A stretch of 64,000 nt of DNA from an uncultured Pirellulaceae bacterium. Its GTDB lineage: Bacteria; Planctomycetota; Planctomycetia; Pirellulales; Pirellulaceae. The stretch spans positions 124,001 through 188,000 of the forward strand of contig CALFUT010000031.1 in assembly GCA_937929805.1 (NCBI GenBank), in the 5' to 3' direction. This document shows, in pieces, positions 1-64,000 of the stretch. Numbering within the stretch: the stretch's first letter is position 1; every line of letters begins with the position of its first letter. The notes beneath the pieces are model-generated. The model was not told where the DNA came from. It worked only from the letters and a program-made list of their open reading frames with translations, and did not search any database. The position numbers and the translations under genes were made by a program.

Positions 1-402
1 GCGATTGGGATACCAATCGCCCATGCCGATCGAAGTCAGCAGCTGCTTTTCCAATTGAGCTTCGCACAATGCGACCCAAATCACGACGCCGACCACACCG
101 ACCACGACCGAAAGCCAGCTGAATTTCAAAGGGAAATGTCGCAGGTGCGTTTTGTGAAAGTACGTTAGCAGTCCCGCCGCGACGAGCACTTGGACGCCGA
201 TCATCACCACGTAAGCTTTTGCTTGAGCTGAAACTCCAGTACCGTCAGCGGTTGAATCGGTAAAGTCCGGGTAGAAACTGGCGATTACCAGAAACATGAT
301 CAGTGGTAAAATAAAGGCCAGCGTGGCGTGAATGGAGTCGGGAGCCCAGTCCGCCACCGAGTCTTTTTGTGGCGACCGGTAAGGGTTTTCAGAATCGGAC
401 AT
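1..402 (-). CDS. CAAX prenyl protease-related membrane protein, N-terminal part (runs off the left edge)
   Basis: The frame opens with ATG at 402 on the minus strand and continues without a stop to base 1, giving 134 residues of an incomplete protein. It starts with a short polar stretch (SENPYRSPQKDS), followed by three hydrophobic segments at about residues 24-41, 55-75 and 90-110. The third contains SVVVGVVGVVIWVALC followed by EAQLEK. This layout matches what I recall of the start of planctomycete CPBP-type proteins called CAAX prenyl protease-related, a group associated with PEP-CTERM/exosortase systems. The catalytic Glu-Glu and His motifs of that family would lie beyond the window, so activity cannot be judged. 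The gene diverges from the methyltransferase gene, with about 115 bp between the starts chosen here. Confidence 0.55.
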   Translation of the reverse strand, partial: MSDSENPYRSPQKDSVADWAPDSIHATLAFILPLIMFLVIASFYPDFTDSTADGTGVSAQAKAYVVMIGVQVLVAAGLLTYFHKTHLRHFPLKFSWLSVVVGVVGVVIWVALCEAQLEKQLLTSIGMGDWYPNR

Positions 403-516
403 TGAATTGCCTGAGAAAGCGTTCGTAAGTTGCAGGAAGCAAATTTACTCGCAATGGTTACTCGAAGCGATGCCGTTCGTCCTGTCCAGAAGACAAAAGT
501 GGAAGAGAATGAAGCC

Positions 517-1887
517 ATGAACGGTGCCAACGCGAACGAGACGCAGCAAAAACGACAAACAATGACCAGCCTAGGATTGATCCAGCAATTCTCATCAACG
601 TTGTTCCGCCGCAGAGGCTTCGGCCTGTTGATGATTGGTGTGTTGGCGTGCCTGTTTTTCGGACCTGCCTCAAGCACCAACGCGCAGTCGGACGCCCAAT
701 GGCAACGCCAGCGGCAGAGAATGGTCGACGTGGCGGTACGAGCTGCCGGAGTCACCGACCCGCAGGTTCTAAAATCGATGTCGGATACGCGGCGTCATGA
801 GTTTGTGCCGCGAAAATTTCGCGAGCGGTCGTACTTAGACGCGGGCGTGCCTATCGGCAATAAGCAAACGATCTCGTCGCCATTCATTGTCGCTTACATG
901 ACGCAGTCGCTAGACCCGAAGCCAACCGACAAGGTTTTGGAAATCGGCACCGGCAGCGGCTACCAAGCCGCAATCCTTTCGCCGTTGGTAAAAGAAGTTT
1001 ACTCGATCGAGATCGTCGAATCGCTCGGCAAACGCGCGGCGAAGGTTTTGAAAAAGCTGAACTACAAAAACGTGTTCACCAAAATTGGCGATGGCTATCA
1101 AGGCTGGGCGGAACACGCTCCCTTTGACAAGATCATTGTGACGTGTTCACCAGAGGACATACCAAAGCCGTTGATCGAACAATTGGCCGAGGGAGGTCGG
1201 ATCGTCGTGCCCATCGGTGAAAGACACCAGCAAACTTTGTATCTGGTTGAAAAAGTTGATGGCAAAATGCAACCTCAGGCTTTGCGCCCCACCCTTTTCG
1301 TTCCGATGACGGGCAAGGCCGAAGACGAACGAGAACAGCTCCCCGACCCAACCAATCCAAAAATTCTCAACGGCGACTTTGAAGAAGGAGTCGATGAGAA
1401 AGGTTTTGTCAAAGGTTGGTACTATCAGCGGAACCTAACGTGGAAATCTTCAGACGCCTCGGAATCAGGACCAAACAATAGTGTGGCCGAAAACTCAAAA
1501 GACAACGATACAGACGGTAACCATTTCGTCGAGTTCAACAATCAAGTTCCCGGCCAGCACGCTCATCTGATGCAACGATTCTCCATCGATGGACGAGAAG
1601 TTCCTCGGCTTCGTTTCACGGCGAAGGTTGCGTGCCGAAATACAAGCGAAGGTTTGTACCCTGGCGATCTGCCCGATGTCGCACTCTGGTTTTACGATGA
1701 GAAACTTCACGAGGTCGGCCGGACCGTGAAGCTCGGACCGTTCCGCGAGAACGAATCATGGCACGAGCGAAAGCGGGAGATCCGCGTCCCGATTGCAGCT
1801 CGGACCGCGATCGTCCGGATTGGCCTGTTCGGAGGCACCGGTACAGCTCAATTTGACGACGTACGCGTCGAAAAAATCGGCGAATAG
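517..1887 (+). CDS. pcm: Exported protein-L-isoaspartate O-methyltransferase with extra C-terminal domain
   Basis: This enzyme family methylates L-isoaspartyl residues in aged proteins using S-adenosylmethionine. The methyltransferase core (about residues 70-280) has the substrate-side motif QTISSPFIVAYM and the AdoMet motif VLEIGTGSGYQ near residues 140-150. Unlike cytoplasmic Pcm (about 210 residues), it has an N-terminal hydrophobic signal segment (RRRGFGLLMIGVLACLFFG, ending near NAQ) and about 150 extra C-terminal residues starting at ILNGDFEEG, which look like a beta-sandwich carbohydrate-binding-type domain. The ATG at 517 has GGAAGAG nine bases upstream. ATG 562 gives a shorter, more usual signal peptide, and the frame is open back to 430, so the start is uncertain. 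The methyltransferase call is firm. Export and the nature of the C-terminal domain are inferred. Confidence 0.85.
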   Translation: MNGANANETQQKRQTMTSLGLIQQFSSTLFRRRGFGLLMIGVLACLFFGPASSTNAQSDAQWQRQRQRMVDVAVRAAGVTDPQVLKSMSDTRRHEFVPRKFRERSYLDAGVPIGNKQTISSPFIVAYMTQSLDPKPTDKVLEIGTGSGYQAAILSPLVKEVYSIEIVESLGKRAAKVLKKLNYKNVFTKIGDGYQGWAEHAPFDKIIVTCSPEDIPKPLIEQLAEGGRIVVPIGERHQQTLYLVEKVDGKMQPQALRPTLFVPMTGKAEDEREQLPDPTNPKILNGDFEEGVDEKGFVKGWYYQRNLTWKSSDASESGPNNSVAENSKDNDTDGNHFVEFNNQVPGQHAHLMQRFSIDGREVPRLRFTAKVACRNTSEGLYPGDLPDVALWFYDEKLHEVGRTVKLGPFRENESWHERKREIRVPIAARTAIVRIGLFGGTGTAQFDDVRVEKIGE

Positions 1888-2119
1888 ACGATCGAACCTT
1901 TCGGAATCGATCCCTCCTGAATCCCGCAGGCCGCTAATTCAACCTGTGCGCCCAAAACCTCCCAACTGGCTTGTTTTCCCAGATGTTGTTGGTATTCTGG
2001 ATGGCTGCGCGGTTTAGGGGGCAGGCATGCCCAGCACGCCGCGCGAAGCAGTCAGTTTCCGTGAGGGTTTTGTGCGGCCTACTTCAGACCGGCTCTCAAA
2101 CAACGAGTTGAGGACAACA

Positions 2120-3496
2120 ATGTTTAAACTGAGTTTCAATACGCGAAAGAATGGCTTCAAATCCCGTTTGGCGCCATGGTTATTAGCCGCAATCCTAACG
2201 GTTGCTGCTCCGGGCTCAGCGAGTGCAACGGGCGGAAGCTGGGGTGGTTCCGGTGGCTTCGGTTTGTCCGGCGGAAGCTGGGGAGGCTCTGGAGGCGGCC
2301 TGTTTGGCGGCCGACAACCGATTCGTAATCTTCTAGGACGAATCGCATCACGAATTGGTGGTGGTTCGCTCGGTTCGGGTGGATCGGGTGGAGGCTCACT
2401 TGGCAATTTTGGTGGCAGGTTTAGCGGCGGCTCATTCGGTGGAAACACAGGCGGCTCATTCGGAGGAAGCACTGGCGGTTGGTCGGGCGGAAGCGCTGGC
2501 AGCACTCTTGATTTCGCAGGTGGCTTTTCTGGATCGAATTACGGATCGTGGGGATCTGGTTACTCAAGTTACTTAAACGACTCGCCCAGTTATGTATCCA
2601 CCGAGTTGGCCGCACCGGCTTACTCGACCCAGTTTGCTACACAGTCGTTCGTCGACACATCGGCATTCGTCACGCCGGCAGTCACGGGTTGCCTCTCGTG
2701 CGACTCCACAGGATTGGCCGGGATCCCGATGGGACAGGGCTACGTCGAAACGGGTTACCAGTCAGATACGGGTTTCCATGACGGTTCTTTGCCTAGCTAT
2801 GACGGTGTACCGGTCGACGACGGACAGATCATCGACGACGAAGGTTTGTACGACCCGGGCATCATCGGGCCCAATGATTACTACGACGGAAGCGACAGCT
2901 TGCTAGACGATGGCCCACTTCCACCGCCCGGCCCGGCAGGAGACGACTCAGCGTTTTGGCGCCAGAAAAACAAAAAGCCATCCGTCAAACCTGCTGTGCT
3001 AAGCGTGGCATTACCGGCTGAAGCAGAGGTCTACATCAATGGCCGACTAACAAAAACCGAGGGCTCGATCCGCAACTATGTGGCGCGAAAACTCAAGGCC
3101 GGGAAAGACATCGGCTACCAAATCAAAGCCGTTATCAACCGGGATGGCAAACGACTGGTACGCACGCAAACGGTTCGCATGAAGGCCGGAATCACTCGAA
3201 CGGTCGAATTTGATTTCAACCGGCCAGTGACCACGGTGTTGGCACTGAAGGTTCCGGCAGACGCCAAAGTACGTTTGTGCGGCGCCGAGACAACTGCCAC
3301 TGGCGAACGTCGCTTCTTTGAGACCAGCAAGCTGAAAGACGGTCAATCGTGGGAAGATTACGAAATCGAAGTCATCGTAAACCGCGATGGCAAAGAAGTC
3401 GTTGCTCGCAAATCTTTGGAACTTTGCGCCGGCGACTCAGAGTCGATCGTGTTCGATTTCGAGGACAGCACAGGCAAGCTGGTTGCCCTGAAATAG
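2120..3496 (+). CDS. Exported Gly/Ser-rich protein with two TIGR03000 domains
   Basis: A 458-residue protein. The start is the ATG at 2120, preceded by GAGG; the open frame upstream has no better site. A signal peptide (LAPWLLAAILTVAAPGSASA) is followed by a low-complexity region of GGSWGGSGG-type repeats to about residue 140, then a Ser/Tyr/Asp-rich region. The C-terminal third holds two consecutive TIGR03000-like domains, at about residues 292-368 (AEVYINGRLTKTEGSIRNYV) and 372-450 (PADAKVRLCGAETTATGERR). These are PEGA-like beta domains largely confined to planctomycetes, with no proven function. The second copy has lost the NGRLTKT signature, so it is the more diverged. The Gly-rich stretch suggests an extended or surface-associated segment. 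No neighbour gives a functional clue. Confidence 0.8.
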   Translation: MFKLSFNTRKNGFKSRLAPWLLAAILTVAAPGSASATGGSWGGSGGFGLSGGSWGGSGGGLFGGRQPIRNLLGRIASRIGGGSLGSGGSGGGSLGNFGGRFSGGSFGGNTGGSFGGSTGGWSGGSAGSTLDFAGGFSGSNYGSWGSGYSSYLNDSPSYVSTELAAPAYSTQFATQSFVDTSAFVTPAVTGCLSCDSTGLAGIPMGQGYVETGYQSDTGFHDGSLPSYDGVPVDDGQIIDDEGLYDPGIIGPNDYYDGSDSLLDDGPLPPPGPAGDDSAFWRQKNKKPSVKPAVLSVALPAEAEVYINGRLTKTEGSIRNYVARKLKAGKDIGYQIKAVINRDGKRLVRTQTVRMKAGITRTVEFDFNRPVTTVLALKVPADAKVRLCGAETTATGERRFFETSKLKDGQSWEDYEIEVIVNRDGKEVVARKSLELCAGDSESIVFDFEDSTGKLVALK

Positions 3497-3645
3497 CGAC
3501 CATGTCCAAATAAGTTCGAAGGCTTTTTCATCGATCGCCTTCGTACAAGCGTTACAGCCAGAACTTCCCCACCGCCCCGACGATCACTCGAACGTTGGGG
3601 CGGATTCTGTTTATCGCTTCGCGCGGCCCGAGTTACGATAGTTGG

Positions 3646-4440
3646 ATGGCGAGCGAAAATCACTCAGATCGATCCACAGAACCGGCAGGGGATTCCCTTG
3701 CTCCGACGTGGCGGACCATCATTTCGGTGCTGTTGCTGGGATACCTTGGTGTGCTGTTGCTGGGGCCTCTTTCCAATCCGATTGCGTCGGAACACCTGAC
3801 GGGCCCAATGGCTCGCGCCGTCGCTCCGGTTCATCGCGTTTTGTTTCAGGGACACGGTTATCGCTTCTTCGCGCCCGAACCGGGGCCGGGGCATTTTGTC
3901 GAGTGCCGGTTTACCATGAAAGACGGATCCGAATCTGTCTCCCGCTTTCCCAATCGCGACGTACACCGGCCACGCCTTTTGTACCATCGCTGGTTCATGC
4001 TGGCCGAGACAATTTTCACGGAATTAGACGGCACGCCAGATACCGAATCGTTCGCTCAGGCTCAAGCAGCACTCCGGCGCGAGTTGGCACAACTACGATC
4101 AGCGGGAAAACTGAAACCGGCCAAGCAATTATCTGCTCATATTAACTTGCTGGATCGGGAGTATGAACGGACTCGAAAACGAATCGAAAAACTACTTCGT
4201 TCGGTCGCGACTGCCGCCCTCAGCCAGCAACCCGATGCCGAGAAAGTTAAACTGGTTCTGTTCGAGCGTTCAATTCCGCTGCCATCCGACGTGACCGCCG
4301 GCGCAAAACTGGATGATCCTCAGTATCTTTCACCGCCACTTAGCATTGGGACTTTCACACGTGAGTCGGTTGAAGCTTCATCCGATTCGCTGCCGAAAAA
4401 TAAGCCAGCCACGAACCTCTCACTGGAGGAAATTCAGTGA
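3646..4440 (+). CDS. HTTM-associated single-pass membrane protein
   Basis: The ATG at 3646 gives 264 residues; an in-frame start at 3595 is also open. One membrane segment lies at about residues 21-40 (TIISVLLLGYLGVLLLGPLSN). After it comes FQGHGYRFFAPEPGPGHFVECRF, a block I recognise from planctomycete proteins encoded beside HTTM genes, then a charged, probably alpha-helical middle (ELAQLRSAGKLKPAKQ). The stop codon overlaps the next start as GTGA (4437-4440), so the two genes are almost certainly translationally coupled, and a ribosome site (GGAGG) for the partner lies inside this gene's end. The pairing suggests the two products form a membrane complex. The biochemical role is unknown. 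Confidence 0.7.
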   Translation: MASENHSDRSTEPAGDSLAPTWRTIISVLLLGYLGVLLLGPLSNPIASEHLTGPMARAVAPVHRVLFQGHGYRFFAPEPGPGHFVECRFTMKDGSESVSRFPNRDVHRPRLLYHRWFMLAETIFTELDGTPDTESFAQAQAALRRELAQLRSAGKLKPAKQLSAHINLLDREYERTRKRIEKLLRSVATAALSQQPDAEKVKLVLFERSIPLPSDVTAGAKLDDPQYLSPPLSIGTFTRESVEASSDSLPKNKPATNLSLEEIQ

Positions 4441-5342
4441 AAGACTGGCTTCAACAATGGGTGCTCGCATGGAACCGGTTCTGGTTTGAACCTCAGACAC
4501 CTACCACGCTGGCCATCATCCGATGTCTGACCGGTTGCATGGTTTTTTACAACCATCTGATCTGGACGTTAGGCATCGCGACGTTCCTAGGTCCCAACGC
4601 GGCGCTTCCGACTGAGTATCGAAGCGAGTTGCTGCCAGCCGGGCGATACGCTTGGAGCCATTTTGATTGGAGCGACACCGACCTTTGGTTGTGGGGCAGT
4701 CATGTTTTAGGGTTGATCGTCGTCGCAATGTGGACGGTTGGTTTTAAGACGCGATGGACCGGCTGTTTGACCGCGGCACTGGTGATCTCCTATGCCAATC
4801 GAGCGGCCGGGGCATTGTTCGGGTTTGATCAAATCGCCGCGTTTCTGTGTTTGTATCTGGCGCTCAGCCGCTGCGGGGATGCTCTTTCGGTTGATGCATT
4901 CTTGAGACAAAAATCGGTTAAGAATTCGGGGCAGGGTAGGGCGGTTTCCAATCGTATCGCGACTCGATTGATCCAAATTCACCTCTGCATCGTCTACGCG
5001 TTTGCGGGACTTGGGAAACTGGGCGGCGAGTTCTGGCTTAATGGGGAAGCGGTTTGGGGAGCCCTTGCCAGTTACGAATATCAATCGATCGACATGACTT
5101 GGCTAGCGGGCCACATGCAACTGATCGCGATCATGACGCTGGCCTCGTTGATCTGGGAAGTTACCTACGCCGCGCTGATCTGGCCGAGGCTGACTCGCCC
5201 GATCGTGCTGGTCTTTGCCGCGATGGTCCACATTGGCATTGGAGCAGCAATGGGTATGATGACATTCGGCTTGATCATGTTGGTAGCCAACCTCGCGTTT
5301 ATCGAACCTCATTGGTGGCCGATGAAGGCGAGTGAACGCTGA
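4437..5342 (+). CDS. HTTM domain (vitamin K-dependent gamma-carboxylase-like) membrane protein
   Basis: A 301-residue polytopic protein starting at GTG 4437, with GGAGG seven to twelve bases upstream and a four-base overlap with the preceding gene. It has about seven hydrophobic segments. The N-terminus (TTLAIIRCLTGCMVFYNHLIWTL, cited here in shortened form as TLAIIRCLTGCMVFYNHLIW) and the block IQIHLCIVYAFAGLGKL, followed by a predicted loop and W-rich segment, are typical of HTTM proteins. This family is related to the membrane part of gamma-carboxylase, but most bacterial members have no proven reaction. The acidic C-terminal carboxylase extension of true enzymes is absent. It probably works with the upstream product. 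The G-rich word CAGGGTAGGGCGG lies in its coding sequence at 4932-4944. Confidence 0.75.
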   Translation: MKDWLQQWVLAWNRFWFEPQTPTTLAIIRCLTGCMVFYNHLIWTLGIATFLGPNAALPTEYRSELLPAGRYAWSHFDWSDTDLWLWGSHVLGLIVVAMWTVGFKTRWTGCLTAALVISYANRAAGALFGFDQIAAFLCLYLALSRCGDALSVDAFLRQKSVKNSGQGRAVSNRIATRLIQIHLCIVYAFAGLGKLGGEFWLNGEAVWGALASYEYQSIDMTWLAGHMQLIAIMTLASLIWEVTYAALIWPRLTRPIVLVFAAMVHIGIGAAMGMMTFGLIMLVANLAFIEPHWWPMKASER

Positions 5343-5378
5343 CTCGTTTCTGAAACACCTCTACCCATCGATGATTCA

Positions 5379-6170
5379 TTGAAACGATTTCTCAAACTGA
5401 CCATCGCCTACGATGGAACCGACTACGTGGGCTGGCAAGTCCAACCGAACGGTGTCTCAGTGCAGCAGCGACTGGAAGAAGCGTGGCTGTCGGCGACCGG
5501 CGAACAGCTTCGCATCACCGCCAGTGGTCGCACCGACAGCGGCGTCCACGCGAAGGGACAAGTCTGCTCGTTGGCGACCCATAGCCAGTTGAGCAATCGC
5601 GATCTGGTCCGAGCACTCAATGCACTTACGCCGGAAGACATTGCGGTGCTGAAGGTTGAGGACGCCATCGACGGCTTTCACGCCATCCGTGACGCGACCG
5701 AAAAAACGTACGGGTACCAAATTCAACACGGGTACATCATGGACCCGCTCCGCCGGCGCGAGTGCTGGTTTGTGACGCGAAATCTTGACATCGACGCGAT
5801 GCGGCAAGCGGCAACTTTTCTGATCGGACGCCACGACTTCACCAGTTTTCAATCTCTAGGAGCCGAGCGGCTTTCGGCGGTTCGCAACGTGAAGCGTCTG
5901 GACATCGAACCTCATGCGGAATCGCTGCGTCCCGAGATGACGATCTGGATCGCGGCTGACGGTTTTTTGTACAACATGGTTCGCCGGATCGTTGGATCGT
6001 TGGTCAGGGTAGGGCGGGGCGGCGAGCAACCAGACTGGGTGCGGTGGGTGCTGGAACAGAAAGATGGTAGCTTGTCCGGGCAAACGGCACCGGCTCACGG
6101 ATTGTTTCTGGATCATGTCCAATATTGTGATCCAAGCGACGAAACATGCGGTACCGCTGACACCGATTAG
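5379..6170 (+). CDS. truA: tRNA pseudouridine(38-40) synthase TruA
   Basis: TruA isomerises uridines 38-40 of the tRNA anticodon stem to pseudouridine. The 263-residue product has the family length. It shows the opening LTIAYDGTDYVGWQVQPNG, the catalytic block GRTDSGVHA with Asp53 as the nucleophile, KTYGYQI, and FLYNMVRRIVGSLVRVG near the C-terminus. The start appears to be TTG at 5379; the nearby ATG at 5371 is in another frame and stops at once. The copy looks intact. It sits 36 bp after the HTTM gene on the same strand and may be co-transcribed with it, without an obvious functional link. The coding sequence contains CAGGGTAGGGCGG at 6005-6017. Confidence 0.95.
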   Translation: MKRFLKLTIAYDGTDYVGWQVQPNGVSVQQRLEEAWLSATGEQLRITASGRTDSGVHAKGQVCSLATHSQLSNRDLVRALNALTPEDIAVLKVEDAIDGFHAIRDATEKTYGYQIQHGYIMDPLRRRECWFVTRNLDIDAMRQAATFLIGRHDFTSFQSLGAERLSAVRNVKRLDIEPHAESLRPEMTIWIAADGFLYNMVRRIVGSLVRVGRGGEQPDWVRWVLEQKDGSLSGQTAPAHGLFLDHVQYCDPSDETCGTADTD

Positions 6171-6220
6171 TCGCCCAGCAACAGCCTCCAACATCTTCCA
6201 GTCGACCGAGCACCATCGAC

Positions 6221-7453
6221 GTGACAGACTCCGACAATCCGACCTTCCATCGCACTCCGTTGGTATTGCTGATCGTTACTGCGCTCGCTGCGGTCATTTT
6301 CTATGTGGCTCGATCGACAATGGGCTGGTGGAGTGATCTCGGCTTCATCATCAGCCTTGCCACCGCGATCTCGATCGTGATCTCCGAAGCCTGCGATCCA
6401 TTTTCCGATGCGGCTCAATGGGTCGGGCACCGGTTGCAACTGCCGGGCTCCGTTCGCGGCGCAACGCTGGACGCGATCGCCAGCAGTATGCCAGAACTTT
6501 TCACTGGTTTGTTCTTCGTCACGGTGGCGTTAGCTGGTGACATGAGCGACGCCGATCGCCTGACCGCAGGATCCGAAGGGTACGGCTCAACCATCGCCAC
6601 GTGTGCCGGAAGTTCCATTTACAACCTGATCCTGATCCCCGCTTTGTGCGCGATCATGGTTTCTTATAAGCGTCCCGATCGACCCACCATTTTGATTGAG
6701 TCCGATGTGTTGTATCGCGATGGAGCTTGGACGTTCTGTGTTCAAGCCGGCCTGCTGGTGTTTCTTTGCCAGCGTGAGCTAACGTGGCACATGGGCGTGG
6801 CGGCCATCGTTGCGTACTTCGCTTACGTCGTGCACCTGTACATTTCGACGCGGCGGTTTCAGTCCAAAATCGCCAGTGGGCAACAAATTCAGGACGAATC
6901 CGAAGATTCAGCCAGCGTTTTCTTCGGGCGATTCGATGTCCAACTGCAATGGCCATCCGCGATCACAATTCTGGTTATCGCTACCACCATCGCGGCGACG
7001 TCCTGCTACTTCTTGGTTGAGCTAACCAATTTTTCCGCCCATCGAATGGGCGTGCCGCCATTTTTTGTCGCGGTCATTCTGACGGCCGCCGTGTCTTCGG
7101 TTCCCGACACCTTTTTATCTTTGAATTCTGCAAGGCGAGGCGACGACAGCGGCGCGGTGTCGAACGTTTTTGGGTCGAACATTTTCGATGTGTGCATCGG
7201 CATGTCGATTCCGCTGTTGGTGTATTGCTACTTGAATGACTGGCAACCGGTGCAACTGATTGGACCAGACGAGAGCACGATGGCCGGAGTCGTGGGCTTG
7301 CGAGTTTTCCTGTTTGCGTTGACCTCGGTCTCGCTGGGCATCATGTGGCGTCGCAGGGAGGTATCACGAACATCCGGCTGGATTCTCTGCGGCCTATACG
7401 GACTGTTCACCGCCTACGCCGTGCTGGGCGGGCTCGGCATTATCGCGGTTTAG
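6221..7453 (+). CDS. Sodium/calcium exchanger family membrane antiporter
   Basis: A 410-residue protein with about ten membrane segments, starting at GTG 6221. The two inverted alpha repeats that form the ion path in the Ca2+/cation antiporter superfamily are visible. The first is RGATLDAIASSMPELFTGLF, near residues 79-98, with a later GSSIYNLILIPALCAI. The second is ILTAAVSSVPDTFLSLNSAR followed by SNVFGSNIFDVCIGMSIPLL. A hydrophilic linker with acidic residues (QDESEDSA) separates the halves. The family exchanges Na+ or H+ for Ca2+ or K+ across the cytoplasmic membrane. The ion specificity here cannot be read from the sequence. It follows truA by 50 bp on the same strand. Confidence 0.85.
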   Translation: MTDSDNPTFHRTPLVLLIVTALAAVIFYVARSTMGWWSDLGFIISLATAISIVISEACDPFSDAAQWVGHRLQLPGSVRGATLDAIASSMPELFTGLFFVTVALAGDMSDADRLTAGSEGYGSTIATCAGSSIYNLILIPALCAIMVSYKRPDRPTILIESDVLYRDGAWTFCVQAGLLVFLCQRELTWHMGVAAIVAYFAYVVHLYISTRRFQSKIASGQQIQDESEDSASVFFGRFDVQLQWPSAITILVIATTIAATSCYFLVELTNFSAHRMGVPPFFVAVILTAAVSSVPDTFLSLNSARRGDDSGAVSNVFGSNIFDVCIGMSIPLLVYCYLNDWQPVQLIGPDESTMAGVVGLRVFLFALTSVSLGIMWRRREVSRTSGWILCGLYGLFTAYAVLGGLGIIAV

Positions 7454-7842
7454 GCTTTAGAAATTGGACGCAAACGCAGGCAAGGTTTTAGCAACCGTCT
7501 CTTTCTCCTGCTGCTTTTTCAACGTTCAACGATAAGCCAGCAGGCGACGGTGTTTTTTCACACCGCGCCAACGCCTGCCGGCTAGTCGTTAAACAGGAAG
7601 AAAGGCTAACGGATCGGTTTTCCGAGACCCGCGCGACCACTCAGTGACAGCATGTGATGCAGTCACCTTCCGTGGAGGCAATCGACACGGCTCGGGCCGC
7701 TGTTTGTGGCACCAAACTCACCCTCACAGTCTTTTTTGATCGCACGGGTTTGGTCAGACGAACCGCTTTGATCTTGCCCAGCGCTCACGGCCTCAAGTAC
7801 CCTCCGCCACCGAAATCATTTTGCCCGCCGGTGACGGACCCC
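7454..7842. other. Intergenic gap carrying a palindromic element
   Basis: This stretch of 389 bases separates the exchanger gene from the coiled-coil gene. It holds the 63-bp imperfect palindrome described separately at 7528-7590. The frame of the downstream gene is open back to 7654, but no good ribosome site supports an earlier start, so I treat it as noncoding. I see no RNA gene. Confidence 0.6.
7528..7590. repeat. 63-bp imperfect palindrome with a nested hairpin
   Basis: The arms 7528-7546 (AACGATAAGCCAGCAGGCG) and 7572-7590 are inverted copies matching at 16 of 19 positions. Between them is a second perfect stem, CGGTGT/ACACCG, with a TTTTTC loop (7548-7565). A nested symmetric structure in an intergenic gap resembles REP or MITE-type elements; it could also act as a transcript-end hairpin for the exchanger gene. 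No second copy was found in this window. Confidence 0.75.
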
Positions 7843-9774
7843 ATGAAGCCCCTCCCGTATTTTGCTTTGCTAATATTCCTCGCCGCCTTGGCGAGCCTTA
7901 CCGACAGCGCTTGCGCCCAAGAACCGATCCACGGCAGTGTGAAACGGGGTGGTCTGACCGACGGCCTGATCAGCCGGACTCAATTACGGTCTTTGATCAA
8001 CCGAGCCCCCAACCACGACAACCCGCTGCGCCAACCCGCGCCGCCAAGAGCGCAACCAAATCTTCTTCCAACACCAACGCCGCCACTGACGCCGCCGCAA
8101 AGGATTCACGATCCGCAAGTCGCCCCCATGACTTGGCAGCAGGAAGTGACTGCGGAAGAGCGTGCTGAAGCGGACGACGTTGATTCCAATTCCGATTTCC
8201 AACCTGCCGAAACGTCCAAAGAGGCGGCAGCGCCGTTCATGGGACCGCTTCCCAGCCCTGACCTAGAGAGCCAACGGGAGACCATGGGCATGTTGGTCGA
8301 CTTCTCTATCGAGCAACTGGTTTTGGAAATCGGTCATCGTCGCAGCAGACTGGATGCCTCACTTGGAATCGACGACCAGCTGAAAAATGTTCGCTTGAAG
8401 CATCTTGAATCGGCTGAATTGGCTTCTCAAAAAGCGACGCAATATATTTCCCAGCGAAATTCTCTGCAAAACCAAATCGCCAACTTCGACAAGGAACTGG
8501 ATCGGCTTCGAAAGCAAACGCGGACGGTACTTGAGCCACCAGAAACAGACGCGAACATCTCTACCGATCAGCTGCAGATTCAACTACGAAATCTACAGGC
8601 CGAACTGGATCATGAAAAAACAGGCCTGAGAAAAGTTCAGGATCGGATCGGACAACGTGACAAGCGAATGTCAGTGATTCCAGCAGAACGACTCAAAAGC
8701 CGCAACCAAGTGAATGACTTTCACGAGCAATTGTTGAAAAAGCAGGTCTCGGGCACCAGCGAGATCGAAGAGCTGCTTTCGATCCGTGCCCAAGAGTTGT
8801 TATCAAGCACGAAAGTCCAGCTTCTGGACGACGAAGCACATTGGCATGATCTTTCCCGCGAGAAACTGCCGTTGCAAAAATCAATCCATCAGCGAAACAT
8901 CCAGAGGCTCGAAAAAATCATTAACGATTGGAATCATCAAATTGCCGAGCGCAAACAGAGCGAACTGGAACTTCAGATTCAGATGGCTCGCCAGGCTGCC
9001 TTCGAAACCCACCCAGCTTTGAGAGAATTTTCTCTGGAGACATCACGACTGGCCCAGAGTCGAGTCGACCTAGCCGAGGTTAGCCGACAGTTACAAAATG
9101 AAAAACTAAACATTGAAAAGCAACAGCATGGCATTCAGCAACAGCTGCAAGATTTGGAAAAGCACGAAGAAGCTTTTAAAAATGGCGGCGATTCGGAAAG
9201 CAATCAAACGCTGATCGAAGCCCATCGAAAGTTGATCCTCCCCTGGGAAACCATGGCTCGGATCGGCCAGCTAAAACGAGAGCTTTTGCTTAACCGGGGC
9301 ACCAAGCTCGCCTTGCGTGAGCAGCTTGACGAAGTCGCCGACCCTCAACAGTTCATCCGGCAGCGTCTCAGCATTACTCACGATGAACCCGTTGCCAATA
9401 CAACGCTGATCGCCATGGCGGAGGAGTCAATCGATAACCACCGGCAGCAACTACTGGCTTTGGTGGGAGAACACGAAAAAGTTCACAGCCTGATCAATGA
9501 CATCAAATCCCGCCGCGAGGAAACGCTAAAGAACATCGAATCGACACGAAAACTGATCGACGCCTACGCACTGTGGGTGCGAGACGCGGCGCCAGTCAAC
9601 GTTGACTTGCTGAACGAATCACGTCTTGGTGCTGCCGAGTTTTTTGCGACGGACCAATGGAAGAAGCTAGGACGATCGGTGGTTGCCAACGTTGAACAAC
9701 GTCCATGGAGACCGACGGTCGGGTTGCTGGGTCTGCTGACCACGTTCGCCATTGGCAGGAGATTCAAGGGCTAA
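7843..9774 (+). CDS. Exported coiled-coil protein, MscK-like periplasmic domain
   Basis: The ATG at 7843 gives 643 residues beginning with a clear signal peptide (LPYFALLIFLAALASLTDSA, cleavage near CAQ). A Pro-rich linker (about residues 50-95) is followed by roughly 450 residues of charged, Leu/Gln/Glu-rich heptad-like sequence, typical of coiled coil. A short hydrophobic segment (VGLLGLLTTFAIG) sits at the very end. In MscK/KefA-type channels a large coiled-coil periplasmic domain precedes the membrane part within one polypeptide. Here the corresponding piece is a separate gene, whose stop lies one base before the start of the MscS-domain gene. It probably forms the extracytoplasmic part of that channel. 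A frameshift that splits one original gene cannot be excluded from a single sequence. Confidence 0.75.
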   Translation: MKPLPYFALLIFLAALASLTDSACAQEPIHGSVKRGGLTDGLISRTQLRSLINRAPNHDNPLRQPAPPRAQPNLLPTPTPPLTPPQRIHDPQVAPMTWQQEVTAEERAEADDVDSNSDFQPAETSKEAAAPFMGPLPSPDLESQRETMGMLVDFSIEQLVLEIGHRRSRLDASLGIDDQLKNVRLKHLESAELASQKATQYISQRNSLQNQIANFDKELDRLRKQTRTVLEPPETDANISTDQLQIQLRNLQAELDHEKTGLRKVQDRIGQRDKRMSVIPAERLKSRNQVNDFHEQLLKKQVSGTSEIEELLSIRAQELLSSTKVQLLDDEAHWHDLSREKLPLQKSIHQRNIQRLEKIINDWNHQIAERKQSELELQIQMARQAAFETHPALREFSLETSRLAQSRVDLAEVSRQLQNEKLNIEKQQHGIQQQLQDLEKHEEAFKNGGDSESNQTLIEAHRKLILPWETMARIGQLKRELLLNRGTKLALREQLDEVADPQQFIRQRLSITHDEPVANTTLIAMAEESIDNHRQQLLALVGEHEKVHSLINDIKSRREETLKNIESTRKLIDAYALWVRDAAPVNVDLLNESRLGAAEFFATDQWKKLGRSVVANVEQRPWRPTVGLLGLLTTFAIGRRFKG

Positions 9775-9775
9775 C

Positions 9776-11617
9776 ATGGAAGTGTCAAACTCAGATCATC
9801 GTCTTGCCGAAGACATTCGCTGCCATTCACGATTTGGCCCGACCCTCGGGGCGACAGTCCACAGCATCTGCAACGCTGTTCTGCTACCGCTGTTGTTGCT
9901 GATCGTGGCGTGGCAATTGGCACCCGCTTGGGAACTGATGACGCTTGAGGGAAGCGTGCACCATGCCATCGTGGGAATCGTACCGAGCCTGTTTCTTTCA
10001 ATGCTGATGCTGTATGCCTTCCGGTCAGGCGGACTGGCACCGCGAAACTTTGGCTGGTCAAGCTCACTCTGTTCCGGGATTTGCAACGGAGTCCGTTGCT
10101 TTGTCTGGCTGGCTTTGCCTTTAAAATTCCTCTGCGACTCGCTGGAAACATTCCAAAACGGAGCGTGGCAAAACTCGCTGGGCCGATTAATCTTCGTGGC
10201 CATGCTGATGACGATTGCCGTTGCCATTCATCTTGCCACCCGTGGCATCAATCAGTGGCGGGACTCGTTGTTGGCCGCCAATGGACTATCGCACACTCGC
10301 GTCCAACGGCGGAAACACCGCGAAAACCTTCTCAATGGTGGCCCGATCGATGTCAGCATGCTGGGCGGGCATTCGCTGATGGCTTCGCTGCGCAGGTTTG
10401 TGTTATTGATCGTCACGATGGTGCCCATGGTGTTCGCAGGTCTGTCGATCGCCGGTTACCACTACACGGCTCTTCAGATGACACGCCGAGCCATGTTGAC
10501 TGTGCTGCTGGCGGGCGTCATCGCGTTGGTCGCTGGACTGGTTAGCCGAATGCTGCTGGTGGCTCAGTTCCGCGTCAAACTCCACCAGCTGAAACGAAAT
10601 GAAACAGGGCACATTGGCGAAAACGAATCGATCAACATTTCCGAGATCTCCACGCAAGTCAATCAACTGTTACGAGCCACTGCGTTGGTGGCGGTGCTGG
10701 TTACAGGCTGGCACATTTGGTCGGAAGTTTCGCCAACCATTCGCTTTCTGGAAGGCTTCACGCTCTTTGAGAAAAAAGGGCCTGACGGTGAAGTGATCTC
10801 AGTGACGACAGCCAGCCACTTGCTGATGGGCTTGGCCACGCTGTGCATCACTTGGGTTCTTAGTCGCAACCTGCCGGGATTGTTGGAATTGACTCTGATC
10901 GATCGCCTGCCATTGGACAAAGGAGGCCGCTATGCGATCTCGTTTGTGTTCCGCTATCTAGTGGGACTGTTGGGAATCGTCCTCGCCTGCAAAGTGCTCG
11001 GCTTTTCTTGGAACAGTGTTCAGTGGCTCGCGGGAGCACTTGCCTTGGGTCTTGGATTCGGCTTGCAAGAGATATTCGCGAATTTGATCTCGGGGATCAT
11101 CATCTTGATCGAGCGCCCGGTGCGAGTGGGCGATTTTGTTTCCATCAACGGCATCACTGGACACGTTTCACAAATGCAGCTGCGAGCCACCACCATTCGT
11201 GACCTCGACATGCGTGAGCTGATCATTCCCAACAAAAAATTCATCACCGACGACGTAATGAACTGGACCCTAAGCGATCAGATGGCTCGAATGATCATGA
11301 CCATCGGCGTGGCATACGAATCAGATACGGAACTTGTGCAAGACACGCTGCTATCGATTGCCAAACAGCATCCGTTGGTTCTTAATATTCCGGCTCCCGA
11401 GGTCGTGTTCAGTAAGTTCGGTGATTCAACCCTCGATTTTGAACTCCGGGTGATCGTGCCCAAACGAGACTTGTTTGCCAAGGTCAAGCACGAACTCAAC
11501 ATGGCGATCAACAAGGCATTCCGTGAAAAACAAATCGAAATCGCCTTCCCTCAACGCGAGATTCGGGTCAAATCTGATGCGGCGGCTGTTGGCCTAGCGA
11601 CTCGCAAAGCGGCATAG
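9776..11617 (+). CDS. Mechanosensitive ion channel (MscS domain, MscK-like)
   Basis: The ATG at 9776 gives 613 residues; the frame itself is open from 9752, overlapping the preceding gene. Around ten hydrophobic segments precede the MscS core. The pore helix and beta domain are clear: WLAGALALGLGFGLQEIFAN, then GIIILIERPVRVGDFV, and the later beta-domain block RDLDMRELIIPNKKFI. MscS-family channels open under membrane tension to release solutes on hypo-osmotic shock. The extra N-terminal membrane segments place it in the large MscK/YbdG-type group. It is probably co-translated with the exported coiled-coil gene one base upstream. Together the two products (643 + 613 residues) have about the size of one MscK protein. 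Confidence 0.9.
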   Translation: MEVSNSDHRLAEDIRCHSRFGPTLGATVHSICNAVLLPLLLLIVAWQLAPAWELMTLEGSVHHAIVGIVPSLFLSMLMLYAFRSGGLAPRNFGWSSSLCSGICNGVRCFVWLALPLKFLCDSLETFQNGAWQNSLGRLIFVAMLMTIAVAIHLATRGINQWRDSLLAANGLSHTRVQRRKHRENLLNGGPIDVSMLGGHSLMASLRRFVLLIVTMVPMVFAGLSIAGYHYTALQMTRRAMLTVLLAGVIALVAGLVSRMLLVAQFRVKLHQLKRNETGHIGENESINISEISTQVNQLLRATALVAVLVTGWHIWSEVSPTIRFLEGFTLFEKKGPDGEVISVTTASHLLMGLATLCITWVLSRNLPGLLELTLIDRLPLDKGGRYAISFVFRYLVGLLGIVLACKVLGFSWNSVQWLAGALALGLGFGLQEIFANLISGIIILIERPVRVGDFVSINGITGHVSQMQLRATTIRDLDMRELIIPNKKFITDDVMNWTLSDQMARMIMTIGVAYESDTELVQDTLLSIAKQHPLVLNIPAPEVVFSKFGDSTLDFELRVIVPKRDLFAKVKHELNMAINKAFREKQIEIAFPQREIRVKSDAAAVGLATRKAA

Positions 11618-11930
11618 GTTCAATGACCGACGGTTGTCGTCCGCCGCTTCCAAGGTCCCTTACGCCAAACACTTTCGGGAACGATCAAATCGCGACGTCC
11701 CCGACGAATGTTTGTCATGCACGGGCAAGGGCAGGGCGGTTGCCAAAAAACATGACTTTCGCAGTTTCAACGATCGGTTTGCGTTAAAGAATCGCCCGTG
11801 TGGCTCTTTGGCATTTCTGCTGACTCAGCTAAAATGAGTTGAATTGAACTCGCGGCTGTTCGGTCAAGCCTCTGACCAGTCGGCAACTTACCGGCGAGAC
11901 CTCTCCACCATACTAGCGTCAGGAAATCTT

Positions 11931-12797
11931 GTGTCTGATGGTCAGAACTTTATCGGCCCGTACCAAGTGCTGAAAACAATCCGCAGCGGCACTAGCACCG
12001 ATGTTTTCGAAGCGCTTCGTGGCGGCAGCAACAAACGTATTGCTCTGAAAGTTCTGCGAAAGAAATTTCACAAGGACAAGGAAGAAGTTCGGCAACTGAA
12101 GCACGAGGCGAACATCGGCACAGATTTGGATCACCCCAACGTGATCAAGATTCATGAGTTCTACAACGAACAGAATGCGATGCTGATCTCGATGGAGCTG
12201 TTTCACGCTCCGAACATGAAAATCGTGATGCGTGAGAAACCCGAACTGATCGCGCCGAACGTCGCGCCGATCATTCGGCAGTGTGCAAAAAGCTTACAGC
12301 ACTTGCACGACCGAGGATGGGTCCATTGCGACGTGAAGCCGGACAACTACCTTCTGAATGACGAGTCCGTGGTCAAGTTGATTGACTTTTCGATCGCCGT
12401 GAAGCTGAAGCAGGGCATGCTGGGCTCACTGCTGGGCGGACGGCCCAAGCACATTCAGGGAACACGCAGCTACATGGCACCCGAGCAGATTCGACGGAAG
12501 ACACCGGACGCTCGAACGGACATCTACGGATTGGGGTGTGTCGTGTTCGAATTGATGGCCGGCCGTGCTCCATACTCAGGTACCTCGCCGGATGACCTAT
12601 TGAATAAACATTTGACCGCATCGCTACCTTCGCTGGAGGCCTACAGCGGCGCTTCGAAGGACATGGCTGCTTTGGTCAAGAAAATGATTGCCAAAAAACC
12701 AGAGAACCGATTCGAGAGCATGGCTCATTTTCTGGACGCATTGAAGAAGATACAAATTTACCGTGGTGGCAAACGCCCCGAAGGCTTTGTGAGATAA
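11931..12797 (+). CDS. Ser/Thr protein kinase-like protein with altered catalytic motifs
   Basis: GTG at 11931, seven bases after AGGA, gives a 288-residue single-domain kinase; TTG at 11844 is a longer alternative. Lys40 (IALKVL) is the ATP-binding lysine. The catalytic loop is HCDVKPDN with Asp134, so the Arg of HRD is Cys. The metal motif is DFS (Asp152) instead of DFG. The glycine-rich loop is degenerate (IRSGTSTDVFEA). MAPEQ and DIYGLG, in the region of the APE motif and helix F, are normal. No membrane segment or sensor domain is visible, so it should be cytoplasmic. The retained Lys and both Asp residues leave activity possible, but the changes suggest a specialised or weak kinase. No operon partner is apparent. 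Confidence 0.8.
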   Translation: MSDGQNFIGPYQVLKTIRSGTSTDVFEALRGGSNKRIALKVLRKKFHKDKEEVRQLKHEANIGTDLDHPNVIKIHEFYNEQNAMLISMELFHAPNMKIVMREKPELIAPNVAPIIRQCAKSLQHLHDRGWVHCDVKPDNYLLNDESVVKLIDFSIAVKLKQGMLGSLLGGRPKHIQGTRSYMAPEQIRRKTPDARTDIYGLGCVVFELMAGRAPYSGTSPDDLLNKHLTASLPSLEAYSGASKDMAALVKKMIAKKPENRFESMAHFLDALKKIQIYRGGKRPEGFVR

Positions 12798-12855
12798 GGC
12801 CTGCACGCCAACGAAACACACTCTTGCACAAACATTGGCGGACTGAAGAGCCTTT

Positions 12856-12924
12856 ACGGCTGAATAATTTTGGACGGCTGAATAACCTTGGGCGGGTGCC
12901 ATGCCTCACGCTTGCGTGAGCATG
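12856..12924. repeat. Tandem 18-bp duplication followed by a dispersed palindromic repeat (copy A)
   Basis: Two direct 18-bp copies (12856-12873 ACGGCTGAATAATTTTGG and 12874-12891 ACGGCTGAATAACCTTGG) differ at two positions. They are followed at 12894-12924 by GGGTGCCATG plus the palindrome CTCACGCTTGCGTGAG and CATG. The latter recurs at 14254, 14317, 41484 and 53455. The element lies between the kinase gene and accA. Confidence 0.85.
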
Positions 12925-13001
12925 TTGTTGACCGCTGCGGACGATCAAGAAAAACCTGAACGAGTTTAAAAAACTTGCGATTGAAAAACTGAAAGACATC
13001 A

Positions 13002-13967
13002 ATGGACGACTACCTAGAATTTGAGCAACCTTTGGCGGATCTCGATCAGAAGATCAACCAGCTTCAGCAACAAAGCGATGACTCGGCTGAATCGGCCGAG
13101 CAAATTCGTGAACTGCAACGTCAGCTGACCGAGTTGACTCGAGAAACGTACGGCAGCTTGACGCCATGGCAAACCGTGCAAGTGGCTCGTCATAAAAATC
13201 GACCTCACACCATCGATTACCTGTCGCTAGTTTTTGATGAGTTTGTCGAGCTTCACGGTGACAAACTGTTTGGTGATGACCGCGCGATTCGCGTGGGTTT
13301 CGCCAGCCTTGATCGTACCAAGGTGATGGTGCTTGGCCACCAGAAGGGTCGCACTTTCAATGACCGAACCGAAAACTACTTCGGCTGTGCTCATCCTGAA
13401 GGCTACCGGAAGGCGATGGCAAAGATGCGGATGGCGGCCAAGTACAACCTGCCAGTCATCTGTTTGATCGACACACCGGGTGCGTATCCGGGTATTGGTG
13501 CCGAAGAGCGTGGACAGGCTCAGGTGATTGCCGAAAACATGTACGAGATGTCACGGCTGGAAACGCCCATCATTTGCATCGTGATCGGCGAAGGCGGCAG
13601 CGGCGGCGCGTTGGGGATCGGCGTCGGTGACCGTGTTGCCGTGCTGGAACACGCTTATTACTCAGTAATCAGTCCTGAGGGTTGTGCGGGTATTTTGTGG
13701 AAAGGCGCTCAACATGCCGAGAAAGCGGCCACAGCTTTGAAGTTCACATCCGACCATTTGCTGAAGATGGGGATCGTCGACGACGTCATTCCAGAGCCAC
13801 TCGGCGGAGCTCATCGCGATCACCACAAGATGGCGGCCACCATGCGATCTTATCTTGGCAAGCAGCTCAAAGATTTGAAGCAGCAGGAAATGAGCACGCT
13901 TCTTGAAGGACGCTACGAGAAGTTCCGCCGCATTGGCGAGTTCGTGGAAAGCGAAGCGGTCAGCTGA
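13002..13967 (+). CDS. accA: Acetyl-CoA carboxylase carboxyltransferase subunit alpha
   Basis: AccA and AccD together transfer the carboxyl group from biotin carboxyl carrier protein to acetyl-CoA, making malonyl-CoA for fatty acid synthesis. The 321-residue product has the family length. It opens with the usual helical N-terminus (residues 1-60), followed by HPEGYRKAMAKMRMA, LIDTPGAYPGIGAEERGQ and IGEGGSGGALGIGVGDR, which form the acyl-CoA and oxyanion sites, and ends with a Lys/Gln-rich helix. No zinc ribbon is present, which separates it from AccD. The start is ATG 13002, with only a weak ribosome site (GAAAG). The gene stands alone between repeat-bearing gaps. Confidence 0.96.
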   Translation: MDDYLEFEQPLADLDQKINQLQQQSDDSAESAEQIRELQRQLTELTRETYGSLTPWQTVQVARHKNRPHTIDYLSLVFDEFVELHGDKLFGDDRAIRVGFASLDRTKVMVLGHQKGRTFNDRTENYFGCAHPEGYRKAMAKMRMAAKYNLPVICLIDTPGAYPGIGAEERGQAQVIAENMYEMSRLETPIICIVIGEGGSGGALGIGVGDRVAVLEHAYYSVISPEGCAGILWKGAQHAEKAATALKFTSDHLLKMGIVDDVIPEPLGGAHRDHHKMAATMRSYLGKQLKDLKQQEMSTLLEGRYEKFRRIGEFVESEAVS

Positions 13968-14357
13968 TCTGATTCGAGTTATCAACCGATTCGCCGCAAG
14001 CACTTGGGTTCACTCCAAGGACTCGTTTTTATCTGGCAAGTGACTTTGGAAGCCGGTTGCTTAGCCAAGAAACGAAGGCAACCGACGAGCCAAGAAAAGC
14101 TGCCGGGCAAGGAAACCACGCCTTTTTCTGCCTCTACCCAACGTCCGATAATGTTTCTTATGTTCGGTTAGAGCCCCATGTTTCCTTGGGGTTTCGCGTT
14201 TTTGGCCGCGAAGCGTGGTCCCGCTCTGCAGCAACGCACTTGCTTAGCCAAACGGGCTCACGCAAGCGTGAGGCATGGCACCCGGCTGCGGAAACTTAAT
14301 TGCATTGGCTGCACTGCATGCTCACGCAAGCGTTGGTTTGAAAGCGGCCGGTTGACT
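13968..14357. other. Repeat-bearing intergenic gap
   Basis: This 390-base stretch between accA and the convergent cvpA-family gene holds no convincing gene. It contains several short complementary stretches (for example CCCCATGTTTCCTTGGGG at about 14173) and two copies of the dispersed palindromic repeat (14254-14283 and 14317-14333). Open frames here translate the repeat itself and are not credible proteins. Confidence 0.6.
14254..14333. repeat. Dispersed palindromic repeat, copies B and C
   Basis: Copy B (14254-14283) reads GGG, CTCACGCAAGCGTGAG, GCATGGCACCC, the reverse complement of copy A. Copy C (14317-14333, CATGCTCACGCAAGCGT) is a truncated copy in the same orientation, about 35 bases further on. 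Finding full and partial copies side by side suggests local duplication followed by decay. Confidence 0.85.
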
Positions 14358-15437
14358 CTACCGCTGAGCGTTCGCCTCGATCGCCCGACGGGTGCCGTCA
14401 ATCGCTCGGTCGAGCAAATCTTTTGAGTTCACTCGAAAGTTCAAATCAGGCCAGCCGATGGCGGTTTGCGCTGGAGGCTGAGCTTGCGGCGCTGGCTGAG
14501 CGGGCGTCGGTTGCTGGTATGAGCCATAGCCGGAATTGGTTTGCGGCTGGGCTTGATACGCTGGCTGCTGGTAACTCTGATTGTTCCGATAACCGGTGTT
14601 GCCCTGATATCCAGTTTGAGGATAGCCGTTGTTCGCAACAGGTGGCTGTGGATTGCGTTGGACTTGCCATTGTCCCTGATAGGTCGGAACTTGGTTCGGA
14701 TTCTGCGTGTAGCTACCTGATGTGTACTGACCGCTGGTCGGCAGACCGTTAGATGATTGGGCCGGCTGTCCGTAGGTTGGCTGAGTTGCCGGCTGCTGAT
14801 ACGACGGTGCCGCAGTGACCGGGCCCGTGTTTCTTCCAACCACCGGCCAGATCGAACCACCGGCTGCTTGCTGATTGTTCTGAGTTCCAAAAATTGGCTC
14901 GACCGCAGGTAAATTGCCATTGGGATCAACGATTCGGTCGTTGAAGTCGGCGATGTAAGGGTCGATATATTTGTGAATCTCAGTCGGAACGACGGCAGAT
15001 AGCTGATTGATTCCTCGAACGATGTAGCCACCCGATCGTGATGAATAGATCGCGTTTCGAGCCGTATTGCCCAGCAAAGTCACTGCGAACATCGTGACGA
15101 CCATGCAAAGCAGGGCACCCTTCACCGCGCCTAGAATCGCGCCAGCCTGACGATCGAAACCGTTCAGTTCCATCGCTCGGATTCGGCCCTTGACCATCGC
15201 GAAAACCGACCAAACGACCAGCGATGTTCCCAAGAACAGGATCAACATGGCGGCAAATTGATTCCACGGCTCCTCGGCAGAGATAAACCGGGCGACTTGC
15301 CAGCGGAAAGTCATGGAGACAAAGTAGCTGAGAAAAATGGCGGCGACAGAAGCAACTTGCCAAGCAAGCCCCTTCCACAAACCAAACAGGATCGCACCAA
15401 TAAAAACAATTAACATCACCAAGTCGTAAAGCGACAT
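14358..15437 (-). CDS. CvpA family membrane protein with Gln/Pro-rich tail
   Basis: A 359-residue protein on the minus strand. The first 170 residues contain four hydrophobic segments in the CvpA arrangement: LYDLVMLIVFIGAILFGLWK with its GLWKGLAWQ continuation, then AAIFLSYFVS, AMLILFLGTSLVVWSVF, and GAILGAVKGALLCMVVTMF. CvpA proteins are inner-membrane proteins named for colicin V production and are linked in other bacteria to envelope stress. Their molecular role is poorly known. The family is usually about 160-230 residues. Here about 150 extra residues rich in Q, P, N, Y and G form a probably disordered tail, seen in planctomycete members. The gene ends 390 bp from convergent accA. Confidence 0.8.
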   Translation of the reverse strand: MSLYDLVMLIVFIGAILFGLWKGLAWQVASVAAIFLSYFVSMTFRWQVARFISAEEPWNQFAAMLILFLGTSLVVWSVFAMVKGRIRAMELNGFDRQAGAILGAVKGALLCMVVTMFAVTLLGNTARNAIYSSRSGGYIVRGINQLSAVVPTEIHKYIDPYIADFNDRIVDPNGNLPAVEPIFGTQNNQQAAGGSIWPVVGRNTGPVTAAPSYQQPATQPTYGQPAQSSNGLPTSGQYTSGSYTQNPNQVPTYQGQWQVQRNPQPPVANNGYPQTGYQGNTGYRNNQSYQQPAYQAQPQTNSGYGSYQQPTPAQPAPQAQPPAQTAIGWPDLNFRVNSKDLLDRAIDGTRRAIEANAQR

Positions 15438-15806
15438 GGGTCTCCTCCGTGAAGTGTTCTAAAATCGCGCGGTGCTTTGTCACCGCTCAATGCCCGGGGT
15501 GGCAATCGACGGGAGTTACCGAAAACTGCGAAGATATGCCGTCTGCCAACTCGAAACTCTACAAGCCACAAAGCACAAGGGATTAGACTGAAATCCTTGA
15601 ATTGACTCAATAGAAATACTTGCGGGCATGAACCGCGTGACAAGTACGGCAGAAATCGCCTGATGGTTTTTGCTAGCGGTGCCCTGCTCCGCCGGATCGG
15701 GATTGAGTCAACTCGTGTCGGCAATGTCTAATTGGTACATGAACGCGCGATGAATTCGCAGTCTCTGCCGTTCGCTTACGAAAATGGATTTTCGTTGCTT
15801 TGAATC
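15438..15806. other. Intergenic gap between divergent genes
   Basis: 369 bases separate the divergent starts of the CvpA-family gene (minus) and the YdjM-like gene (plus), so promoters for both should lie here. A minus-strand open frame across 15416-15724 overlaps the CvpA start and has no family features. I see no RNA gene or repeat. Confidence 0.55.
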
Positions 15807-16568
15807 ATGGCCGATTTCAAAACTCACATCACCGCCAGCACGTCACTCGGTTTGATTTACTCAACCGCAGCGTTCTACACCTACGGCGTGCCACTTGAGC
15901 ATTGCCTGATTGCCGGCGGCCTATGTAGTGCATCGGGAATGTTACCCGACTTAGACAGTAGCAGCGGAATTCCTCAGCGCGAGATGTTGGCGTTTTTGTC
16001 GGTGTTCGTCCCGATGCTGATGCTGCCGCGTTTTGAGGCGATGTACTTGAAGCCTGAACACATGGTGCTGGCCACGGGACTGCTGTACCTGCTGATTCGG
16101 TTTGGTGTTGGCGGGCTATTCAAACGCTACGCAAAACATCGAGGCATGTGGCACAGTATTCCGGCCGCTTTGATCGCGGGAATGATCGCGTTCCTAATCA
16201 GCTTTTCGGGCTCCACCGAAATTCGCATCTTCAAAGCTTGGGCGGTCGTGATGGGCTTTCTTTCACACTTGGTTCTGGATGAGATTTACTCGGTCGACTG
16301 GCAGGGAAAAAAGATCAGGGTCAAACGCAGCTTTGGTACGGCGTTGAAACTGTTCGGTAAGAAACCGAGCCTAAACATGCTGATCTATACCAAAGTGATT
16401 ATCTTGGCGATCATGATCGCAAGCGACGAATATCTGATGGACTGCTACTGCGGCACAGGGGAACAGCAAACCAAATCCGGATTCGATTGGGTGCTGCATT
16501 ATTTCCACCAACATGGTCAGGAATTTGACCATGCGGCTGCAAGCGAGACGCCCGACATGTTTCGCTAG
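15807..16568 (+). CDS. YdjM-like membrane-bound metal-dependent hydrolase
   Basis: A 253-residue integral membrane protein with about six hydrophobic segments. The signature clusters are present: FKTHITAST at the N-terminus, GMLPDLDSSSG (about residues 45-55) with an Asp pair, HRGMWHSIPAAL (about residues 111-122) with two His, and HLVLDEIYSVDW (about residues 153-164). The order His, Asp-x-Asp, His-x4-His, His-x3-Asp is that of the DUF457/YdjM family, whose members are considered membrane metal-dependent hydrolases because of these residues. No substrate is established. The stop is 37 bases from the end of convergent dtd. Confidence 0.8.
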   Translation: MADFKTHITASTSLGLIYSTAAFYTYGVPLEHCLIAGGLCSASGMLPDLDSSSGIPQREMLAFLSVFVPMLMLPRFEAMYLKPEHMVLATGLLYLLIRFGVGGLFKRYAKHRGMWHSIPAALIAGMIAFLISFSGSTEIRIFKAWAVVMGFLSHLVLDEIYSVDWQGKKIRVKRSFGTALKLFGKKPSLNMLIYTKVIILAIMIASDEYLMDCYCGTGEQQTKSGFDWVLHYFHQHGQEFDHAAASETPDMFR

Positions 16569-16605
16569 ACTCTTTGAAGTAGTTGCTTACTCAAAACTGG
16601 ATCAC

Positions 16606-17055
16606 TCAAAACCGCTTGCGACTGTCGAGCAAAATCGTCACCGGGCCATCGTTGATCAATTCGACAGCCATGTCGGCTTGAAAGATTCCTGTTTCGGTCT
16701 GCACGCCCGCCTCGCGACTCATATTGGCGAACTGTTGATACAACTCGTTCGCAATCGCGGGCGCAGCTGCATCCCCGAAACTGGGGCGTTTACCTTTCTG
16801 CACGTTGCCCAGCAGGGTAAACTGGCTGACGACCAGCATTCCGCCGCCGACATCAACCACAGAACGATTCATTTTTCCGTCGTCGTCTGCAAAGATTCGC
16901 AGGCCCAGCGTTTTGCTCACAAGATACGACAGGTCGTTATCACCGTCTTCTTTTTCTACTCCCAGCAGCACAAGTAGACCCTGCGCGATTTCGCCGACCA
17001 CTTTCTGATCGACCGTTACTGAGGCCCGGGTGACTCGTTGGATGACTGCTCGCAT
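16606..17055 (-). CDS. dtd: D-aminoacyl-tRNA deacylase
   Basis: DTD removes D-amino acids (and glycine mischarged on tRNA-Ala) from tRNA, protecting translation. The 149-residue product has the exact family length, starts [16 protein letters not shown], and carries both active-site motifs: SQFTLLG (residues 77-83) and NDGPVT near the C-terminus. Nothing suggests loss of function. Just upstream of the start, on the same strand, lies the word CAGGGTAGGGCGG (17082-17094 as its complement). The next gene on this strand starts over 1.2 kb away and ends 74 bases upstream, so co-transcription with it is possible. Confidence 0.96.
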
Positions 17056-17129
17056 GTGATTGACCTTGCATGACTATTGCCCCGCCCTACCCTGCACTCT
17101 CGACAGCACCTACGGACGCATCGCACACG

Positions 17130-18272
17130 TTACCGAATCGCGTTGTCATCTTCCGGACGAAGCTTCGAAAGATATTGATAAGTCAGATCGGTTGCTTCAA
17201 GGTGTTCACTGCGAAGCACAAACTGATCATCTGAAATCGTACCGATGGCTTTTGGGTTTTGAAACTCGATCACCACTACCGGGCGAGCCACTGTGCGCTG
17301 CTCAATCGCCTTGAACTGATAAAATGTAAGAGACGATGGGAACAACTCCCACTCGGATGTTCGGACCAAGGACAGCTCGACCGCATGCGGAAGATTAGGG
17401 GGAAGCTGTGACCATGCCAATTCAGGTTGCTGCCCGTCGCCTCCCAGATAGCCCTGCATCAAACGTTGAATTCGACGCGGCTGCCAAGTGCCTCGCAACG
17501 TCCGAGTCCGCCGTGTATCTGATTCCTCAGCGACGACCGCAAAACGAAACTCGTCCGCCAAATGCTGCAGCAGGCCAGCCATGCCACTGGCCATCAACTC
17601 GCCCGGTGCCAGAGGAATGCCGGGCCGGTGGCTCAATGTTTTGTTTCGGCGGTCTGATTCTGAATTTTTGATTTTCTGAAGATCATAAAATTCGAGGGTC
17701 TGCCGGCTTTCGATCAGATCTTCGTGCAACCGATAGACGAATCGACCGTCGCACAAATTGGTTACTTTTTGCTGCGGCGGTGTCGCGGTGGATGTGACAG
17801 CAAAAGAATGAGTCGATTGGGATTTTGGAATGTGGAACGCCAATATCGTCCGAGCCTTTCCAGCCCCCTGCCCTGATTGGATGTAATGCCCTGAACCGGC
17901 CACCTGCTGACCAAAGAATGCCGCTCGCACCGACACATTTGCTTCAAACGCCGATCCATCGTCGATCATGTGTCGTGCTCGCCTGAGCATCAAATCCGCT
18001 CGGTCGGTCGTCTTTCCGTCAAACCGAAAATCACTGACAGGTCTCGAAGGCCCAAGTTGGTTTTGGATCGACGAAGATGCAATCGATGTTCTGCTGGCTG
18101 TTTGATGCTGCCCTACCAGCACCGGTGTCGATTGGCCCGAAGGGTCGATGTCCGCTTGGAAATCCGACTCAGGCGCGGGGGTTGGCTGCACGAATGGCTT
18201 GGCCGAGTACCAGCCAATCATCATGGCTCCTGCCGCTAGCAGGCAAAACGCTATCGTTAATTCCTGCTTCAT
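17130..18272 (-). CDS. Membrane-anchored planctomycete protein of unknown function
   Basis: The frame is open from 18593, but the credible start is the ATG at 18272, which places an N-terminal hydrophobic anchor (LTIAFCLLAAGAMMIGWYS) at residues 4-22. That gives 380 residues. After a Pro/Ser/Gln-rich linker, the region from about residue 95 on is mostly beta-like (ANVSVRAAFFGQQVAGSGHY, then CDGRFVYRLHED and TLEFYDLQKI). It recalls LolA/RseB-type lipoprotein-binding folds, but that is only a shape impression. The C-terminal half contains an all-helical piece (MASGMAGLLQHLADEF) and VVVIEFQNPKAIG. I cannot assign a function. It diverges from the exported protein gene at 18584. Confidence 0.6.
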   Translation of the reverse strand: MKQELTIAFCLLAAGAMMIGWYSAKPFVQPTPAPESDFQADIDPSGQSTPVLVGQHQTASRTSIASSSIQNQLGPSRPVSDFRFDGKTTDRADLMLRRARHMIDDGSAFEANVSVRAAFFGQQVAGSGHYIQSGQGAGKARTILAFHIPKSQSTHSFAVTSTATPPQQKVTNLCDGRFVYRLHEDLIESRQTLEFYDLQKIKNSESDRRNKTLSHRPGIPLAPGELMASGMAGLLQHLADEFRFAVVAEESDTRRTRTLRGTWQPRRIQRLMQGYLGGDGQQPELAWSQLPPNLPHAVELSLVRTSEWELFPSSLTFYQFKAIEQRTVARPVVVIEFQNPKAIGTISDDQFVLRSEHLEATDLTYQYLSKLRPEDDNAIR

Positions 18273-18583
18273 GAACCGATTATGCGGATTCTTCCAAAGA
18301 AATGCATTGTAGGACGCCGATTGAGGATCAAAGCGGGAAACCTGCCGGTGCTTGGGCGTCGTTTTGACCAGAGAGCATCTTAGAAGCGACGCGAAGCTCG
18401 CGTCCATGGCAGTTTGTCGTCCAAGGCAGCATTCAACTGGGCCACCACGAACAGGTTGCTTGGGTCTGCCGCCTAGCAGAAAAGAAACAAAAGACTGCGT
18501 CGCAGGGCGCAACAAACTAGAAACGCTTGGTCGTGGTTGCCGCAAGAGTAATCCTGACACGAGTAATCTCAGGGGGAAGACTG
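18273..18583. promoter_or_regulatory. Divergent intergenic region with a short perfect hairpin
   Basis: 311 bases lie between the divergent starts at 18272 (minus) and 18584 (plus), so control elements for both genes should be here. One perfect 7-bp stem, GACGCGA/TCGCGTC with an AGC loop, spans 18388-18404. A strong ribosome site (AGGGGGAAG) precedes the plus-strand start. No other structure is evident. Confidence 0.45.
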
Positions 18584-19720
18584 ATGTTTGCAAGATTTGT
18601 CACGGGTCTGACGTTGCTGGCAGTTGCCGCTTCGACCAGCACGGCCTACGGCCAGATTGCTCTGGCTCGGACGGGGACTCCCCACAGCCACAATCTGCCA
18701 CCGGCTCAAATGCTGATGGAGCCCGGACCGGGCGTTGGTGGCCCTGGACCAGGTGTTCTAAATGCATCCGCTGCACCAGGCGGTCCTGTCGGTGGTCCCG
18801 GCTACGGACCATTTGGAGCTGTCATTCAACAGTCCGTTCAGGTTCTATTCGATAAGCCCGAACTGATGCTGGTCAGCTGGGACATTTCTGGCATCGGTCG
18901 CTACGATTCAGCCCCGCTGACTGTTCCCGGTCGACAAAATTTTGCTCAAGGCGGCATCTTTCGTTTGAAGATCACTAACATCGATGGTCGCCCTGGCATG
19001 GAACTGTATCCAACGCTTGAGATCGGGACTGCAACACCTCGCACCGCCGCCTACCTTGCCCACAGCGCGATTCCAATTCAATTCACTCAGGAAGACTTTG
19101 ACCAAGTCGCTGCAGCGAACTTTGTCACCAAGGTTATTTACGTTCCCGATCCAAAGTTTCAAGAGCTTGCTCTGGCGGGGGTCGACACACTGGTCAGTAC
19201 TCGGCTTGATCCGGGCGTCGACCCGATCACCGAAGCGGATCGCCGCGGCTCGATCCTTGCGATCGTGCGAATGGGTAACAAGGACTTGGAAGTCCCTGGC
19301 CAAGACGCCTCAATCGCTGCCGGAGCGTTGCCGGGCGGTGGTGGCTTTGCGGGCGGTGGAACCACTGACTATGTTTCAGGCGTGAACGGACCTCACTACG
19401 GCCTACCGTCAACCGGAACGAACATCGGACTGCCCGGTCCTCCTCACATTCCACTGGGTGGCCAAGCTGGCTTGAAGAGTTACACAATGCACAACCACAC
19501 AGCCATGCAAATTCCTCGGCCGACTCGCAACGTGAACGTTCACGTCAAGCAGAAGCCAGGACTCAGCTACCCACGTCCGGTTGATCGTGTTTTGATCAAA
19601 GAGAACACGATTCGCCCGCCACACCAGAACTTGCAACCGCCAGCCAACACCGTTCAGGGACAACTTCCTGAGAATTGTGCTCCGACGGTTGTTCCGTTCG
19701 TTCCTAGGCTGCACCGGTAG
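18584..19720 (+). CDS. Exported Gly/Pro-rich planctomycete protein (paralogue 1)
   Basis: ATG 18584 follows AGGGGGAAGA and opens a signal peptide (FVTGLTLLAVAASTSTAYGQ), giving 378 residues. A Pro/Gly-rich segment (GPGVGGPGPGV) leads to a conserved core at about residues 85-225: FRLKITNIDGRPGMELYPTL, FTQEDFDQVAAANFVTKVIY, and RRGSILAIVRMGN. The tail is again rich in G, P, H and N. The core is paralogous to the next protein (19833), which has YQLKVTGLNLHESVELYPSI and MVTKVIYLE in the same order. The family is one I know only from planctomycete genomes, and no function is known. An intrinsic terminator follows at 19741. Confidence 0.7.
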   Translation: MFARFVTGLTLLAVAASTSTAYGQIALARTGTPHSHNLPPAQMLMEPGPGVGGPGPGVLNASAAPGGPVGGPGYGPFGAVIQQSVQVLFDKPELMLVSWDISGIGRYDSAPLTVPGRQNFAQGGIFRLKITNIDGRPGMELYPTLEIGTATPRTAAYLAHSAIPIQFTQEDFDQVAAANFVTKVIYVPDPKFQELALAGVDTLVSTRLDPGVDPITEADRRGSILAIVRMGNKDLEVPGQDASIAAGALPGGGGFAGGGTTDYVSGVNGPHYGLPSTGTNIGLPGPPHIPLGGQAGLKSYTMHNHTAMQIPRPTRNVNVHVKQKPGLSYPRPVDRVLIKENTIRPPHQNLQPPANTVQGQLPENCAPTVVPFVPRLHR

Positions 19721-19740
19721 GCGGCAGTGACCGAAACGAA

Positions 19741-19775
19741 GCCGCGACAGCGTTTTGCTCTCGCGGCTCTTTTTT
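19741..19775 (+). terminator. Rho-independent terminator
   Basis: The 7-bp stem GCCGCGA (19741-19747) / TCGCGGC (19761-19767), with a 13-base loop, is followed directly by TCTTTTTT. It lies 20 bases after the stop of the first paralogue gene and ahead of the second, so the two are probably not one simple transcript. Confidence 0.8.
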
Positions 19776-19832
19776 GATCTTCGCTTCGCTGTTGTTAACG
19801 GTTAGGTAAAATTTTCTTTCCAAGAGATCCCA

Positions 19833-20690
19833 GTGGCATTTTCGGCAACAACTTGGCGAAACCTTTCGACCATGATGGCATCAGGCGCGTTGATGGTCTT
19901 GTTCATGAGCACGACCACCAACGGCCAAGTGCGTCACAATCAGGTTCGTAGCGACATGCCACCCGGTCTGGTCGCCGAGCGGTATCGCAAAGCAGATCCC
20001 GATCTGGCGACCGTCATCCAACCGGTGCGAATTTTTGCGCCGCGGGAGACGAACGTGTCCGTGCTTTCCAACGGAAGCGTTCTGTCAACGATTCAATCGA
20101 GAACGACGATCGGACTTGCGATTGGCCCGGTCTATCAGTTAAAGGTGACCGGCTTGAACTTGCACGAATCGGTCGAGCTTTATCCTTCGATCGAATTGTT
20201 GGGCCGTCTGTATCCGCCCGCTGGCATGGAGAATCGATTTCCGATCGAAATCGAAATCACTCGCGATGACCTGCTTCAAGCAATCGATGGCAGCATGGTG
20301 ACTAAGGTCATTTACTTAGAACATGGAGACATGGTCGTTCCCCATCGACACTCGCCCGACACGCAACCCACTTTCGACGTGTCTGCCAACGAGGATCCTT
20401 TGCGAGCCTCAAAATCGCTGGGTCGTCCAATGGCGATTCTACGAATTGGGTCGCGGGTACCACTGAATGGAAATCCGGCCGATACGATTCAGACCATTGG
20501 GCCTGCTCCGACGTTGCTGCCCGAGCCAATCCAGTACAGTCTTGGCTCGCCGCCCAACCGCCCTGCCCTACCCCGCGCGGTAACATTTGAAGCCAATCAA
20601 CAGCCAGCACCTCACAAGCTGCCACCGATCGTACGCGGGAATCGATCCGCCAAACGTTCGAACGCTCCCTCCAACCACCACCACAAGTGA
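19833..20690 (+). CDS. Exported planctomycete protein (paralogue 2)
   Basis: A 285-residue product from GTG 19833, which gives a full signal peptide (LSTMMASGALMVLFMSTTTNGQ). ATG 19872 would cut into it. The middle (about residues 75-215) matches the preceding protein in order and spacing: IGPVYQLKVTGLNLHESVEL, RFPIEIEITRDDLLQAIDG, VTKVIYLE, MAILRIGSRVP. The shared core argues for an old tandem duplication. The C-terminus is Pro-rich and basic and probably unstructured. The next gene starts 13 bases after this stop, so these two are likely co-transcribed. Function unknown; an envelope or surface role is inferred only from export. Confidence 0.7.
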   Translation: MAFSATTWRNLSTMMASGALMVLFMSTTTNGQVRHNQVRSDMPPGLVAERYRKADPDLATVIQPVRIFAPRETNVSVLSNGSVLSTIQSRTTIGLAIGPVYQLKVTGLNLHESVELYPSIELLGRLYPPAGMENRFPIEIEITRDDLLQAIDGSMVTKVIYLEHGDMVVPHRHSPDTQPTFDVSANEDPLRASKSLGRPMAILRIGSRVPLNGNPADTIQTIGPAPTLLPEPIQYSLGSPPNRPALPRAVTFEANQQPAPHKLPPIVRGNRSAKRSNAPSNHHHK

Positions 20691-20703
20691 CGGGCGGCCC
20701 ATC

Positions 20704-22041
20704 ATGCGAACATCCCAAACAACGATGATGCAGAAACTTTTTGTTGCAGCCCAAGCTGGATTTGCATTGGCTCTGATCGCCACGCCTTCGATGGTTTTTG
20801 GCCAGACCGATCGACCGTCTCGGCTTTCAATTGAATCAGCTCCTGAAGCTGCTTCATCGGATGACCATCCTGCATCGACTTTCCGTGCATCCACGATCCC
20901 CGAACGAGACGAGCACACATCGCGATTGGCTCAATCGACTTGGCAGACCGAAGTGTTGGGTTTTGAAGAACCAGCCACCGGATTCGCACGTCGACCACGA
21001 GCCACTCGATTGCCTCAACGTGCGCCGGCTGAGGATGCACCCATTCGAAAGTTCGGCAGCTTTGGAAATTTTGAAGCGATACAGCCAACGACGTGGGAAG
21101 AACCGACCAGTAATCGATCCAACGAACCGAACCGACGAGATGAATACGTTTACGATGGGAACGATCGCGGACTGAAAGTCAAGGTCGATCGATCTTGGAA
21201 CATGGTCGGACTCGATACGGAAGACACCGTAGGGCATTTCGACACCCTTGATGGGCAACGCTTAGTTTCGCCCAGTAATCGTGTCGCTATTTACGCACCA
21301 CGATTTGGCGCGGTCCGCCGAGTCGACCGAGTGTTTAATGCTCGGCTGAGCCAACCGGCGGGGATGGTCGGTGAACTGACGCCTGTGGCCAAAACCAAAC
21401 ATGCTGATTTTTCCGCAACCAACAAACAGCACACAGCCATCGAGCGATACGAAGGCACTCGTCGAGCCAGCCAGTTTATCGACCAAACGCGTGGCGTGCT
21501 GGCAGAAAACACGACAGAGATTTACGAATTCGCAAACACCTTTGCTCCATACGAGCACCTATCATTGATCCGCCTCGGACGTTTTGAGGAATCCGAATCC
21601 GCACGGCTGGCGGTGGGCATGCAGTCGGCGAAGGTTTGGCAAGACGACATCGAACTGCAGGTGATCGCCGATCGAGTCCAACCGGTAATCGTGAACGACA
21701 TTTCCAAAGTTCAGCAAATCGTCCAATACGAAACCGATGGCGACAATTCGATCTTACGAGTCGTCAAAGTTGCCTCGAAGATCGCGGCCAGAGCCGGCGA
21801 GAAAGTTCAATTCACGATCCGGTTTGACAACTTAAGCAGCAAGCGAATCGGCAACGTGACGCTGATCGACAACTTGACGACTCGTTTGGAGTACATCGTC
21901 GGTTCAGCCGAGTGCTCGCTTCCGGCAAAGCTAGTCACTTCGCGCAACGATGTCGGATCGAAGACGCTTCGGTGGGAGATCAAAGACCCGCTGCCCGCCA
22001 GCGAAGGCGGCGTGATTCGGTTTGAATGCCGCGTGCGATAA
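20704..22041 (+). CDS. Exported planctomycete protein with DUF11-like C-terminal domain
   Basis: ATG 20704 gives 445 residues with a signal peptide (KLFVAAQAGFALALIATPSM, ending near VFGQ). The first third is polar and low in hydrophobic content. From about residue 160 a conserved block runs LKVKVDRSWNMVGLDTEDTV, RVAIYAPRFGAVRRVD, RGVLAENTTEIYEFAN and ARLAVGMQSAKVWQDDIELQ. I recognise this order from planctomycete proteins annotated only as secreted or hypothetical. The last 100 residues (LRVVKVASKIAARAGEKVQF, then IGNVTLIDNLTTRLEYI) are a DUF11-type beta-sandwich domain, found in surface proteins with repeated domains. It follows the second paralogue by 13 bases, and the tandem repeat at 22040 starts inside its stop codon. 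Confidence 0.75.
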   Translation: MRTSQTTMMQKLFVAAQAGFALALIATPSMVFGQTDRPSRLSIESAPEAASSDDHPASTFRASTIPERDEHTSRLAQSTWQTEVLGFEEPATGFARRPRATRLPQRAPAEDAPIRKFGSFGNFEAIQPTTWEEPTSNRSNEPNRRDEYVYDGNDRGLKVKVDRSWNMVGLDTEDTVGHFDTLDGQRLVSPSNRVAIYAPRFGAVRRVDRVFNARLSQPAGMVGELTPVAKTKHADFSATNKQHTAIERYEGTRRASQFIDQTRGVLAENTTEIYEFANTFAPYEHLSLIRLGRFEESESARLAVGMQSAKVWQDDIELQVIADRVQPVIVNDISKVQQIVQYETDGDNSILRVVKVASKIAARAGEKVQFTIRFDNLSSKRIGNVTLIDNLTTRLEYIVGSAECSLPAKLVTSRNDVGSKTLRWEIKDPLPASEGGVIRFECRVR

Positions 22042-22166
22042 GTAGCCAGTACTTGCTGCGGCAAGCAGCCATCACTCGCTGCGGTAAGTAGCCATCACTA
22101 TCCGAGTGATGTCCGCACAGCAAAACCTCACATGGAATGTGAGGCCTACTTTCTGCACCTGCGGAC
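22040..22166. repeat. Tandem 23-bp repeat plus nested hairpins between convergent genes
   Basis: Two 23-bp units (22040-22062 and 22063-22085) and a 14-base third copy (22086-22099) all begin AAGTAGCC or AAGCAGCC. They run into a hairpin, CATCACT/AGTGATG (22093-22111). Next is an outer stem, GTCCGCA/TGCGGAC (22111-22117 with 22160-22166), enclosing a third hairpin, CCTCACAT-GGA-ATGTGAGG (22126-22144). The location between two convergent genes suits a bidirectional transcript end. The tandem structure also suggests a mobile or expanding repeat. Confidence 0.8.
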
Positions 22167-22173
22167 AAAGGCG

Positions 22174-22899
22174 TTACCTCCGCCGCCGCATCAGCAGCCC
22201 TGCACCTGCGATTGAAAACAGAACCGAGGGGCACGGCTCGGGAATCGTAGCCGTTTCAAACTCTGGACGTAGAAAGCGAACTGGTGTCACTTCAGCTGGC
22301 ACACCAAATGCGTTAGATACCAAACTGAACCCGGTCGGCGTAGTTCGATAGTACTGCACTAGCGCGAGTTCAATCGCAAATCGTTCTTCTGGTGAACGCT
22401 GAGCGAGTTCTGCAAAAAAATTCTCGGGGTCGGACGTATCAATGGTCAGCAACGGCGAATTTAGAACAAGTAGTCCTTCAATCGGCAGGGCGTCGTAAAT
22501 TGGGCCCACATTAAAAACCCCTGTCGGCAGTGAGGGCGGAACTGTAGACGGGGATGTCCAGCCAAGACCATCTGGGGATTCGTCGAAGAAGGACGCGCCG
22601 GGAATCGCATCTTCTCTTAACGCATCTCGGTCAATCGCATCAAACGAAGCCCGCAGATTCACGCTCACATCATCGTTTTCGAGGACGGTTGGAACACCAA
22701 AAACCAAAATTCCAATTTCTTCTCCGATGCTTAAAAGGACGTCGCCAGTAAGCGGATCGTAGTACGCGTCAACCGTCCCAGCGTCGGCCGCGGGGATCTC
22801 ATCGCGCGAAAAGTAGTCCACATCCGTTTGAGCAAAACCGTCGGACGTCGGCCAGACAAGCAAAAATAAAACTAGCAGAACATAAATCTGATAACGCAT
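22174..22899 (-). CDS. Exported protein with PEP-CTERM-like sorting tail
   Basis: ATG at 22899, after GGAGAGATGAG, gives 241 residues with a signal peptide (YQIYVLLVLFLLVWPTSDGF). The mature part is acidic and beta-rich, with no recognised enzyme motif. The last 23 residues follow the PEP-CTERM pattern: IPEP, then a hydrophobic stretch (SVLFSIAGAGLLM), then four Arg at the very C-terminus. Exosortases cut such tails and attach the protein to the cell surface or matrix. No exosortase gene is in the window, but the partial gene at the left edge resembles a protease associated with such systems. It is divergent from the ECF sigma factor gene, 352 bases away. Confidence 0.75.
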   Translation of the reverse strand: MRYQIYVLLVLFLLVWPTSDGFAQTDVDYFSRDEIPAADAGTVDAYYDPLTGDVLLSIGEEIGILVFGVPTVLENDDVSVNLRASFDAIDRDALREDAIPGASFFDESPDGLGWTSPSTVPPSLPTGVFNVGPIYDALPIEGLLVLNSPLLTIDTSDPENFFAELAQRSPEERFAIELALVQYYRTTPTGFSLVSNAFGVPAEVTPVRFLRPEFETATIPEPCPSVLFSIAGAGLLMRRRR

Positions 22900-23251
22900 C
22901 TCATCTCTCCATTTCTTGAAAGCATCAAACTCTTCGTCGACGCAGGTTTTGGCCCACTGCAACACGAGTCATCCTCTCACGCCAGCAACGAGATTGCAAG
23001 AAATTCATGGAGAATTTTTTGTAAACTGATTTGGCCGATCTCGACTCGCTCGTTGAGCCGCTCCGCTGCAACTCGTAGTTTGATCCGCTGGCCACCACCA
23101 ACTGTCCAGAGTTCCGACACGGGTGAAACTTTGGCAGTGACACCGGCTTGCCCCACGCGGGACACTGATTTCTCGCCTCCATGAACCTGATTTTTCCAGC
23201 AACTTGTGACTACAATGGTGCCCAGATCATTCTTTTTGCTTAGGGAAATTC
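22900..23251. promoter_or_regulatory. Divergent region upstream of the ECF sigma factor operon
   Basis: 352 bases separate the PEP-CTERM-like gene (minus) from the ECF sigma factor gene (plus). Promoters for both, including a possible self-regulated ECF promoter, should lie here. I could not identify one by eye with confidence. Short open frames on the minus strand here lack any family features. Confidence 0.4.
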
Positions 23252-23896
23252 ATGAAGCGCTCCAACGTTAAGCCTGTTGAAGTTGATTTGAGTGTGACTT
23301 CCACCGAACTACTTCGCCAAGCAAAAGCCAGTAGCCAAACCGCGTGGCAGCAACTGGTTGCACGGTATAGCCGGCGAATCTATCGCTGGTGTCGACGTGA
23401 CGGCCTGCAGCCAACGGATGCGGCAGACGTGACTCAGGAAGTACTACACGCGGTTGCTCGAAAACTGGGTGACTTTCATCGCGATCGACCCGGAGACACT
23501 TTTCGTGGCTGGCTGCGAAGGATTACGAACAACAAAGTTAATGACCATTACCGAAAACAAAACAAGACCGTCGACCGGGCATCGGGTGGCGTCAATCGCA
23601 TCGAGTTTTTGGCCGACGCGAGAGAATCACTTGGAACTTGGAATACCGTGTCGGTCGCATCTGACGTCTCTGCCGTGTCCTCCATTCAGGATCAGCGAGT
23701 TCAAGACGCGATCAAGCGCGTCCGAGGCAATATCAGCGAACGCGATTGGAAATTGTTTTGGCGAATCGCCGTCGACGGCCAATCCGCGGCGGATGCAGCA
23801 AAAGAACTCGGAATCACGTCCAACGCAGCTCGTTTGGTAAAGATGCGAGTCCTAAAACGATTGAGAAAACAGCTTGCTGACGGCATACATTCATAA
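23252..23896 (+). CDS. ECF-type sigma-70 family RNA polymerase sigma factor
   Basis: A 214-residue group 4 sigma factor that would redirect RNA polymerase to its own promoter set. Region 2 is clear: AWQQLVARYSRRIYRWCRRD, DAADVTQEVLHAVARKL and TFRGWLRRITNNKVNDHYRK (about residues 30-105). Region 4 (about residues 155-205) reads DWKLFWRIAVDGQSAADAAK followed by ELGITSNAARLVKMRVLKRL. The linker is long and Ser/Asp-rich, as in planctomycete ECF proteins paired with Ser/Thr kinases. The start is ATG 23252, with AGGGAAA upstream. The kinase gene follows after 17 bases, and no classical anti-sigma gene is present, so the kinase probably controls this factor. The target genes may include the operon itself. 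Confidence 0.93.
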   Translation: MKRSNVKPVEVDLSVTSTELLRQAKASSQTAWQQLVARYSRRIYRWCRRDGLQPTDAADVTQEVLHAVARKLGDFHRDRPGDTFRGWLRRITNNKVNDHYRKQNKTVDRASGGVNRIEFLADARESLGTWNTVSVASDVSAVSSIQDQRVQDAIKRVRGNISERDWKLFWRIAVDGQSAADAAKELGITSNAARLVKMRVLKRLRKQLADGIHS

Positions 23897-23913
23897 TCAG
23901 AAATTGCTCGCGG

Positions 23914-25845
23914 ATGAGAACTGACCAACCCAATACGGCCGACTTCTTGTCAGACTGCCCTTCTCGCGACGAAATTCAAGCATGGTTGGTTGGACGCTTC
24001 GCGGAACCGGTCGCCGCAAGACTTGAGCAACATTTCGAGCGTTGCTCTCAATGCGAAGACACTCTGGCAACGCTTGACTTCCCCAGTGACGAACTGATCG
24101 AGCGGCTATCCGAGTTGCCACCGCTTGATGAAGACGAAGTCGATTACCAAGTTTTGCGACAAAAACTATTGGCTACCCCCGTGTCGTTCCCAGACGACCA
24201 ACTGGCAGCATCCTTTCTTGAACAGGCTCAGCATTTGGCTGACCCGAAACTAGGCACACTCCCTTTTCAAATCGGCAACTACGAACTGACTGAATGCATT
24301 GGTCGCGGGGCTTCAGGAGCCGTCTACCGAGCTCAACATTTGAAGCTTGGAACAACGGTTGCCGTGAAAGTACTGGGAGCTTCACTGAAAAAAGATGCCC
24401 GCGAGATCGACCAATTTATTGCAGAAATGAGACTGATCGGATCGTTGGTTCACCCACACATTGTGCGAGCAACTGACGCGGGTGAAGTTGATGGATTGCA
24501 TTTTCTAGTAATGGATTACGTTGAAGGGATCGACGTCGCACAGCTTTTGTTCCGGTGCGAAAGATTGAGTGTTCCTGTTTGCTGCGAGATCGTTCGGCAG
24601 GCCGCCTTAGGATTAGAGTTCGCTCACTCAAAATCGTTGATCCATCGGGATATCAAGCCGTCAAATTTGTTAGTGACCGCTGCCGGGCACGTGAAGCTCT
24701 TGGACTTAGGCGTGGCGACTCGCGTCGCAATGCCCTCGACCGAACCCTCCACTGCCCCGGCAAACGCTGGAACGTTCAGCTACATGGCTCCCGAACAGCG
24801 ATCGGCATCATCAAAGATTGACCCCCGCGCCGACATTTACGGTCTCGGAAAGACATTTTTGAAACTGTTGACAGGAACCAGTGTCGCCCAAAATAACGTA
24901 GCGATAGACAAGTTCCGAAACGACATCCCTGATGAAGTAAAGTCGCTGATTGCAAAGATGTTGGCGACAGATCCTAAAGATCGCCCAGCAACAGCTGGCC
25001 AAGTCGCCGCAGCCTTGTTGCCCGTCGCCAATCATCGTGATCTAGTCGATGTCGTCGCCAAGTTGTTTCCGGATCATGATCGGCCAAGTACTGGCTTAGA
25101 CGAATTTCAAACGCCAGTTGATTCCGCGAAGACCGCCAATATCTCTCGGCGACTCTGGATCGTTGCCGCGGCCGGGCTCGCGATCGCGACAGTATCGGTC
25201 GCTCGGTGGTACCCCAAAGCGGGCATCAAGAAAGCTCGTTGGCGACCGTTGAAAGCCGCCGACTCCAAGTTGCTATTTCCTGTCAATAGTCGTTCCGCAT
25301 CGTTTAAAGTGCTGGACGACCAGCGGATTAAGATGCAATCCGCCGGAATTTCATTACTTGGATTAGGACAACCACTGCTGGGTACGTTTTCGTTGGATCT
25401 ATCGCTAGACCTTCAAGATTCCGGCGCCGCCGGGTTGTTCTTCCGAGGGCAACGTGTTGAACAGTCGCTTACTTTTCAAACTCTGGAGGTCGTCCACGAG
25501 CCGAACTCAATGGAAGTTAGTCCAAGATTGCGTTGGAGTCGCTGGAAGGCCAACCTGAGTGACAACCAGCCTCCAACGCGTGAAATACTGGCGACCGTTG
25601 CCATTGAGCGAGCGTCAAAACCTTCGCCATGCCAACTTCGAATCACTTTTGGTCAGCGAAGCATGCCTGAGGTTCGCTGGAACGACGCGCCGTTGCCGCA
25701 CGCAAAATGGGAAGTAACCGCTGCTGGCCAATCACTACAAGCAACACCTTTTGCTCAGCTGCCGACCATGTTCTTAGGCGACTTAGGGTTGATGACATTG
25801 GGTGGCAGTTGCGTATTTTTAAAACCTCGTTTGGCCTATCAATAG
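23914..25845 (+). CDS. Transmembrane Ser/Thr protein kinase with N-terminal HxxxCxxC motif
   Basis: A 643-residue kinase. The N-terminus holds His40-x3-Cys44-x2-Cys47 (HFERCSQC), the zinc-binding pattern of anti-sigma factors of the ZAS type. The kinase domain (about residues 122-385) is intact: [10 protein letters not shown] loop, Lys152 in [14 protein letters not shown] with Asp246, DLG with Asp264, and MAPEQR. One membrane segment (about residues 413-433) is followed by about 210 residues outside the membrane, with a beta-sandwich, lectin-like look ([20 protein letters not shown]). The cytoplasmic half therefore combines an anti-sigma-like module with a kinase and probably controls the sigma factor encoded 17 bases upstream. 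That link is inferred from layout. Confidence 0.88.
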
Positions 25846-25852
25846 GTGTTCA

Positions 25853-26806
25853 GTGCGGAACAATCGAACAAGCCGCCGACTTCGTGAACACTGCGCGACA
25901 CATGCGGGATTGACGCTGGTCGAATTGCTGGTTGTCGTGGCGATCATCGGTATTCTGGTTGCGATGACACTTCCTGCAATCCAACAAATTCGCGAGGCGG
26001 CCAGACTCGTTCAGTGCCAGAACAACTTGCATCAGTTAGCGTTGGCGTCGCTCAATTACAGTAGTGCTCACCACGACGACTTGCCGCCGCTTTGGAAAAC
26101 CGCAAACCCAAACCGATGGGATAATTTCTCTTGGCGGATCGATATTCTTCCTTTCATCGAGGCCGGCAACGTGGAGCCATTACTGGAACTAGACCAGCTA
26201 CCTCTGTCACCCGCCAATCTAACAGCTGCAGAAAGTCAGCTCCCTGTTTTTCAGTGTCCGTCGACGCCTCAATCACCTCGATCCATCGAGGCCATGGGCT
26301 CTTCATCTGCAAGCTACACGAACCTGAAAGTCGCTGCTTGCGATTATTACGCGATATTTGAATCGCGAGATAGCGGAAACCGCAGAGACCCGCCCTCCCC
26401 GGGTGCTTGGCACCCACCTAGCGACCCCGATTTTAGCACAACACCTGAGGCCAAGAGAACGCAAGCGGCGAACCTGAAGTCGATTCGTGATGGGCTGAGT
26501 TCCACGATTCTATTGTTTGAACAAGCTGCCAAACCGACTGAATACGATCAACAGCGTAACGTTCGAGTTCGCGATCATCTGTGGCACGCCGAAGGCCCTT
26601 GGGCAACGTCAGAGTTGGGCACAGTATTCGAATTCCAAGTCAATACATCGAACGTAGATGGCCTTTACGGATTTCATGTCGTAGCCAACATCGCGTTATG
26701 CGATGGTTCCGTGCATGGACTAGGCGCCGACATTGAACCGGCAGTCGTTGCTGCGTTGCTAACGCGAAATGGCAGAGAAATCATTGATGCGAGTGACTGG
26801 CAATAG
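25853..26806 (+). CDS. DUF1559 domain pseudopilin-like protein
   Basis: GTG 25853 lies seven bases after the kinase stop and gives 317 residues. Residues 19-40 carry a type IV prepilin cleavage site and helix: Gly19, then [18 protein letters not shown] with Glu at mature position 5. The helix is followed by [20 protein letters not shown], typical of DUF1559 (SBP_bac_10). The C-terminal half has [14 protein letters not shown] and a motif around [16 protein letters not shown]. Planctomycetes have very many DUF1559 proteins, presumably processed by a prepilin peptidase and anchored or assembled in the envelope. Their function is not established. Position in the ECF/kinase operon suggests it is controlled by, or feeds into, that pathway. 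Confidence 0.9.
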
Positions 26807-26914
26807 CTGGCCGAAACCTCGCGTTTAGCGACAAAAAAGGAATTTTGAAATGCCCATGCGTTAGGTAGCGTAGAACAAGTCCATTCTTCTCTTTAATAAA
26901 ATAGGCAATCCGTC

Positions 26915-28885
26915 ATGTTGCAGCATTATCTCGCCATAAATCAGGCATTTCGAGTATCTCCACCATCGTTCGTTACCCGCTTGGCATCCTTGGTCGGCAT
27001 TTTGACTTTGTTGATGTCACCTGTAACGGCTCAGGTCAACGGGCCCGGGCCTTCGCCAGCAAACCTCTTTGATACCGTGCTTGACCTTCCCGGCGACGAG
27101 GCAGTCATTACGGGTGTTAATTTTGAGAGCATCGGAGGAGTGGAGGGACAGACGGCTCAGCTCAACGTCAATGACGGCGGGCGAGTAGGTAGAAGCTTTG
27201 ATGCACTAGCCGGCGGCGAAGTAAACATCAGCGGCGGGGCCGTAGATTCTGGCCTCATTGCCAACGCTGGCAGCGAGGTAAACATCAGCGGAGGCGAAGT
27301 GGGTACTGTCTTCCAAGCCCGCGATGGCAGCGCGGTAAACATCACCGGCGGATTCATAGGTCACGGTTTTCAGGCCGGCGAAGGTAGCGCGGTAAACATA
27401 AGCGGTGGCTCTTGGGCGGGATCATTCAAAGCGTTGGAAGGCAGCGATGTCGAACTGGTCGGTGGCGAATTCAAACTCAACGGTGAAGCATTTACCGAAT
27501 CAACCATCACGATTGGGATCGATGATGTATTCACTGGGACGCTGGCGGATGGCTCTCCATTTATTTTCTCAAACTACTTTGGAATAGGAGATGCCTTGAG
27601 TGGTGTGAGGCTGACTCCGCCCTCCGTGCCATTGCTTGAGCCTAGTCTGCTCCCGCTGGTGGTTGCGACGCCCGTCGACAGTGGGCTGCGTGGCTTGCGC
27701 GCGGGGGAAAGCCTGACGGTATTGACTGGGGGTGAGTTATCCTCTGATTTTCAAGTCGTCGATGCTGCGTTACACGTCGACGGAGGCGAGGTTGGGCAAA
27801 ACCTTGAGGTAGCCTGCCGTGGCAGGGTGAACATCAGTGGCGGATCCGTAGCAAGCCTCAAGGCTTATGATGCCAGCGAGGTAAACATCACCGGAGGATC
27901 CTTGGGAAGACTTGGCGATGCTGGAATAGCAATCGACAGCATGGTTAACATCAGCGGAGGCACAGTTGGATCTTTTGACGTAACGGGCGGCAGCTTGAAC
28001 ATCAGCGGCGGCGATATTTTCAATCGCATTAGCATCAGGGGCAGCGAGGCAAATATCAGCGGAGGCTCATTGAATGGCATCACTGCCTTTGATGGTAGCG
28101 AAGTAAACTTCAGCGGCGGGGATATAACCTATAGTTTTAGTGCCCTCTCCGGCAGCGAAATGAACATCAGCAGCGGGAATTTTGGCGAAAATTTCGTTGC
28201 TGCGCCTGACAGCGTCGTGAATATCAGCGGGGGTGTTCTGAGCCAAACATTTCATGCCCGCTCCGGCAGCGTCGTTAACGTCCGTGGAAGATCGTTTTCG
28301 ATTGACGGTGCGCCTTTGGACAACTTGCAGCCAGACCAGCCTGTCACGATCACTGAACGGGATGTAACGCTCTCGGGAGTGCTGGCCGATGGAGAACCGT
28401 TCAGCTTCAACCTCAACTCAGGTCTTCAACGCGAAGATCTTTTCCGCGAAGATCTTTTCGAACAAGACGCGACAATTACCGTGACGCTTGTTTCACCGGT
28501 CATCCTAGGTGATGTCAATCAGGATGGCGTCGTGAACTGCGACGACGTTGACTCCTACCGTCCACTCTTGGATACTTCCGTAACCGTCGCAACGGCTGCC
28601 TTGGATCTGGATAGCAGCGGGACAATCGATCTTGTTGACGTAGAAAATCTCATCACGAACTTGGTGGTGACGCAGCCCAATGGCGTCACGGGAACTTTCT
28701 TAGGCGACCTGAACTGTGATGGCAAAGTCGACGTTCTTGACGATGCATTCACGCTCGTCAGCAATTTGAATTCCTCCGCCGGTAGTTACTCACAAGGTGA
28801 CATTAACTTTGACGGAAACGTCGACGTTCTTGGCGATGCATTCATCTTTATCAGCAACCTAGGACGGTCCAACACTAACCCGTAA
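26915..28885 (+). CDS. Secreted repeat protein with dockerin-like C-terminus
   Basis: ATG 26915 gives 656 residues with a signal peptide (LASLVGILTLLMSPVTAQ). Two blocks, about residues 75-200 and 270-450, consist of short repeats around GSEVNISGG at about 19-22 residue spacing, which suits a parallel beta-helix. Each block ends with a similar element (FKLNGEAFTESTITIG; FSIDGAPLDNLQPDQPVTIT). The last 125 residues hold dockerin-like calcium loops: GDVNQDGVVNCDDVDSY, GDLNCDGKVDVLDDAF and GDINFDGNVDVLGDAF. The end resembles the end of the giant protein at 45791. It starts 108 bases after the DUF1559 gene on the same strand and may be the main structural product of the operon. A surface or adhesive role is inferred. 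Confidence 0.82.
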   Translation: MLQHYLAINQAFRVSPPSFVTRLASLVGILTLLMSPVTAQVNGPGPSPANLFDTVLDLPGDEAVITGVNFESIGGVEGQTAQLNVNDGGRVGRSFDALAGGEVNISGGAVDSGLIANAGSEVNISGGEVGTVFQARDGSAVNITGGFIGHGFQAGEGSAVNISGGSWAGSFKALEGSDVELVGGEFKLNGEAFTESTITIGIDDVFTGTLADGSPFIFSNYFGIGDALSGVRLTPPSVPLLEPSLLPLVVATPVDSGLRGLRAGESLTVLTGGELSSDFQVVDAALHVDGGEVGQNLEVACRGRVNISGGSVASLKAYDASEVNITGGSLGRLGDAGIAIDSMVNISGGTVGSFDVTGGSLNISGGDIFNRISIRGSEANISGGSLNGITAFDGSEVNFSGGDITYSFSALSGSEMNISSGNFGENFVAAPDSVVNISGGVLSQTFHARSGSVVNVRGRSFSIDGAPLDNLQPDQPVTITERDVTLSGVLADGEPFSFNLNSGLQREDLFREDLFEQDATITVTLVSPVILGDVNQDGVVNCDDVDSYRPLLDTSVTVATAALDLDSSGTIDLVDVENLITNLVVTQPNGVTGTFLGDLNCDGKVDVLDDAFTLVSNLNSSAGSYSQGDINFDGNVDVLGDAFIFISNLGRSNTNP

Positions 28886-28938
28886 AATGCTTTGGATTTC
28901 AGCCAGGGTAAAAGATTCTCAGAAAACGATGCTCCGCA

Positions 28939-28974
28939 AACTGTTGTCAACGCACGCGTGCTATGACAACAGTT
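28939..28974. terminator. Strong hairpin at the convergence of two genes
   Basis: The perfect 11-bp arms AACTGTTGTCA (28939-28949) and TGACAACAGTT (28964-28974) enclose the palindrome GCACGCGTGC. The right arm codes for the last residues of the minus-strand gene that ends at 28961. It lies 54 bases after the stop of the plus-strand gene, so it can end transcripts from both sides. No clear T-tract follows. Confidence 0.65.
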
Positions 28975-29299
28975 CGTTTAGCTGTCCCACCGCGACTCGC
29001 AATGACTGAGCCGCCATCTGGAAGTTGGTGTGCGATGAGATCTCGGGCTGGATCTCGATGAATAGCTCCACCGCGTTGTTCAACTTCTTCAGCTTCTTCT
29101 TCGCTTGCTTCAGATACTTGGCGTAATCTTTGGATCTCAGCGGAGGCCCCAAGGCCAACATGTAGTCGTACAACGCTCGCGGCACCTCGCGAAGCTCGTC
29201 GTCTTCCTCCGCTTCCTCGCAATGCTTCAAAAACGCTCGAACCATCCAGACATGGCTGAGCAAATCATCGATCGCTAAGACTTTTTCTTCGTCAGTCAT
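28961..29299 (-). CDS. Small helical protein of unknown function
   Basis: A 112-residue, probably all-helical cytoplasmic protein with no signal peptide or membrane segment. It is strongly charged: an acidic stretch (HCEEAEEDDELREV, about residues 26-39) and a Lys-rich stretch (KYLKQAKKKLKKLNNAV, about residues 61-77). I recall closely similar short proteins in Rhodopirellula genomes, annotated only as hypothetical. No catalytic motif is seen. Its gene ends inside the hairpin at 28939 and runs towards the surface-protein gene. Confidence 0.65.
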   Translation of the reverse strand: MTDEEKVLAIDDLLSHVWMVRAFLKHCEEAEEDDELREVPRALYDYMLALGPPLRSKDYAKYLKQAKKKLKKLNNAVELFIEIQPEISSHTNFQMAAQSLRVAVGQLNELLS

Positions 29300-29454
29300 G
29301 GCTAGGTGTCACTTTACGATGCGATTGAACGAACGGACATTGTTGAACAGGAAGGACGAGGCATAGTTTCGAGCCGATTGAGGAAAATGCTTGTTGATTG
29401 GATTGGGTGCGGACGGAGCCTTACCCTCCCGTAAATCCGGTTTTGCAATTCCCA

Positions 29455-30555
29455 CTAAGAAATTGGTGTCGCAGGTTTTGGCGGACGTTTGGGGCGTGGG
29501 GCGAAAACCAACACCATCACCGCACCCGTGATCACGAAAGCAAGGCTGATCAAGAACTCGGTTGAAACCTGTCCGAACAAGCCCTTGGTTAGCGTCTCCG
29601 TGAAGGTATTGATCACCGGCGCGAAACCGAAAATCAACGGCATCACGAAGATTGGCTTGCCGCCGAAATTGAACGCGTAAATGATCCCAAGCGAACCCAA
29701 CGCTCCCGCCGCGCCGGCGGCCAACGACCATATGACTCCGCCGACATTCTGAAAACCGCCCGATTCCTGAAAGGTTGGCAACAGCAGCAGCGGCACGACC
29801 ACCGCGATCACAAAATAGGCCAAGCCTACGCAAACGAGCGGCCGCAATCGGCTGCCGCTCATGCGAACCTGTCCTTTATGCAGCAGCGGCCCGTAGGATC
29901 CCCAACAAAGCGCAGTGACACCGATCGCAATGGCGATCCAAAGCGGCTTCGGCTGCGGCTTGGTGACGGCGGGCTCGCTCTCGGCTGTTTCGGGCGTCTC
30001 AGTTTTCTCAGCCGACTCCGGTTCGACTTGATCGTCTGCGACATCAACTGTCTTTGCCGCAACCGCGTGGTCAGCGTGAGAAGCTTTTGGCTTGAACCGA
30101 AGCACTCCGGCAGCTCCGAGAGCGACAAGCAAAATTGCCAGATAGAATACCCACGAAGCTTCCTTAAACGTGCGTGCCATCAACATGGCAACCAACGTGT
30201 TCACAATCGGAGCCAATCCAAAGACCAGCGGCATCACGTAAACAGGTTTGCCCTGAAACTTGAACGCCAAGATAATCCCAAGTGCTCCGACGGCCGTGAT
30301 CAATCCGGCGATGAACGAGATCGTGAATCCGGCCACCGTCCAGTTACCCGATTCTCCTTTCGTCCGCAGCACGATCAACGGGACGGCGACGGCGATCACA
30401 AAGTAAGCAACCCCCACGCAGATAAATGGCCGCAACGAACTAAGCTGCCCCGGCTCGCCCGCCATTTTTGCTTGACCGACGTGCAGAACCGGGCCGTAGA
30501 TGCCCCAGCAGCAGAACGTCATCACGGTAAACAATAAGAATCCAAGTCCACGCAT
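29455..30555 (-). CDS. Ten-segment DMT-like membrane protein with internal duplication
   Basis: A 366-residue protein with two homologous halves of about five membrane segments each. The first half has WGIYGPVLHVGQAKMAG, VGVAYFVIAVAVPLIVL, GALGIILAFKFQGKPVYVMP and LVFGLAPIVNTLVAMLM. The second repeats these as WGSYGPLLHKGQVRMSG, VGLAYFVIAVVVPLLLL, GSLGIIYAFNFGGKPIFVMP and LIFGFAPVINTFTETLT. A cytoplasmic or periplasmic linker rich in Glu and Pro joins them. This layout resembles the drug/metabolite transporter (EamA) superfamily, built from such a duplication, but no substrate can be named. A direct repeat (GTTCAGGGTTCAGG) sits just upstream of the start at about 30578-30591. Confidence 0.7.
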   Translation of the reverse strand: MRGLGFLLFTVMTFCCWGIYGPVLHVGQAKMAGEPGQLSSLRPFICVGVAYFVIAVAVPLIVLRTKGESGNWTVAGFTISFIAGLITAVGALGIILAFKFQGKPVYVMPLVFGLAPIVNTLVAMLMARTFKEASWVFYLAILLVALGAAGVLRFKPKASHADHAVAAKTVDVADDQVEPESAEKTETPETAESEPAVTKPQPKPLWIAIAIGVTALCWGSYGPLLHKGQVRMSGSRLRPLVCVGLAYFVIAVVVPLLLLPTFQESGGFQNVGGVIWSLAAGAAGALGSLGIIYAFNFGGKPIFVMPLIFGFAPVINTFTETLTKGLFGQVSTEFLISLAFVITGAVMVLVFAPRPKRPPKPATPIS

Positions 30556-30618
30556 AAAAGTGTTTCGGGTTGAGTGTTCAGGGTTCAGGAAAAGCAGTTC
30601 GAAAGCATCGTCAGCAAT

Positions 30619-31353
30619 TCAAGTGCCGCGTTTGTTTCCGTACCACTCAATGTGTCGGCGCGGGCAATAGGTGAAACCATGCTCCCGGCACATCGGTTCG
30701 ATCCACTTCGCTTTTTCGGCCAACGTTTGAAGCTCAACACCTTGAGGCATCAACATGACCTTTTCGGACGCGATCGGTTGCACATGCTCAAGGTAGTCGA
30801 TGATCGAGTCGATGTCTGCCGGTTGATCGATCACAAACTTCAACTGGTAATCATGACGGTCAATCAGTCGACGCACGATCTCGGGGCGGAACCGAGTCGC
30901 CTCGTGTCGCCGCGTCCACTCCCCTGCCCTGCTCTCAGGAGGCGTCGAATTGCTCAGCTTCGGGCTGATCGACATCAGATCGCAATGCAGTTCTTGGAAG
31001 ATCGTCCCGGCGGTCTCGATCGTGATGTGCTGACCCGCCTGCGACAATGCGGCGCACAAGTCGGGCATCTCTTTTGGCAGCATCGGTTCACCGCCGGTAA
31101 TTACCACGTGATCGGCAGAGTGTTTGTGCAGCACCAAATCAACGATTTGTGATACCAACATCTTTTGGCCCTCAGGTGACCAAGACGTAAACGGCGTGTC
31201 ACAAAAATCGCAACGCAGGTTGCAACCACTGGTTCGAATGAAAACGCTCTCGGTCCCGGTGAGCGAACCCTCACCCTGCCGCGACTGATAGATTTCGGAA
31301 ATCAGCATGTCGGGCTGTTCGGGCGAGGACGATGGGTTATCTTGGAGGGCCAT
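30619..31353 (-). CDS. queE: 7-carboxy-7-deazaguanine synthase QueE
   Basis: A radical SAM enzyme that converts 6-carboxytetrahydropterin to 7-carboxy-7-deazaguanine, a step towards queuosine. The ATG at 31353 gives 244 residues. It shows ISEIYQSRQGEGSLTG at the N-terminus and the cluster Cys44-x3-Cys48-x2-Cys51 (CNLRCDFC), then VITGGEPMLP and ITIETAGT, and ends with YCPRRHIEWYGNKRGT. The CX3CX2C spacing is the canonical one. ATG 31308 would remove the first 15 residues without damaging the core. It diverges from queF, whose start lies 87 bases away, so the region between probably controls both queuosine genes. Confidence 0.93.
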   Translation of the reverse strand: MALQDNPSSSPEQPDMLISEIYQSRQGEGSLTGTESVFIRTSGCNLRCDFCDTPFTSWSPEGQKMLVSQIVDLVLHKHSADHVVITGGEPMLPKEMPDLCAALSQAGQHITIETAGTIFQELHCDLMSISPKLSNSTPPESRAGEWTRRHEATRFRPEIVRRLIDRHDYQLKFVIDQPADIDSIIDYLEHVQPIASEKVMLMPQGVELQTLAEKAKWIEPMCREHGFTYCPRRHIEWYGNKRGT

Positions 31354-31440
31354 TAGCGAGCAGAATCGCGTCGAGCCACATGGCCGCAAATCGAAACGAT
31401 CGATTGGCCCAACTACAAGTCAGAAAAATACAATATACCG

Positions 31441-31806
31441 ATGAGCAACAATTTTCGCGACACGCTGGAAACGTTTGAGAACTCTTTCCCTGACCGTGAC
31501 TACGTGATCGAAATCCAATGCCCCGAATTTACCTCGGTCTGTCCAAAAACGGGCCAGCCAGATTTTGGCTGCCTGACTTTCGAATACGTCGCTGACAAGG
31601 TTTGCGTGGAATTGAAAAGCCTGAAGATGTACCTTCAGTCGTTCCGCAACGAGGGCATTTTCTACGAGAAAGTGACCAACACAATTCTTGACGATTTTGT
31701 GGCCGTCGCTCAACCTCGGCGAGCCAAACTGACAGCCAAGTTCACTCCGCGAGGCGGCATTTCGTCAGTGATTCGATGCGAGTACGTGGCGGAGGGATCT
31801 GCCTAA
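31441..31806 (+). CDS. queF: NADPH-dependent 7-cyano-7-deazaguanine reductase QueF
   Basis: QueF reduces preQ0 to preQ1, the last free-base step of queuosine synthesis, before insertion into tRNA. The 121-residue product is the short (type I, YkvM-like) form. The catalytic Cys34 and Asp41 lie in [14 protein letters not shown], and the NADPH-binding motif [18 protein letters not shown] is intact at about residues 57-74. It forms a divergent pair with queE. I saw no preQ1 riboswitch in the region between them, so how the pair is regulated is unclear. Confidence 0.96.
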
Positions 31807-31998
31807 GACCGCTCTGGTTGCTCAAACATCTCGACGGTGGCAAAGGAAGGCTCTGCCTATCTATTCATTGTTAGTAACGTCCAAGCATCTGCTGCGGTTC
31901 GGAAGGAGCGTCACCCTCCCGGTTGCAAACGCATTTTTGATTTTGGCTGACCCTGATTTTGTCCGATCCTTAAACCTTAAAATCCGAAGAAGATATCC

Positions 31999-33021
31999 AT
32001 GTCTGATTCCACGCCACTGCTCCTTTCCGGTTTCTCTGACGAAGCCGCCAATCAAAAAACACTCGATCAGCAGTTCTGCGCATTCGCGGCGTTGGGTTTG
32101 AGGTACTTGTCGATTCGATTCGTTGACGCCGGCAATGGTATCAAGAACGTCATGGGGCTCGATGACTCAGAGCTTGAAACCGTCATCGCGAAACTGAAAG
32201 AATACGGTCTTGAGGTCTCATCACTCGGTTCGCCGATTGGAAAAGTGAAGCTACTGGACGTCGACGATGGCACCTCGACGGGGTTTACCCCATTCGATAA
32301 ATACCTAGCGGAAGATGTGCCTCGTGCCTGCGATCTGGCCAACCGGTTGGGAACCAAACTAGTGCGGGGTTTTTCGTTTTATCACCCGCGTGGCAGTGAA
32401 CTGAAAGATCACTTGTCTCAAGCCACCGATCAGGTCGGCCAAATTGTTGACGTTTGCGACCAGCATGGCCTGACCTACGGCTTGGAAGTCGAAGCCAACT
32501 TGGTTGGGCAAAACGGCCCAGTGCTGGCCGAGATGCACAAAGCGATCAATCGCGACGGCTGCGTGCTGATTTTTGACGGCGGCAACTTGGTGATGCAAGG
32601 TTACTCGCCCGATGAAGTCTACCAACAGTACGTGGCGATGAAGCCGGGGCTTGGATGGATTCACATCAAAGACTTCCGCGTCCCCGAATCTGCGAAGTCC
32701 GCAGGCAAGGTTGATCATGTCGACGAGGAAGCGGTTAAGCACTTCGTCCCGGCTGACGAAGGTGACTCAAGCCATGCGGCGATCATGACCGACATTGCCG
32801 AATTCCTTCCGACACTGCACCAGAGGATGACGTCTCGAGGCGTACCGGGCGTGTTTGCGGACATGGAGCCTCACGTCAAAGGCGGTGGTCAGTTTGGTGG
32901 CTTCAGCGGCCCCGATGGTTTCGGCGTCGCGTTGCGAGCGTTCTGCCGCGTCTGCGATTCGGCCGGTGTCGGCTATCGCCTGAGAGACTTCTCCGACATC
33001 CAGAAGGATCGCGGATTTTAA
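31999..33021 (+). CDS. Sugar phosphate isomerase/epimerase family protein (TIM barrel)
   Basis: A 340-residue protein of the xylose-isomerase-like TIM-barrel group (AP_endonuc_2 fold). Barrel-type blocks are visible: LSGFSDEAANQKTLDQQ at the start, YLSIRFVDAGNG, GLEVSSLGSPIGKVKL, TKLVRGFSFY, LTYGLEVEANLVGQ with a likely metal-binding Glu, CVLIFDGGNL, and GWIHIKDFR with a likely metal-binding His. Many planctomycete members belong to polyhydroxy-compound metabolism, but the substrate cannot be read. No sugar-metabolism neighbour is next to it. ATG 31999 follows AGAAG at a suitable distance. Confidence 0.8.
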   Translation: MSDSTPLLLSGFSDEAANQKTLDQQFCAFAALGLRYLSIRFVDAGNGIKNVMGLDDSELETVIAKLKEYGLEVSSLGSPIGKVKLLDVDDGTSTGFTPFDKYLAEDVPRACDLANRLGTKLVRGFSFYHPRGSELKDHLSQATDQVGQIVDVCDQHGLTYGLEVEANLVGQNGPVLAEMHKAINRDGCVLIFDGGNLVMQGYSPDEVYQQYVAMKPGLGWIHIKDFRVPESAKSAGKVDHVDEEAVKHFVPADEGDSSHAAIMTDIAEFLPTLHQRMTSRGVPGVFADMEPHVKGGGQFGGFSGPDGFGVALRAFCRVCDSAGVGYRLRDFSDIQKDRGF

Positions 33022-33054
33022 TTTGATTGGCGAATCTATCGCCTTTCAGAAAGT

Positions 33055-33140
33055 GCCAGAATGAAACCTACCGCCATACAGCCGGAATCTGCCTCGGTTT
33101 CAGTATCCCGATTGGCAGGTTTCAACTTGCCTTCTGTCTG
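33055..33140. repeat. Short dispersed repeat shared with 59190-59330
   Basis: The segment contains AACTTGCCTTCTG (33124-33136), identical to 59199-59211, preceded in both by GTTTC or GTTTT. GAATGAAAC (33059) and ATACAG here also have counterparts (GGAATGAAAT, CATACAG) in the other region. Both lie in noncoding DNA, downstream of plus-strand genes. Confidence 0.55.
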
Positions 33141-33190
33141 AATCAGGCGGCGTCGCGGCCGCTCGAGTGCCATCTTCACTTTACAAATAC

Positions 33191-33220
33191 GAAACGCCGC
33201 AGCAAATGCCGCGGCGTTTC
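33191..33220. terminator. Hairpin between convergent genes
   Basis: A perfect 10-bp stem, GAAACGCCGC/GCGGCGTTTC, with a 10-base loop lies between the stop of the plus-strand isomerase-family gene (33021) and the end of the minus-strand gene (33249). It has no long T-tract, but it is symmetric and could end transcripts in both directions. Confidence 0.65.
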
Positions 33221-33248
33221 ATAATGGGTTAGGTAATTGCAAGCCGAA

Positions 33249-35843
33249 TCAATCTTCGTCCGAGCTTGGCGTTGATTCTGATTCAGGGCGACTACTAGTC
33301 GACTTTTTAACTTGAGCAATCTCTTTTGCTCGCGATGGGCTCACGGTGTCGTATAAGAAATAGGCGGAGGTCACAAAGAAAATCACGGCGAATGCTCCAC
33401 CTGCAATGTAAGATTTCCCCCAGATCATCATGACCGCCAAGGCAAGACTTCCTAGAGCCAACGCCTGAAGGATTAAACTCTTCTTTCGTTCGATCTGAAC
33501 CGCCCTTTCGCTGCGTTGAACGGCGGACCGAGATGTTGAGTTCGCAAGTTCTCGCATCTTGTCGAGCGATTTGATTGGAGTTGCTTTCTGCTTAGGCACA
33601 AATTCCTCCTCGGTCAAAAGCGTATTAACCACTGCTTCTTCCAGCAAACCACCTTGCGCCCCACTTTGCGGCCGGTTGAAATCACTGACCCCGCTGGATA
33701 CTTCGGTGGCTGAATCGCTCTCGCCTGACACTTCCGAACCGTCTGAATCGCCATTCATGCGAGACATCAACATCGACATGTAGTCTTCGACAGAATCCTG
33801 TTGCTTGCGGACGCCGACAGGCACATCCGTTGCTTGCTGTGTCTCGGTAGCACCCGTCTGGTGAGACTCTTCAGTCGTTTCCGAATCTTCTTCAGCCTCA
33901 AGACTGTTCCGGAGTCGTTCCATGACCGCGTTGACGTCATCCGCTGGCTCAGCAGGTTCGACAGTTTCAACTGCCGCACTAACATCCTCTGCGGCAACCG
34001 GCTCGACTGGCGCTGATTCGGTAGCCACGACTTGTTCGGCATGAACAAAACCGGGATCCGTTTCTGGCATCGCCGACACGTCCGCATCGAGCGCCGCTGA
34101 AACGGAAGCCTGAACATCTTCGAACGTAGTTTGCACGGTTTGACGAATCGGTGCGGCAGGCACAGGAGTTTCGGCTGCACCTTCGCTGGTGGGATCCCCT
34201 GAGTGCAGTCGTGCGAAAATTTCCGCAACGGACTCCGTACGCGCTTCGGCGCGAAGTACTGGTGTTGTTTCTGTAACTTCGGCTACCGCTGGAACGGCCG
34301 CTGCTGCCTCAATGGCATCCGGCGTTTCAACAACCGGAAATTCTTCAACCCGTGCCTCTGGTTTCGCGATTCCAAGTCCAACCACACTCTCAACTTCCTC
34401 ACTGGACCAAGTCGGCGTCTCGTCATGCATCGAAGCAAGCATCCGCTCTGTAAAACCACCGGCTGGCTGCTCAGCCGAACCGTCCGCATCTGTATCCGTT
34501 GCCGCTGGAGCAACAGCTGACTCGCTCGCTTCAGCCAGCGGAGAATAGGCTTGGTCTTCGACCGGAGCGATCGTTTCTTGGGCTGTCTGCTCAGTCGTCA
34601 TCATCTCAACCGGAGAAGAAACTGGGCTCACCGCAGGATCAACTTCGCCATCCGTTTGCGAGACGCCTTGCTGATAGAGTGACGTTTCTGCAACAGGCTC
34701 GACCGCCACCTGGGCAGTAGGCGATTCTGGTGAATCGGTATTGGCAAGCTCACTGAACAATGCAGCGATTGATTTTTCGTAGTTGTCGCCTCGTGACGCA
34801 GGTGCCGGATCGTCAACCGCTGCGATCGCTGGCTCAGGCGTTTGAAACGCGGCGTGTGCTTCGACAATTTCCTGTTCGGCAAGTGGTGCTGTTTCTGCTG
34901 GAGCGTCAGGAATCGAAGCTTCGACGACTTCCTGTTCAGGTTGAGCTGCAAATGCTACTGACGAAGCTGCACTGGGCGTCGCGTCAACCGAAGCAGAACT
35001 GAGGTTGCCAACTGCAAGCCCTTCCAAATGCTCTGTCAGCGCGTTCAGGCTGTCTTCCAATCGATCGAATCGCCGATCGACATTGGAAGCTTGATCGTGT
35101 AATTGATTAACCGAGTTTTCCAGCGAATCAAGTCGTTGGTTCGCACCATCGTCGAGCTGACCAACGGGTTCCGAAGTGGACTCTTCAACGAGAGATTCAT
35201 TTTGCAAGTCTTGGACAGGCCCTGCCAACGAAGCTTCCGCGGCCTCCGATTCAGCCGGCTGGCTGAACGACGACGGCTCGCTGAACGCGCTGCGCTCGTC
35301 GGCAAGCTGATCTTGAATCGCGTGACTTACAAAATCAATTCGATCCCCTGCCACATCGACGGTTTCGGTAGTTTGAAAATCAACAACTGGCTCGGCTTGG
35401 TCGGCGGGAGCTTGGTCGGCGGGAGCTTGGTCCGCAGAGGTAAACGTCGCTATTCCGGGCACAGCCGATTCAGTTGTAGGCGTTTCAACGACTGCTACCT
35501 CGGGGGCTTCGTTGGCGTTTGCAAGCACACCTAGTTGGACAACTTCCACAGATTGTGAATCTGAAACTTGGATTTTGTCTCCCCGCTTCAGCCAGTGGAC
35601 GGACTTTGCTTCGCCGTTAATGAGTAATTCGTCACTGTGACTTTGCACGGCGACTCCAGCAGGGCCACGATAGATCGCGCACTGGCCAGAGACAAATCCG
35701 TCTTTCGCTGATTGTTTTGGGACTCCTAACGCACAGCATTCGGTGCTGATCGAAACAGATTCGCCATCGTTTGCTCCGCCAACGAAACGCAAAACGAGAT
35801 CGTCAGGTTGAGTGCTTGGGTCGGTTGTTGCGTGAATATTCAT
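33249..35843 (-). CDS. Large acidic protein with N-terminal FHA-like domain and C-terminal membrane hairpin
   Basis: ATG at 35843 (a TTG 15 bases upstream is also open) gives 864 residues. Residues 10-105 look like a degenerate FHA domain: LVLRFVGGANDGESVSI, then FVSGQCAIYRGPAGVAVQS and LINGEAKSVHWLKRGDKIQV, matching the FHA order of ligand loops only loosely. Roughly residues 120-720 are highly acidic and low in complexity (A, E, S, V, T, P), with ADQAPADQA repeats and a short heptad-like helix, LDSLENSVNQLHDQASNVDR. Two membrane segments near residues 790-832 are followed by a charged tail. Such a layout suggests a membrane-tethered cytoplasmic scaffold. No function is known. Confidence 0.65.
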   Translation of the reverse strand: MNIHATTDPSTQPDDLVLRFVGGANDGESVSISTECCALGVPKQSAKDGFVSGQCAIYRGPAGVAVQSHSDELLINGEAKSVHWLKRGDKIQVSDSQSVEVVQLGVLANANEAPEVAVVETPTTESAVPGIATFTSADQAPADQAPADQAEPVVDFQTTETVDVAGDRIDFVSHAIQDQLADERSAFSEPSSFSQPAESEAAEASLAGPVQDLQNESLVEESTSEPVGQLDDGANQRLDSLENSVNQLHDQASNVDRRFDRLEDSLNALTEHLEGLAVGNLSSASVDATPSAASSVAFAAQPEQEVVEASIPDAPAETAPLAEQEIVEAHAAFQTPEPAIAAVDDPAPASRGDNYEKSIAALFSELANTDSPESPTAQVAVEPVAETSLYQQGVSQTDGEVDPAVSPVSSPVEMMTTEQTAQETIAPVEDQAYSPLAEASESAVAPAATDTDADGSAEQPAGGFTERMLASMHDETPTWSSEEVESVVGLGIAKPEARVEEFPVVETPDAIEAAAAVPAVAEVTETTPVLRAEARTESVAEIFARLHSGDPTSEGAAETPVPAAPIRQTVQTTFEDVQASVSAALDADVSAMPETDPGFVHAEQVVATESAPVEPVAAEDVSAAVETVEPAEPADDVNAVMERLRNSLEAEEDSETTEESHQTGATETQQATDVPVGVRKQQDSVEDYMSMLMSRMNGDSDGSEVSGESDSATEVSSGVSDFNRPQSGAQGGLLEEAVVNTLLTEEEFVPKQKATPIKSLDKMRELANSTSRSAVQRSERAVQIERKKSLILQALALGSLALAVMMIWGKSYIAGGAFAVIFFVTSAYFLYDTVSPSRAKEIAQVKKSTSSRPESESTPSSDED

Positions 35844-36367
35844 GTCAGACTGATACAAAAAGGGGGTTCGTCAGTGGGAAGAATTTCGAGAATGCCTCCC
35901 GGAGTACTAGCATGTAGCTTTCGCTAATGTCACCGTCAAACAACATCGCCGGATTTGTGGTCGTTGGGTGCGCTGATGAACCCAATGGAAGCGGCGACCG
36001 TAATAACCGTTACAAGTAATCGCCTTCGCCCTCTTCTCTATCCAATCTCTGTCCAATAAAACGACTTCTCATCTGAGTACGTCGCAATCCGAGAGATTTT
36101 TTGGCGACTGCTGACTTGTTTGTTTACAGGAAACCACAGCCATCGATGCGTTGAGAATTGGAAACGCAATGGAAACTCGCACAGGTTTAGGATGATGCCA
36201 AAATGCAACCGACCCCCGCTTTGCACCGTCAATTTGCTGCAACGAAGAAATCGGCGTCCGAGGATATTGACTTATTCGCAAAAATACAGATGAGCCTTCA
36301 AATGCGTCCTATAGTTTCGCAAATCCCGCCCTCTGGCGGGCAACTTTTTCAACACGCGGGACCCCCC
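35844..36367. other. Intergenic region with a terminator-like hairpin before the zinc-finger gene
   Basis: 524 bases lie between the divergent genes. The only notable structure is a hairpin at 36325-36340 (CCCGCC/GGCGGG, four-base loop), followed within four bases by TTTTT and then by the start at 36368. An upstream open extension of the zinc-finger frame (from 36203) crosses the hairpin and is therefore doubtful. No RNA gene is seen. Confidence 0.55.
36325..36349 (+). promoter_or_regulatory. Terminator-like hairpin in the leader of the zinc-finger gene
   Basis: The 6-bp GC stem CCCGCC-CTCT-GGCGGG (36325-36340) and the T-run at 36345-36349 look like an intrinsic terminator, yet the gene starts 19 bases further on. 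It could be an attenuator or the end of an upstream transcript. The first reading would require a competing fold, which I could not confirm. Confidence 0.5.
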
Positions 36368-36802
36368 ATGGCACGCAAAGATTTTATTAAAAAGATGGCA
36401 GACGTTCTCATTGAGAGACGGGACGCGTTGCGTCAAGCCGTTACTGGTGACGACAGTTTGTTAAAAGAGTTGAGCCAACGTTCGGACGGTGATGTCGTTG
36501 ATTTTGCCAGCGCCAGCGCTACTGGCGAACTGAGTTCTCAATTAGCCGAAGTCGAAACCCGTGAGCTAAACTTGGTTGAGGAAGCACTCAAGCGAGTCAA
36601 AGATGGAACCTTTGGTAAATGCAAAGGTTGCAAAAGGAACATCAAACAGGCAAGAATGCAGGCTCTGCCCTACGCCGCGTGTTGCATCGAGTGCAAGCGT
36701 GCTGCCGAGCAAGCCGGCGTTGAACCTAATTCCGTTGTTGATTGGAGCAGTCTCCTGAACCCCGATTTTCCAGCCGGTGATCTGGATGCCAATTTTTCCT
36801 GA
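36368..36802 (+). CDS. TraR/DksA C4-type zinc-finger family protein
   Basis: The ATG at 36368 gives 144 residues, about the length of DksA. The N-terminal two-thirds is a helical coiled coil (FIKKMADVLIERRDALRQAV, VETRELNLVEEALKRV). The zinc finger uses Cys85-x2-Cys88 and Cys106-x2-Cys109 (CKGC and CIEC), with GTFGKCKGCKRNIKQARMQA around it. DksA-type proteins bind in the secondary channel of RNA polymerase and, with ppGpp, adjust transcription. The Asp pair of the E. coli coiled-coil tip is not obvious, so a DksA role is uncertain. A start at 36203 would add 55 unlikely residues. Upstream lies a terminator-like hairpin. Confidence 0.85.
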   Translation: MARKDFIKKMADVLIERRDALRQAVTGDDSLLKELSQRSDGDVVDFASASATGELSSQLAEVETRELNLVEEALKRVKDGTFGKCKGCKRNIKQARMQALPYAACCIECKRAAEQAGVEPNSVVDWSSLLNPDFPAGDLDANFS

Positions 36803-36918
36803 CCCTTACAAGCCGCACCGGAAACCAAAAAGCTCTCTTCGCCGATTCGAAGTTCCTCGAAAACGTGACGTCAGCTTGTTACCGTGGTAGCCGACCGACC
36901 TCTCCAGAGACCCCACTC

Positions 36919-38100
36919 ATGGCTCAGCCGCCAAATTCTTACGCCCCGTCGACCGGCAGCACACGGATCATCCAATGGATCACTGTTTGCTTGCTGGCTG
37001 GAATTTTGACCAACACCGCGTCGGCGCAAACCGTAACCGCTCGCAAAGTCAGTGTCGAATCACAAAACAAGCTGTACCAAGATTTGGCGATCGAGGCCGC
37101 TGCTGCTGAACGACACTACTCGCTTTTGAAACGCTTGATCAAAGCCGTCCGGCCTAGCGTGGCCCACATTGAGGCTCGCAAAGAGCAAAAAAGCAGCCCC
37201 ACTTCGCGCCGCGATGAAGCCAGACGCCCCGTGATGATCGAAGAAGCAGGTTCGGGCGTCGTGATCGAATACGCTCGCCGGTTTTACGTGATCACCAATT
37301 TTCACGTCATCGAAAACTGTCGCCCCGGAGACGTTCGTATTGAAATCGACGGACGCTTGCACTACCCCAGTCGATTGCTGCACGATCGAGAAACCGACTT
37401 GTCGGTTATCGCGTTAAGTGAAACCGATTTTGTGGCCGCGCGATTGGGCAACAGCAAGAAACTTGAGATCGGCGACTTCGTGGTCGCCGTGGGAAGTCCT
37501 TTTGGGCTTAGTCACTCGGTTAGTTATGGAATCGTGAGTGCGATGGGCCGACACGATTTAGAACTGGGCCCCCAAGGAGTTCGCTACCAGAACTTTATTC
37601 AAACCGACGCGGCGATCAATCCAGGCAATAGCGGCGGACCGCTGATCAACTTGCGTGGCGAAGTGATTGGGATTAACACCGCGATCGCCAGCAACAGTGG
37701 TGGCAACGATGGCATCGGATTTTCGATTCCGATTAACATGGTGATGCGAATCGTGGAGGACCTGATCAACTACGGTCAAGTCAAGCGAGGCTTCTTGGGC
37801 GTGTCACTTGACGGACGGTACTCGTTCGAGAAAGCGAAATCGCTGGGGCTCGACTACGCCAACGGCGCTCTCGTTTCCAGCGTCACTCCGCGCTCTCCTG
37901 CCGCCAGAGCCGGGCTTCAATCAGGGGACGTTATCCTTGAGCTTGATGGTGAGCCTGTCATTGATGACTCGCAATTGGTCACCAAGGTCAGCTTGATTCC
38001 AATCGACAGCGTCGTCGACCTGAAAGTCTATCGCGGGGGCGTTATTCAAAGGGCCCGCATTACGATTGGCAATCGCGAAACGCTTGAGTCTCGCAACTAG
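36919..38100 (+). CDS. HtrA/DegP-like serine protease with one PDZ domain
   Basis: ATG 36919 gives 393 residues with a signal peptide (WITVCLLAGILTNTASAQ). The trypsin-like domain (about residues 90-270) carries the full triad: His129 in TNFHVI, Asp160 in ETDLSVIAL and Ser238 in NPGNSGGPL. A single PDZ domain follows (about residues 290-385: RGFLGVSLDGRY, then SPAARAGLQSGDVILELDGE). This is the DegS/HtrA two-domain layout, smaller than DegP, which has two PDZ domains. Such proteases act in the periplasm on damaged or signalling proteins. The start in the longer frame (36865) has no signal-peptide logic. It lies 116 bases after the zinc-finger gene on the same strand. Confidence 0.93.
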   Translation: MAQPPNSYAPSTGSTRIIQWITVCLLAGILTNTASAQTVTARKVSVESQNKLYQDLAIEAAAAERHYSLLKRLIKAVRPSVAHIEARKEQKSSPTSRRDEARRPVMIEEAGSGVVIEYARRFYVITNFHVIENCRPGDVRIEIDGRLHYPSRLLHDRETDLSVIALSETDFVAARLGNSKKLEIGDFVVAVGSPFGLSHSVSYGIVSAMGRHDLELGPQGVRYQNFIQTDAAINPGNSGGPLINLRGEVIGINTAIASNSGGNDGIGFSIPINMVMRIVEDLINYGQVKRGFLGVSLDGRYSFEKAKSLGLDYANGALVSSVTPRSPAARAGLQSGDVILELDGEPVIDDSQLVTKVSLIPIDSVVDLKVYRGGVIQRARITIGNRETLESRN

Positions 38101-38174
38101 ATCGCGTTTCGTCTGAGTGTAGCGGTTTCCGATTGCTTTGACCCCCGGTTTTATGCCCAAGCTGCCGCGGCAAA

Positions 38175-39119
38175 TCACCTAGTGCGATTACCGGCCATCA
38201 TCAACCGGTCGATCAAGTGTTGATGGGCCGCTTCGGTTCGCAACGATGTGGCCACCGAAATGTTGGGCGTCTCCTGTGACTCCCTTCTGCGATCCAGAAC
38301 CAGCACTCCTCGAGTCAATTCACCTTCGGTTTCAACGTCGGCCACCATTTGCTCAAACTCGAACAACTCGGGTTCGACCAACGCCAATGAACCCACGGCA
38401 TCATTAAGAGTAATGTTTTCTAACCCTAGTTGCTGCCGAAATGCGCGAAAAGCGAACGGGAGAATTTGCTTTAAGATCCCGCCCACCCGCGTGGTTTCAT
38501 TAGGCAACTCTTCCATCAAGCTCAGCCCAAACGTCACCTCACGGATGATGTCCAACGGAATGAGTGACTTCGTCATCCGAGTCGCCAATACTTCTCGGGC
38601 CGCAACCGGGTCAAAGTAAAAATTGAACTCGCTGCACGGCGAAATATTCCCAGTCGCAGTCAGACTGCCGCCAACCATCACCACTTGGCTAAGCATCGAA
38701 GGCAAATTCGGCTCGCGTCGGATTGCCCTCGCCAGATTGGTCAGCGGGCCAAGGCATATCAAAGTGACCTCATCTGGATTTGCCCGAGCACAATCGACGA
38801 TCAGCTTCTCTGATGTCATCGTGTGCTGACGCTGAAACGCATTCAGATTGCTATTGCCCAGCCCATCGTCACCAAACAGATATCGCGTATCCACCGCCGG
38901 CGCATCATTCGCGGGGGAAGCCAAGCCCAAACGTGGGTAACGTTCGGGATCGATTCCGGTAACGATCGCCTGCAGATTGTGATTCGCCTGATCGGCCGGG
39001 ACCACGCCTTCGGTGGCCGTCACGGCCAGCACATCCAGTCGATCGTCTAGCAACAACATGCACAGGGCGACAGCATCGTCGATTCCCAAATCGCAATCAA
39101 TAATGACCTTGCGTGACAT
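38175..39119 (-). CDS. Nucleoside hydrolase (inosine-uridine preferring type)
   Basis: A 314-residue enzyme that would cleave the N-glycosidic bond of ribonucleosides to base and ribose. The calcium-binding motif DCDLGIDD is at residues 8-15, with LDVLAVTATEGVV next to it. ICLGPLTNLARAI, the conserved block after it (VVMVGGSLTATGNISPCSEF) and NFYFDPVAAREVL follow. The sequence is complete. Base specificity cannot be told. The gene is convergent with the HtrA-like gene and divergent from trpD. Confidence 0.93.
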   Translation of the reverse strand: MSRKVIIDCDLGIDDAVALCMLLLDDRLDVLAVTATEGVVPADQANHNLQAIVTGIDPERYPRLGLASPANDAPAVDTRYLFGDDGLGNSNLNAFQRQHTMTSEKLIVDCARANPDEVTLICLGPLTNLARAIRREPNLPSMLSQVVMVGGSLTATGNISPCSEFNFYFDPVAAREVLATRMTKSLIPLDIIREVTFGLSLMEELPNETTRVGGILKQILPFAFRAFRQQLGLENITLNDAVGSLALVEPELFEFEQMVADVETEGELTRGVLVLDRRRESQETPNISVATSLRTEAAHQHLIDRLMMAGNRTR

Positions 39120-39458
39120 ACTGCGAAACTCTGGGGATATCTGGGGGCGGATAAGCGGAAATGTCGTGGCTTGGCGGACTCGATCATTGGTCGTCTAAGC
39201 GTTATGCTGTGTCAAGATCGCACACGCTCAAAGCAGGCCAGCTGACCGAATTTCCTCGACCGAAGACGAATCGTCGTCGCAATTCTATGGTCGTAATTGC
39301 CACGTCACAATAGTGATACGAAATCTGCCCGAGTCCACCAGTCGCTGGTAGATGACGCCTGTTGCACGTTCCAACGTGATCGACATCGTCATGGTGGCAC
39401 GTAGATGAATACACCGACGCCACTGAAATCGCCCTATAAGATCCTTCAAGAGACAATC
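39120..39458. promoter_or_regulatory. Divergent intergenic region between nucleoside hydrolase gene and trpD
   Basis: 339 bases separate the divergent starts at 39119 and 39459, so both promoters should be here. I looked for a trp-type leader peptide with consecutive Trp codons and saw none. The trpD frame is open back to 39405, but ATG 39459, after AAGAGA, is the better start. Confidence 0.4.
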
Positions 39459-40472
39459 ATGATTCAAGATGCCATTGAACACGTGCGCAGCGGCGAGTCT
39501 CTAACGATGGCTCAGATGACCGAACTGATCGACTTGATCATGCAAGGCAAAAGCAAGGACGATCAGATCCGCGACCTCTTAGTCGGTTTATACCGCAAAG
39601 GAGAATCCGTCGAAGAGTTGGCCGGTGCCGCCAGCGCGATGCGAAAGCACATGAAGCCCATCGAGTCGCGGCGCGAAAACATCGTCGACACGTGCGGCAC
39701 GGGAGGCGGCAAGTCTGGCACTTTTAACATCAGCACCACCGCCGCCATCGTGGCCGCATCCGCAGGAGCCGCCGTCGCCAAACACGGCAATCGAAAATCG
39801 ACCAGCAAAACCGGATCGGCCGATGTGTTGGCCGAACTGGGCGTGAATCTGGAATGCTCGCACGAGGTCGTGCAAAAATCATTGAATCAACTTGGTCTGT
39901 GCTTCTGCTTCGCCCCGCTGTTCCACCCGTCAGTCAAACACGTCATGTCCGTCCGGCGCAGTTTGGATCACCCGACGATTTTTAACTTGCTGGGCCCGCT
40001 GTGTAACCCGGCTGAGGCTCCGCATCAGGTGCTGGGTGCCGGTCGAGGCGAAACGCGAGACCTTGTCGCAAAAGCGCTTTCGCTGCTGGGAACCCAACGC
40101 TCGATCGTCGTCCACTCGCGCGATGGGCTGGGAGAAATCTCTATCGATGAAGTGACCGACGTTTCCGAAGTCCAAGGCACCGTCGTCACCGAGGGCTCAT
40201 TCGCGCCGTCTGATTTTGGCATCGAGCGTGGCGACATGGCGATGCTGCAAGTCGAAGATCCGCCCGAAAGCGCCGAGCTAATTCAACGCGTCCTCTCCGG
40301 TGAGAAGGGGCCGGCTCGTGATATCGTGATCGCCAATGCGGCTGCCGCGTTGTGGATTTCTGGCTTGGCGGACTCGCTAGCCATCGGGGCCGACCGGTGT
40401 GCGACCGCGATCGATCGTGGCCAAGCGTCCGAAACGCTCAAGGATTTGATCAAAATCACCCAACGGGGCTGA
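39459..40472 (+). CDS. trpD: Anthranilate phosphoribosyltransferase
   Basis: TrpD joins anthranilate to PRPP in the second step of the tryptophan branch. The ATG at 39459 gives 337 residues, the normal family length. Conserved blocks are DTCGTGGGKSGTFNIST (residues 77-93, PRPP and metal site), AKHGNRKSTSKTGSADVLAE, FHPSVKHVMSVRRSL, FNLLGPLCNPA, VVHSRDGLGEISI and ANAAAALWISG. No other trp gene is adjacent, so the pathway genes are scattered here. The sequence shows no defect. Confidence 0.97.
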   Translation: MIQDAIEHVRSGESLTMAQMTELIDLIMQGKSKDDQIRDLLVGLYRKGESVEELAGAASAMRKHMKPIESRRENIVDTCGTGGGKSGTFNISTTAAIVAASAGAAVAKHGNRKSTSKTGSADVLAELGVNLECSHEVVQKSLNQLGLCFCFAPLFHPSVKHVMSVRRSLDHPTIFNLLGPLCNPAEAPHQVLGAGRGETRDLVAKALSLLGTQRSIVVHSRDGLGEISIDEVTDVSEVQGTVVTEGSFAPSDFGIERGDMAMLQVEDPPESAELIQRVLSGEKGPARDIVIANAAAALWISGLADSLAIGADRCATAIDRGQASETLKDLIKITQRG

Positions 40473-40578
40473 TTTCGCAGGATTCGCGGCCGGTTCTGGG
40501 ACGTTAGGACTTTTCTAGCGTCCGTGCGGCTGCTAACTTATGTCGCTTCAAATTAACCCTAATTCAGGAGTTCCTGTC

Positions 40579-40680
40579 ATGGCCAAGCCAAGCCACAAAG
40601 TCAAAAAAGCCAACCACGGCAAGCGTCCCGCCAACAACCGCGGTCGCAAGATCAAGAACAAGAAAATCAAAACTCCATAG
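40579..40680 (+). CDS. 33-residue very basic small protein
   Basis: ATG 40579 follows AGGAG at an ideal distance (40566-40570) and gives 33 residues: MAKPSHKVKKANHGKRPANN, then RGRKIKNKKIKTP. It has 10 Lys, 3 Arg and 2 His, and no Asp or Glu. That composition and size suggest an RNA- or ribosome-binding protein; the Lys-rich form loosely recalls the bTHX/S30-type small subunit proteins, without a clear match. I believe similar short proteins occur in other planctomycetes, but I cannot test this here. Absence from standard length cut-offs would leave it unannotated. A long palindrome follows 26 bases downstream. Confidence 0.75.
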   Translation: MAKPSHKVKKANHGKRPANNRGRKIKNKKIKTP

Positions 40681-40706
40681 TTTGAATCGCAAATTTTTCT
40701 GCGTTG

Positions 40707-40778
40707 AATACAAGCTCGACGCGCGAGCGAGTGGATCATTGCTGCGGAATCCACTTGCTTGCGCGTCGAGCTTGTATT
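40707..40778. repeat. 72-bp near-perfect palindrome
   Basis: Arms of 30 bases (40707-40736 and 40749-40778) are inverted copies with only two mismatches, both of which become G-U pairs when the plus strand is transcribed. The loop is CATTGCTGCGGA. The arms begin AATACAAGCTCGACGCGC. It lies between the small basic protein gene and trmB and could end transcripts or be a MITE-like element. No second copy was found here. Confidence 0.85.
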
Positions 40779-40814
40779 TGCGCGACCATCTATTTTCGAC
40801 CTCCGAATTCAACC

Positions 40815-41459
40815 ATGGGCCGACGCACCCTTCCAAAGATTGATCCCTCGATCGACTTCAGCGGCCATCTTTCCGACGTGGCCGAGCTGGTCGAGCCTTT
40901 CGATCCGCAGATGCTGTTCGGGCAAACGGCCGACTTGGAAATTGAGGTCGGCAGCGGCAAAGGCTTGTTCGTCTTGAATGAATCGGGCCGAGTCCCCGAG
41001 CGAAATTTTCTCGGGAACGAGATCGCCAAAAAGTACTGCAAGTTCGCGGCGTACAAACTGGCCAAAAACGAACGAGCCAACGCGCACATGATGGTGGGCG
41101 ACGGGCTGAGGATGTTCAAGGAATTTCTGCCCGACGCCTGTGCCATCGCAGTGCATGTATACTTCCCCGATCCGTGGTGGAAAGAACGTCACCGTCGCCG
41201 GCGCGTCATGCAGCCGCAATTTATCGCTGACTTGCAGCGCGTGTTAATCCCCGGCGGCGTGTTTCACTTCTGGACCGACGTCGAGGAGTACTTCGAAGAA
41301 ACCTGCGGCCTGATGAAGGAGCACAGTTCACTAACGGGTCCTCATCCGGTGGAAGAAACACCGGCCGAGCATGACATGGACTATCGGACTCACTTCGAAC
41401 GCCGCATGCGCAAACACGACCACGACGTGTTCCGGTCACAGTTCCACAAGCCCGCATGA
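40815..41459 (+). CDS. trmB: tRNA (guanine-N7)-methyltransferase
   Basis: TrmB methylates guanosine 46 in the tRNA variable loop with S-adenosylmethionine. The ATG at 40815 gives 214 residues. The AdoMet site EIEVGSGKGLF, the block NFLGNEIAKKY, and the catalytic and tRNA-binding motif VYFPDPWWKERHRRRR are all intact; GGVFHFWTDVEEYFE follows. The open frame upstream to 40704 translates the palindrome and is not part of the protein. The gene stands between two palindromic elements. Confidence 0.96.
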   Translation: MGRRTLPKIDPSIDFSGHLSDVAELVEPFDPQMLFGQTADLEIEVGSGKGLFVLNESGRVPERNFLGNEIAKKYCKFAAYKLAKNERANAHMMVGDGLRMFKEFLPDACAIAVHVYFPDPWWKERHRRRRVMQPQFIADLQRVLIPGGVFHFWTDVEEYFEETCGLMKEHSSLTGPHPVEETPAEHDMDYRTHFERRMRKHDHDVFRSQFHKPA

Positions 41460-41483
41460 GACGCAGCAAACCTGAGTTGCGGA

Positions 41484-41537
41484 TGCCATGCCTCACGCTT
41501 GCGTGAGCATGCCTCTACAAACGCAAGGCATGGCACC
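41484..41537. repeat. Dispersed palindromic repeat, copy D
   Basis: TGCCATG plus CCTCACGCTTGCGTGAG plus CATG (41484-41511) is a full copy of the dispersed palindrome. A second, inverted partial copy, ACGCAAGGCATGGCACC, follows at 41521-41537. The pair forms a larger inverted arrangement downstream of trmB. Confidence 0.85.
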
Positions 41538-41650
41538 GACGAAAGTAGTCAAGTCAGTTGTGACTGATCGATAAACTCGATTGAATTGACCACGCGAGTG
41601 GCTTACCATGGTGGAAACGCGGCGACCCTCCATTTCGGCACTGGCTTAGC

Positions 41651-41890
41651 ATGTCTTACGTTGACGAACTCCATCAGGCGGCCATCGATCGAATGACGCC
41701 CGCCGAAAAAGTGGCACGCTGCCAAGAGATGTTCAATTGGTCACGCGAATTTATCGCGCGCCAAATTCAAAGCGAACACCCTAACGCGAGCATCGAGCGA
41801 ATTAAGTTACTGGTCGCGATGAGAATGTATGGCTCTGAGCCGAGCATGAAGAAACTGCTCGAAGGATTGCTGGCCAATGTTCCCGATTAG
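41651..41890 (+). CDS. Small protein preceding a nucleotidyltransferase
   Basis: A 79-residue charged, helical protein with no membrane segment (MTPAEKVARCQEMFNWSREF, then a block ASIERIKLLVAMRMYGSEP). Its end overlaps the next gene by 14 bases, so translation is coupled. Small helical proteins encoded in front of AbiEii-type or MNT-type nucleotidyltransferases occur in many genomes and can be antitoxins or partner subunits. Which, if either, applies here is not shown by the sequence. I do not recognise a named family. Confidence 0.7.
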   Translation: MSYVDELHQAAIDRMTPAEKVARCQEMFNWSREFIARQIQSEHPNASIERIKLLVAMRMYGSEPSMKKLLEGLLANVPD

Positions 41891-42449
41891 TGCATTCCAG
41901 AACACCGTCTTGAAATTGGTTGCCATTCTTGAACGCAACAATATTTCGTTTCATCTGACTGGCGGTGTAACCGGCTCGGCCTACGGCGAACCCAGATTGA
42001 CTCAAGACATCGATGTCGTGATTGAGAACGCTGGATCACTAGCGCGCAAGAGCCAGTTGGCTGACGAATTCTCTGCTGCCGGCTTTCTCTTCGACCACAA
42101 GTCAGTCAACGTTGCCATTGAACAAAAAGCGATGTTTCAGCTCTTTGACCCCGATGAATCTTTAAAGCTGGATGTTTACCCGCGGGAACTGATCGAGGGC
42201 GAATTAAGCCGGTCCAACCAGATGCCGATCTTTGAGGGCATCGATTTGCCGATCGTCTCGCGACAAGACGCGGCGGCTTCAAAATTGATCTGGATTGGCA
42301 AAGGTAGTCACAAGAGCCGAAGAGACCTCAGACAATTAATGCGGCGTTGCTCTAAGGTCGAGCAAGATTTTGTGACCGACTTCGCGGCAAAACACTCACT
42401 GGCTTCTTTGCTTGAAGCAGTGCTTCAAGAACCCGACGAAATCGCTTGA
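41877..42449 (+). CDS. Nucleotidyltransferase-fold protein (AbiEii/DUF6036-like)
   Basis: A 190-residue protein whose N-terminus reads FHLTGGVTGSAYGEPRLTQD followed by IDVVIE. The GG(x)n and the DxD-like Asp pair (Asp44 and Asp46 region) are the nucleotide- and metal-binding elements of the DNA polymerase beta superfamily of nucleotidyltransferases. The rest (LKLDVYPRELIEGELSRSNQ, LPIVSRQDAAASKLIWIGKG) matches the layout of DUF6036/AbiEii-type proteins, which often function as toxins in phage defence or modify tRNA or other proteins. It overlaps the upstream small gene by 14 bases. Its short length suggests a minimal fold. Biological role is unproven. Confidence 0.75.
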   Translation: MFPISAFQNTVLKLVAILERNNISFHLTGGVTGSAYGEPRLTQDIDVVIENAGSLARKSQLADEFSAAGFLFDHKSVNVAIEQKAMFQLFDPDESLKLDVYPRELIEGELSRSNQMPIFEGIDLPIVSRQDAAASKLIWIGKGSHKSRRDLRQLMRRCSKVEQDFVTDFAAKHSLASLLEAVLQEPDEIA

Positions 42450-42477
42450 ATGCAGCCCATGCAGCGCGGACGACGCA

Positions 42478-44085
42478 TCACACCTTTGCGGTGGAATCAA
42501 ACGCGCGGCCGGCGGATGTCGTTTTCCCGGCTAGGTAACCTTCACGGTCGATCTGATACAACCGCTCGCCCGTCGGCGTAGGGTACTCGCAACTGATGCA
42601 CGCTTGGCACAAGCCGTCTTTACCGATCCCGATCGCACGAGCCACCGATTCGATCGGCAGGTAACGCAACGTTTCGCAACCAAGATCGGCCGCCATTTGG
42701 TCCTGAATCTCAAACGTCAACGGCTCGCCCGGTGCGTAGTACCGCGGCGCGAAAAGCTGGTCGATGGTCGACATGTCGATCCCGTAAAAGCAAGGGGCGA
42801 CGATCGGCGGACACGCGACTCGCACGTGAATCTCTTTCGCACCGCCCTCATCGCGGACACGCTGCAACAACGCTTTCATGGTGGTGGACCGAACGATCGA
42901 GTCCTCCACCAAAATCACGCGCTTCCCCTCAAGCACCTCCCGTAACGGCGTGTACTTGATTTTGGCTCGATGGGCGCGGGCTTTTTGGGTGGACTCGATA
43001 AAGGTGCGGCCACTGTATCGATTGCGGATCAGACCTTCGCGGGACGGGACTTTCAAGTGAAACGCCATGCTGTCAGCAGCCGCTTTGCTGGTGTCGGGGA
43101 CCGGCACCACGATCGTGTCCTCGTCGATCGGGATCAGACCGGCTTCGCGTTCGATGTCCGCCAGTTCGCGCCCAAGCTCCGTCCGCGTCGTATAAACGCC
43201 GCGATCGTCCAGCGTACTGGCGACGTTCGCAAAATAGATCCACTCGAAAAAACAATGAGCCTGCCCACGTTCTTCGGTGAACGGCTCGATCTTCATCTGC
43301 CCGTCGACAATGGTAATCGCATGACCGGGAGCCAGTGATTTAATTTGTTCGCGTTCGTAACCCAAGTTCAACAGCGCGACGCTTTCACTGGCGGCGGCAA
43401 ACATGGCTCCATCGGTTGCGTAACAGAGTGGTTTGATGCCCAGCGGATCACGAGCGATCAGCAAGTCTCCTTTGGCGTTCAACAATGCCAGCGACCAAGC
43501 GCCATCCAGCCGGCTCGCGACGGCACTCATCATGTCGATCATCGACTCGTCAGGATGATCAGCCAGCCGACGTGAAAACTCGTGCATCAAAATCTCAGTA
43601 TCTGTGCTGCGAACGAGATGATTGTCCGGTTGAGCCAGCAGTTCATCCGCCAGCTGACGATAGTTTGCCAATTGACCGTTGAACGCGAAAGAAAACCACT
43701 GTCGCCGATTGAAGTGATGGCTCTCAAAAGGCTGAGCGTAACTGCGGTCGTCTTTGCCGCAAGTTGCGTAACGCACATGGCCAATCGCAGCGGGACCACT
43801 GTACTCGTTCATCAAACTTTCCGCTTTGCCGCTGTGCGACATACGGAAAACTTCTTGGACGCTGCCAATGTCACGATGCGTGTCGAGCAACTGACCGTTG
43901 ACTGGTTCCGGATGAAACCGGGAAATTCCTGCCGACAACTGGCCTCGATTCTGCATGTCCAGCAGCATTCGAGGAACTAGCGTCGACGCAAGATGCGGTT
44001 GGTCGCCCGGGCAAAGGGGGCTGACGGCCGCGTTGGGGAGGTGATAAATCGCGGCCACGCCGCACTCGTGATGAAGTTCGCTCAT
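42478..44085 (-). CDS. purF: Amidophosphoribosyltransferase
   Basis: PurF makes 5-phosphoribosylamine from PRPP and glutamine, the first step of purine synthesis. The 535-residue product starts MSELHHECGVAAIY, so Cys8 should become the N-terminal nucleophile after removal of a seven-residue propeptide. The glutaminase half shows NRGQLSAGIS, HVRYATCG and FAFNGQLANY. The transferase half has ILVEDSIVRSTTMKALL (PRPP loop). Cysteines in CFFEWIYFA, PCFYGIDMS and CQACISCEYP fit the [4Fe-4S] positions of the Bacillus-type enzyme. Deviations such as NRGQLSAGI and a long insertion after the Cys make it a diverged copy. The sequence is intact. Confidence 0.9.
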   Translation of the reverse strand: MSELHHECGVAAIYHLPNAAVSPLCPGDQPHLASTLVPRMLLDMQNRGQLSAGISRFHPEPVNGQLLDTHRDIGSVQEVFRMSHSGKAESLMNEYSGPAAIGHVRYATCGKDDRSYAQPFESHHFNRRQWFSFAFNGQLANYRQLADELLAQPDNHLVRSTDTEILMHEFSRRLADHPDESMIDMMSAVASRLDGAWSLALLNAKGDLLIARDPLGIKPLCYATDGAMFAAASESVALLNLGYEREQIKSLAPGHAITIVDGQMKIEPFTEERGQAHCFFEWIYFANVASTLDDRGVYTTRTELGRELADIEREAGLIPIDEDTIVVPVPDTSKAAADSMAFHLKVPSREGLIRNRYSGRTFIESTQKARAHRAKIKYTPLREVLEGKRVILVEDSIVRSTTMKALLQRVRDEGGAKEIHVRVACPPIVAPCFYGIDMSTIDQLFAPRYYAPGEPLTFEIQDQMAADLGCETLRYLPIESVARAIGIGKDGLCQACISCEYPTPTGERLYQIDREGYLAGKTTSAGRAFDSTAKV

Positions 44086-44460
44086 CGAGTTTTCAAGTTA
44101 CTTTGCTGGGAATGAACTAGGTGCCTCTCTGCGGCGCTGAGAGGCAGCGGGCAATTTTAGGGACGGCATAGCAAATCCACAACCGTTAACGCAGAAGGCA
44201 AGTTTGAACCCACCGCCAAGGAGAATGAAACCTCAACGGATTCTCTCCATTTTGCGGTGACTTTTATTCTGCCACTTGCTTAAAAGCTCGGGCGACGACC
44301 GATCACGGACAGGTTTTCTGAAGCCAGCACCAAGAAGCGGTTCTGCCCGCGCCTATTCGATTAGGTGACGCGCGATACAATGTTTTTCAACCATTTTTTT
44401 GCGATCACCGCGATCATTTTTGCCAACTTAGCACCACCGATTTTCTTCAGGAACTTCAGC
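44086..44460. promoter_or_regulatory. Divergent region between purF and aminotransferase gene
   Basis: 375 bases hold the starts of two divergent genes. A 7-bp stem, GCCTCTC/GAGAGGC with a 9-base loop (44123-44145), lies 38 bases upstream of purF. It could regulate purF expression, but I see no known purine riboswitch core. The aminotransferase frame is open back to 44365; ATG 44461 is the better start. Confidence 0.45.
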
Positions 44461-45585
44461 ATGACCATGCCAGAACTCGACCATTGGATCGCCGATCGTA
44501 CTCGTAATTTTGATTCGAGTGGCATCCGACGCATGTTCGATCTGGCCGCCAAGCTGGAAGATCCGATCAACCTGTCAATCGGCCAGCCGGATTTTGATGT
44601 TCCGCCTCCGATCAAAGAGGAATTGATCAAGGCCATCCAAGACGGCAAGAACGGGTATGCGTTGACTCAAGGCATGCCGGTCCTGCGAGATAAATTGCAA
44701 GCCAAAGTCGATGCAGAATTCGGGCACGATGATCGCGAACTGTTCGTTTGCAGTGGAACAAGCGGCGGTCTGCTGCTGGCCGTGCTTTCGCTGGTCAATC
44801 CGGGCGACGAGGTCATTTACTTCGACCCGTTTTTTGTGATGTACCCGGCCATGATCGAGCTGGCTGGTGGCAAGAGTGTCACGATCAGCACTTATCCGGA
44901 TTTCAAGATCGATATCGATCGCTTGGAAGCTGCGATCACCGACAAAACGAAAATGATCATCCTCAACAGTCCCTCCAACCCGACGGGGGTCTGCTACAGC
45001 GAAGAAGAGATCAAGGCCGTCGCGGAACTGGCGGACAAGAAAGGAATCGCGTTGGTTTCGGACGAGATCTACAGCACGTTCGTCTACGATCAGCCTCATG
45101 TTTCGCCTGCGAAGTTCAACCCGAATACGATCGTCATTGACGGCTTCTCAAAAACGTATGCCATGACAGGGCTTCGCGTCGGCTACGTTCATGCCCCTCG
45201 TCACTTGCTGCAGACGATGTTGAAGATCCAGCAGTACACCTTTGTTTGTGCGCCTCAACCGGCTCAATGGGCGGGAGCGGTGGCGGTCGATTTTGACATG
45301 ACGCCATACGTGGATCGCTACCGGGAAAAACGCGATCGTTTTATTGATGGGATCAAGGACCATTATGAAATCGTCCAACCGGGCGGAGCGTTCTACATCT
45401 ATCCAAAACTGCCGTGGGGGACTGGGCAGGAGTTCGTGGAGAAAGCCATCGAGAACAACATGATGGTGATACCCGGAAACATTTTCAGCGATCACGACAC
45501 GCATTTCCGGATCTCCTACGCGGCAGACGAAGCCGTTCTCGATCGCGGCATCGAAACGCTATGCCGATTGGCCGAGATGAAATAG
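44461..45585 (+). CDS. Class I/II pyridoxal-phosphate aminotransferase
   Basis: The ATG at 44461 gives 374 residues of a fold-type I aminotransferase. INLSIGQPDFDVPPPI, NGYALTQGMPVLRDKL and ILNSPSNPTGVCYSEEEI mark the substrate and PLP sites. Lys231 in SKTYAMTGLRVGY is the PLP-binding lysine, and FRISYAAD holds the carboxylate-binding Arg. The family includes aspartate and other amino-acid aminotransferases (aspC/patA type). The substrate cannot be decided by reading. The open upstream frame includes a Phe-rich stretch not expected in the enzyme. The giant surface-protein gene follows. Confidence 0.9.
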   Translation: MTMPELDHWIADRTRNFDSSGIRRMFDLAAKLEDPINLSIGQPDFDVPPPIKEELIKAIQDGKNGYALTQGMPVLRDKLQAKVDAEFGHDDRELFVCSGTSGGLLLAVLSLVNPGDEVIYFDPFFVMYPAMIELAGGKSVTISTYPDFKIDIDRLEAAITDKTKMIILNSPSNPTGVCYSEEEIKAVAELADKKGIALVSDEIYSTFVYDQPHVSPAKFNPNTIVIDGFSKTYAMTGLRVGYVHAPRHLLQTMLKIQQYTFVCAPQPAQWAGAVAVDFDMTPYVDRYREKRDRFIDGIKDHYEIVQPGGAFYIYPKLPWGTGQEFVEKAIENNMMVIPGNIFSDHDTHFRISYAADEAVLDRGIETLCRLAEMK

Positions 45586-45790
45586 ACCAATGTCGCCGCA
45601 TGTTTCGACGTGTCTATGGAGGTCGAAAAAACACAACGTTGCATTTTCTCGATGCCAATGCGGAGAAAACGTCGTTATACTGGACGTGCGGACAAGTAGG
45701 CTCCCTTGTCTGTCTATTTCGTTTTCGTTGTCTGCAATTGCTTGTAGATATCGAAGATCACAGCACTTCTTTTGGAAATGTCGACACACC

Positions 45791-48700
45791 ATGGGAAAGA
45801 ATCGCAAATCGAAAAGTCAGAACAATCGCAAGCCTGTTTCCTCTCGCGCCCAGAATCGACGACTTGCTCAACGAGCCAGCAAGAGCCAACTGCATGACTT
45901 TGAAGTGTTGGAAGACCGCCGGCTTCTTGCGGCGGTGACGGTTGGAAACAACACAGACGTCGTTGATGGTGATGTTTCTTCGATCACCAATTTGATTGCC
46001 TCGCCAGGAGCGGATGGGATTTCGCTGCGTGAGGCGATCGCTGCCAGCAATGTCACCGATGGCCCCGACACGATCACCTTTGACCCGGCGGTGTTTACTG
46101 GCGGAGCGAGCAGCCTGATCCGATTGACCCAAGGCGGGCTGGGAATCTGGGACTCGATGAACATTGATGCGTCGGCGGCTGTCGACGTAACGATCACGGG
46201 CGACGCACTTGGCAATGATGTCGTTGATGCTTCCTTTATCACGGACATTGCAGAAAGTGGACCACTGTCAGTGTTTTCTTCGAGCAACTTGCTTGACGAC
46301 AACTCACGGGTATTCGCTTTTGGCAGAGAGGGATTTTCCTCGAGCGGTGACCTGACGCTAACGGGTCTCACGATTACCGGTGGCTTCTACAGAGGATTCG
46401 GATCGTACGGAGGTGGTGGCGGAATCTACTTTTTCTCCAATGATCGGCTTACGTTGACGGACACGATTGTCAGTGGGAACGGTTCTGGAAGGGAAGGCGG
46501 TGGAATCCATGCTCAATTTGGTGAAGTCATTTTGGAAAATAGCGAGGTCAGTAGAAATGCATCCTCAGCTGATTCAAACGGATTCGACAGCGGTGGCGGA
46601 GGAGGAATTTTTGTTGACAACGGATCGCTGGCTCTGACTGATACTGTCGTCAGCGGCAACTACACCGCCCGGAGCGGTGCTCGCGGAGGCGGCATCTTCA
46701 CATCGAGCAGTCCTGTAACATTGACCAATAGCGAAATCACCGACAATCACACCCGTGGTGGTAGTTCGAGAGGTGGAGGCATCTACACAAGCCGAGGCTC
46801 TCTGACATTGGTTGGCACGACCGTCAGTGGCAACTCAACTCTTGGAGGCAGTTCTGGTGGTGGTGGCATTGGGGCGGTGTATGCCGATGCCGTGCTCACC
46901 GACAGTGTGGTTGGTGACAACCAAACCCTTGGATTTGAATCACCCGGGGGTGGAATCTATGCGGGATCCTACTTTTACAATTCATCCGGCTCGGTGACAT
47001 TGACCAACAGCACGATCAGCGGAAACTCCACCATCGGTGACGGCGGTCGGGGTGGCGGCATCGCCACAACAAGGCCGCTCACCGTCGAAGGCAGCACCAT
47101 CGTCAACAATTCAACGGCTGGGGAAACAGCCTTTGAGTTTTCGATCGGAGACTCAAGTTCCAGTGGTGGTGGAATTTCGGCATTGGCCCCCGTTACGTTG
47201 ACCAATACCACGGTGCAAGGAAATTCGACATCTGGAGATGACGCGGTAGGTGGGGGCATTGCTGGCTTTGAGGTGACATTGACCAACAGCATGGTGCTGG
47301 ACAATTCGACCGCCGGCGAAAGAGCGAGTGGCGGTGGAATCGACGGTGCCACGCTGACTTTGACCGAGAGCACCGTGCGAGGAAATTCGACCTCGGGCGT
47401 TGAGGCAACCGGCGGAGGAATCTCAGCGGGATCACTCAATGCAACCAACAGCACCTTCGATGCAAACTCGACTGACGGGGACGATGCGTTTGGCGGTGGC
47501 ATCAGCTTGTCCGATGGAGTCCTAATGGGAAGTACCGTAAGTGGAAACTCAGCTTCGGGAGCCAATGCCGATGGTGGTGGAATCAGCTTCCGCTTCGACG
47601 GCTTCGGGAGCGTCGCGCTATCGCTGCTCAATAGCACAGTCAGTGGAAATTCAACGAACGGGACTGGAGGTGCGATCTCTTTGGGACAAAGCCAATTTAA
47701 CCGATCCTTCGAACTAGATTTGAACCTGATTAGTACCACAATCACAAACAACTCGTCCGCCGGTGATGGCGGTGGAGTGTTTGTCTTTGATTTTTCGAGA
47801 TTTCCAACAACCACGATCGAAAACTCGATTCTAGCCGGCAACATTCAAAACCTTGCGGTGGGCTCCCTAGGTGTACCGAACGATCTGGTTGTTTCCAACC
47901 CTAACAGAGAATTAACGATCAGCTACAGCCTAATCGGTGTGGCAGATAGCATCACGCAACCCATCACCAACAACTTCGGCAACCGATTCGGGACAGCGGC
48001 CAGCCCGTTGGATCCACGACTTGCCCCACTGGCCGACAACGGCGGACCGACACAAACCCATGCCTTGCTCCCCAACAGCCCAGCCTTTGATGCTGGCAGT
48101 TTGGCGTTGGCCGTGGACGAGAACGGCGATCCGCTACCAACCGACCAGCGAGGCGTTGGGTTCGACCGCGTTTCAGTAGCCTCCGTCGATATCGGATCGT
48201 TTGAATTGGACATCAGCGGGTTCCCCGATGGACCCGTCGTTCTGAATACGGTTCGTGACGAAGGAGGCGTGCTAGACCGCCCGGACTTGTTGACGACTTA
48301 TGCTGTCACGTTTGACACAGACGTGGATGTTGAAGCAGAAGATCTGCTTGTCTTCAACGATTCGCTTAATCGAACAGCGGTCGACTTGTCGGCGGTCGCG
48401 TTCACTTATGACTCAACCACGCTGACGGCCACTTGGGATTTCAGTGCATTGCCGCTCGATCCGGCTTTCTACTTTTTCGAACTGTCCGACAACATTGTTT
48501 TGGCTGATTCAAACGTGCCGCTAGATGGCGATGGTGACGGCATTTTTGGTGGCAACTTTGTTGAATCGCTGTACGTGGCGATCCCGGGCGACGCCAATCT
48601 GGATGGACGGGTCACCGTGCTGGGCGATGCATTTCCGTTGATAGGAAACCTTGGCACGACAGTCGGAGCCACATGGGCTGAAGGTGATTTCAATGGCGAT

Positions 48701-51700
48701 GGCAACGTGAACGTTTTGGGCGACGGCTTTATTCTAGTTGGCCAACTTGGACAAGCCACGACTCGTCAATTGATTGTCGACAATTCACTGGACGTCGTGA
48801 ACGGCGATACGTCGTCAGTTCCGAACTTGCTCAACTCGCCCGGAGTCGATGGGATCTCATTGCGTGAAGCGATCATTGCCAGCAACAACACGCCCGTTCC
48901 GGACTTTATCAATTTCGATCGGTCTGTGTTTACTGGCGGAGCGGATAGCTTGATCCGTTTGACGGGAGGCGAGCTTGGGATCACGGACACGCTAAGCATT
49001 GATGGCTCGACTGCCTTCGACGTCACTATTTCTGGCGATGCAAATGGCGATGACATCACGGACGCGGCATTCATTACGGATGTCGTGGCGAGTTTCGGCG
49101 AGATAGCCGGAGCGGCCAATGATTTGCTGGACGACAACTCACGAGTTCTGAATTTTGTCGGTGTCACCGGTGATTTGACGCTGACTGGCCTGATGGTTAC
49201 CGGTGGACGGACGATGTTGGACAATGAAAGCGGTGCAGGAATTCGTTTTGTTTCCTCTGGTCAGCTTCTATTGACCGACAGTTCCGTCAGGGGCAACTCA
49301 ACCGCAGGCAGATCCGCCTCGGGTGGAGCGATCTATGTTGAGTCAGGCTTCACAACGTTGTCAGACAGCACTGTCAGCGACAACTCGACCGCAGGCAGAT
49401 CCGCCTCAGGTGGAGCGATCTACACTGAGTCAGGCTCGTTAACGTTGGCAAACAGCACTGTCAGCAACAACTCAACCGCAGGGAGGTCTGCCTTGGGCGG
49501 CGGAATAGCGACCGACACAGGCTCTGTCTCGTTAGTAGACAGCACGGTTGATGGCAATTCGACCAGCGGAACTGTTGCCCAAGGAGGCGGAATCGTATCA
49601 AATTCGGGAGACGTGACTTTAAACAATAGCCTTGTTGTCAGAAACTCCACGACAGGGGTACGTAGTTCTTACGGAGGTGGAATTAAAACCAACTCTGGGG
49701 CGGTAACCTTAGTTAACAGTTCAGTCGACCTCAACTTTACCGAAGGCTTCAATGGTCAGGGCGGTGGCATCCAAACGAGATCTGGCACAGTTACTCTCAA
49801 CAACAGTAGCGTCGATGGGAATTCGACCGCTGGCCGTTCAGCCTCCGGCGGCGGCATTCACTCCATCTTTGGATCGGTCGTTCTGGTAGATAGTACCGTC
49901 AACAACAACTCCACGATGGGAGACTCAGCTGATGGTGGGGCGATCTACGCAAGAAGCGGTTCGGTCAGTGTGACAAACAGTTCGATCAGTGATAACACAA
50001 CGGCGGGCATTTATTCCGATGGCGGTGGAATTTCAACAGCCTTGGCTCCAGTATCTTTGACTGGCAGCACGATCAGTGGAAACTCAACCCGTGGGAACGA
50101 TGCTTCTGGCGGAGGGATTTACACTCGTGGTTCTGCAACGCTGATTGGTAGTACGATCAGTGGAAATTCGACTGAAGGAGTCGGATCGTTGGGCGGAGGG
50201 ATTTTGACCAAAGGGGATGCGATTACGCTAGGCAGCAGCACAGTTACGGAAAACTCAGCGGGCGACGGGGGAGGAGGTATCTTTGCGGACACTGGATTCG
50301 TGACGGAGCAATCCTTAACAATTCAGAACTCGATTGTTGCAGGGAATACGCAAAATACGCATTCCGGAACCGGCTCGCCCAATGACCTTGTGACAAGATT
50401 TTCCGACTCAGTGGCACTCGACCACAGCTTGATTGGAGTGATGGATGACGCTTCCGCAAACTCCACATTCTCATTCTTTGGCAGCGGAAATCAACTTGGC
50501 ACGTTCACTAGTCCGCTTGATCCGCTGCTTGCCCCATTGGCTGACAACGGCGGGCCAACTCTGACGCATACTCTATTGCCCGGCAGCCCCGCCATTGATG
50601 CGGGCAACTCAACCGAAGCGTTCGATCAGCGTGGGTTCGATCGGGTTGTCGACCAAGCGTTTGTCGATAACGCAAGTTCAAGCAATGGCAGCGACATTGG
50701 AGCAGTCGAATTTGAAGGAACGATTCTGATCGTCACTACGGCCAACGATGAACTTGACGCCAGCGACACGGACTTGAGCACTTTCGACCCGAGCGACCTG
50801 TCGCTGCGTGAAGCGATTGCCATCACCAACGGGCTATCGGGCAGCGATGGTGTCTTTTTCGATCCAAGCGTATTTACCGGTGGGGCCGACAGCCTGATCC
50901 GCCTAATCGATGGTGAACTGGAAATCACAGACGGGGTGGCGATCGATGCTTCGACCTCCATTGATGTGACGATCACTGGAGATGCAAACAGCGATGACGT
51001 CACCGATGCACAGTTCATTACGGATGTGGCAGCAAGTTTTGGAGGCACAGCCGAAGCTTCCGATGATCTGCTGGATGATAACTCGCGAGTTTTGAATTTC
51101 TCGGGCGAAGAAGGCAACTTGACCTTGGCAAGGCTCACCGTGACGGGAGGCCGGACGACAGCAACCTCTGACGAAGGCGGTGGAATCCGCTTCGATTCAG
51201 CCGGAGACTTCTCCGTGATCAACAGCACGGTTGCTGGCAACTCCACGACGGGAAGTTCTGCCGATGGTGGCGGGATTTATACAGACAATGGGCCATTGAC
51301 ATTGCTCAACAGCACCGTCAGTCGAAATTCCACCTTGGGGTCTGGTGCCTATGGTGGTGGGATCAATTCACGCCTCGCTTTGGTAACGCTTAACAATAGC
51401 ACAGTCATCGGCAATTCAACTGTGGGGCGGTCTGCCGACGGTGGCGGGATACATGTTTTCATTGGCGACGTGACTTTGAACGACAGTACGGTCAGCGGGA
51501 ACTTCACTCTGGGCGATGATGCGGGTGGTGGCGGGATTTACGTCGACAATGGCGACTTGACCTTGGTGAATAGTACCGTCAGTGGCAACTCGACTTCGGG
51601 CGATGATGCTATAGGTGGAGGGCTTGCTCTCGACTCTGGCGAATTGACCATCGTGGGTAGCACTGTGAGCGGAAACTCCACGTCGGGCGAGGATGCTATA

Positions 51701-52957
51701 GGTGGTGGAGTTTACGTCGACTTTGGTGAGCTAACCTTGGTCGGCAGCACGATCAGTGGAAACTTCACTTTGGGTGATGGTGCCGATGGTGGAGGAATCT
51801 ATTCAAACTTCGGGGCGGTACGCGTGACCAACAGCACGGTCACTGAAAACACATCCGCCGGCGAAGGTGGGGGGGTGTTCTTTGATAGTGGATTTTCGCC
51901 CACCCCGCTCACGATCGAGAACTCGATCATTGCCGACAACCTACAGAACCAAACGTCCGAAGTTGGTGGCACGCCCAATGACTTGGCCCTTGAAAATGCT
52001 GACGACTTGCTAACGATCAACCACAGCCTGATCGGCACGATAGACAATGTCACTCTTCCGATCATTGGAAACACGGGCAACCTGTTTGGCACGGAACTCA
52101 ACCCGCTTGATCCGCTGCTAAGCCCGTTGACGGACAACGGTGGTCCAACACAGACCCACGCTCTTTTGTTCGACAGTCCGGCCTTTGATGCCGGTAGCAA
52201 TGCTTTGGCCGTGGACGAAAACGGTGTGCCGCTGACGACGGATCAGCGTGGCCCGGGGTTTGATCGCATTTTGGGCGACTCCGTTGACATTGGAGCGTTC
52301 GAATTCGACCCAAGTAGCGTGTCCGATGCACCCGTCGTCTTGAACACCGTTCGTGATGAAGGCGGCGTGCTACGCAGGCCAGATTTGCTGTCCACCTTTT
52401 CAGTCAGCTTAGATGCGGATGTCAATATCGAAACCAATGACTTGACCGTCTTCAATGAATCATTGGGCGGAGTCGCGGTCGATCTTACAGCGGTTATGTT
52501 CGACTACGATTCTTCCACACAAACCGCGACATGGGATTTCGGCTCATTGCCACTGGACGCTGCTTTCTACTCGTTCGAGCTATCCGATTCCGTCGTTTCC
52601 GTTAACGGCAACGTGCCTCTTGATGGCGACGGTGACGGGGTCCTCGGCGGCAACTTTGTTGAATCGATTTACGTCGCGATTCCGGGCGACATAACCTTGA
52701 ACGGTCAAGTCAACGTGCTGGAGGATGGTTTCCCATTAGTTGGAAACCTTGGCACGACTGGTGGAGCCACTTGGGCACTTGGTGATTTTAACAGCGACGG
52801 GAATGTGAATGTTTTGGGTGACGCATTTATTCTGGTCAGCAACCTTGGTCGATCCGTTTTCCCGACAGCCGCACAAACACTCACACTGGCTGGCGACCAA
52901 GCGATTGACTCAGCTTTTGAAGACGACGATCTGCTTGGCGACGAACTGTTCGTGTAA
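45791..52957 (+). CDS. Giant beta-helix surface protein with dockerin-like domains and LEPR-XLL-like N-terminus
   Basis: ATG 45791 gives 2388 residues. The basic N-terminus ends in LEDRRLLAAV (about residues 41-50), the LEPR-XLL-type signature of planctomycete giant exported proteins. Three similar modules follow, starting near residues 50, 995 and 1645. Each has a SLREAI motif (CSLREA-type), a long beta-helix with units such as GGGIYTDNGPLTLLNSTVSR, and a choice-of-anchor-Q-like end (PLADNGGPTQTHALLPNSPA). After modules 1 and 3 come a beta domain (VVLNTVRDEGGVL) and dockerin-like loops (GDFNGDGNVNVLGDGF near residue 965; GDFNSDGNVNVLGDAF near residue 2335). The tail is acidic. It is probably an adhesin or surface-layer component. 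DNA-level repeats mark recent internal duplication. Confidence 0.85.
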   Translation: MGKNRKSKSQNNRKPVSSRAQNRRLAQRASKSQLHDFEVLEDRRLLAAVTVGNNTDVVDGDVSSITNLIASPGADGISLREAIAASNVTDGPDTITFDPAVFTGGASSLIRLTQGGLGIWDSMNIDASAAVDVTITGDALGNDVVDASFITDIAESGPLSVFSSSNLLDDNSRVFAFGREGFSSSGDLTLTGLTITGGFYRGFGSYGGGGGIYFFSNDRLTLTDTIVSGNGSGREGGGIHAQFGEVILENSEVSRNASSADSNGFDSGGGGGIFVDNGSLALTDTVVSGNYTARSGARGGGIFTSSSPVTLTNSEITDNHTRGGSSRGGGIYTSRGSLTLVGTTVSGNSTLGGSSGGGGIGAVYADAVLTDSVVGDNQTLGFESPGGGIYAGSYFYNSSGSVTLTNSTISGNSTIGDGGRGGGIATTRPLTVEGSTIVNNSTAGETAFEFSIGDSSSSGGGISALAPVTLTNTTVQGNSTSGDDAVGGGIAGFEVTLTNSMVLDNSTAGERASGGGIDGATLTLTESTVRGNSTSGVEATGGGISAGSLNATNSTFDANSTDGDDAFGGGISLSDGVLMGSTVSGNSASGANADGGGISFRFDGFGSVALSLLNSTVSGNSTNGTGGAISLGQSQFNRSFELDLNLISTTITNNSSAGDGGGVFVFDFSRFPTTTIENSILAGNIQNLAVGSLGVPNDLVVSNPNRELTISYSLIGVADSITQPITNNFGNRFGTAASPLDPRLAPLADNGGPTQTHALLPNSPAFDAGSLALAVDENGDPLPTDQRGVGFDRVSVASVDIGSFELDISGFPDGPVVLNTVRDEGGVLDRPDLLTTYAVTFDTDVDVEAEDLLVFNDSLNRTAVDLSAVAFTYDSTTLTATWDFSALPLDPAFYFFELSDNIVLADSNVPLDGDGDGIFGGNFVESLYVAIPGDANLDGRVTVLGDAFPLIGNLGTTVGATWAEGDFNGDGNVNVLGDGFILVGQLGQATTRQLIVDNSLDVVNGDTSSVPNLLNSPGVDGISLREAIIASNNTPVPDFINFDRSVFTGGADSLIRLTGGELGITDTLSIDGSTAFDVTISGDANGDDITDAAFITDVVASFGEIAGAANDLLDDNSRVLNFVGVTGDLTLTGLMVTGGRTMLDNESGAGIRFVSSGQLLLTDSSVRGNSTAGRSASGGAIYVESGFTTLSDSTVSDNSTAGRSASGGAIYTESGSLTLANSTVSNNSTAGRSALGGGIATDTGSVSLVDSTVDGNSTSGTVAQGGGIVSNSGDVTLNNSLVVRNSTTGVRSSYGGGIKTNSGAVTLVNSSVDLNFTEGFNGQGGGIQTRSGTVTLNNSSVDGNSTAGRSASGGGIHSIFGSVVLVDSTVNNNSTMGDSADGGAIYARSGSVSVTNSSISDNTTAGIYSDGGGISTALAPVSLTGSTISGNSTRGNDASGGGIYTRGSATLIGSTISGNSTEGVGSLGGGILTKGDAITLGSSTVTENSAGDGGGGIFADTGFVTEQSLTIQNSIVAGNTQNTHSGTGSPNDLVTRFSDSVALDHSLIGVMDDASANSTFSFFGSGNQLGTFTSPLDPLLAPLADNGGPTLTHTLLPGSPAIDAGNSTEAFDQRGFDRVVDQAFVDNASSSNGSDIGAVEFEGTILIVTTANDELDASDTDLSTFDPSDLSLREAIAITNGLSGSDGVFFDPSVFTGGADSLIRLIDGELEITDGVAIDASTSIDVTITGDANSDDVTDAQFITDVAASFGGTAEASDDLLDDNSRVLNFSGEEGNLTLARLTVTGGRTTATSDEGGGIRFDSAGDFSVINSTVAGNSTTGSSADGGGIYTDNGPLTLLNSTVSRNSTLGSGAYGGGINSRLALVTLNNSTVIGNSTVGRSADGGGIHVFIGDVTLNDSTVSGNFTLGDDAGGGGIYVDNGDLTLVNSTVSGNSTSGDDAIGGGLALDSGELTIVGSTVSGNSTSGEDAIGGGVYVDFGELTLVGSTISGNFTLGDGADGGGIYSNFGAVRVTNSTVTENTSAGEGGGVFFDSGFSPTPLTIENSIIADNLQNQTSEVGGTPNDLALENADDLLTINHSLIGTIDNVTLPIIGNTGNLFGTELNPLDPLLSPLTDNGGPTQTHALLFDSPAFDAGSNALAVDENGVPLTTDQRGPGFDRILGDSVDIGAFEFDPSSVSDAPVVLNTVRDEGGVLRRPDLLSTFSVSLDADVNIETNDLTVFNESLGGVAVDLTAVMFDYDSSTQTATWDFGSLPLDAAFYSFELSDSVVSVNGNVPLDGDGDGVLGGNFVESIYVAIPGDITLNGQVNVLEDGFPLVGNLGTTGGATWALGDFNSDGNVNVLGDAFILVSNLGRSVFPTAAQTLTLAGDQAIDSAFEDDDLLGDELFV
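49292..49465 (+). repeat. 87-bp tandem repeat within the giant gene
   Basis: Two consecutive 87-bp (29-codon) units begin at 49292 and 49379. The first 57 bases of each differ at only about six positions and share ACCGCAGGCAGATCCGCCTC. A third, more diverged unit follows. Nearly silent differences show that duplication at this point is recent compared with the rest of the beta-helix. Confidence 0.8.
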
Positions 52958-53080
52958 AGCTCGTTGGCCGCCGCTTCTTTGGTGGAGTCTGTTGCTTCGC
53001 GTGACTTGGGAGGAACCTCGCACTTGCGGCGACATGCTGCCCTAAACCAAAGTGCAAGTTGAAAAACTGGTGCTGTTCAA

Positions 53081-53365
53081 TCAAAACCCGTACGTCGGCT
53101 GAAACAGGCCACCCCGGCGGCTGCGGTTCGCCCACGGGCTGCTTTGAATAGATGTGGGCTCGGATTGAGGGACATCGAACCCAAGCGGACGTCCGCCCAA
53201 AATTGGAGGTCCCAAATCGTTGCTGGGAAACGGGTCGTGAATGACCGCTCGTTCACGTTGATTGCCAATCGTGCCCGGCGGCCCCTGACGAGGTCGAATG
53301 TGGCAGCCAACACTCGTGATCAACACGGCGCAGCAGACGGCGGTTTGGAAGATTCGGGCCTTCAT
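53081..53365 (-). CDS. Small planctomycete lipoprotein
   Basis: ATG at 53365 gives 94 residues. Residues 1-22 form a lipoprotein signal (ARIFQTAVCCAVLITSVGC) with Cys20 as the expected lipid-carrying residue. The mature part is short and polar, with GTIGNQRERAVIHDPFPSND followed by LGPPILGGRPLGF. I recognise this block from short planctomycete proteins annotated as membrane or secreted proteins. It should be a membrane-anchored lipoprotein facing the periplasm. Function unknown. It converges on the giant gene. Confidence 0.7.
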   Translation of the reverse strand: MKARIFQTAVCCAVLITSVGCHIRPRQGPPGTIGNQRERAVIHDPFPSNDLGPPILGGRPLGFDVPQSEPTSIQSSPWANRSRRGGLFQPTYGF

Positions 53366-53454
53366 GCCGATGACGATAGAGCCACCGCCAGCACGCAGCA
53401 AGATCGATCCGAGTCGGTATCAGCTGAAAAAAATTGGTAAAACCTTGAACGGTC

Positions 53455-53485
53455 GGGTGCCATGCCTCACGCTTGCGTGAGCATG
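53455..53485. repeat. Dispersed palindromic repeat, copy E
   Basis: GGGTGCCATG followed by CCTCACGCTTGCGTGAG and CATG repeats copy A (12894-12924) base for base over 31 positions. It lies between the lipoprotein gene and manA. An open frame beginning MPHACVSM starts inside it and is not a real gene. Confidence 0.9.
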
Positions 53486-53558
53486 CTGCAAGCATTGAAC
53501 AACTTGCCCGCGGCGAGACGCCCGAAACCTGTCTTACTTGGAAGAAACAACACTCTTT

Positions 53559-54569
53559 TCAGGGTGTTGGCACCAAAATCTCCAGCACTTCCGCGTCTCC
53601 AGCAGGCTTCAGGGCCGTCGCTGGCAGACATGCTGGCAACAATGCCGTTTGTCCCATTCGCAAAGGCTCGGTCGCCGGATCATTTTCAATTTCGACGCTA
53701 CCCTTGGTCACCGCGAGAATTCGGAACTTTCCGTCACCGCCGACGGTAGTTGGGGCACTGATCGAACGCCGGTTCATCACGAATTTGTCACACGCGACCA
53801 ACTGCGATAAAGCCTGCCCTGCTTCGTCCGTTTGCTGAACCGCGGCGGAGGCGTTCACGGGCCCTCGCGCGAAATCGGTTGCTTTGACGCCTTGATCGAT
53901 GTGCAAATCGCGTGAGTTTCCGTCTTTGTCGACTCGCCCCCAATCGTAGATTCGGAACGTCGTGTCGCTCGCTTGCTGAATCTCCGCAATCAGCAACCCT
54001 GCACCGATGGCGTGCATCGTTCCCGCCGGAATGAAAACGCAATCGCCGGTATCGGGTTCGAACGAGTGCAGCACATTCTCGAACTGATTGTCTTCGATCG
54101 CCTGTCGGAACGATTCCTCCGTCGTCCCGTCTTTCAATCCCGAGTATATCTTCGCACCGGGATCGGCATGCATCACGTACCACGCCTCTGTCTTACCTAG
54201 GTCGGGCGGATCGAGCGTCGCACCAAATGCATCGTCTGGATGAACTTGAACTGACAGATCCTTGTTCGCATCCAGAAACTTCAGCAGCAGCGGAAAACGC
54301 CCACGAAGCTGCTCAGGAATCGAGGCTGACATCAGTTGGTCTGCCAAAGTCTTGCCCAAAAGCTGCTCGCCTTGGTTTTCAACCAATTGATGAAGCGATG
54401 TTCCTGCCAGTGCCCCAAACGCGACGACGCTTTGGTCCGGGCCATGATCAACCACCTCCCAGCTCTCGGCAGCCGATTCGTCACCGATTGGCTTGTTCAA
54501 AACTTCGGCAAGTCGACGACCTCCCCACAGATAGCGACGAAAAAGAGGCTCAAAACGAAGCGGATACAT
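53559..54569 (-). CDS. manA: Mannose-6-phosphate isomerase, class I
   Basis: The enzyme interconverts fructose-6-phosphate and mannose-6-phosphate, linking glycolysis to mannose-containing glycans. The 336-residue product is of the shorter (Bacillus-like) type. The zinc ligands can be placed at Gln108 and His110 (VQVHPDD), Glu128 (GKTEAWYV) and His186 (IPAGTMHAIGAG). PLLLKFLDANKDLSVQVHPD and FRIYDWGRVDKDG are the family blocks. The sequence is complete. It diverges from tatC over 240 bases. Confidence 0.94.
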   Translation of the reverse strand: MYPLRFEPLFRRYLWGGRRLAEVLNKPIGDESAAESWEVVDHGPDQSVVAFGALAGTSLHQLVENQGEQLLGKTLADQLMSASIPEQLRGRFPLLLKFLDANKDLSVQVHPDDAFGATLDPPDLGKTEAWYVMHADPGAKIYSGLKDGTTEESFRQAIEDNQFENVLHSFEPDTGDCVFIPAGTMHAIGAGLLIAEIQQASDTTFRIYDWGRVDKDGNSRDLHIDQGVKATDFARGPVNASAAVQQTDEAGQALSQLVACDKFVMNRRSISAPTTVGGDGKFRILAVTKGSVEIENDPATEPLRMGQTALLPACLPATALKPAGDAEVLEILVPTP

Positions 54570-54809
54570 AAATCAGTTCACTAGGGTAAATATTAAATCG
54601 AATCACAGCCGGTCGAACCGGGTTAAGCACTTACGATACCAAACTAACCCTTGCGGATCGATGGTTCCGAAAATGCGGGCACAGATCACAAAAAGCCCCC
54701 AGCACTCGGATCCTTGCAGTTACAACGAAATTCGTTCTCGTTAAACTGGAGAATAATTCCGCTTGGGTTTCTCATTCCCGCCGTCCTGACGTTTCCAATT
54801 TAGCCGTCT

Positions 54810-56249
54810 ATGAATTTTCGCCAATCAACTGAAGACCTCTTCGAAAAATCGCGGATGTCGTTCGGCCAACACCTTGAGGAATTGCGGACCACGTTATTCA
54901 AATGCATGGCCGCGATCGCGGTCGGCTGCTTGGTGGGGTTCACTTTTGCGAACCAAACGGTGGAATACCTCAAAGGTCCGCTGGTCACGGCGATGGCTGA
55001 ATTCAAAAGCTCGACCGCGGCCGAGGAAATGATCGAGCGCGACGGGTACGTGCCGCCCGAGTTGCTGCCTTGGCTGGAGGAAGAGAAACTGATCCCGCGA
55101 CGAATGAAAGTCGATCCGGGTGAATTGATCCGAGCCCTGCAAAACGTGATCCCTGATTTTGGATCGCAAGTCAATTTGAACCCTTATGGTTTTCGCCCCG
55201 GTCACTTTAAAGAAGAAGCGTTACCTTCACTGGCAAACCGCCTAGTGAACCGAGCAAGCGAAGCGGAACCGGCTTCGCAGCGTTTGAACGAAGCGTGGAA
55301 ACGACTTTCAGAAACTGAGCAATTGGCGTTCACCGTACTTGCCACAAAGTCGGCTGACCAAGTTACTCAGCAGGACATGGCGGGCGTCACCCAAGCGTTT
55401 GATCGATTGTCTCAATCAAAAGACTTGATTCAATCGCCTGCGTTTGCTGATTTACTGGCCGAAGGGTCGGGCAGTTGGCTGGAACCAGCCAAGGCGAACC
55501 CGCTGGCGAAGATGAAGCAATCGATCGATGAGAGTTTTGACGCGGTGGCCAACCAGCGGCTCAATCGCGCCTTGCTGTTCCGTTTATTTTCTGACCAGAT
55601 GTCCCAACTGAAAACTGATTTTGTCTCAATCGAACTTTGGGAGTCGGCCGACTTCCAGCCGCAGTCATTAACGGTGACCGAGCCGTTCATGATTTGGATG
55701 AAAGCCGGTTTGATCTCCGGGCTGGTCCTAGCGTTACCGGTTGTGATGTACTTTTTGTGGTGTTTCGTCGCCGAAGGCTTGTATCCGCATGAAAAGAAGT
55801 ACGTGCACATCTTCCTGCCGATCAGCATCCTGCTGTTTATTGCGGGCGTGACGCTGGCGTTCTTTTTTGTGTTTGAACCCGTCCTAGGCTTTCTGTTTTC
55901 ATTCAACCGGCAGATGGGAATCGCTCCTCAGATGCGGATCAACGATTGGTTGAGCTTCGTGATGTTTTTGCCGCTTGGCTTCGGTGTCGCGTTTCAGCTT
56001 CCTTTGGTCATGCTGTTCATGAATCGAATTAACCTGTTTTCCGTAGAGGACTATTTGGACAAGTGGCGAATCGCGGTGATGTGCATTTTTGTGCTTTCGA
56101 TGATTTTGACGCCCGCCGATCCGATCAGCATGTTGCTGCTTGCCATTCCGTTGACCTTGCTATACTTCCTTGGTGTGGGCATGTGCCAATGGATGCCGAA
56201 GAACGACAACCCGTATGAGAACGATCAAACCTACGTCAAAACAAGCTGA
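54810..56249 (+). CDS. tatC: Sec-independent protein translocase TatC with large loop insertion
   Basis: TatC recognises twin-arginine signal peptides and, with TatA/B, exports folded proteins. It has the FGQHLEELR hallmark (residues 18-26), a first membrane segment (about 30-50) and all five remaining segments from residue 290 on (EPFMIWMKAGLISGLVLALP, then LPVVMYFLWCFVAEGLYPHE, LSFVMFLPLGFGVAFQLPLV). The family is usually about 250 residues; this is 479. The extra length, roughly 215 residues, lies between GPL (58) and TEPFMIW (290), in the first extracytoplasmic loop. It is charged and mostly helical. No tatA or tatB is adjacent. Possibly co-transcribed with the next gene, 127 bases away. 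Confidence 0.94.
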   Translation: MNFRQSTEDLFEKSRMSFGQHLEELRTTLFKCMAAIAVGCLVGFTFANQTVEYLKGPLVTAMAEFKSSTAAEEMIERDGYVPPELLPWLEEEKLIPRRMKVDPGELIRALQNVIPDFGSQVNLNPYGFRPGHFKEEALPSLANRLVNRASEAEPASQRLNEAWKRLSETEQLAFTVLATKSADQVTQQDMAGVTQAFDRLSQSKDLIQSPAFADLLAEGSGSWLEPAKANPLAKMKQSIDESFDAVANQRLNRALLFRLFSDQMSQLKTDFVSIELWESADFQPQSLTVTEPFMIWMKAGLISGLVLALPVVMYFLWCFVAEGLYPHEKKYVHIFLPISILLFIAGVTLAFFFVFEPVLGFLFSFNRQMGIAPQMRINDWLSFVMFLPLGFGVAFQLPLVMLFMNRINLFSVEDYLDKWRIAVMCIFVLSMILTPADPISMLLLAIPLTLLYFLGVGMCQWMPKNDNPYENDQTYVKTS

Positions 56250-56376
56250 AGTAGGGTTCAGATTTCAGGAGTCAGATTTCAGGGTTTAGATTTTTGGCAA
56301 CTGCACACTGCACACTGCACACTGAACACTGAACACTGAACACTGAACACTGAACTGAAAACTTTCCCCTTCTGCA
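56250..56376. repeat. Heptanucleotide tandem repeat and short direct repeats
   Basis: Eight consecutive 7-base units run from 56300 to 56355: three ACTGCAC followed by five ACTGAAC. Just before them, TCAGATTTCAGG occurs twice at about 56260-56285. The array fills most of the gap between tatC and the next gene and ends 21 bases before its start. Confidence 0.9.
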
Positions 56377-57183
56377 ATGATCGCTATCTCAGACAACGTT
56401 CAACTTCGCAAAGACGCTCCCAGCGGTACGATCACGCTCAATCGTCCCGACTGCCGCAATGCGCTGTCTCGCGAGATGATCGCGATGATCCAACAAGCAT
56501 TGGATGACTTTGCTCACGAAGGTAGCGTCCGCGCGGTGATCGTGACGGGTTCGGGCGATACGTTTTGTTCAGGAACGGACCTGTTTCAATTGAAAGAAAC
56601 TGCCGAGTCTCCCGATGCCTTCAAAATCTGGCACGAGGACGCCAAAGCGTTTCAAGAATTGATCGAAACGATGCTGCGATACCCAAAACCGATTGTCGCC
56701 GCGGTCAACGGCTGGAACGTGGGCAGCGGCTTGGCGTTGATGCTGGCTAGCGACATTGTCATCGCGGGCGAGTCCTCAAGGCTGTTGATGCCCGAACCTC
56801 TTCGTGGGCTAAACGCAGGCATGACGACACCGCTGCTGACCTTTCGCGCGGGCGTTGCCGCGGCCTCAAAGATTTTGTTTTCCGGACAGCCCGTGCTGGC
56901 CGCTGAAGCAACTCGGCTAGGATTATTCCACGAAACGGTCAGCGATAATCTGATTTGGGCTCGTGCCCACGAATTGGCAACTCAGTGTGCCGCCGGAGCC
57001 CGCGAATCGCATCAAATGACGCGGCAGATGCTCAACGAAACCATTGGCGAATCGCTTTTTACTCAGCTAAGCATCGGCGCGGCGAATATGGCGGCGGCAA
57101 GAACGACTCCCGCCGCTCTGGAGGGTATCAAGGCGTTCTTGGAAAAACGAGAACCCGACTGGGATCAATTGGGAAACATTTGA
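56377..57183 (+). CDS. Enoyl-CoA hydratase/isomerase family protein
   Basis: A 268-residue crotonase-fold protein. GTITLNRPDCRNALSREMIA and VRAVIVTGSGDTFCSGTDLF (oxyanion-hole region) and the block VAAVNGWNVGSGLALMLASD are the usual conserved sites. The first catalytic Glu of hydratases (in GGGCELA) is replaced in GSGLALML, while an acidic residue is present in MPEPLRG. So it may be an isomerase, hydrolase or an enzyme with another CoA substrate. Standard fatty-acid neighbours are absent. Confidence 0.88.
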   Translation: MIAISDNVQLRKDAPSGTITLNRPDCRNALSREMIAMIQQALDDFAHEGSVRAVIVTGSGDTFCSGTDLFQLKETAESPDAFKIWHEDAKAFQELIETMLRYPKPIVAAVNGWNVGSGLALMLASDIVIAGESSRLLMPEPLRGLNAGMTTPLLTFRAGVAAASKILFSGQPVLAAEATRLGLFHETVSDNLIWARAHELATQCAAGARESHQMTRQMLNETIGESLFTQLSIGAANMAAARTTPAALEGIKAFLEKREPDWDQLGNI

Positions 57184-57299
57184 AGTAAAGCCAGCTGTGA
57201 GTCAGATCGCAGCGCAGAACATTTTTCGCTGGTGAAGACTTGCCCGACACTCGGTCGAATGCAAAGATGCGATGGGCATAACCTTAACGGAGCGAGCAC

Positions 57300-59123
57300 A
57301 TGCTCTTTTCTTTTGGCGACTTCTTTGGCCGATGCTCGGTCACTTTCTTTGTTTGTTTCTGTGTTGGCATCGGGATCACAACTGCCACAATGGCTCAACC
57401 GATCACCGATGACGTGGGTCTCGCTGCGTCGGCCCAGCAAGCAGCGATTGCCGGCGATCTGGACGAAGCGTTTTCAACAGCCGCATCGATCGCGGACGAA
57501 GAGGCCCGGCAGCAAACGCTTGGCCAAGTCTCCATCTTGCGCCAAGTCAGTGGCTTGCCGGGCGGAATCGGCCAGCAGGCGATCCAGCAAATATCTCGAT
57601 CGAACGGCCCTAACGGCGAACCCAACGGCGGGCTGTCGGAGGCTGACTTTGACTCACTGATCGATCTGATTACAGGCTCTATCGGGACCGAGTCTTGGCT
57701 CGATACGGGCAGTGGCATTGGAACGATTCAACCTTTTCCGACGGGAGTGTCTGTGGATGCAAAAGGCACCCTGCAGAAAATTGCGGAGCTTGATAATGTT
57801 CGAAAGCTGCCAACTCGATCATCACTCGGCCAACTCGATCCAAAGGCGAACCCTCCGAACAAAATCCAATTTGGAGGCGATGACCGGCTTCGAAATGCGG
57901 ACGTCAAAAAATCGTCATCAATGCGAGTCGTTTCGCTCAATCGATTGGAAAGACGCACTCAACTTTTGGCGGCACAAGGCAAGGCTCTTCCTGAATCCAT
58001 GAAAAACCTAGCCGGCCTGCGCGAGATTCAATTCGTGGGTTACCTGCCGGATTCCAACGATGTCGTGATCGCAGGTCCCGGGGGCGAATGGAGAACAGAT
58101 CCGCAGGGGCGATCGGTTTGCGAGAAAACGGGAAAACCGATTCTGCAACTGGATGATCTGGTCGTTTGCTTTCAAAACGCAATGCATGCCGATGGCAAGT
58201 TCGGATGTGCCATCGTGCCACGACAGAAAAACTTGGCGGCGACAAAGAACTTTTTGGCTACCAGCAAACTGAACGGGAAAGCCTGGCGAACCGAACTCCG
58301 AAACGTCTTAGGACAGCAAGACATCGAGGTCTATGGCATCTCACCGGCGACTCACACCGCTTACGTGTTGGTCGAAGCCGACTACCGAATGAAGCTGATC
58401 GGAATGGGGCTTGAGCCATCCATCGACGTGGTCCCCAGCTATCTGGAACGCGTTCAACTGGATGCCGCTGGAAATCCGCCTCCGCTGGATGTGGCTCGCT
58501 GGTGGTTCACTTTGGACTACAATCCGGTTCGACGCACTCAATCTCCTGCGGGATTCACGTTTTCAGGGCACGGAGTGAAAGTGTTGAGCGAGACGGAGTT
58601 CATTGATGCTCAGGGCAAAAGAATCCACACGGGAAATTCGGTTGGGCCGACCAAAACCTTCGCCAAGGACTTCACGGATCACTTCGAAACGTTGGCAAAC
58701 AAGTATCCGATCTATCAGGAATTGAAGAACGTGTTTGACTTAGCCATGGTTTCAAACTTAATTCATCATCACGGGCTTGCTAAACAAGCAGCGTGGAAGG
58801 CAGCATTTTTCGGACAAACAAGCGGGCACCAAGCAAAAGACGGGAAAACGTTTGTTTCCACCAAACGCACGTCCGTTTTATCGTACCCCTTTGCGAACGC
58901 CAGCACGCCGCGACAAGTCGACACGGTGATGAACGATCGAGTCATTCGGCAGCGAGTAAAGTCAAAAACTCGTCGGCATACGATTGTGGGCGTCAGCGGT
59001 GGCGTGTCTGCCGACTTCGACGAACTTCTAAATAGTGTTCCGGTTGATCCGTCGACCGACGAAAAAATATCCATTCCATCCAGCCCAGATCTTGATCCAT
59101 CCACTTGGTGGTGGGATCCTTAG
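57300..59123 (+). CDS. Exported DUF1598 domain protein
   Basis: A 607-residue protein with a signal peptide (VTFFVCFCVGIGITTATMAQ). Start ATG 57300 follows GGAG. The N-terminal part after the signal is helical (AASAQQAAIAGDLDEAFSTA). The C-terminal half holds DUF1598, recognisable by RWWFTLDYNPVRRTQSPAGF, TFSGHGVKVLSETEFIDAQG, DHFETLANKYPIYQELKNVF and DLAMVSNLIHHHGLAKQAAW. This domain is essentially limited to planctomycetes and has no known activity. The last 60 residues are polar. It should act outside the cytoplasm. No partner gene is evident. Confidence 0.85.
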   Translation: MLFSFGDFFGRCSVTFFVCFCVGIGITTATMAQPITDDVGLAASAQQAAIAGDLDEAFSTAASIADEEARQQTLGQVSILRQVSGLPGGIGQQAIQQISRSNGPNGEPNGGLSEADFDSLIDLITGSIGTESWLDTGSGIGTIQPFPTGVSVDAKGTLQKIAELDNVRKLPTRSSLGQLDPKANPPNKIQFGGDDRLRNADVKKSSSMRVVSLNRLERRTQLLAAQGKALPESMKNLAGLREIQFVGYLPDSNDVVIAGPGGEWRTDPQGRSVCEKTGKPILQLDDLVVCFQNAMHADGKFGCAIVPRQKNLAATKNFLATSKLNGKAWRTELRNVLGQQDIEVYGISPATHTAYVLVEADYRMKLIGMGLEPSIDVVPSYLERVQLDAAGNPPPLDVARWWFTLDYNPVRRTQSPAGFTFSGHGVKVLSETEFIDAQGKRIHTGNSVGPTKTFAKDFTDHFETLANKYPIYQELKNVFDLAMVSNLIHHHGLAKQAAWKAAFFGQTSGHQAKDGKTFVSTKRTSVLSYPFANASTPRQVDTVMNDRVIRQRVKSKTRRHTIVGVSGGVSADFDELLNSVPVDPSTDEKISIPSSPDLDPSTWWWDP

Positions 59124-59189
59124 GCAAGTGGCAGAATATAACCCACCGGCAAATTAAGGAAATCCTCCGAGGCTTCGGTCTATTTAGCG

Positions 59190-59330
59190 GTAAGTTTTAA
59201 CTTGCCTTCTGCCTTAGATCGCAGCCGGAATGAAATATACCTCAAAGCATACAGAATCGGTCGATTTCGTCAGCGATCGAAAGATCGATTTCATTTCACC
59301 TTCCGCCTTAGATCGCAGGCAGAATGACAA
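59190..59330. repeat. Noncoding repeats downstream of the DUF1598 gene
   Basis: GCCTTAGATCGCAG occurs exactly at 59211-59224 and 59305-59318, 94 bases apart, in similar surroundings. AACTTGCCTTCTG at 59199-59211 also occurs at 33124-33136. The segment is noncoding and looks like an expanded or decaying repeat between two plus-strand genes. Confidence 0.7.
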
Positions 59331-59357
59331 TCTGATCAGAGCAAGGACGCGACATCC

Positions 59358-59885
59358 ATGATCGACTACAAAACCTGTTACAACACCGTCGAGCACTTTG
59401 TGGAACAGCGGTACGGGATGCCGGTTTCGATCGCGGATGTGCTGGATCCGAACACAGGCGATTTCGATGGCGTTTCGATCAAAGTTGACTACGATCTGGA
59501 TGTCGATCTAGCCTTTTACATTCTGTTGCATCTGTTTGGCCACAGCGTTCAGTGGAATCTTTCAGAAGAGTACCGAATCTTGGGACAAGATCAATCCATT
59601 CCCAAACCACCAGACGTCATGGCAAAGATCCATGATTACGAACGAGACGCAACTCGATATTCTTTGACGCTGTGCCGCGAGGCGGGCGTCGAGCCCATCG
59701 ACGAAATCGACCGCTGGGTCAGCGATTGGTTCCACGCCGACTATGCGTTTTTAGAACACTTCTACACCACCGGCGAACGATTGGATCCCAAAGCCTTGTT
59801 TCAACCTGGCGCAGGGGAATTGCTAACTCCGTTGTCGATTCCTGAATTCACGCCCCAACAGTGGACCAGCCGCTGGTCGTTTTGA
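59358..59885 (+). CDS. Unknown protein with HLFGH metal-site-like motif
   Basis: ATG 59358, after AAGGA, gives 175 residues, without a signal or membrane segment. The segment VDLAFYILLHLFGHSVQWN contains His58-Leu-Phe-Gly-His62 in the position and hydrophobic setting of the HExxH helix of IrrE/ImmA-type and other zincin peptidases, but the catalytic Glu is Leu. A second helix, YERDATRYSLTLCREAG, follows at about residues 94-110 and could supply another ligand. It might bind a metal without peptidase activity, or belong to an unrelated family. I do not recognise it. The convergent gene ends 47 bases away. Confidence 0.65.
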   Translation: MIDYKTCYNTVEHFVEQRYGMPVSIADVLDPNTGDFDGVSIKVDYDLDVDLAFYILLHLFGHSVQWNLSEEYRILGQDQSIPKPPDVMAKIHDYERDATRYSLTLCREAGVEPIDEIDRWVSDWFHADYAFLEHFYTTGERLDPKALFQPGAGELLTPLSIPEFTPQQWTSRWSF

Positions 59886-59931
59886 ATCCGATCGAAAAAA
59901 TCGACCGAAAATAAGCCCGCAAAGGCCCAGC

Positions 59932-61632
59932 CTACTCGCCCTTCGCGAACAGCCTGTCGATCGCAGCGACCAACTCCGATAATTCGTAAGGTTTACGACA
60001 GTAGTAGTCGATTTCGTCCGGCACATGGTCATGCTTCAGATTTCCCGAGCAAAGAATCGTACGAATTTCTGGGTTAACCTGTTTTGCCATGGCCAACAAT
60101 TGCGTCCCTGCCATGTGTGGCATCGTTTGATCGGCGATGATCAATTGAAACTTGTTTGGCTCCTTCGAGAGCCGATCGAGTGCACATTTTGGATCGGTTG
60201 TACACTCAGTTCGATATCCGCTACCTCTCAACTGCCGGCTCATCCCTTCGGCAATTGGTTGAAGATCATCCACAACCAAAACGTTGATGTCACCTGAACG
60301 CTGGAAAGACGGGCTGTCGGCTGGAGAAAGATGTTCCGTCGATTCTTCAAAGCTCTGCGGGAAGTACAGTTTGACTGTCGTACCCTGCCCTTGCTCACTA
60401 ACAATTTTGACGTGACCACCGTGCTCTTTCACGATCCCAAAGACGGTCCAAAGGCCGAGCCCGGTTCCGCTGCCCACGGGCTTGGTCGTAAAGTACGGAT
60501 CAGCAATGCGATCGATTAATTTAGCTGGAATTCCTGCTCCGTTATCCGCCACGCTCAGTTGCACGTAGTGCCCCGGAGGTAAATCAAGTGCTTCGGTATC
60601 GTTTTCGTCAACTTGAAAATCAGCGACGCAAACTTTGATTTCACCGTCAATGCCTCGTAACGCGTAGTCAGCATTAAGAAACAAGTTCATCAGAATCTGT
60701 TGAATCAAACCGATGCTTGTTTTGATACAGAATTTGTTGTCGGCCCGTTCAAATTTCACCTGCACGCTGCCTGATATCGCGGCTTGAAGGATCGGCAGAA
60801 GTTGTTCGATGGTGTCCTCGATTAGAACAACTTCCAACTGCTCTGGATTTAGGCGACTCCAGCGAGTCAACTGCTGTACGACTTCTGCCGCCGATCCGAT
60901 CGTTCTTGCGACATTGTTCAGGTGATCGACAACAATAGGCTGATCGGCGACCTCGGACCGAATCAAATCGCAATAGATCTGGATAGCTCCCAAAGCGTTG
61001 TTGAAGTCGTGCGCCACGCCAGCAGAAAACTGCCCCATCGCCTCCAGTTTTTGAGCATACCGCAACCGTTTTTCAAATTCGGATTTTCTCCGATTCGAGT
61101 CCACTCGCAAATTCAGCTCGGTGCTGGTGGACTGGGCGAAATTGTTCAGCGTTGAAATCTCAGCGGCGGTCCATTTCCGAGGCACGCTGTCGATGACGCA
61201 AAACGAGCCCAAGACCTCGTCATTGTCAGTCCTCAACGGAACGCCCAAGTACGAGATAACATTCAAATCCGTGATCGCCAGATTCCCGCAAACCAAAGGA
61301 TGCTCGCGTGAATCCGTCACGATCAGAGGGGCGTCTTCGGTAACCACGTGCTGGCAAAACGAATGACTAAGCGGAGTTTCTCGTTGGCTAGCCCAAGGTT
61401 CTCCCAGCCCGTCCGAACTGAGAAAAAACTGCCGTTTATCCGTAACAATCGAAATTAAGGACACCGGAGTGTCCAGCAAACGATTGGCAAGCTCGACGAG
61501 CATCTTGAAACTACGCTCGATCGGAGCGTCCAGAATTTCCAACTGGTCGATCGCGAAAAGCCTGGACATCGAATCCAGCCTGTTTTCAACAGACGGACCG
61601 TTTTGGTTTACGTGAATTTCATTTTGGCTCAA
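59932..61632 (-). CDS. Hybrid histidine kinase with GAF and receiver domains
   Basis: A 566-residue soluble sensor. A GAF domain occupies about residues 28-170 (LANRLLDTPVSLISIVTDKR, then VISYLGVPLRTD). The dimerisation helix carries His208 (GVAHDFNNALGAI), the ATPase domain has MNLFLNADYAL, DNGAGIPAK and GSGTGLGLWT (about residues 310-425). A receiver domain at the C-terminus (about residues 448-565) has VLVVDD and the acceptor Asp501 in IIADQTMP. So phosphoryl groups may move from His208 to Asp501 within the protein. No membrane segment is present, so the ligand is probably cytoplasmic. No obvious cognate regulator is next to it. Confidence 0.92.
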   Translation of the reverse strand: MSQNEIHVNQNGPSVENRLDSMSRLFAIDQLEILDAPIERSFKMLVELANRLLDTPVSLISIVTDKRQFFLSSDGLGEPWASQRETPLSHSFCQHVVTEDAPLIVTDSREHPLVCGNLAITDLNVISYLGVPLRTDNDEVLGSFCVIDSVPRKWTAAEISTLNNFAQSTSTELNLRVDSNRRKSEFEKRLRYAQKLEAMGQFSAGVAHDFNNALGAIQIYCDLIRSEVADQPIVVDHLNNVARTIGSAAEVVQQLTRWSRLNPEQLEVVLIEDTIEQLLPILQAAISGSVQVKFERADNKFCIKTSIGLIQQILMNLFLNADYALRGIDGEIKVCVADFQVDENDTEALDLPPGHYVQLSVADNGAGIPAKLIDRIADPYFTTKPVGSGTGLGLWTVFGIVKEHGGHVKIVSEQGQGTTVKLYFPQSFEESTEHLSPADSPSFQRSGDINVLVVDDLQPIAEGMSRQLRGSGYRTECTTDPKCALDRLSKEPNKFQLIIADQTMPHMAGTQLLAMAKQVNPEIRTILCSGNLKHDHVPDEIDYYCRKPYELSELVAAIDRLFAKGE

Positions 61633-61876
61633 AGCAGAACTCGCAACGGATTCAATCGGGCTCGAACTCGATCACGCATCCGGGTGATACGAGTTTCTAT
61701 CAACAAATGGCTGTCGCTACATTGATTCACAGCTTCCAACATTTACGGGCGGACATCAACCAACTGCGAAAAAGAAAACCAATCGGTTGTGCAATTCCCA
61801 GATGAAAGGAAGGCTAATCCGCCGTGGTTAAGCGATTTTGCAAACATGATCGAGATGATGATCGGCCGGGTAGAGA

Positions 61877-62578
61877 TCACCCAACCGCCGACAACCCTCC
61901 ATCGACACCCATGACTTGGCCGGTGACCCACGCCGCTTGATCGGATAGCAAAAACGCGCCCAAAGATGCGATGTCGTCCACAGTGCCGGTTCGCTTGAGC
62001 GGATACATCTGCCCCATCGCTGCCGCCTTTTCTTCATTAGCAAAAAAGCGCTCGGCCAGCGGCGTGTTGGTCAAAGCCGGTGCGATACAGTTCACCCGGA
62101 CCTTGGGAGCCAACTCAGCGGCAAGCGATCGCGTCAATCCTTCAATCGCTCCTTTGGAAGCGGCAACCGACGCGTGCATTGACATGCCCTGCCCCACCGC
62201 GACGGTGCTGAACATCAGCACGCTGGACGACTCAGCTTTCTTAAGACCGGGCAACGCTGCTTGAAGAGTCTTGATCGCCCCGATGACATTTAGCTCAAAA
62301 TCTTCGCGAAACATCTCCGGCTTGAGTCCTCGGAACGATCGCAAATTAATGCTGCCAGGACAGTAAGCCAGCCCGTCGATCGATTCGGGAAACAGGTCGC
62401 CGTTTATCTCGTCCGCCGTCACGTCGACCGCAGAGTGCTTCACGCCGTCTAGTCCAGCCAATTGGCCCTCCGTCCGACTAAGCACCGTCACCGAGGCCCC
62501 ATCGGCCAGCAATCGCTGCACTAGGCCAAACCCGATTCCATGGCTCCCGCCAACAATGACAAAATTCTTATCCGACAC
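61877..62578 (-). CDS. Short-chain dehydrogenase/reductase family protein lacking the catalytic Tyr
   Basis: A 233-residue Rossmann-fold protein with the NAD(P) motif GGSHGIG (residues 10-16) and the SDR order of later blocks: AYCPGS, LMFSTVAVG with Ser124, then HASVAASKGAIEGL and VRVNCIAPALTNTPL. At the catalytic YxxxK the Lys is present (Lys142), but the Tyr position (138) is Val. HASVAASKG is, from memory, shared by other close homologues, which argues for a subfamily feature. A different acid or a non-catalytic role is then likely. The gene is divergent from the response regulator gene 134 bases away. Confidence 0.85.
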   Translation of the reverse strand: MSDKNFVIVGGSHGIGFGLVQRLLADGASVTVLSRTEGQLAGLDGVKHSAVDVTADEINGDLFPESIDGLAYCPGSINLRSFRGLKPEMFREDFELNVIGAIKTLQAALPGLKKAESSSVLMFSTVAVGQGMSMHASVAASKGAIEGLTRSLAAELAPKVRVNCIAPALTNTPLAERFFANEEKAAAMGQMYPLKRTGTVDDIASLGAFLLSDQAAWVTGQVMGVDGGLSAVG

Positions 62579-62712
62579 TCGATTTTCACTTTCAATGTAT
62601 GGTTGATTTCGTATCGCTAACCCAGTTTAAACCGCGATCCCTCGAATGAAATAACTCAAGCAGCCCACAAACGAGCCTACACCCGAACGAGCCGAATTAC
62701 TAAACTGTCAGC

Positions 62713-64000
<1,288 letters not shown>

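Follow-up and report, generated by a model that had tools for sequence, protein, structure and literature searches.

The window (64,000 nucleotides on contig 31 of an uncultured Pirellulaceae genome, G000 in our set) carries a run of four plus-strand genes, which had been described as encoding an ECF sigma factor, an anti-sigma-like Ser/Thr kinase, a pseudopilin-like protein and a dockerin-tailed surface protein in one operon; an external signal was proposed to pass through the kinase and free the sigma factor, which would then drive the last two genes. The locus raises the question of which of these genes belong together, how the kinase might act on the sigma factor, and which genes the pair might control. 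The open reading frame coordinates agree with the preliminary description (gaps of 17, 7 and 108 bases), and the features on which the argument rests are as follows.

23211-23216, plus strand: TACAAT, candidate housekeeping -10 box of the sigma gene (consensus match only)
23252-23896, plus strand: ECF sigma factor gene, 214 aa (sigma-2 at residues 35-105, sigma-4 at about 167-204)
23253-23270, plus strand: motif copy 1, TGAAGCGCTCCAACGTTA, over the sigma start codon (exact pattern match)
23914-25845, plus strand: transmembrane Ser/Thr kinase, 643 aa, with anti-sigma-like N-terminus and external domain
23956-24054, plus strand: kinase zinc pattern C15-x24-H40-x3-C44-x2-C47 (invariant in 10/10 cassette kinases)
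24280-24993, plus strand: protein kinase domain, residues 123-360 (Pkinase, 153.5 bits)
25144-25203, plus strand: twin-arginine SRR (residues 411-413) and weakly hydrophobic membrane segment, Tat-like
25228-25842, plus strand: cassette-particular external domain of the kinase (alignment of 10; no Pfam or PDB family)
25853-26806, plus strand: DUF1559 pseudopilin-like protein, 317 aa, GTG start
26846-26863, plus strand: motif copy 2, TGAAATGCCCATGCGTTA, 51 nt 5' of the surface gene (one mismatch against the degenerate pattern)
26915-28885, plus strand: secreted VNISGG-repeat surface protein, 656 aa, dockerin-like tail (outside the wider cassette)

A sigma factor-kinase-pseudopilin cassette

The order sigma factor, kinase, DUF1559 protein recurs in 10 genomes of two families, and the gene run is more than chance because homologues of its first three genes stand in the same order in nine other genomes. 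Within the genus, three of 28 genomes (G000, G012, G014) carry an orthologous kinase, all three with the four genes in order; in G014, an uncultured Pirellulaceae MAG (CALDEW010000244.1) of the same genus as the window, the pseudopilin gene is doubled, its first copy is split into two ORFs, and a small secreted gene lies between the copies. Searching 241 genomes of the family with the external domain of the kinase gave six positives, and the family members of other genera (G125, G126, G134) show the same three-gene order. The profile search of 396 genomes of the order gave 11 matches, among them the genome of the window, G134 and four strong matches in a second family (G286, G335, G388, G397), all four with the same three genes in order; five weak matches (G063, G122, G192, G288, G414) have no DUF1559 gene beside the kinase. 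The external domain occurs in 4 of 43 genomes of the second family, and a sample of 392 genomes of the phylum returned only the window's own genome and one weak match; the order and phylum searches scored seven candidates per genome, so distant members may be missed. The cassette is rare and patchy, and it is also present in a cultured species, Adhaeretor mobilis HG15A2 (G335, NZ_CP036263.1; 2001 of 2001 compared bases identical).

The fourth gene behaves differently from the other three. It accompanies them in three genomes of a single genus, no relative of the surface protein was found beside the cassette in G125, G126 or G134, and in other genomes unrelated secreted proteins adjoin the cassette in its place; those of G335 and G286 are homologous to each other (48% over 149 residues). 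A four-gene operon as the conserved unit was therefore rejected, and the conserved unit is shown to be the first three genes, a sigma factor-kinase-pseudopilin signalling cassette. The proposal of one operon finds support for the pseudopilin and none for the surface gene, which has its own upstream motif at 26846-26863; likewise, the proposed gene order is conserved in 10 genomes of two families for the first three genes, with the fourth confined to its three same-genus genomes. The surface protein itself scores 22.3 bits against Dockerin_1 (PF00404), just below the cut-off of 22.9, and by that cut-off is dockerin-like rather than Dockerin type I.

The third gene encodes a protein with Pfam matches above cut-off both to DUF1559 (PF07596, 128.9 bits) and to the prepilin-type N-terminus N_methyl (25.2 bits), while TIGR04294 (H-X9-DG) of NCBIfam stays at 14.9 bits against a cut-off of 19. 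All nine cassette pseudopilins compared have H-x8-DG, as against none of 22 other DUF1559 proteins, and they form one clade (100/99) in a tree that held the nine, 20 of the 24 other DUF1559 proteins of the window's genome and two from relatives, with bootstrap values not fully settled; the G125 protein, cut by the end of its contig, was left out. A DUF1559 gene directly follows the kinase in 10/10 cases where the kinase bears the cassette ectodomain, in 0/5 where it has a weak match to the external domain, and in 0/27 other sigma-kinase pairs (30 such loci were fetched by sigma similarity, 27 of them with more than 1 kb downstream). These observations support the view that the pseudopilin belongs to the sigma-kinase unit.

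The sigma factor and the anti-sigma-like kinase

The sigma factor matches Sigma70_r2 (44.5 bits, above cut-off) and TIGR02937 (65 bits against a cut-off of 42.9), with Sigma70_r4_2 below its cut-off. The cassette sigma factors form one clade (support 98/83), adjoined in the tree by the sigma gene of a G055 locus (L046) that has a kinase neighbour, no DUF1559 gene, and TGAA-N9-CGTTA at the gene start. Upstream of the sigma gene, TATAAT stands in G014 and G012 at the place aligned with TACAAT in the window, and this box is possibly a housekeeping-like -10 of the gene itself. Region 2.2 reads DAAD in four of the ten cassettes, DAGN in three, and DASN, DSSN and DAAN in one each; Asp comes first in all ten, Ser occurs in two, and Thr in none. 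The phosphorylation-activated ECF43 sigma factors lack the DAED charges and have Thr in their place; membership of that group was set aside, since here Asp is kept and region 2.2 has no conserved Ser or Thr.

The kinase has an intact catalytic domain, as had been claimed: Pkinase scores 153.5 bits, above cut-off, and the kinase motifs, including APE, are all there. HFERCSQC does stand at residues 40-47, and C15 is the likely fourth zinc ligand; C15, H40, C44 and C47 are unchanged in the N-termini of all ten cassette kinases, each of which has the Hx3Cx2C motif in a short helical domain. The reading of this pattern as part of an anti-sigma-like domain found agreement in a PDB-wide profile search with the ten N-termini, whose top five matches were DdvA, RslA, RsiW and, twice, ChrR, all anti-sigma factors, at weak E values of 0.006-0.09. 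The Pfam family zf-HC2 is matched at E of 1 or below by nine of the ten cassette kinases (best 2.4e-6), the window kinase itself reaching E 0.12, below the cut-off. An AlphaFold model of the N-terminus from 16 sequences (mean pLDDT 66, core 75-84) has helices at 18-25, 31-43 and 45-53, with pLDDT 75-84 there, and a Foldseek search with this model gave anti-sigma factors in four of six matches, none significant. The kinase N-terminus thus looks like a zinc (class I) anti-sigma domain, with matches in PDB, Pfam and Foldseek that are weak for the window protein.

The zinc pattern is present in 21 of 25 other ECF-paired kinases and in none of 20 unpaired kinases of the window's genome, so the domain accompanies sigma pairing in planctomycetes generally and is not special to this locus. 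Within that genome (26 of 29 kinase matches examined), three of the six ECF-paired kinases have the pattern (the window kinase, L289 and L303, with L289 counted also among the 25) and three lack it.

Ahead of a weakly hydrophobic segment, every cassette kinase has [STD]RR (8/10 by script, two by sequence). This arrangement looks Tat-like, and it recurs in three of the 32 other membrane-segment kinases compared. The external domain described earlier as beta-rich is real sequence. Pfam returns nothing for it in the window protein (three scattered single-member matches occur among the cassette kinases) and no sequence match in PDB, and the AlphaFold model from two sequences is poor (mean pLDDT 44); a fold assignment was accordingly dropped.

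A nucleotide motif at the sigma start codon and before surface-protein genes

When the three same-genus genomes are aligned between the pseudopilin and surface genes, a conserved block stands out. A related block, the motif TGAA(AT/GC)GC-N5-CGTTA, covers the start codon of the sigma gene in nine of the ten cassettes; the tenth, G126, has a diverged TTGA-N9-CGTTA with the same spacing at the sigma start. Further copies stand about 50-170 nt upstream of surface-protein genes, including those before the cassette-adjacent secreted proteins of G335 (67 nt) and G286 (55 nt). Positions 5-6 read either AT or GC at each of the 21 sites; further on, TRR at positions 26-28 makes a third block.

The pattern TGAARYGSNYYNNCGTTA has 19 exact matches in the ten cassette genomes (57 Mb by listed sizes), where arithmetic from its degeneracy and the one-mismatch counts gives a chance expectation of about 3 to 5. 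Twelve belong to cassettes, five stand elsewhere before surface-protein genes, and the remaining two, inside genes on the other strand, look like chance. The five precede a relative of the window surface protein (G014:C432), an FG-GAP/dockerin-like protein with an uncertain start (G012:C195), orthologous SdrD-like repeat proteins that are 60% identical (G388:C238 and G397:C80), and a protein with a LESLEDRRLL-type N-terminus (G126:C1103). One copy, behind the pseudopilin gene of G134, has no evident target gene. When up to one mismatch is allowed, the pattern matches 119 times and its reversed control 162 times; this is no enrichment, and the exact matches alone are informative; an earlier search of five genomes with TTGAAATGCCNNTRCGTTA and two mismatches gave 16 matches against 11 for the reversed control. 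The sigma genes of other sigma-kinase pairs (39 genes) score 12-15 of 18 for the motif.

The sixth sigma codon (Val) is GTT in 9/9 cases, although the corresponding kinase genes use GTT for 5-34% of their Val residues (the product, 2e-7, would presuppose independent lineages, which these are not), and the Arg codon at the sigma start is CGC in 7/7. Since this codon choice is explained by the motif and not by usage, the constraint at the sigma start acts on nucleotides. If the locus is read as a self-contained surface-sensing switch, the motif would be dual-purpose: it would code for the N-terminal residues of the sigma factor and at the same time be a control site.

The shared motif supports a link between the sigma gene and surface-protein genes. 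That part of the earlier proposal stands, but most relatives of the surface protein elsewhere are without the motif: it was found on 3 of 27 surface-protein-like ORFs of the fetched loci, and a wider surface-protein regulon was rejected on that count. A standard ECF promoter has two boxes about 16-18 bp apart. Here, TGAARYG and TRR, at a distance of 18 bp, are possible -35 and -10 boxes, but CGTTA, the strongest block, falls between them, and the most conserved blocks are 9 bp apart. The sigma gene cannot have its promoter in the copy that it carries; that copy might instead serve the kinase and pseudopilin genes as an internal promoter, or else be an operator or a site of translational control.

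Some other readings of the motif were tried. An integron attC-type site was set aside, as the core misfits GTTRRRY in several sites, and so was a flanking repeat of a mobile element, in view of the unlinked copies before surface genes; a repeat-mediated role is possible. A simple hairpin is a weak candidate, since positions 5-6 are never the mixed AC that would pair best.

A possible switch, its rivals and known systems

Taken together, we find it somewhat probable that the cassette is an ECF/anti-sigma-kinase switch with a tiny adhesin regulon, acting via the motif. We infer that the zinc domain at the N-terminus of the kinase would hold the ECF sigma factor at the membrane, and that the external domain, probably with the co-encoded pseudopilin, would read a stimulus that alters the activity or conformation of the kinase, such that the sigma factor is freed or modified. 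The freed sigma factor, directly or via another factor, would then act at TGAA(AT/GC)GC-N5-CGTTA-N7-TRR, the targets being perhaps one to a few surface-protein genes per genome and, in the window, the gene at 26915; the copy across the sigma start codon may give feedback. A fuller version, which pairs the pseudopilin outside the cell with a Tat-exported kinase ectodomain, makes the kinase itself the anti-sigma factor and places copies of the dual-purpose motif before one to a few adhesin genes per genome, is put forward only tentatively.

The motif is also where the most serious competitor lies: a separate DNA- or RNA-binding regulator may act there, or the action may be at the level of mRNA, leaving the sigma factor with other targets. 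A copy that overlaps the start codon, as on the sigma gene, is more in keeping with an operator or a translational control site than with a promoter; the spacing of the conserved blocks is too short for -35 and -10 boxes, and bases 4-7 could pair with bases 14-17. Against this, the consistent absence of AC at positions 5-6 (21/21 sites) argues against a simple hairpin, no Rfam family was found in 22900-29400 up to E 1, and the cassettes showed no third conserved gene for a regulator; we think this account possible but rather doubtful. It is less likely still that the kinase activates the sigma factor by phosphorylation, as in ECF43 (PknT/EcfP, PknS/EcfK), with the zinc domain as a docking site only. 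The intact kinase motifs would allow it, and several kinase-adjacent ECF groups, planctomycete ones among them, are proposed to be phosphorylation-activated (PMC8999054), but the residues of region 2.2 described above speak against it and the anti-sigma-like zinc domain offers a sequestration route instead. Finally, an ordinary planctomycete ECF-kinase pair might have come by chance to lie beside a DUF1559 gene and a secreted protein, given that such pairs and DUF1559 genes are both common (25 DUF1559 matches in the window's genome alone); with the same neighbour, the same order and a single pseudopilin clade in 10 genomes, and no such neighbour at the 27 other pairs, this is very improbable.

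Several components of the switch have precedents. The pairing of ECF sigma factors with kinases is established, in planctomycetes too (PMC8999054, PMC8103513), and was seen here as a unit conserved in 10 genomes; ECF59, ECF61, ECF62 and ECF217 are listed as planctomycete groups beside Ser/Thr kinases (PMC8999054). Hx3Cx2C anti-sigma domains are likewise established (PMC7406223). DUF1559 has been termed a solute-binding family with 74 genes in R. baltica (PMC2754498), and P. limnophila has 68 paralogs, two of them essential (PMC10632474). Among the papers listed by our literature search, none was on the cassette, on a planctomycete ECF promoter motif, or on DUF1559 with a sigma factor or pilin; within that search, the cassette and the motif appear new.

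ECF-kinase pairs are numerous in planctomycetes, and their DUF1559 families are large. By linking a single DUF1559 subfamily with a single sigma-kinase pair, the cassette offers, in a cultured species, a concrete regulon candidate marked by a DNA motif; how the sigma factor and kinase work together, and what a DUF1559 protein does, can thereby be put to direct test. Cassette and motif together may be a dedicated switch for surface adhesins.

Among known systems, the planctomycete groups ECF59, ECF61, ECF62 and ECF217 resemble the cassette in that a gene for a membrane Ser/Thr kinase comes after the ECF sigma gene; compared by description, what sets the cassette apart is its fixed third gene of one DUF1559 subfamily, its external domain and its motif. 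The ECF43 pairs PknT/EcfP and PknS/EcfK also place a transmembrane Ser/Thr kinase beside an ECF sigma factor, whereas the cassette sigma factors keep an Asp-containing 2.2 motif with no conserved Ser or Thr in it. With the class I zinc anti-sigma factors RsiW, RslA, ChrR and DdvA, the kinase N-terminus has in common the pattern C/H-x(n)-H-x3-C-x2-C in a short helical N-terminal domain, but in the cassette this domain is fused to a full kinase domain and an external domain. The cassette pseudopilins, for their part, resemble the other planctomycete DUF1559 (PF07596) proteins in their prepilin-type N-terminus and DUF1559 domain, and are set apart from them by their own clade and by H-x8-DG.

Variation and neighbors of the cassette

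L046 (G055) 7407-10508: sister sigma-kinase pair
L061 / L035 (G014) 4569-7091: doubled pseudopilin gene
Window 22174-22965: divergent gene whose product, a secreted protein, has a PEP-CTERM-like segment and MRRRR at its end
L168 7592-9436 and L169 2624-4486, divergent to the cassette: gene with an FHA-like N-terminus

The sister pair bears TGAA-N9-CGTTA at its sigma start and is without the DUF1559 gene; the kinase is followed 3' instead by a gene for a small protein of 146 aa. In G014, a genome of the same genus as the window, the pseudopilin gene is present in two copies (the first as two ORFs), with a gene for a 139-aa secreted protein amid them and a copy of the motif 3' of each pseudopilin.

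The divergent secreted protein of the window had no match in Pfam or NCBIfam. Two genomes of a single genus both have, next to the cassette and divergent from it, the gene with the FHA-like N-terminus (judged by eye).

Further motif sites and the surface protein tail

L255 (G126:C1103), minus strand: second motif-like stretch, AAATGC...CGTTAGC
L307 / G000:C3:91248-91265: one-mismatch motif in the window's own genome
Window 28493-28882, plus strand: dockerin-like repeats, final ~130 residues of the surface protein

The second stretch lies immediately upstream of the exact motif that precedes a surface-protein gene in G126. The one-mismatch site precedes a signal-peptide start that falls within a 683-aa ORF; it may be one more target, or it may have arisen by chance. 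The dockerin-like tail recurs in at least 19 further places in the same genome (the best 20 of 65 candidates were scored); this ~130-residue end is a tail common to many secreted proteins.

Membrane segment and zinc N-terminus of the kinases

Window 25144-25203, plus strand: Tat-like twin-arginine, then weakly hydrophobic internal membrane segment, cassette kinase

This arrangement is found in all 10 of the 10 cassette kinases, versus 3 of 32 other kinases; a Tat signal-anchor at an internal position would, if true, be unusual. The zinc anti-sigma-like N-terminus is carried by 21 of the 25 ECF-paired planctomycete kinases tested (from loci of G055, G040 and others), and it is common on such kinases in planctomycetes.
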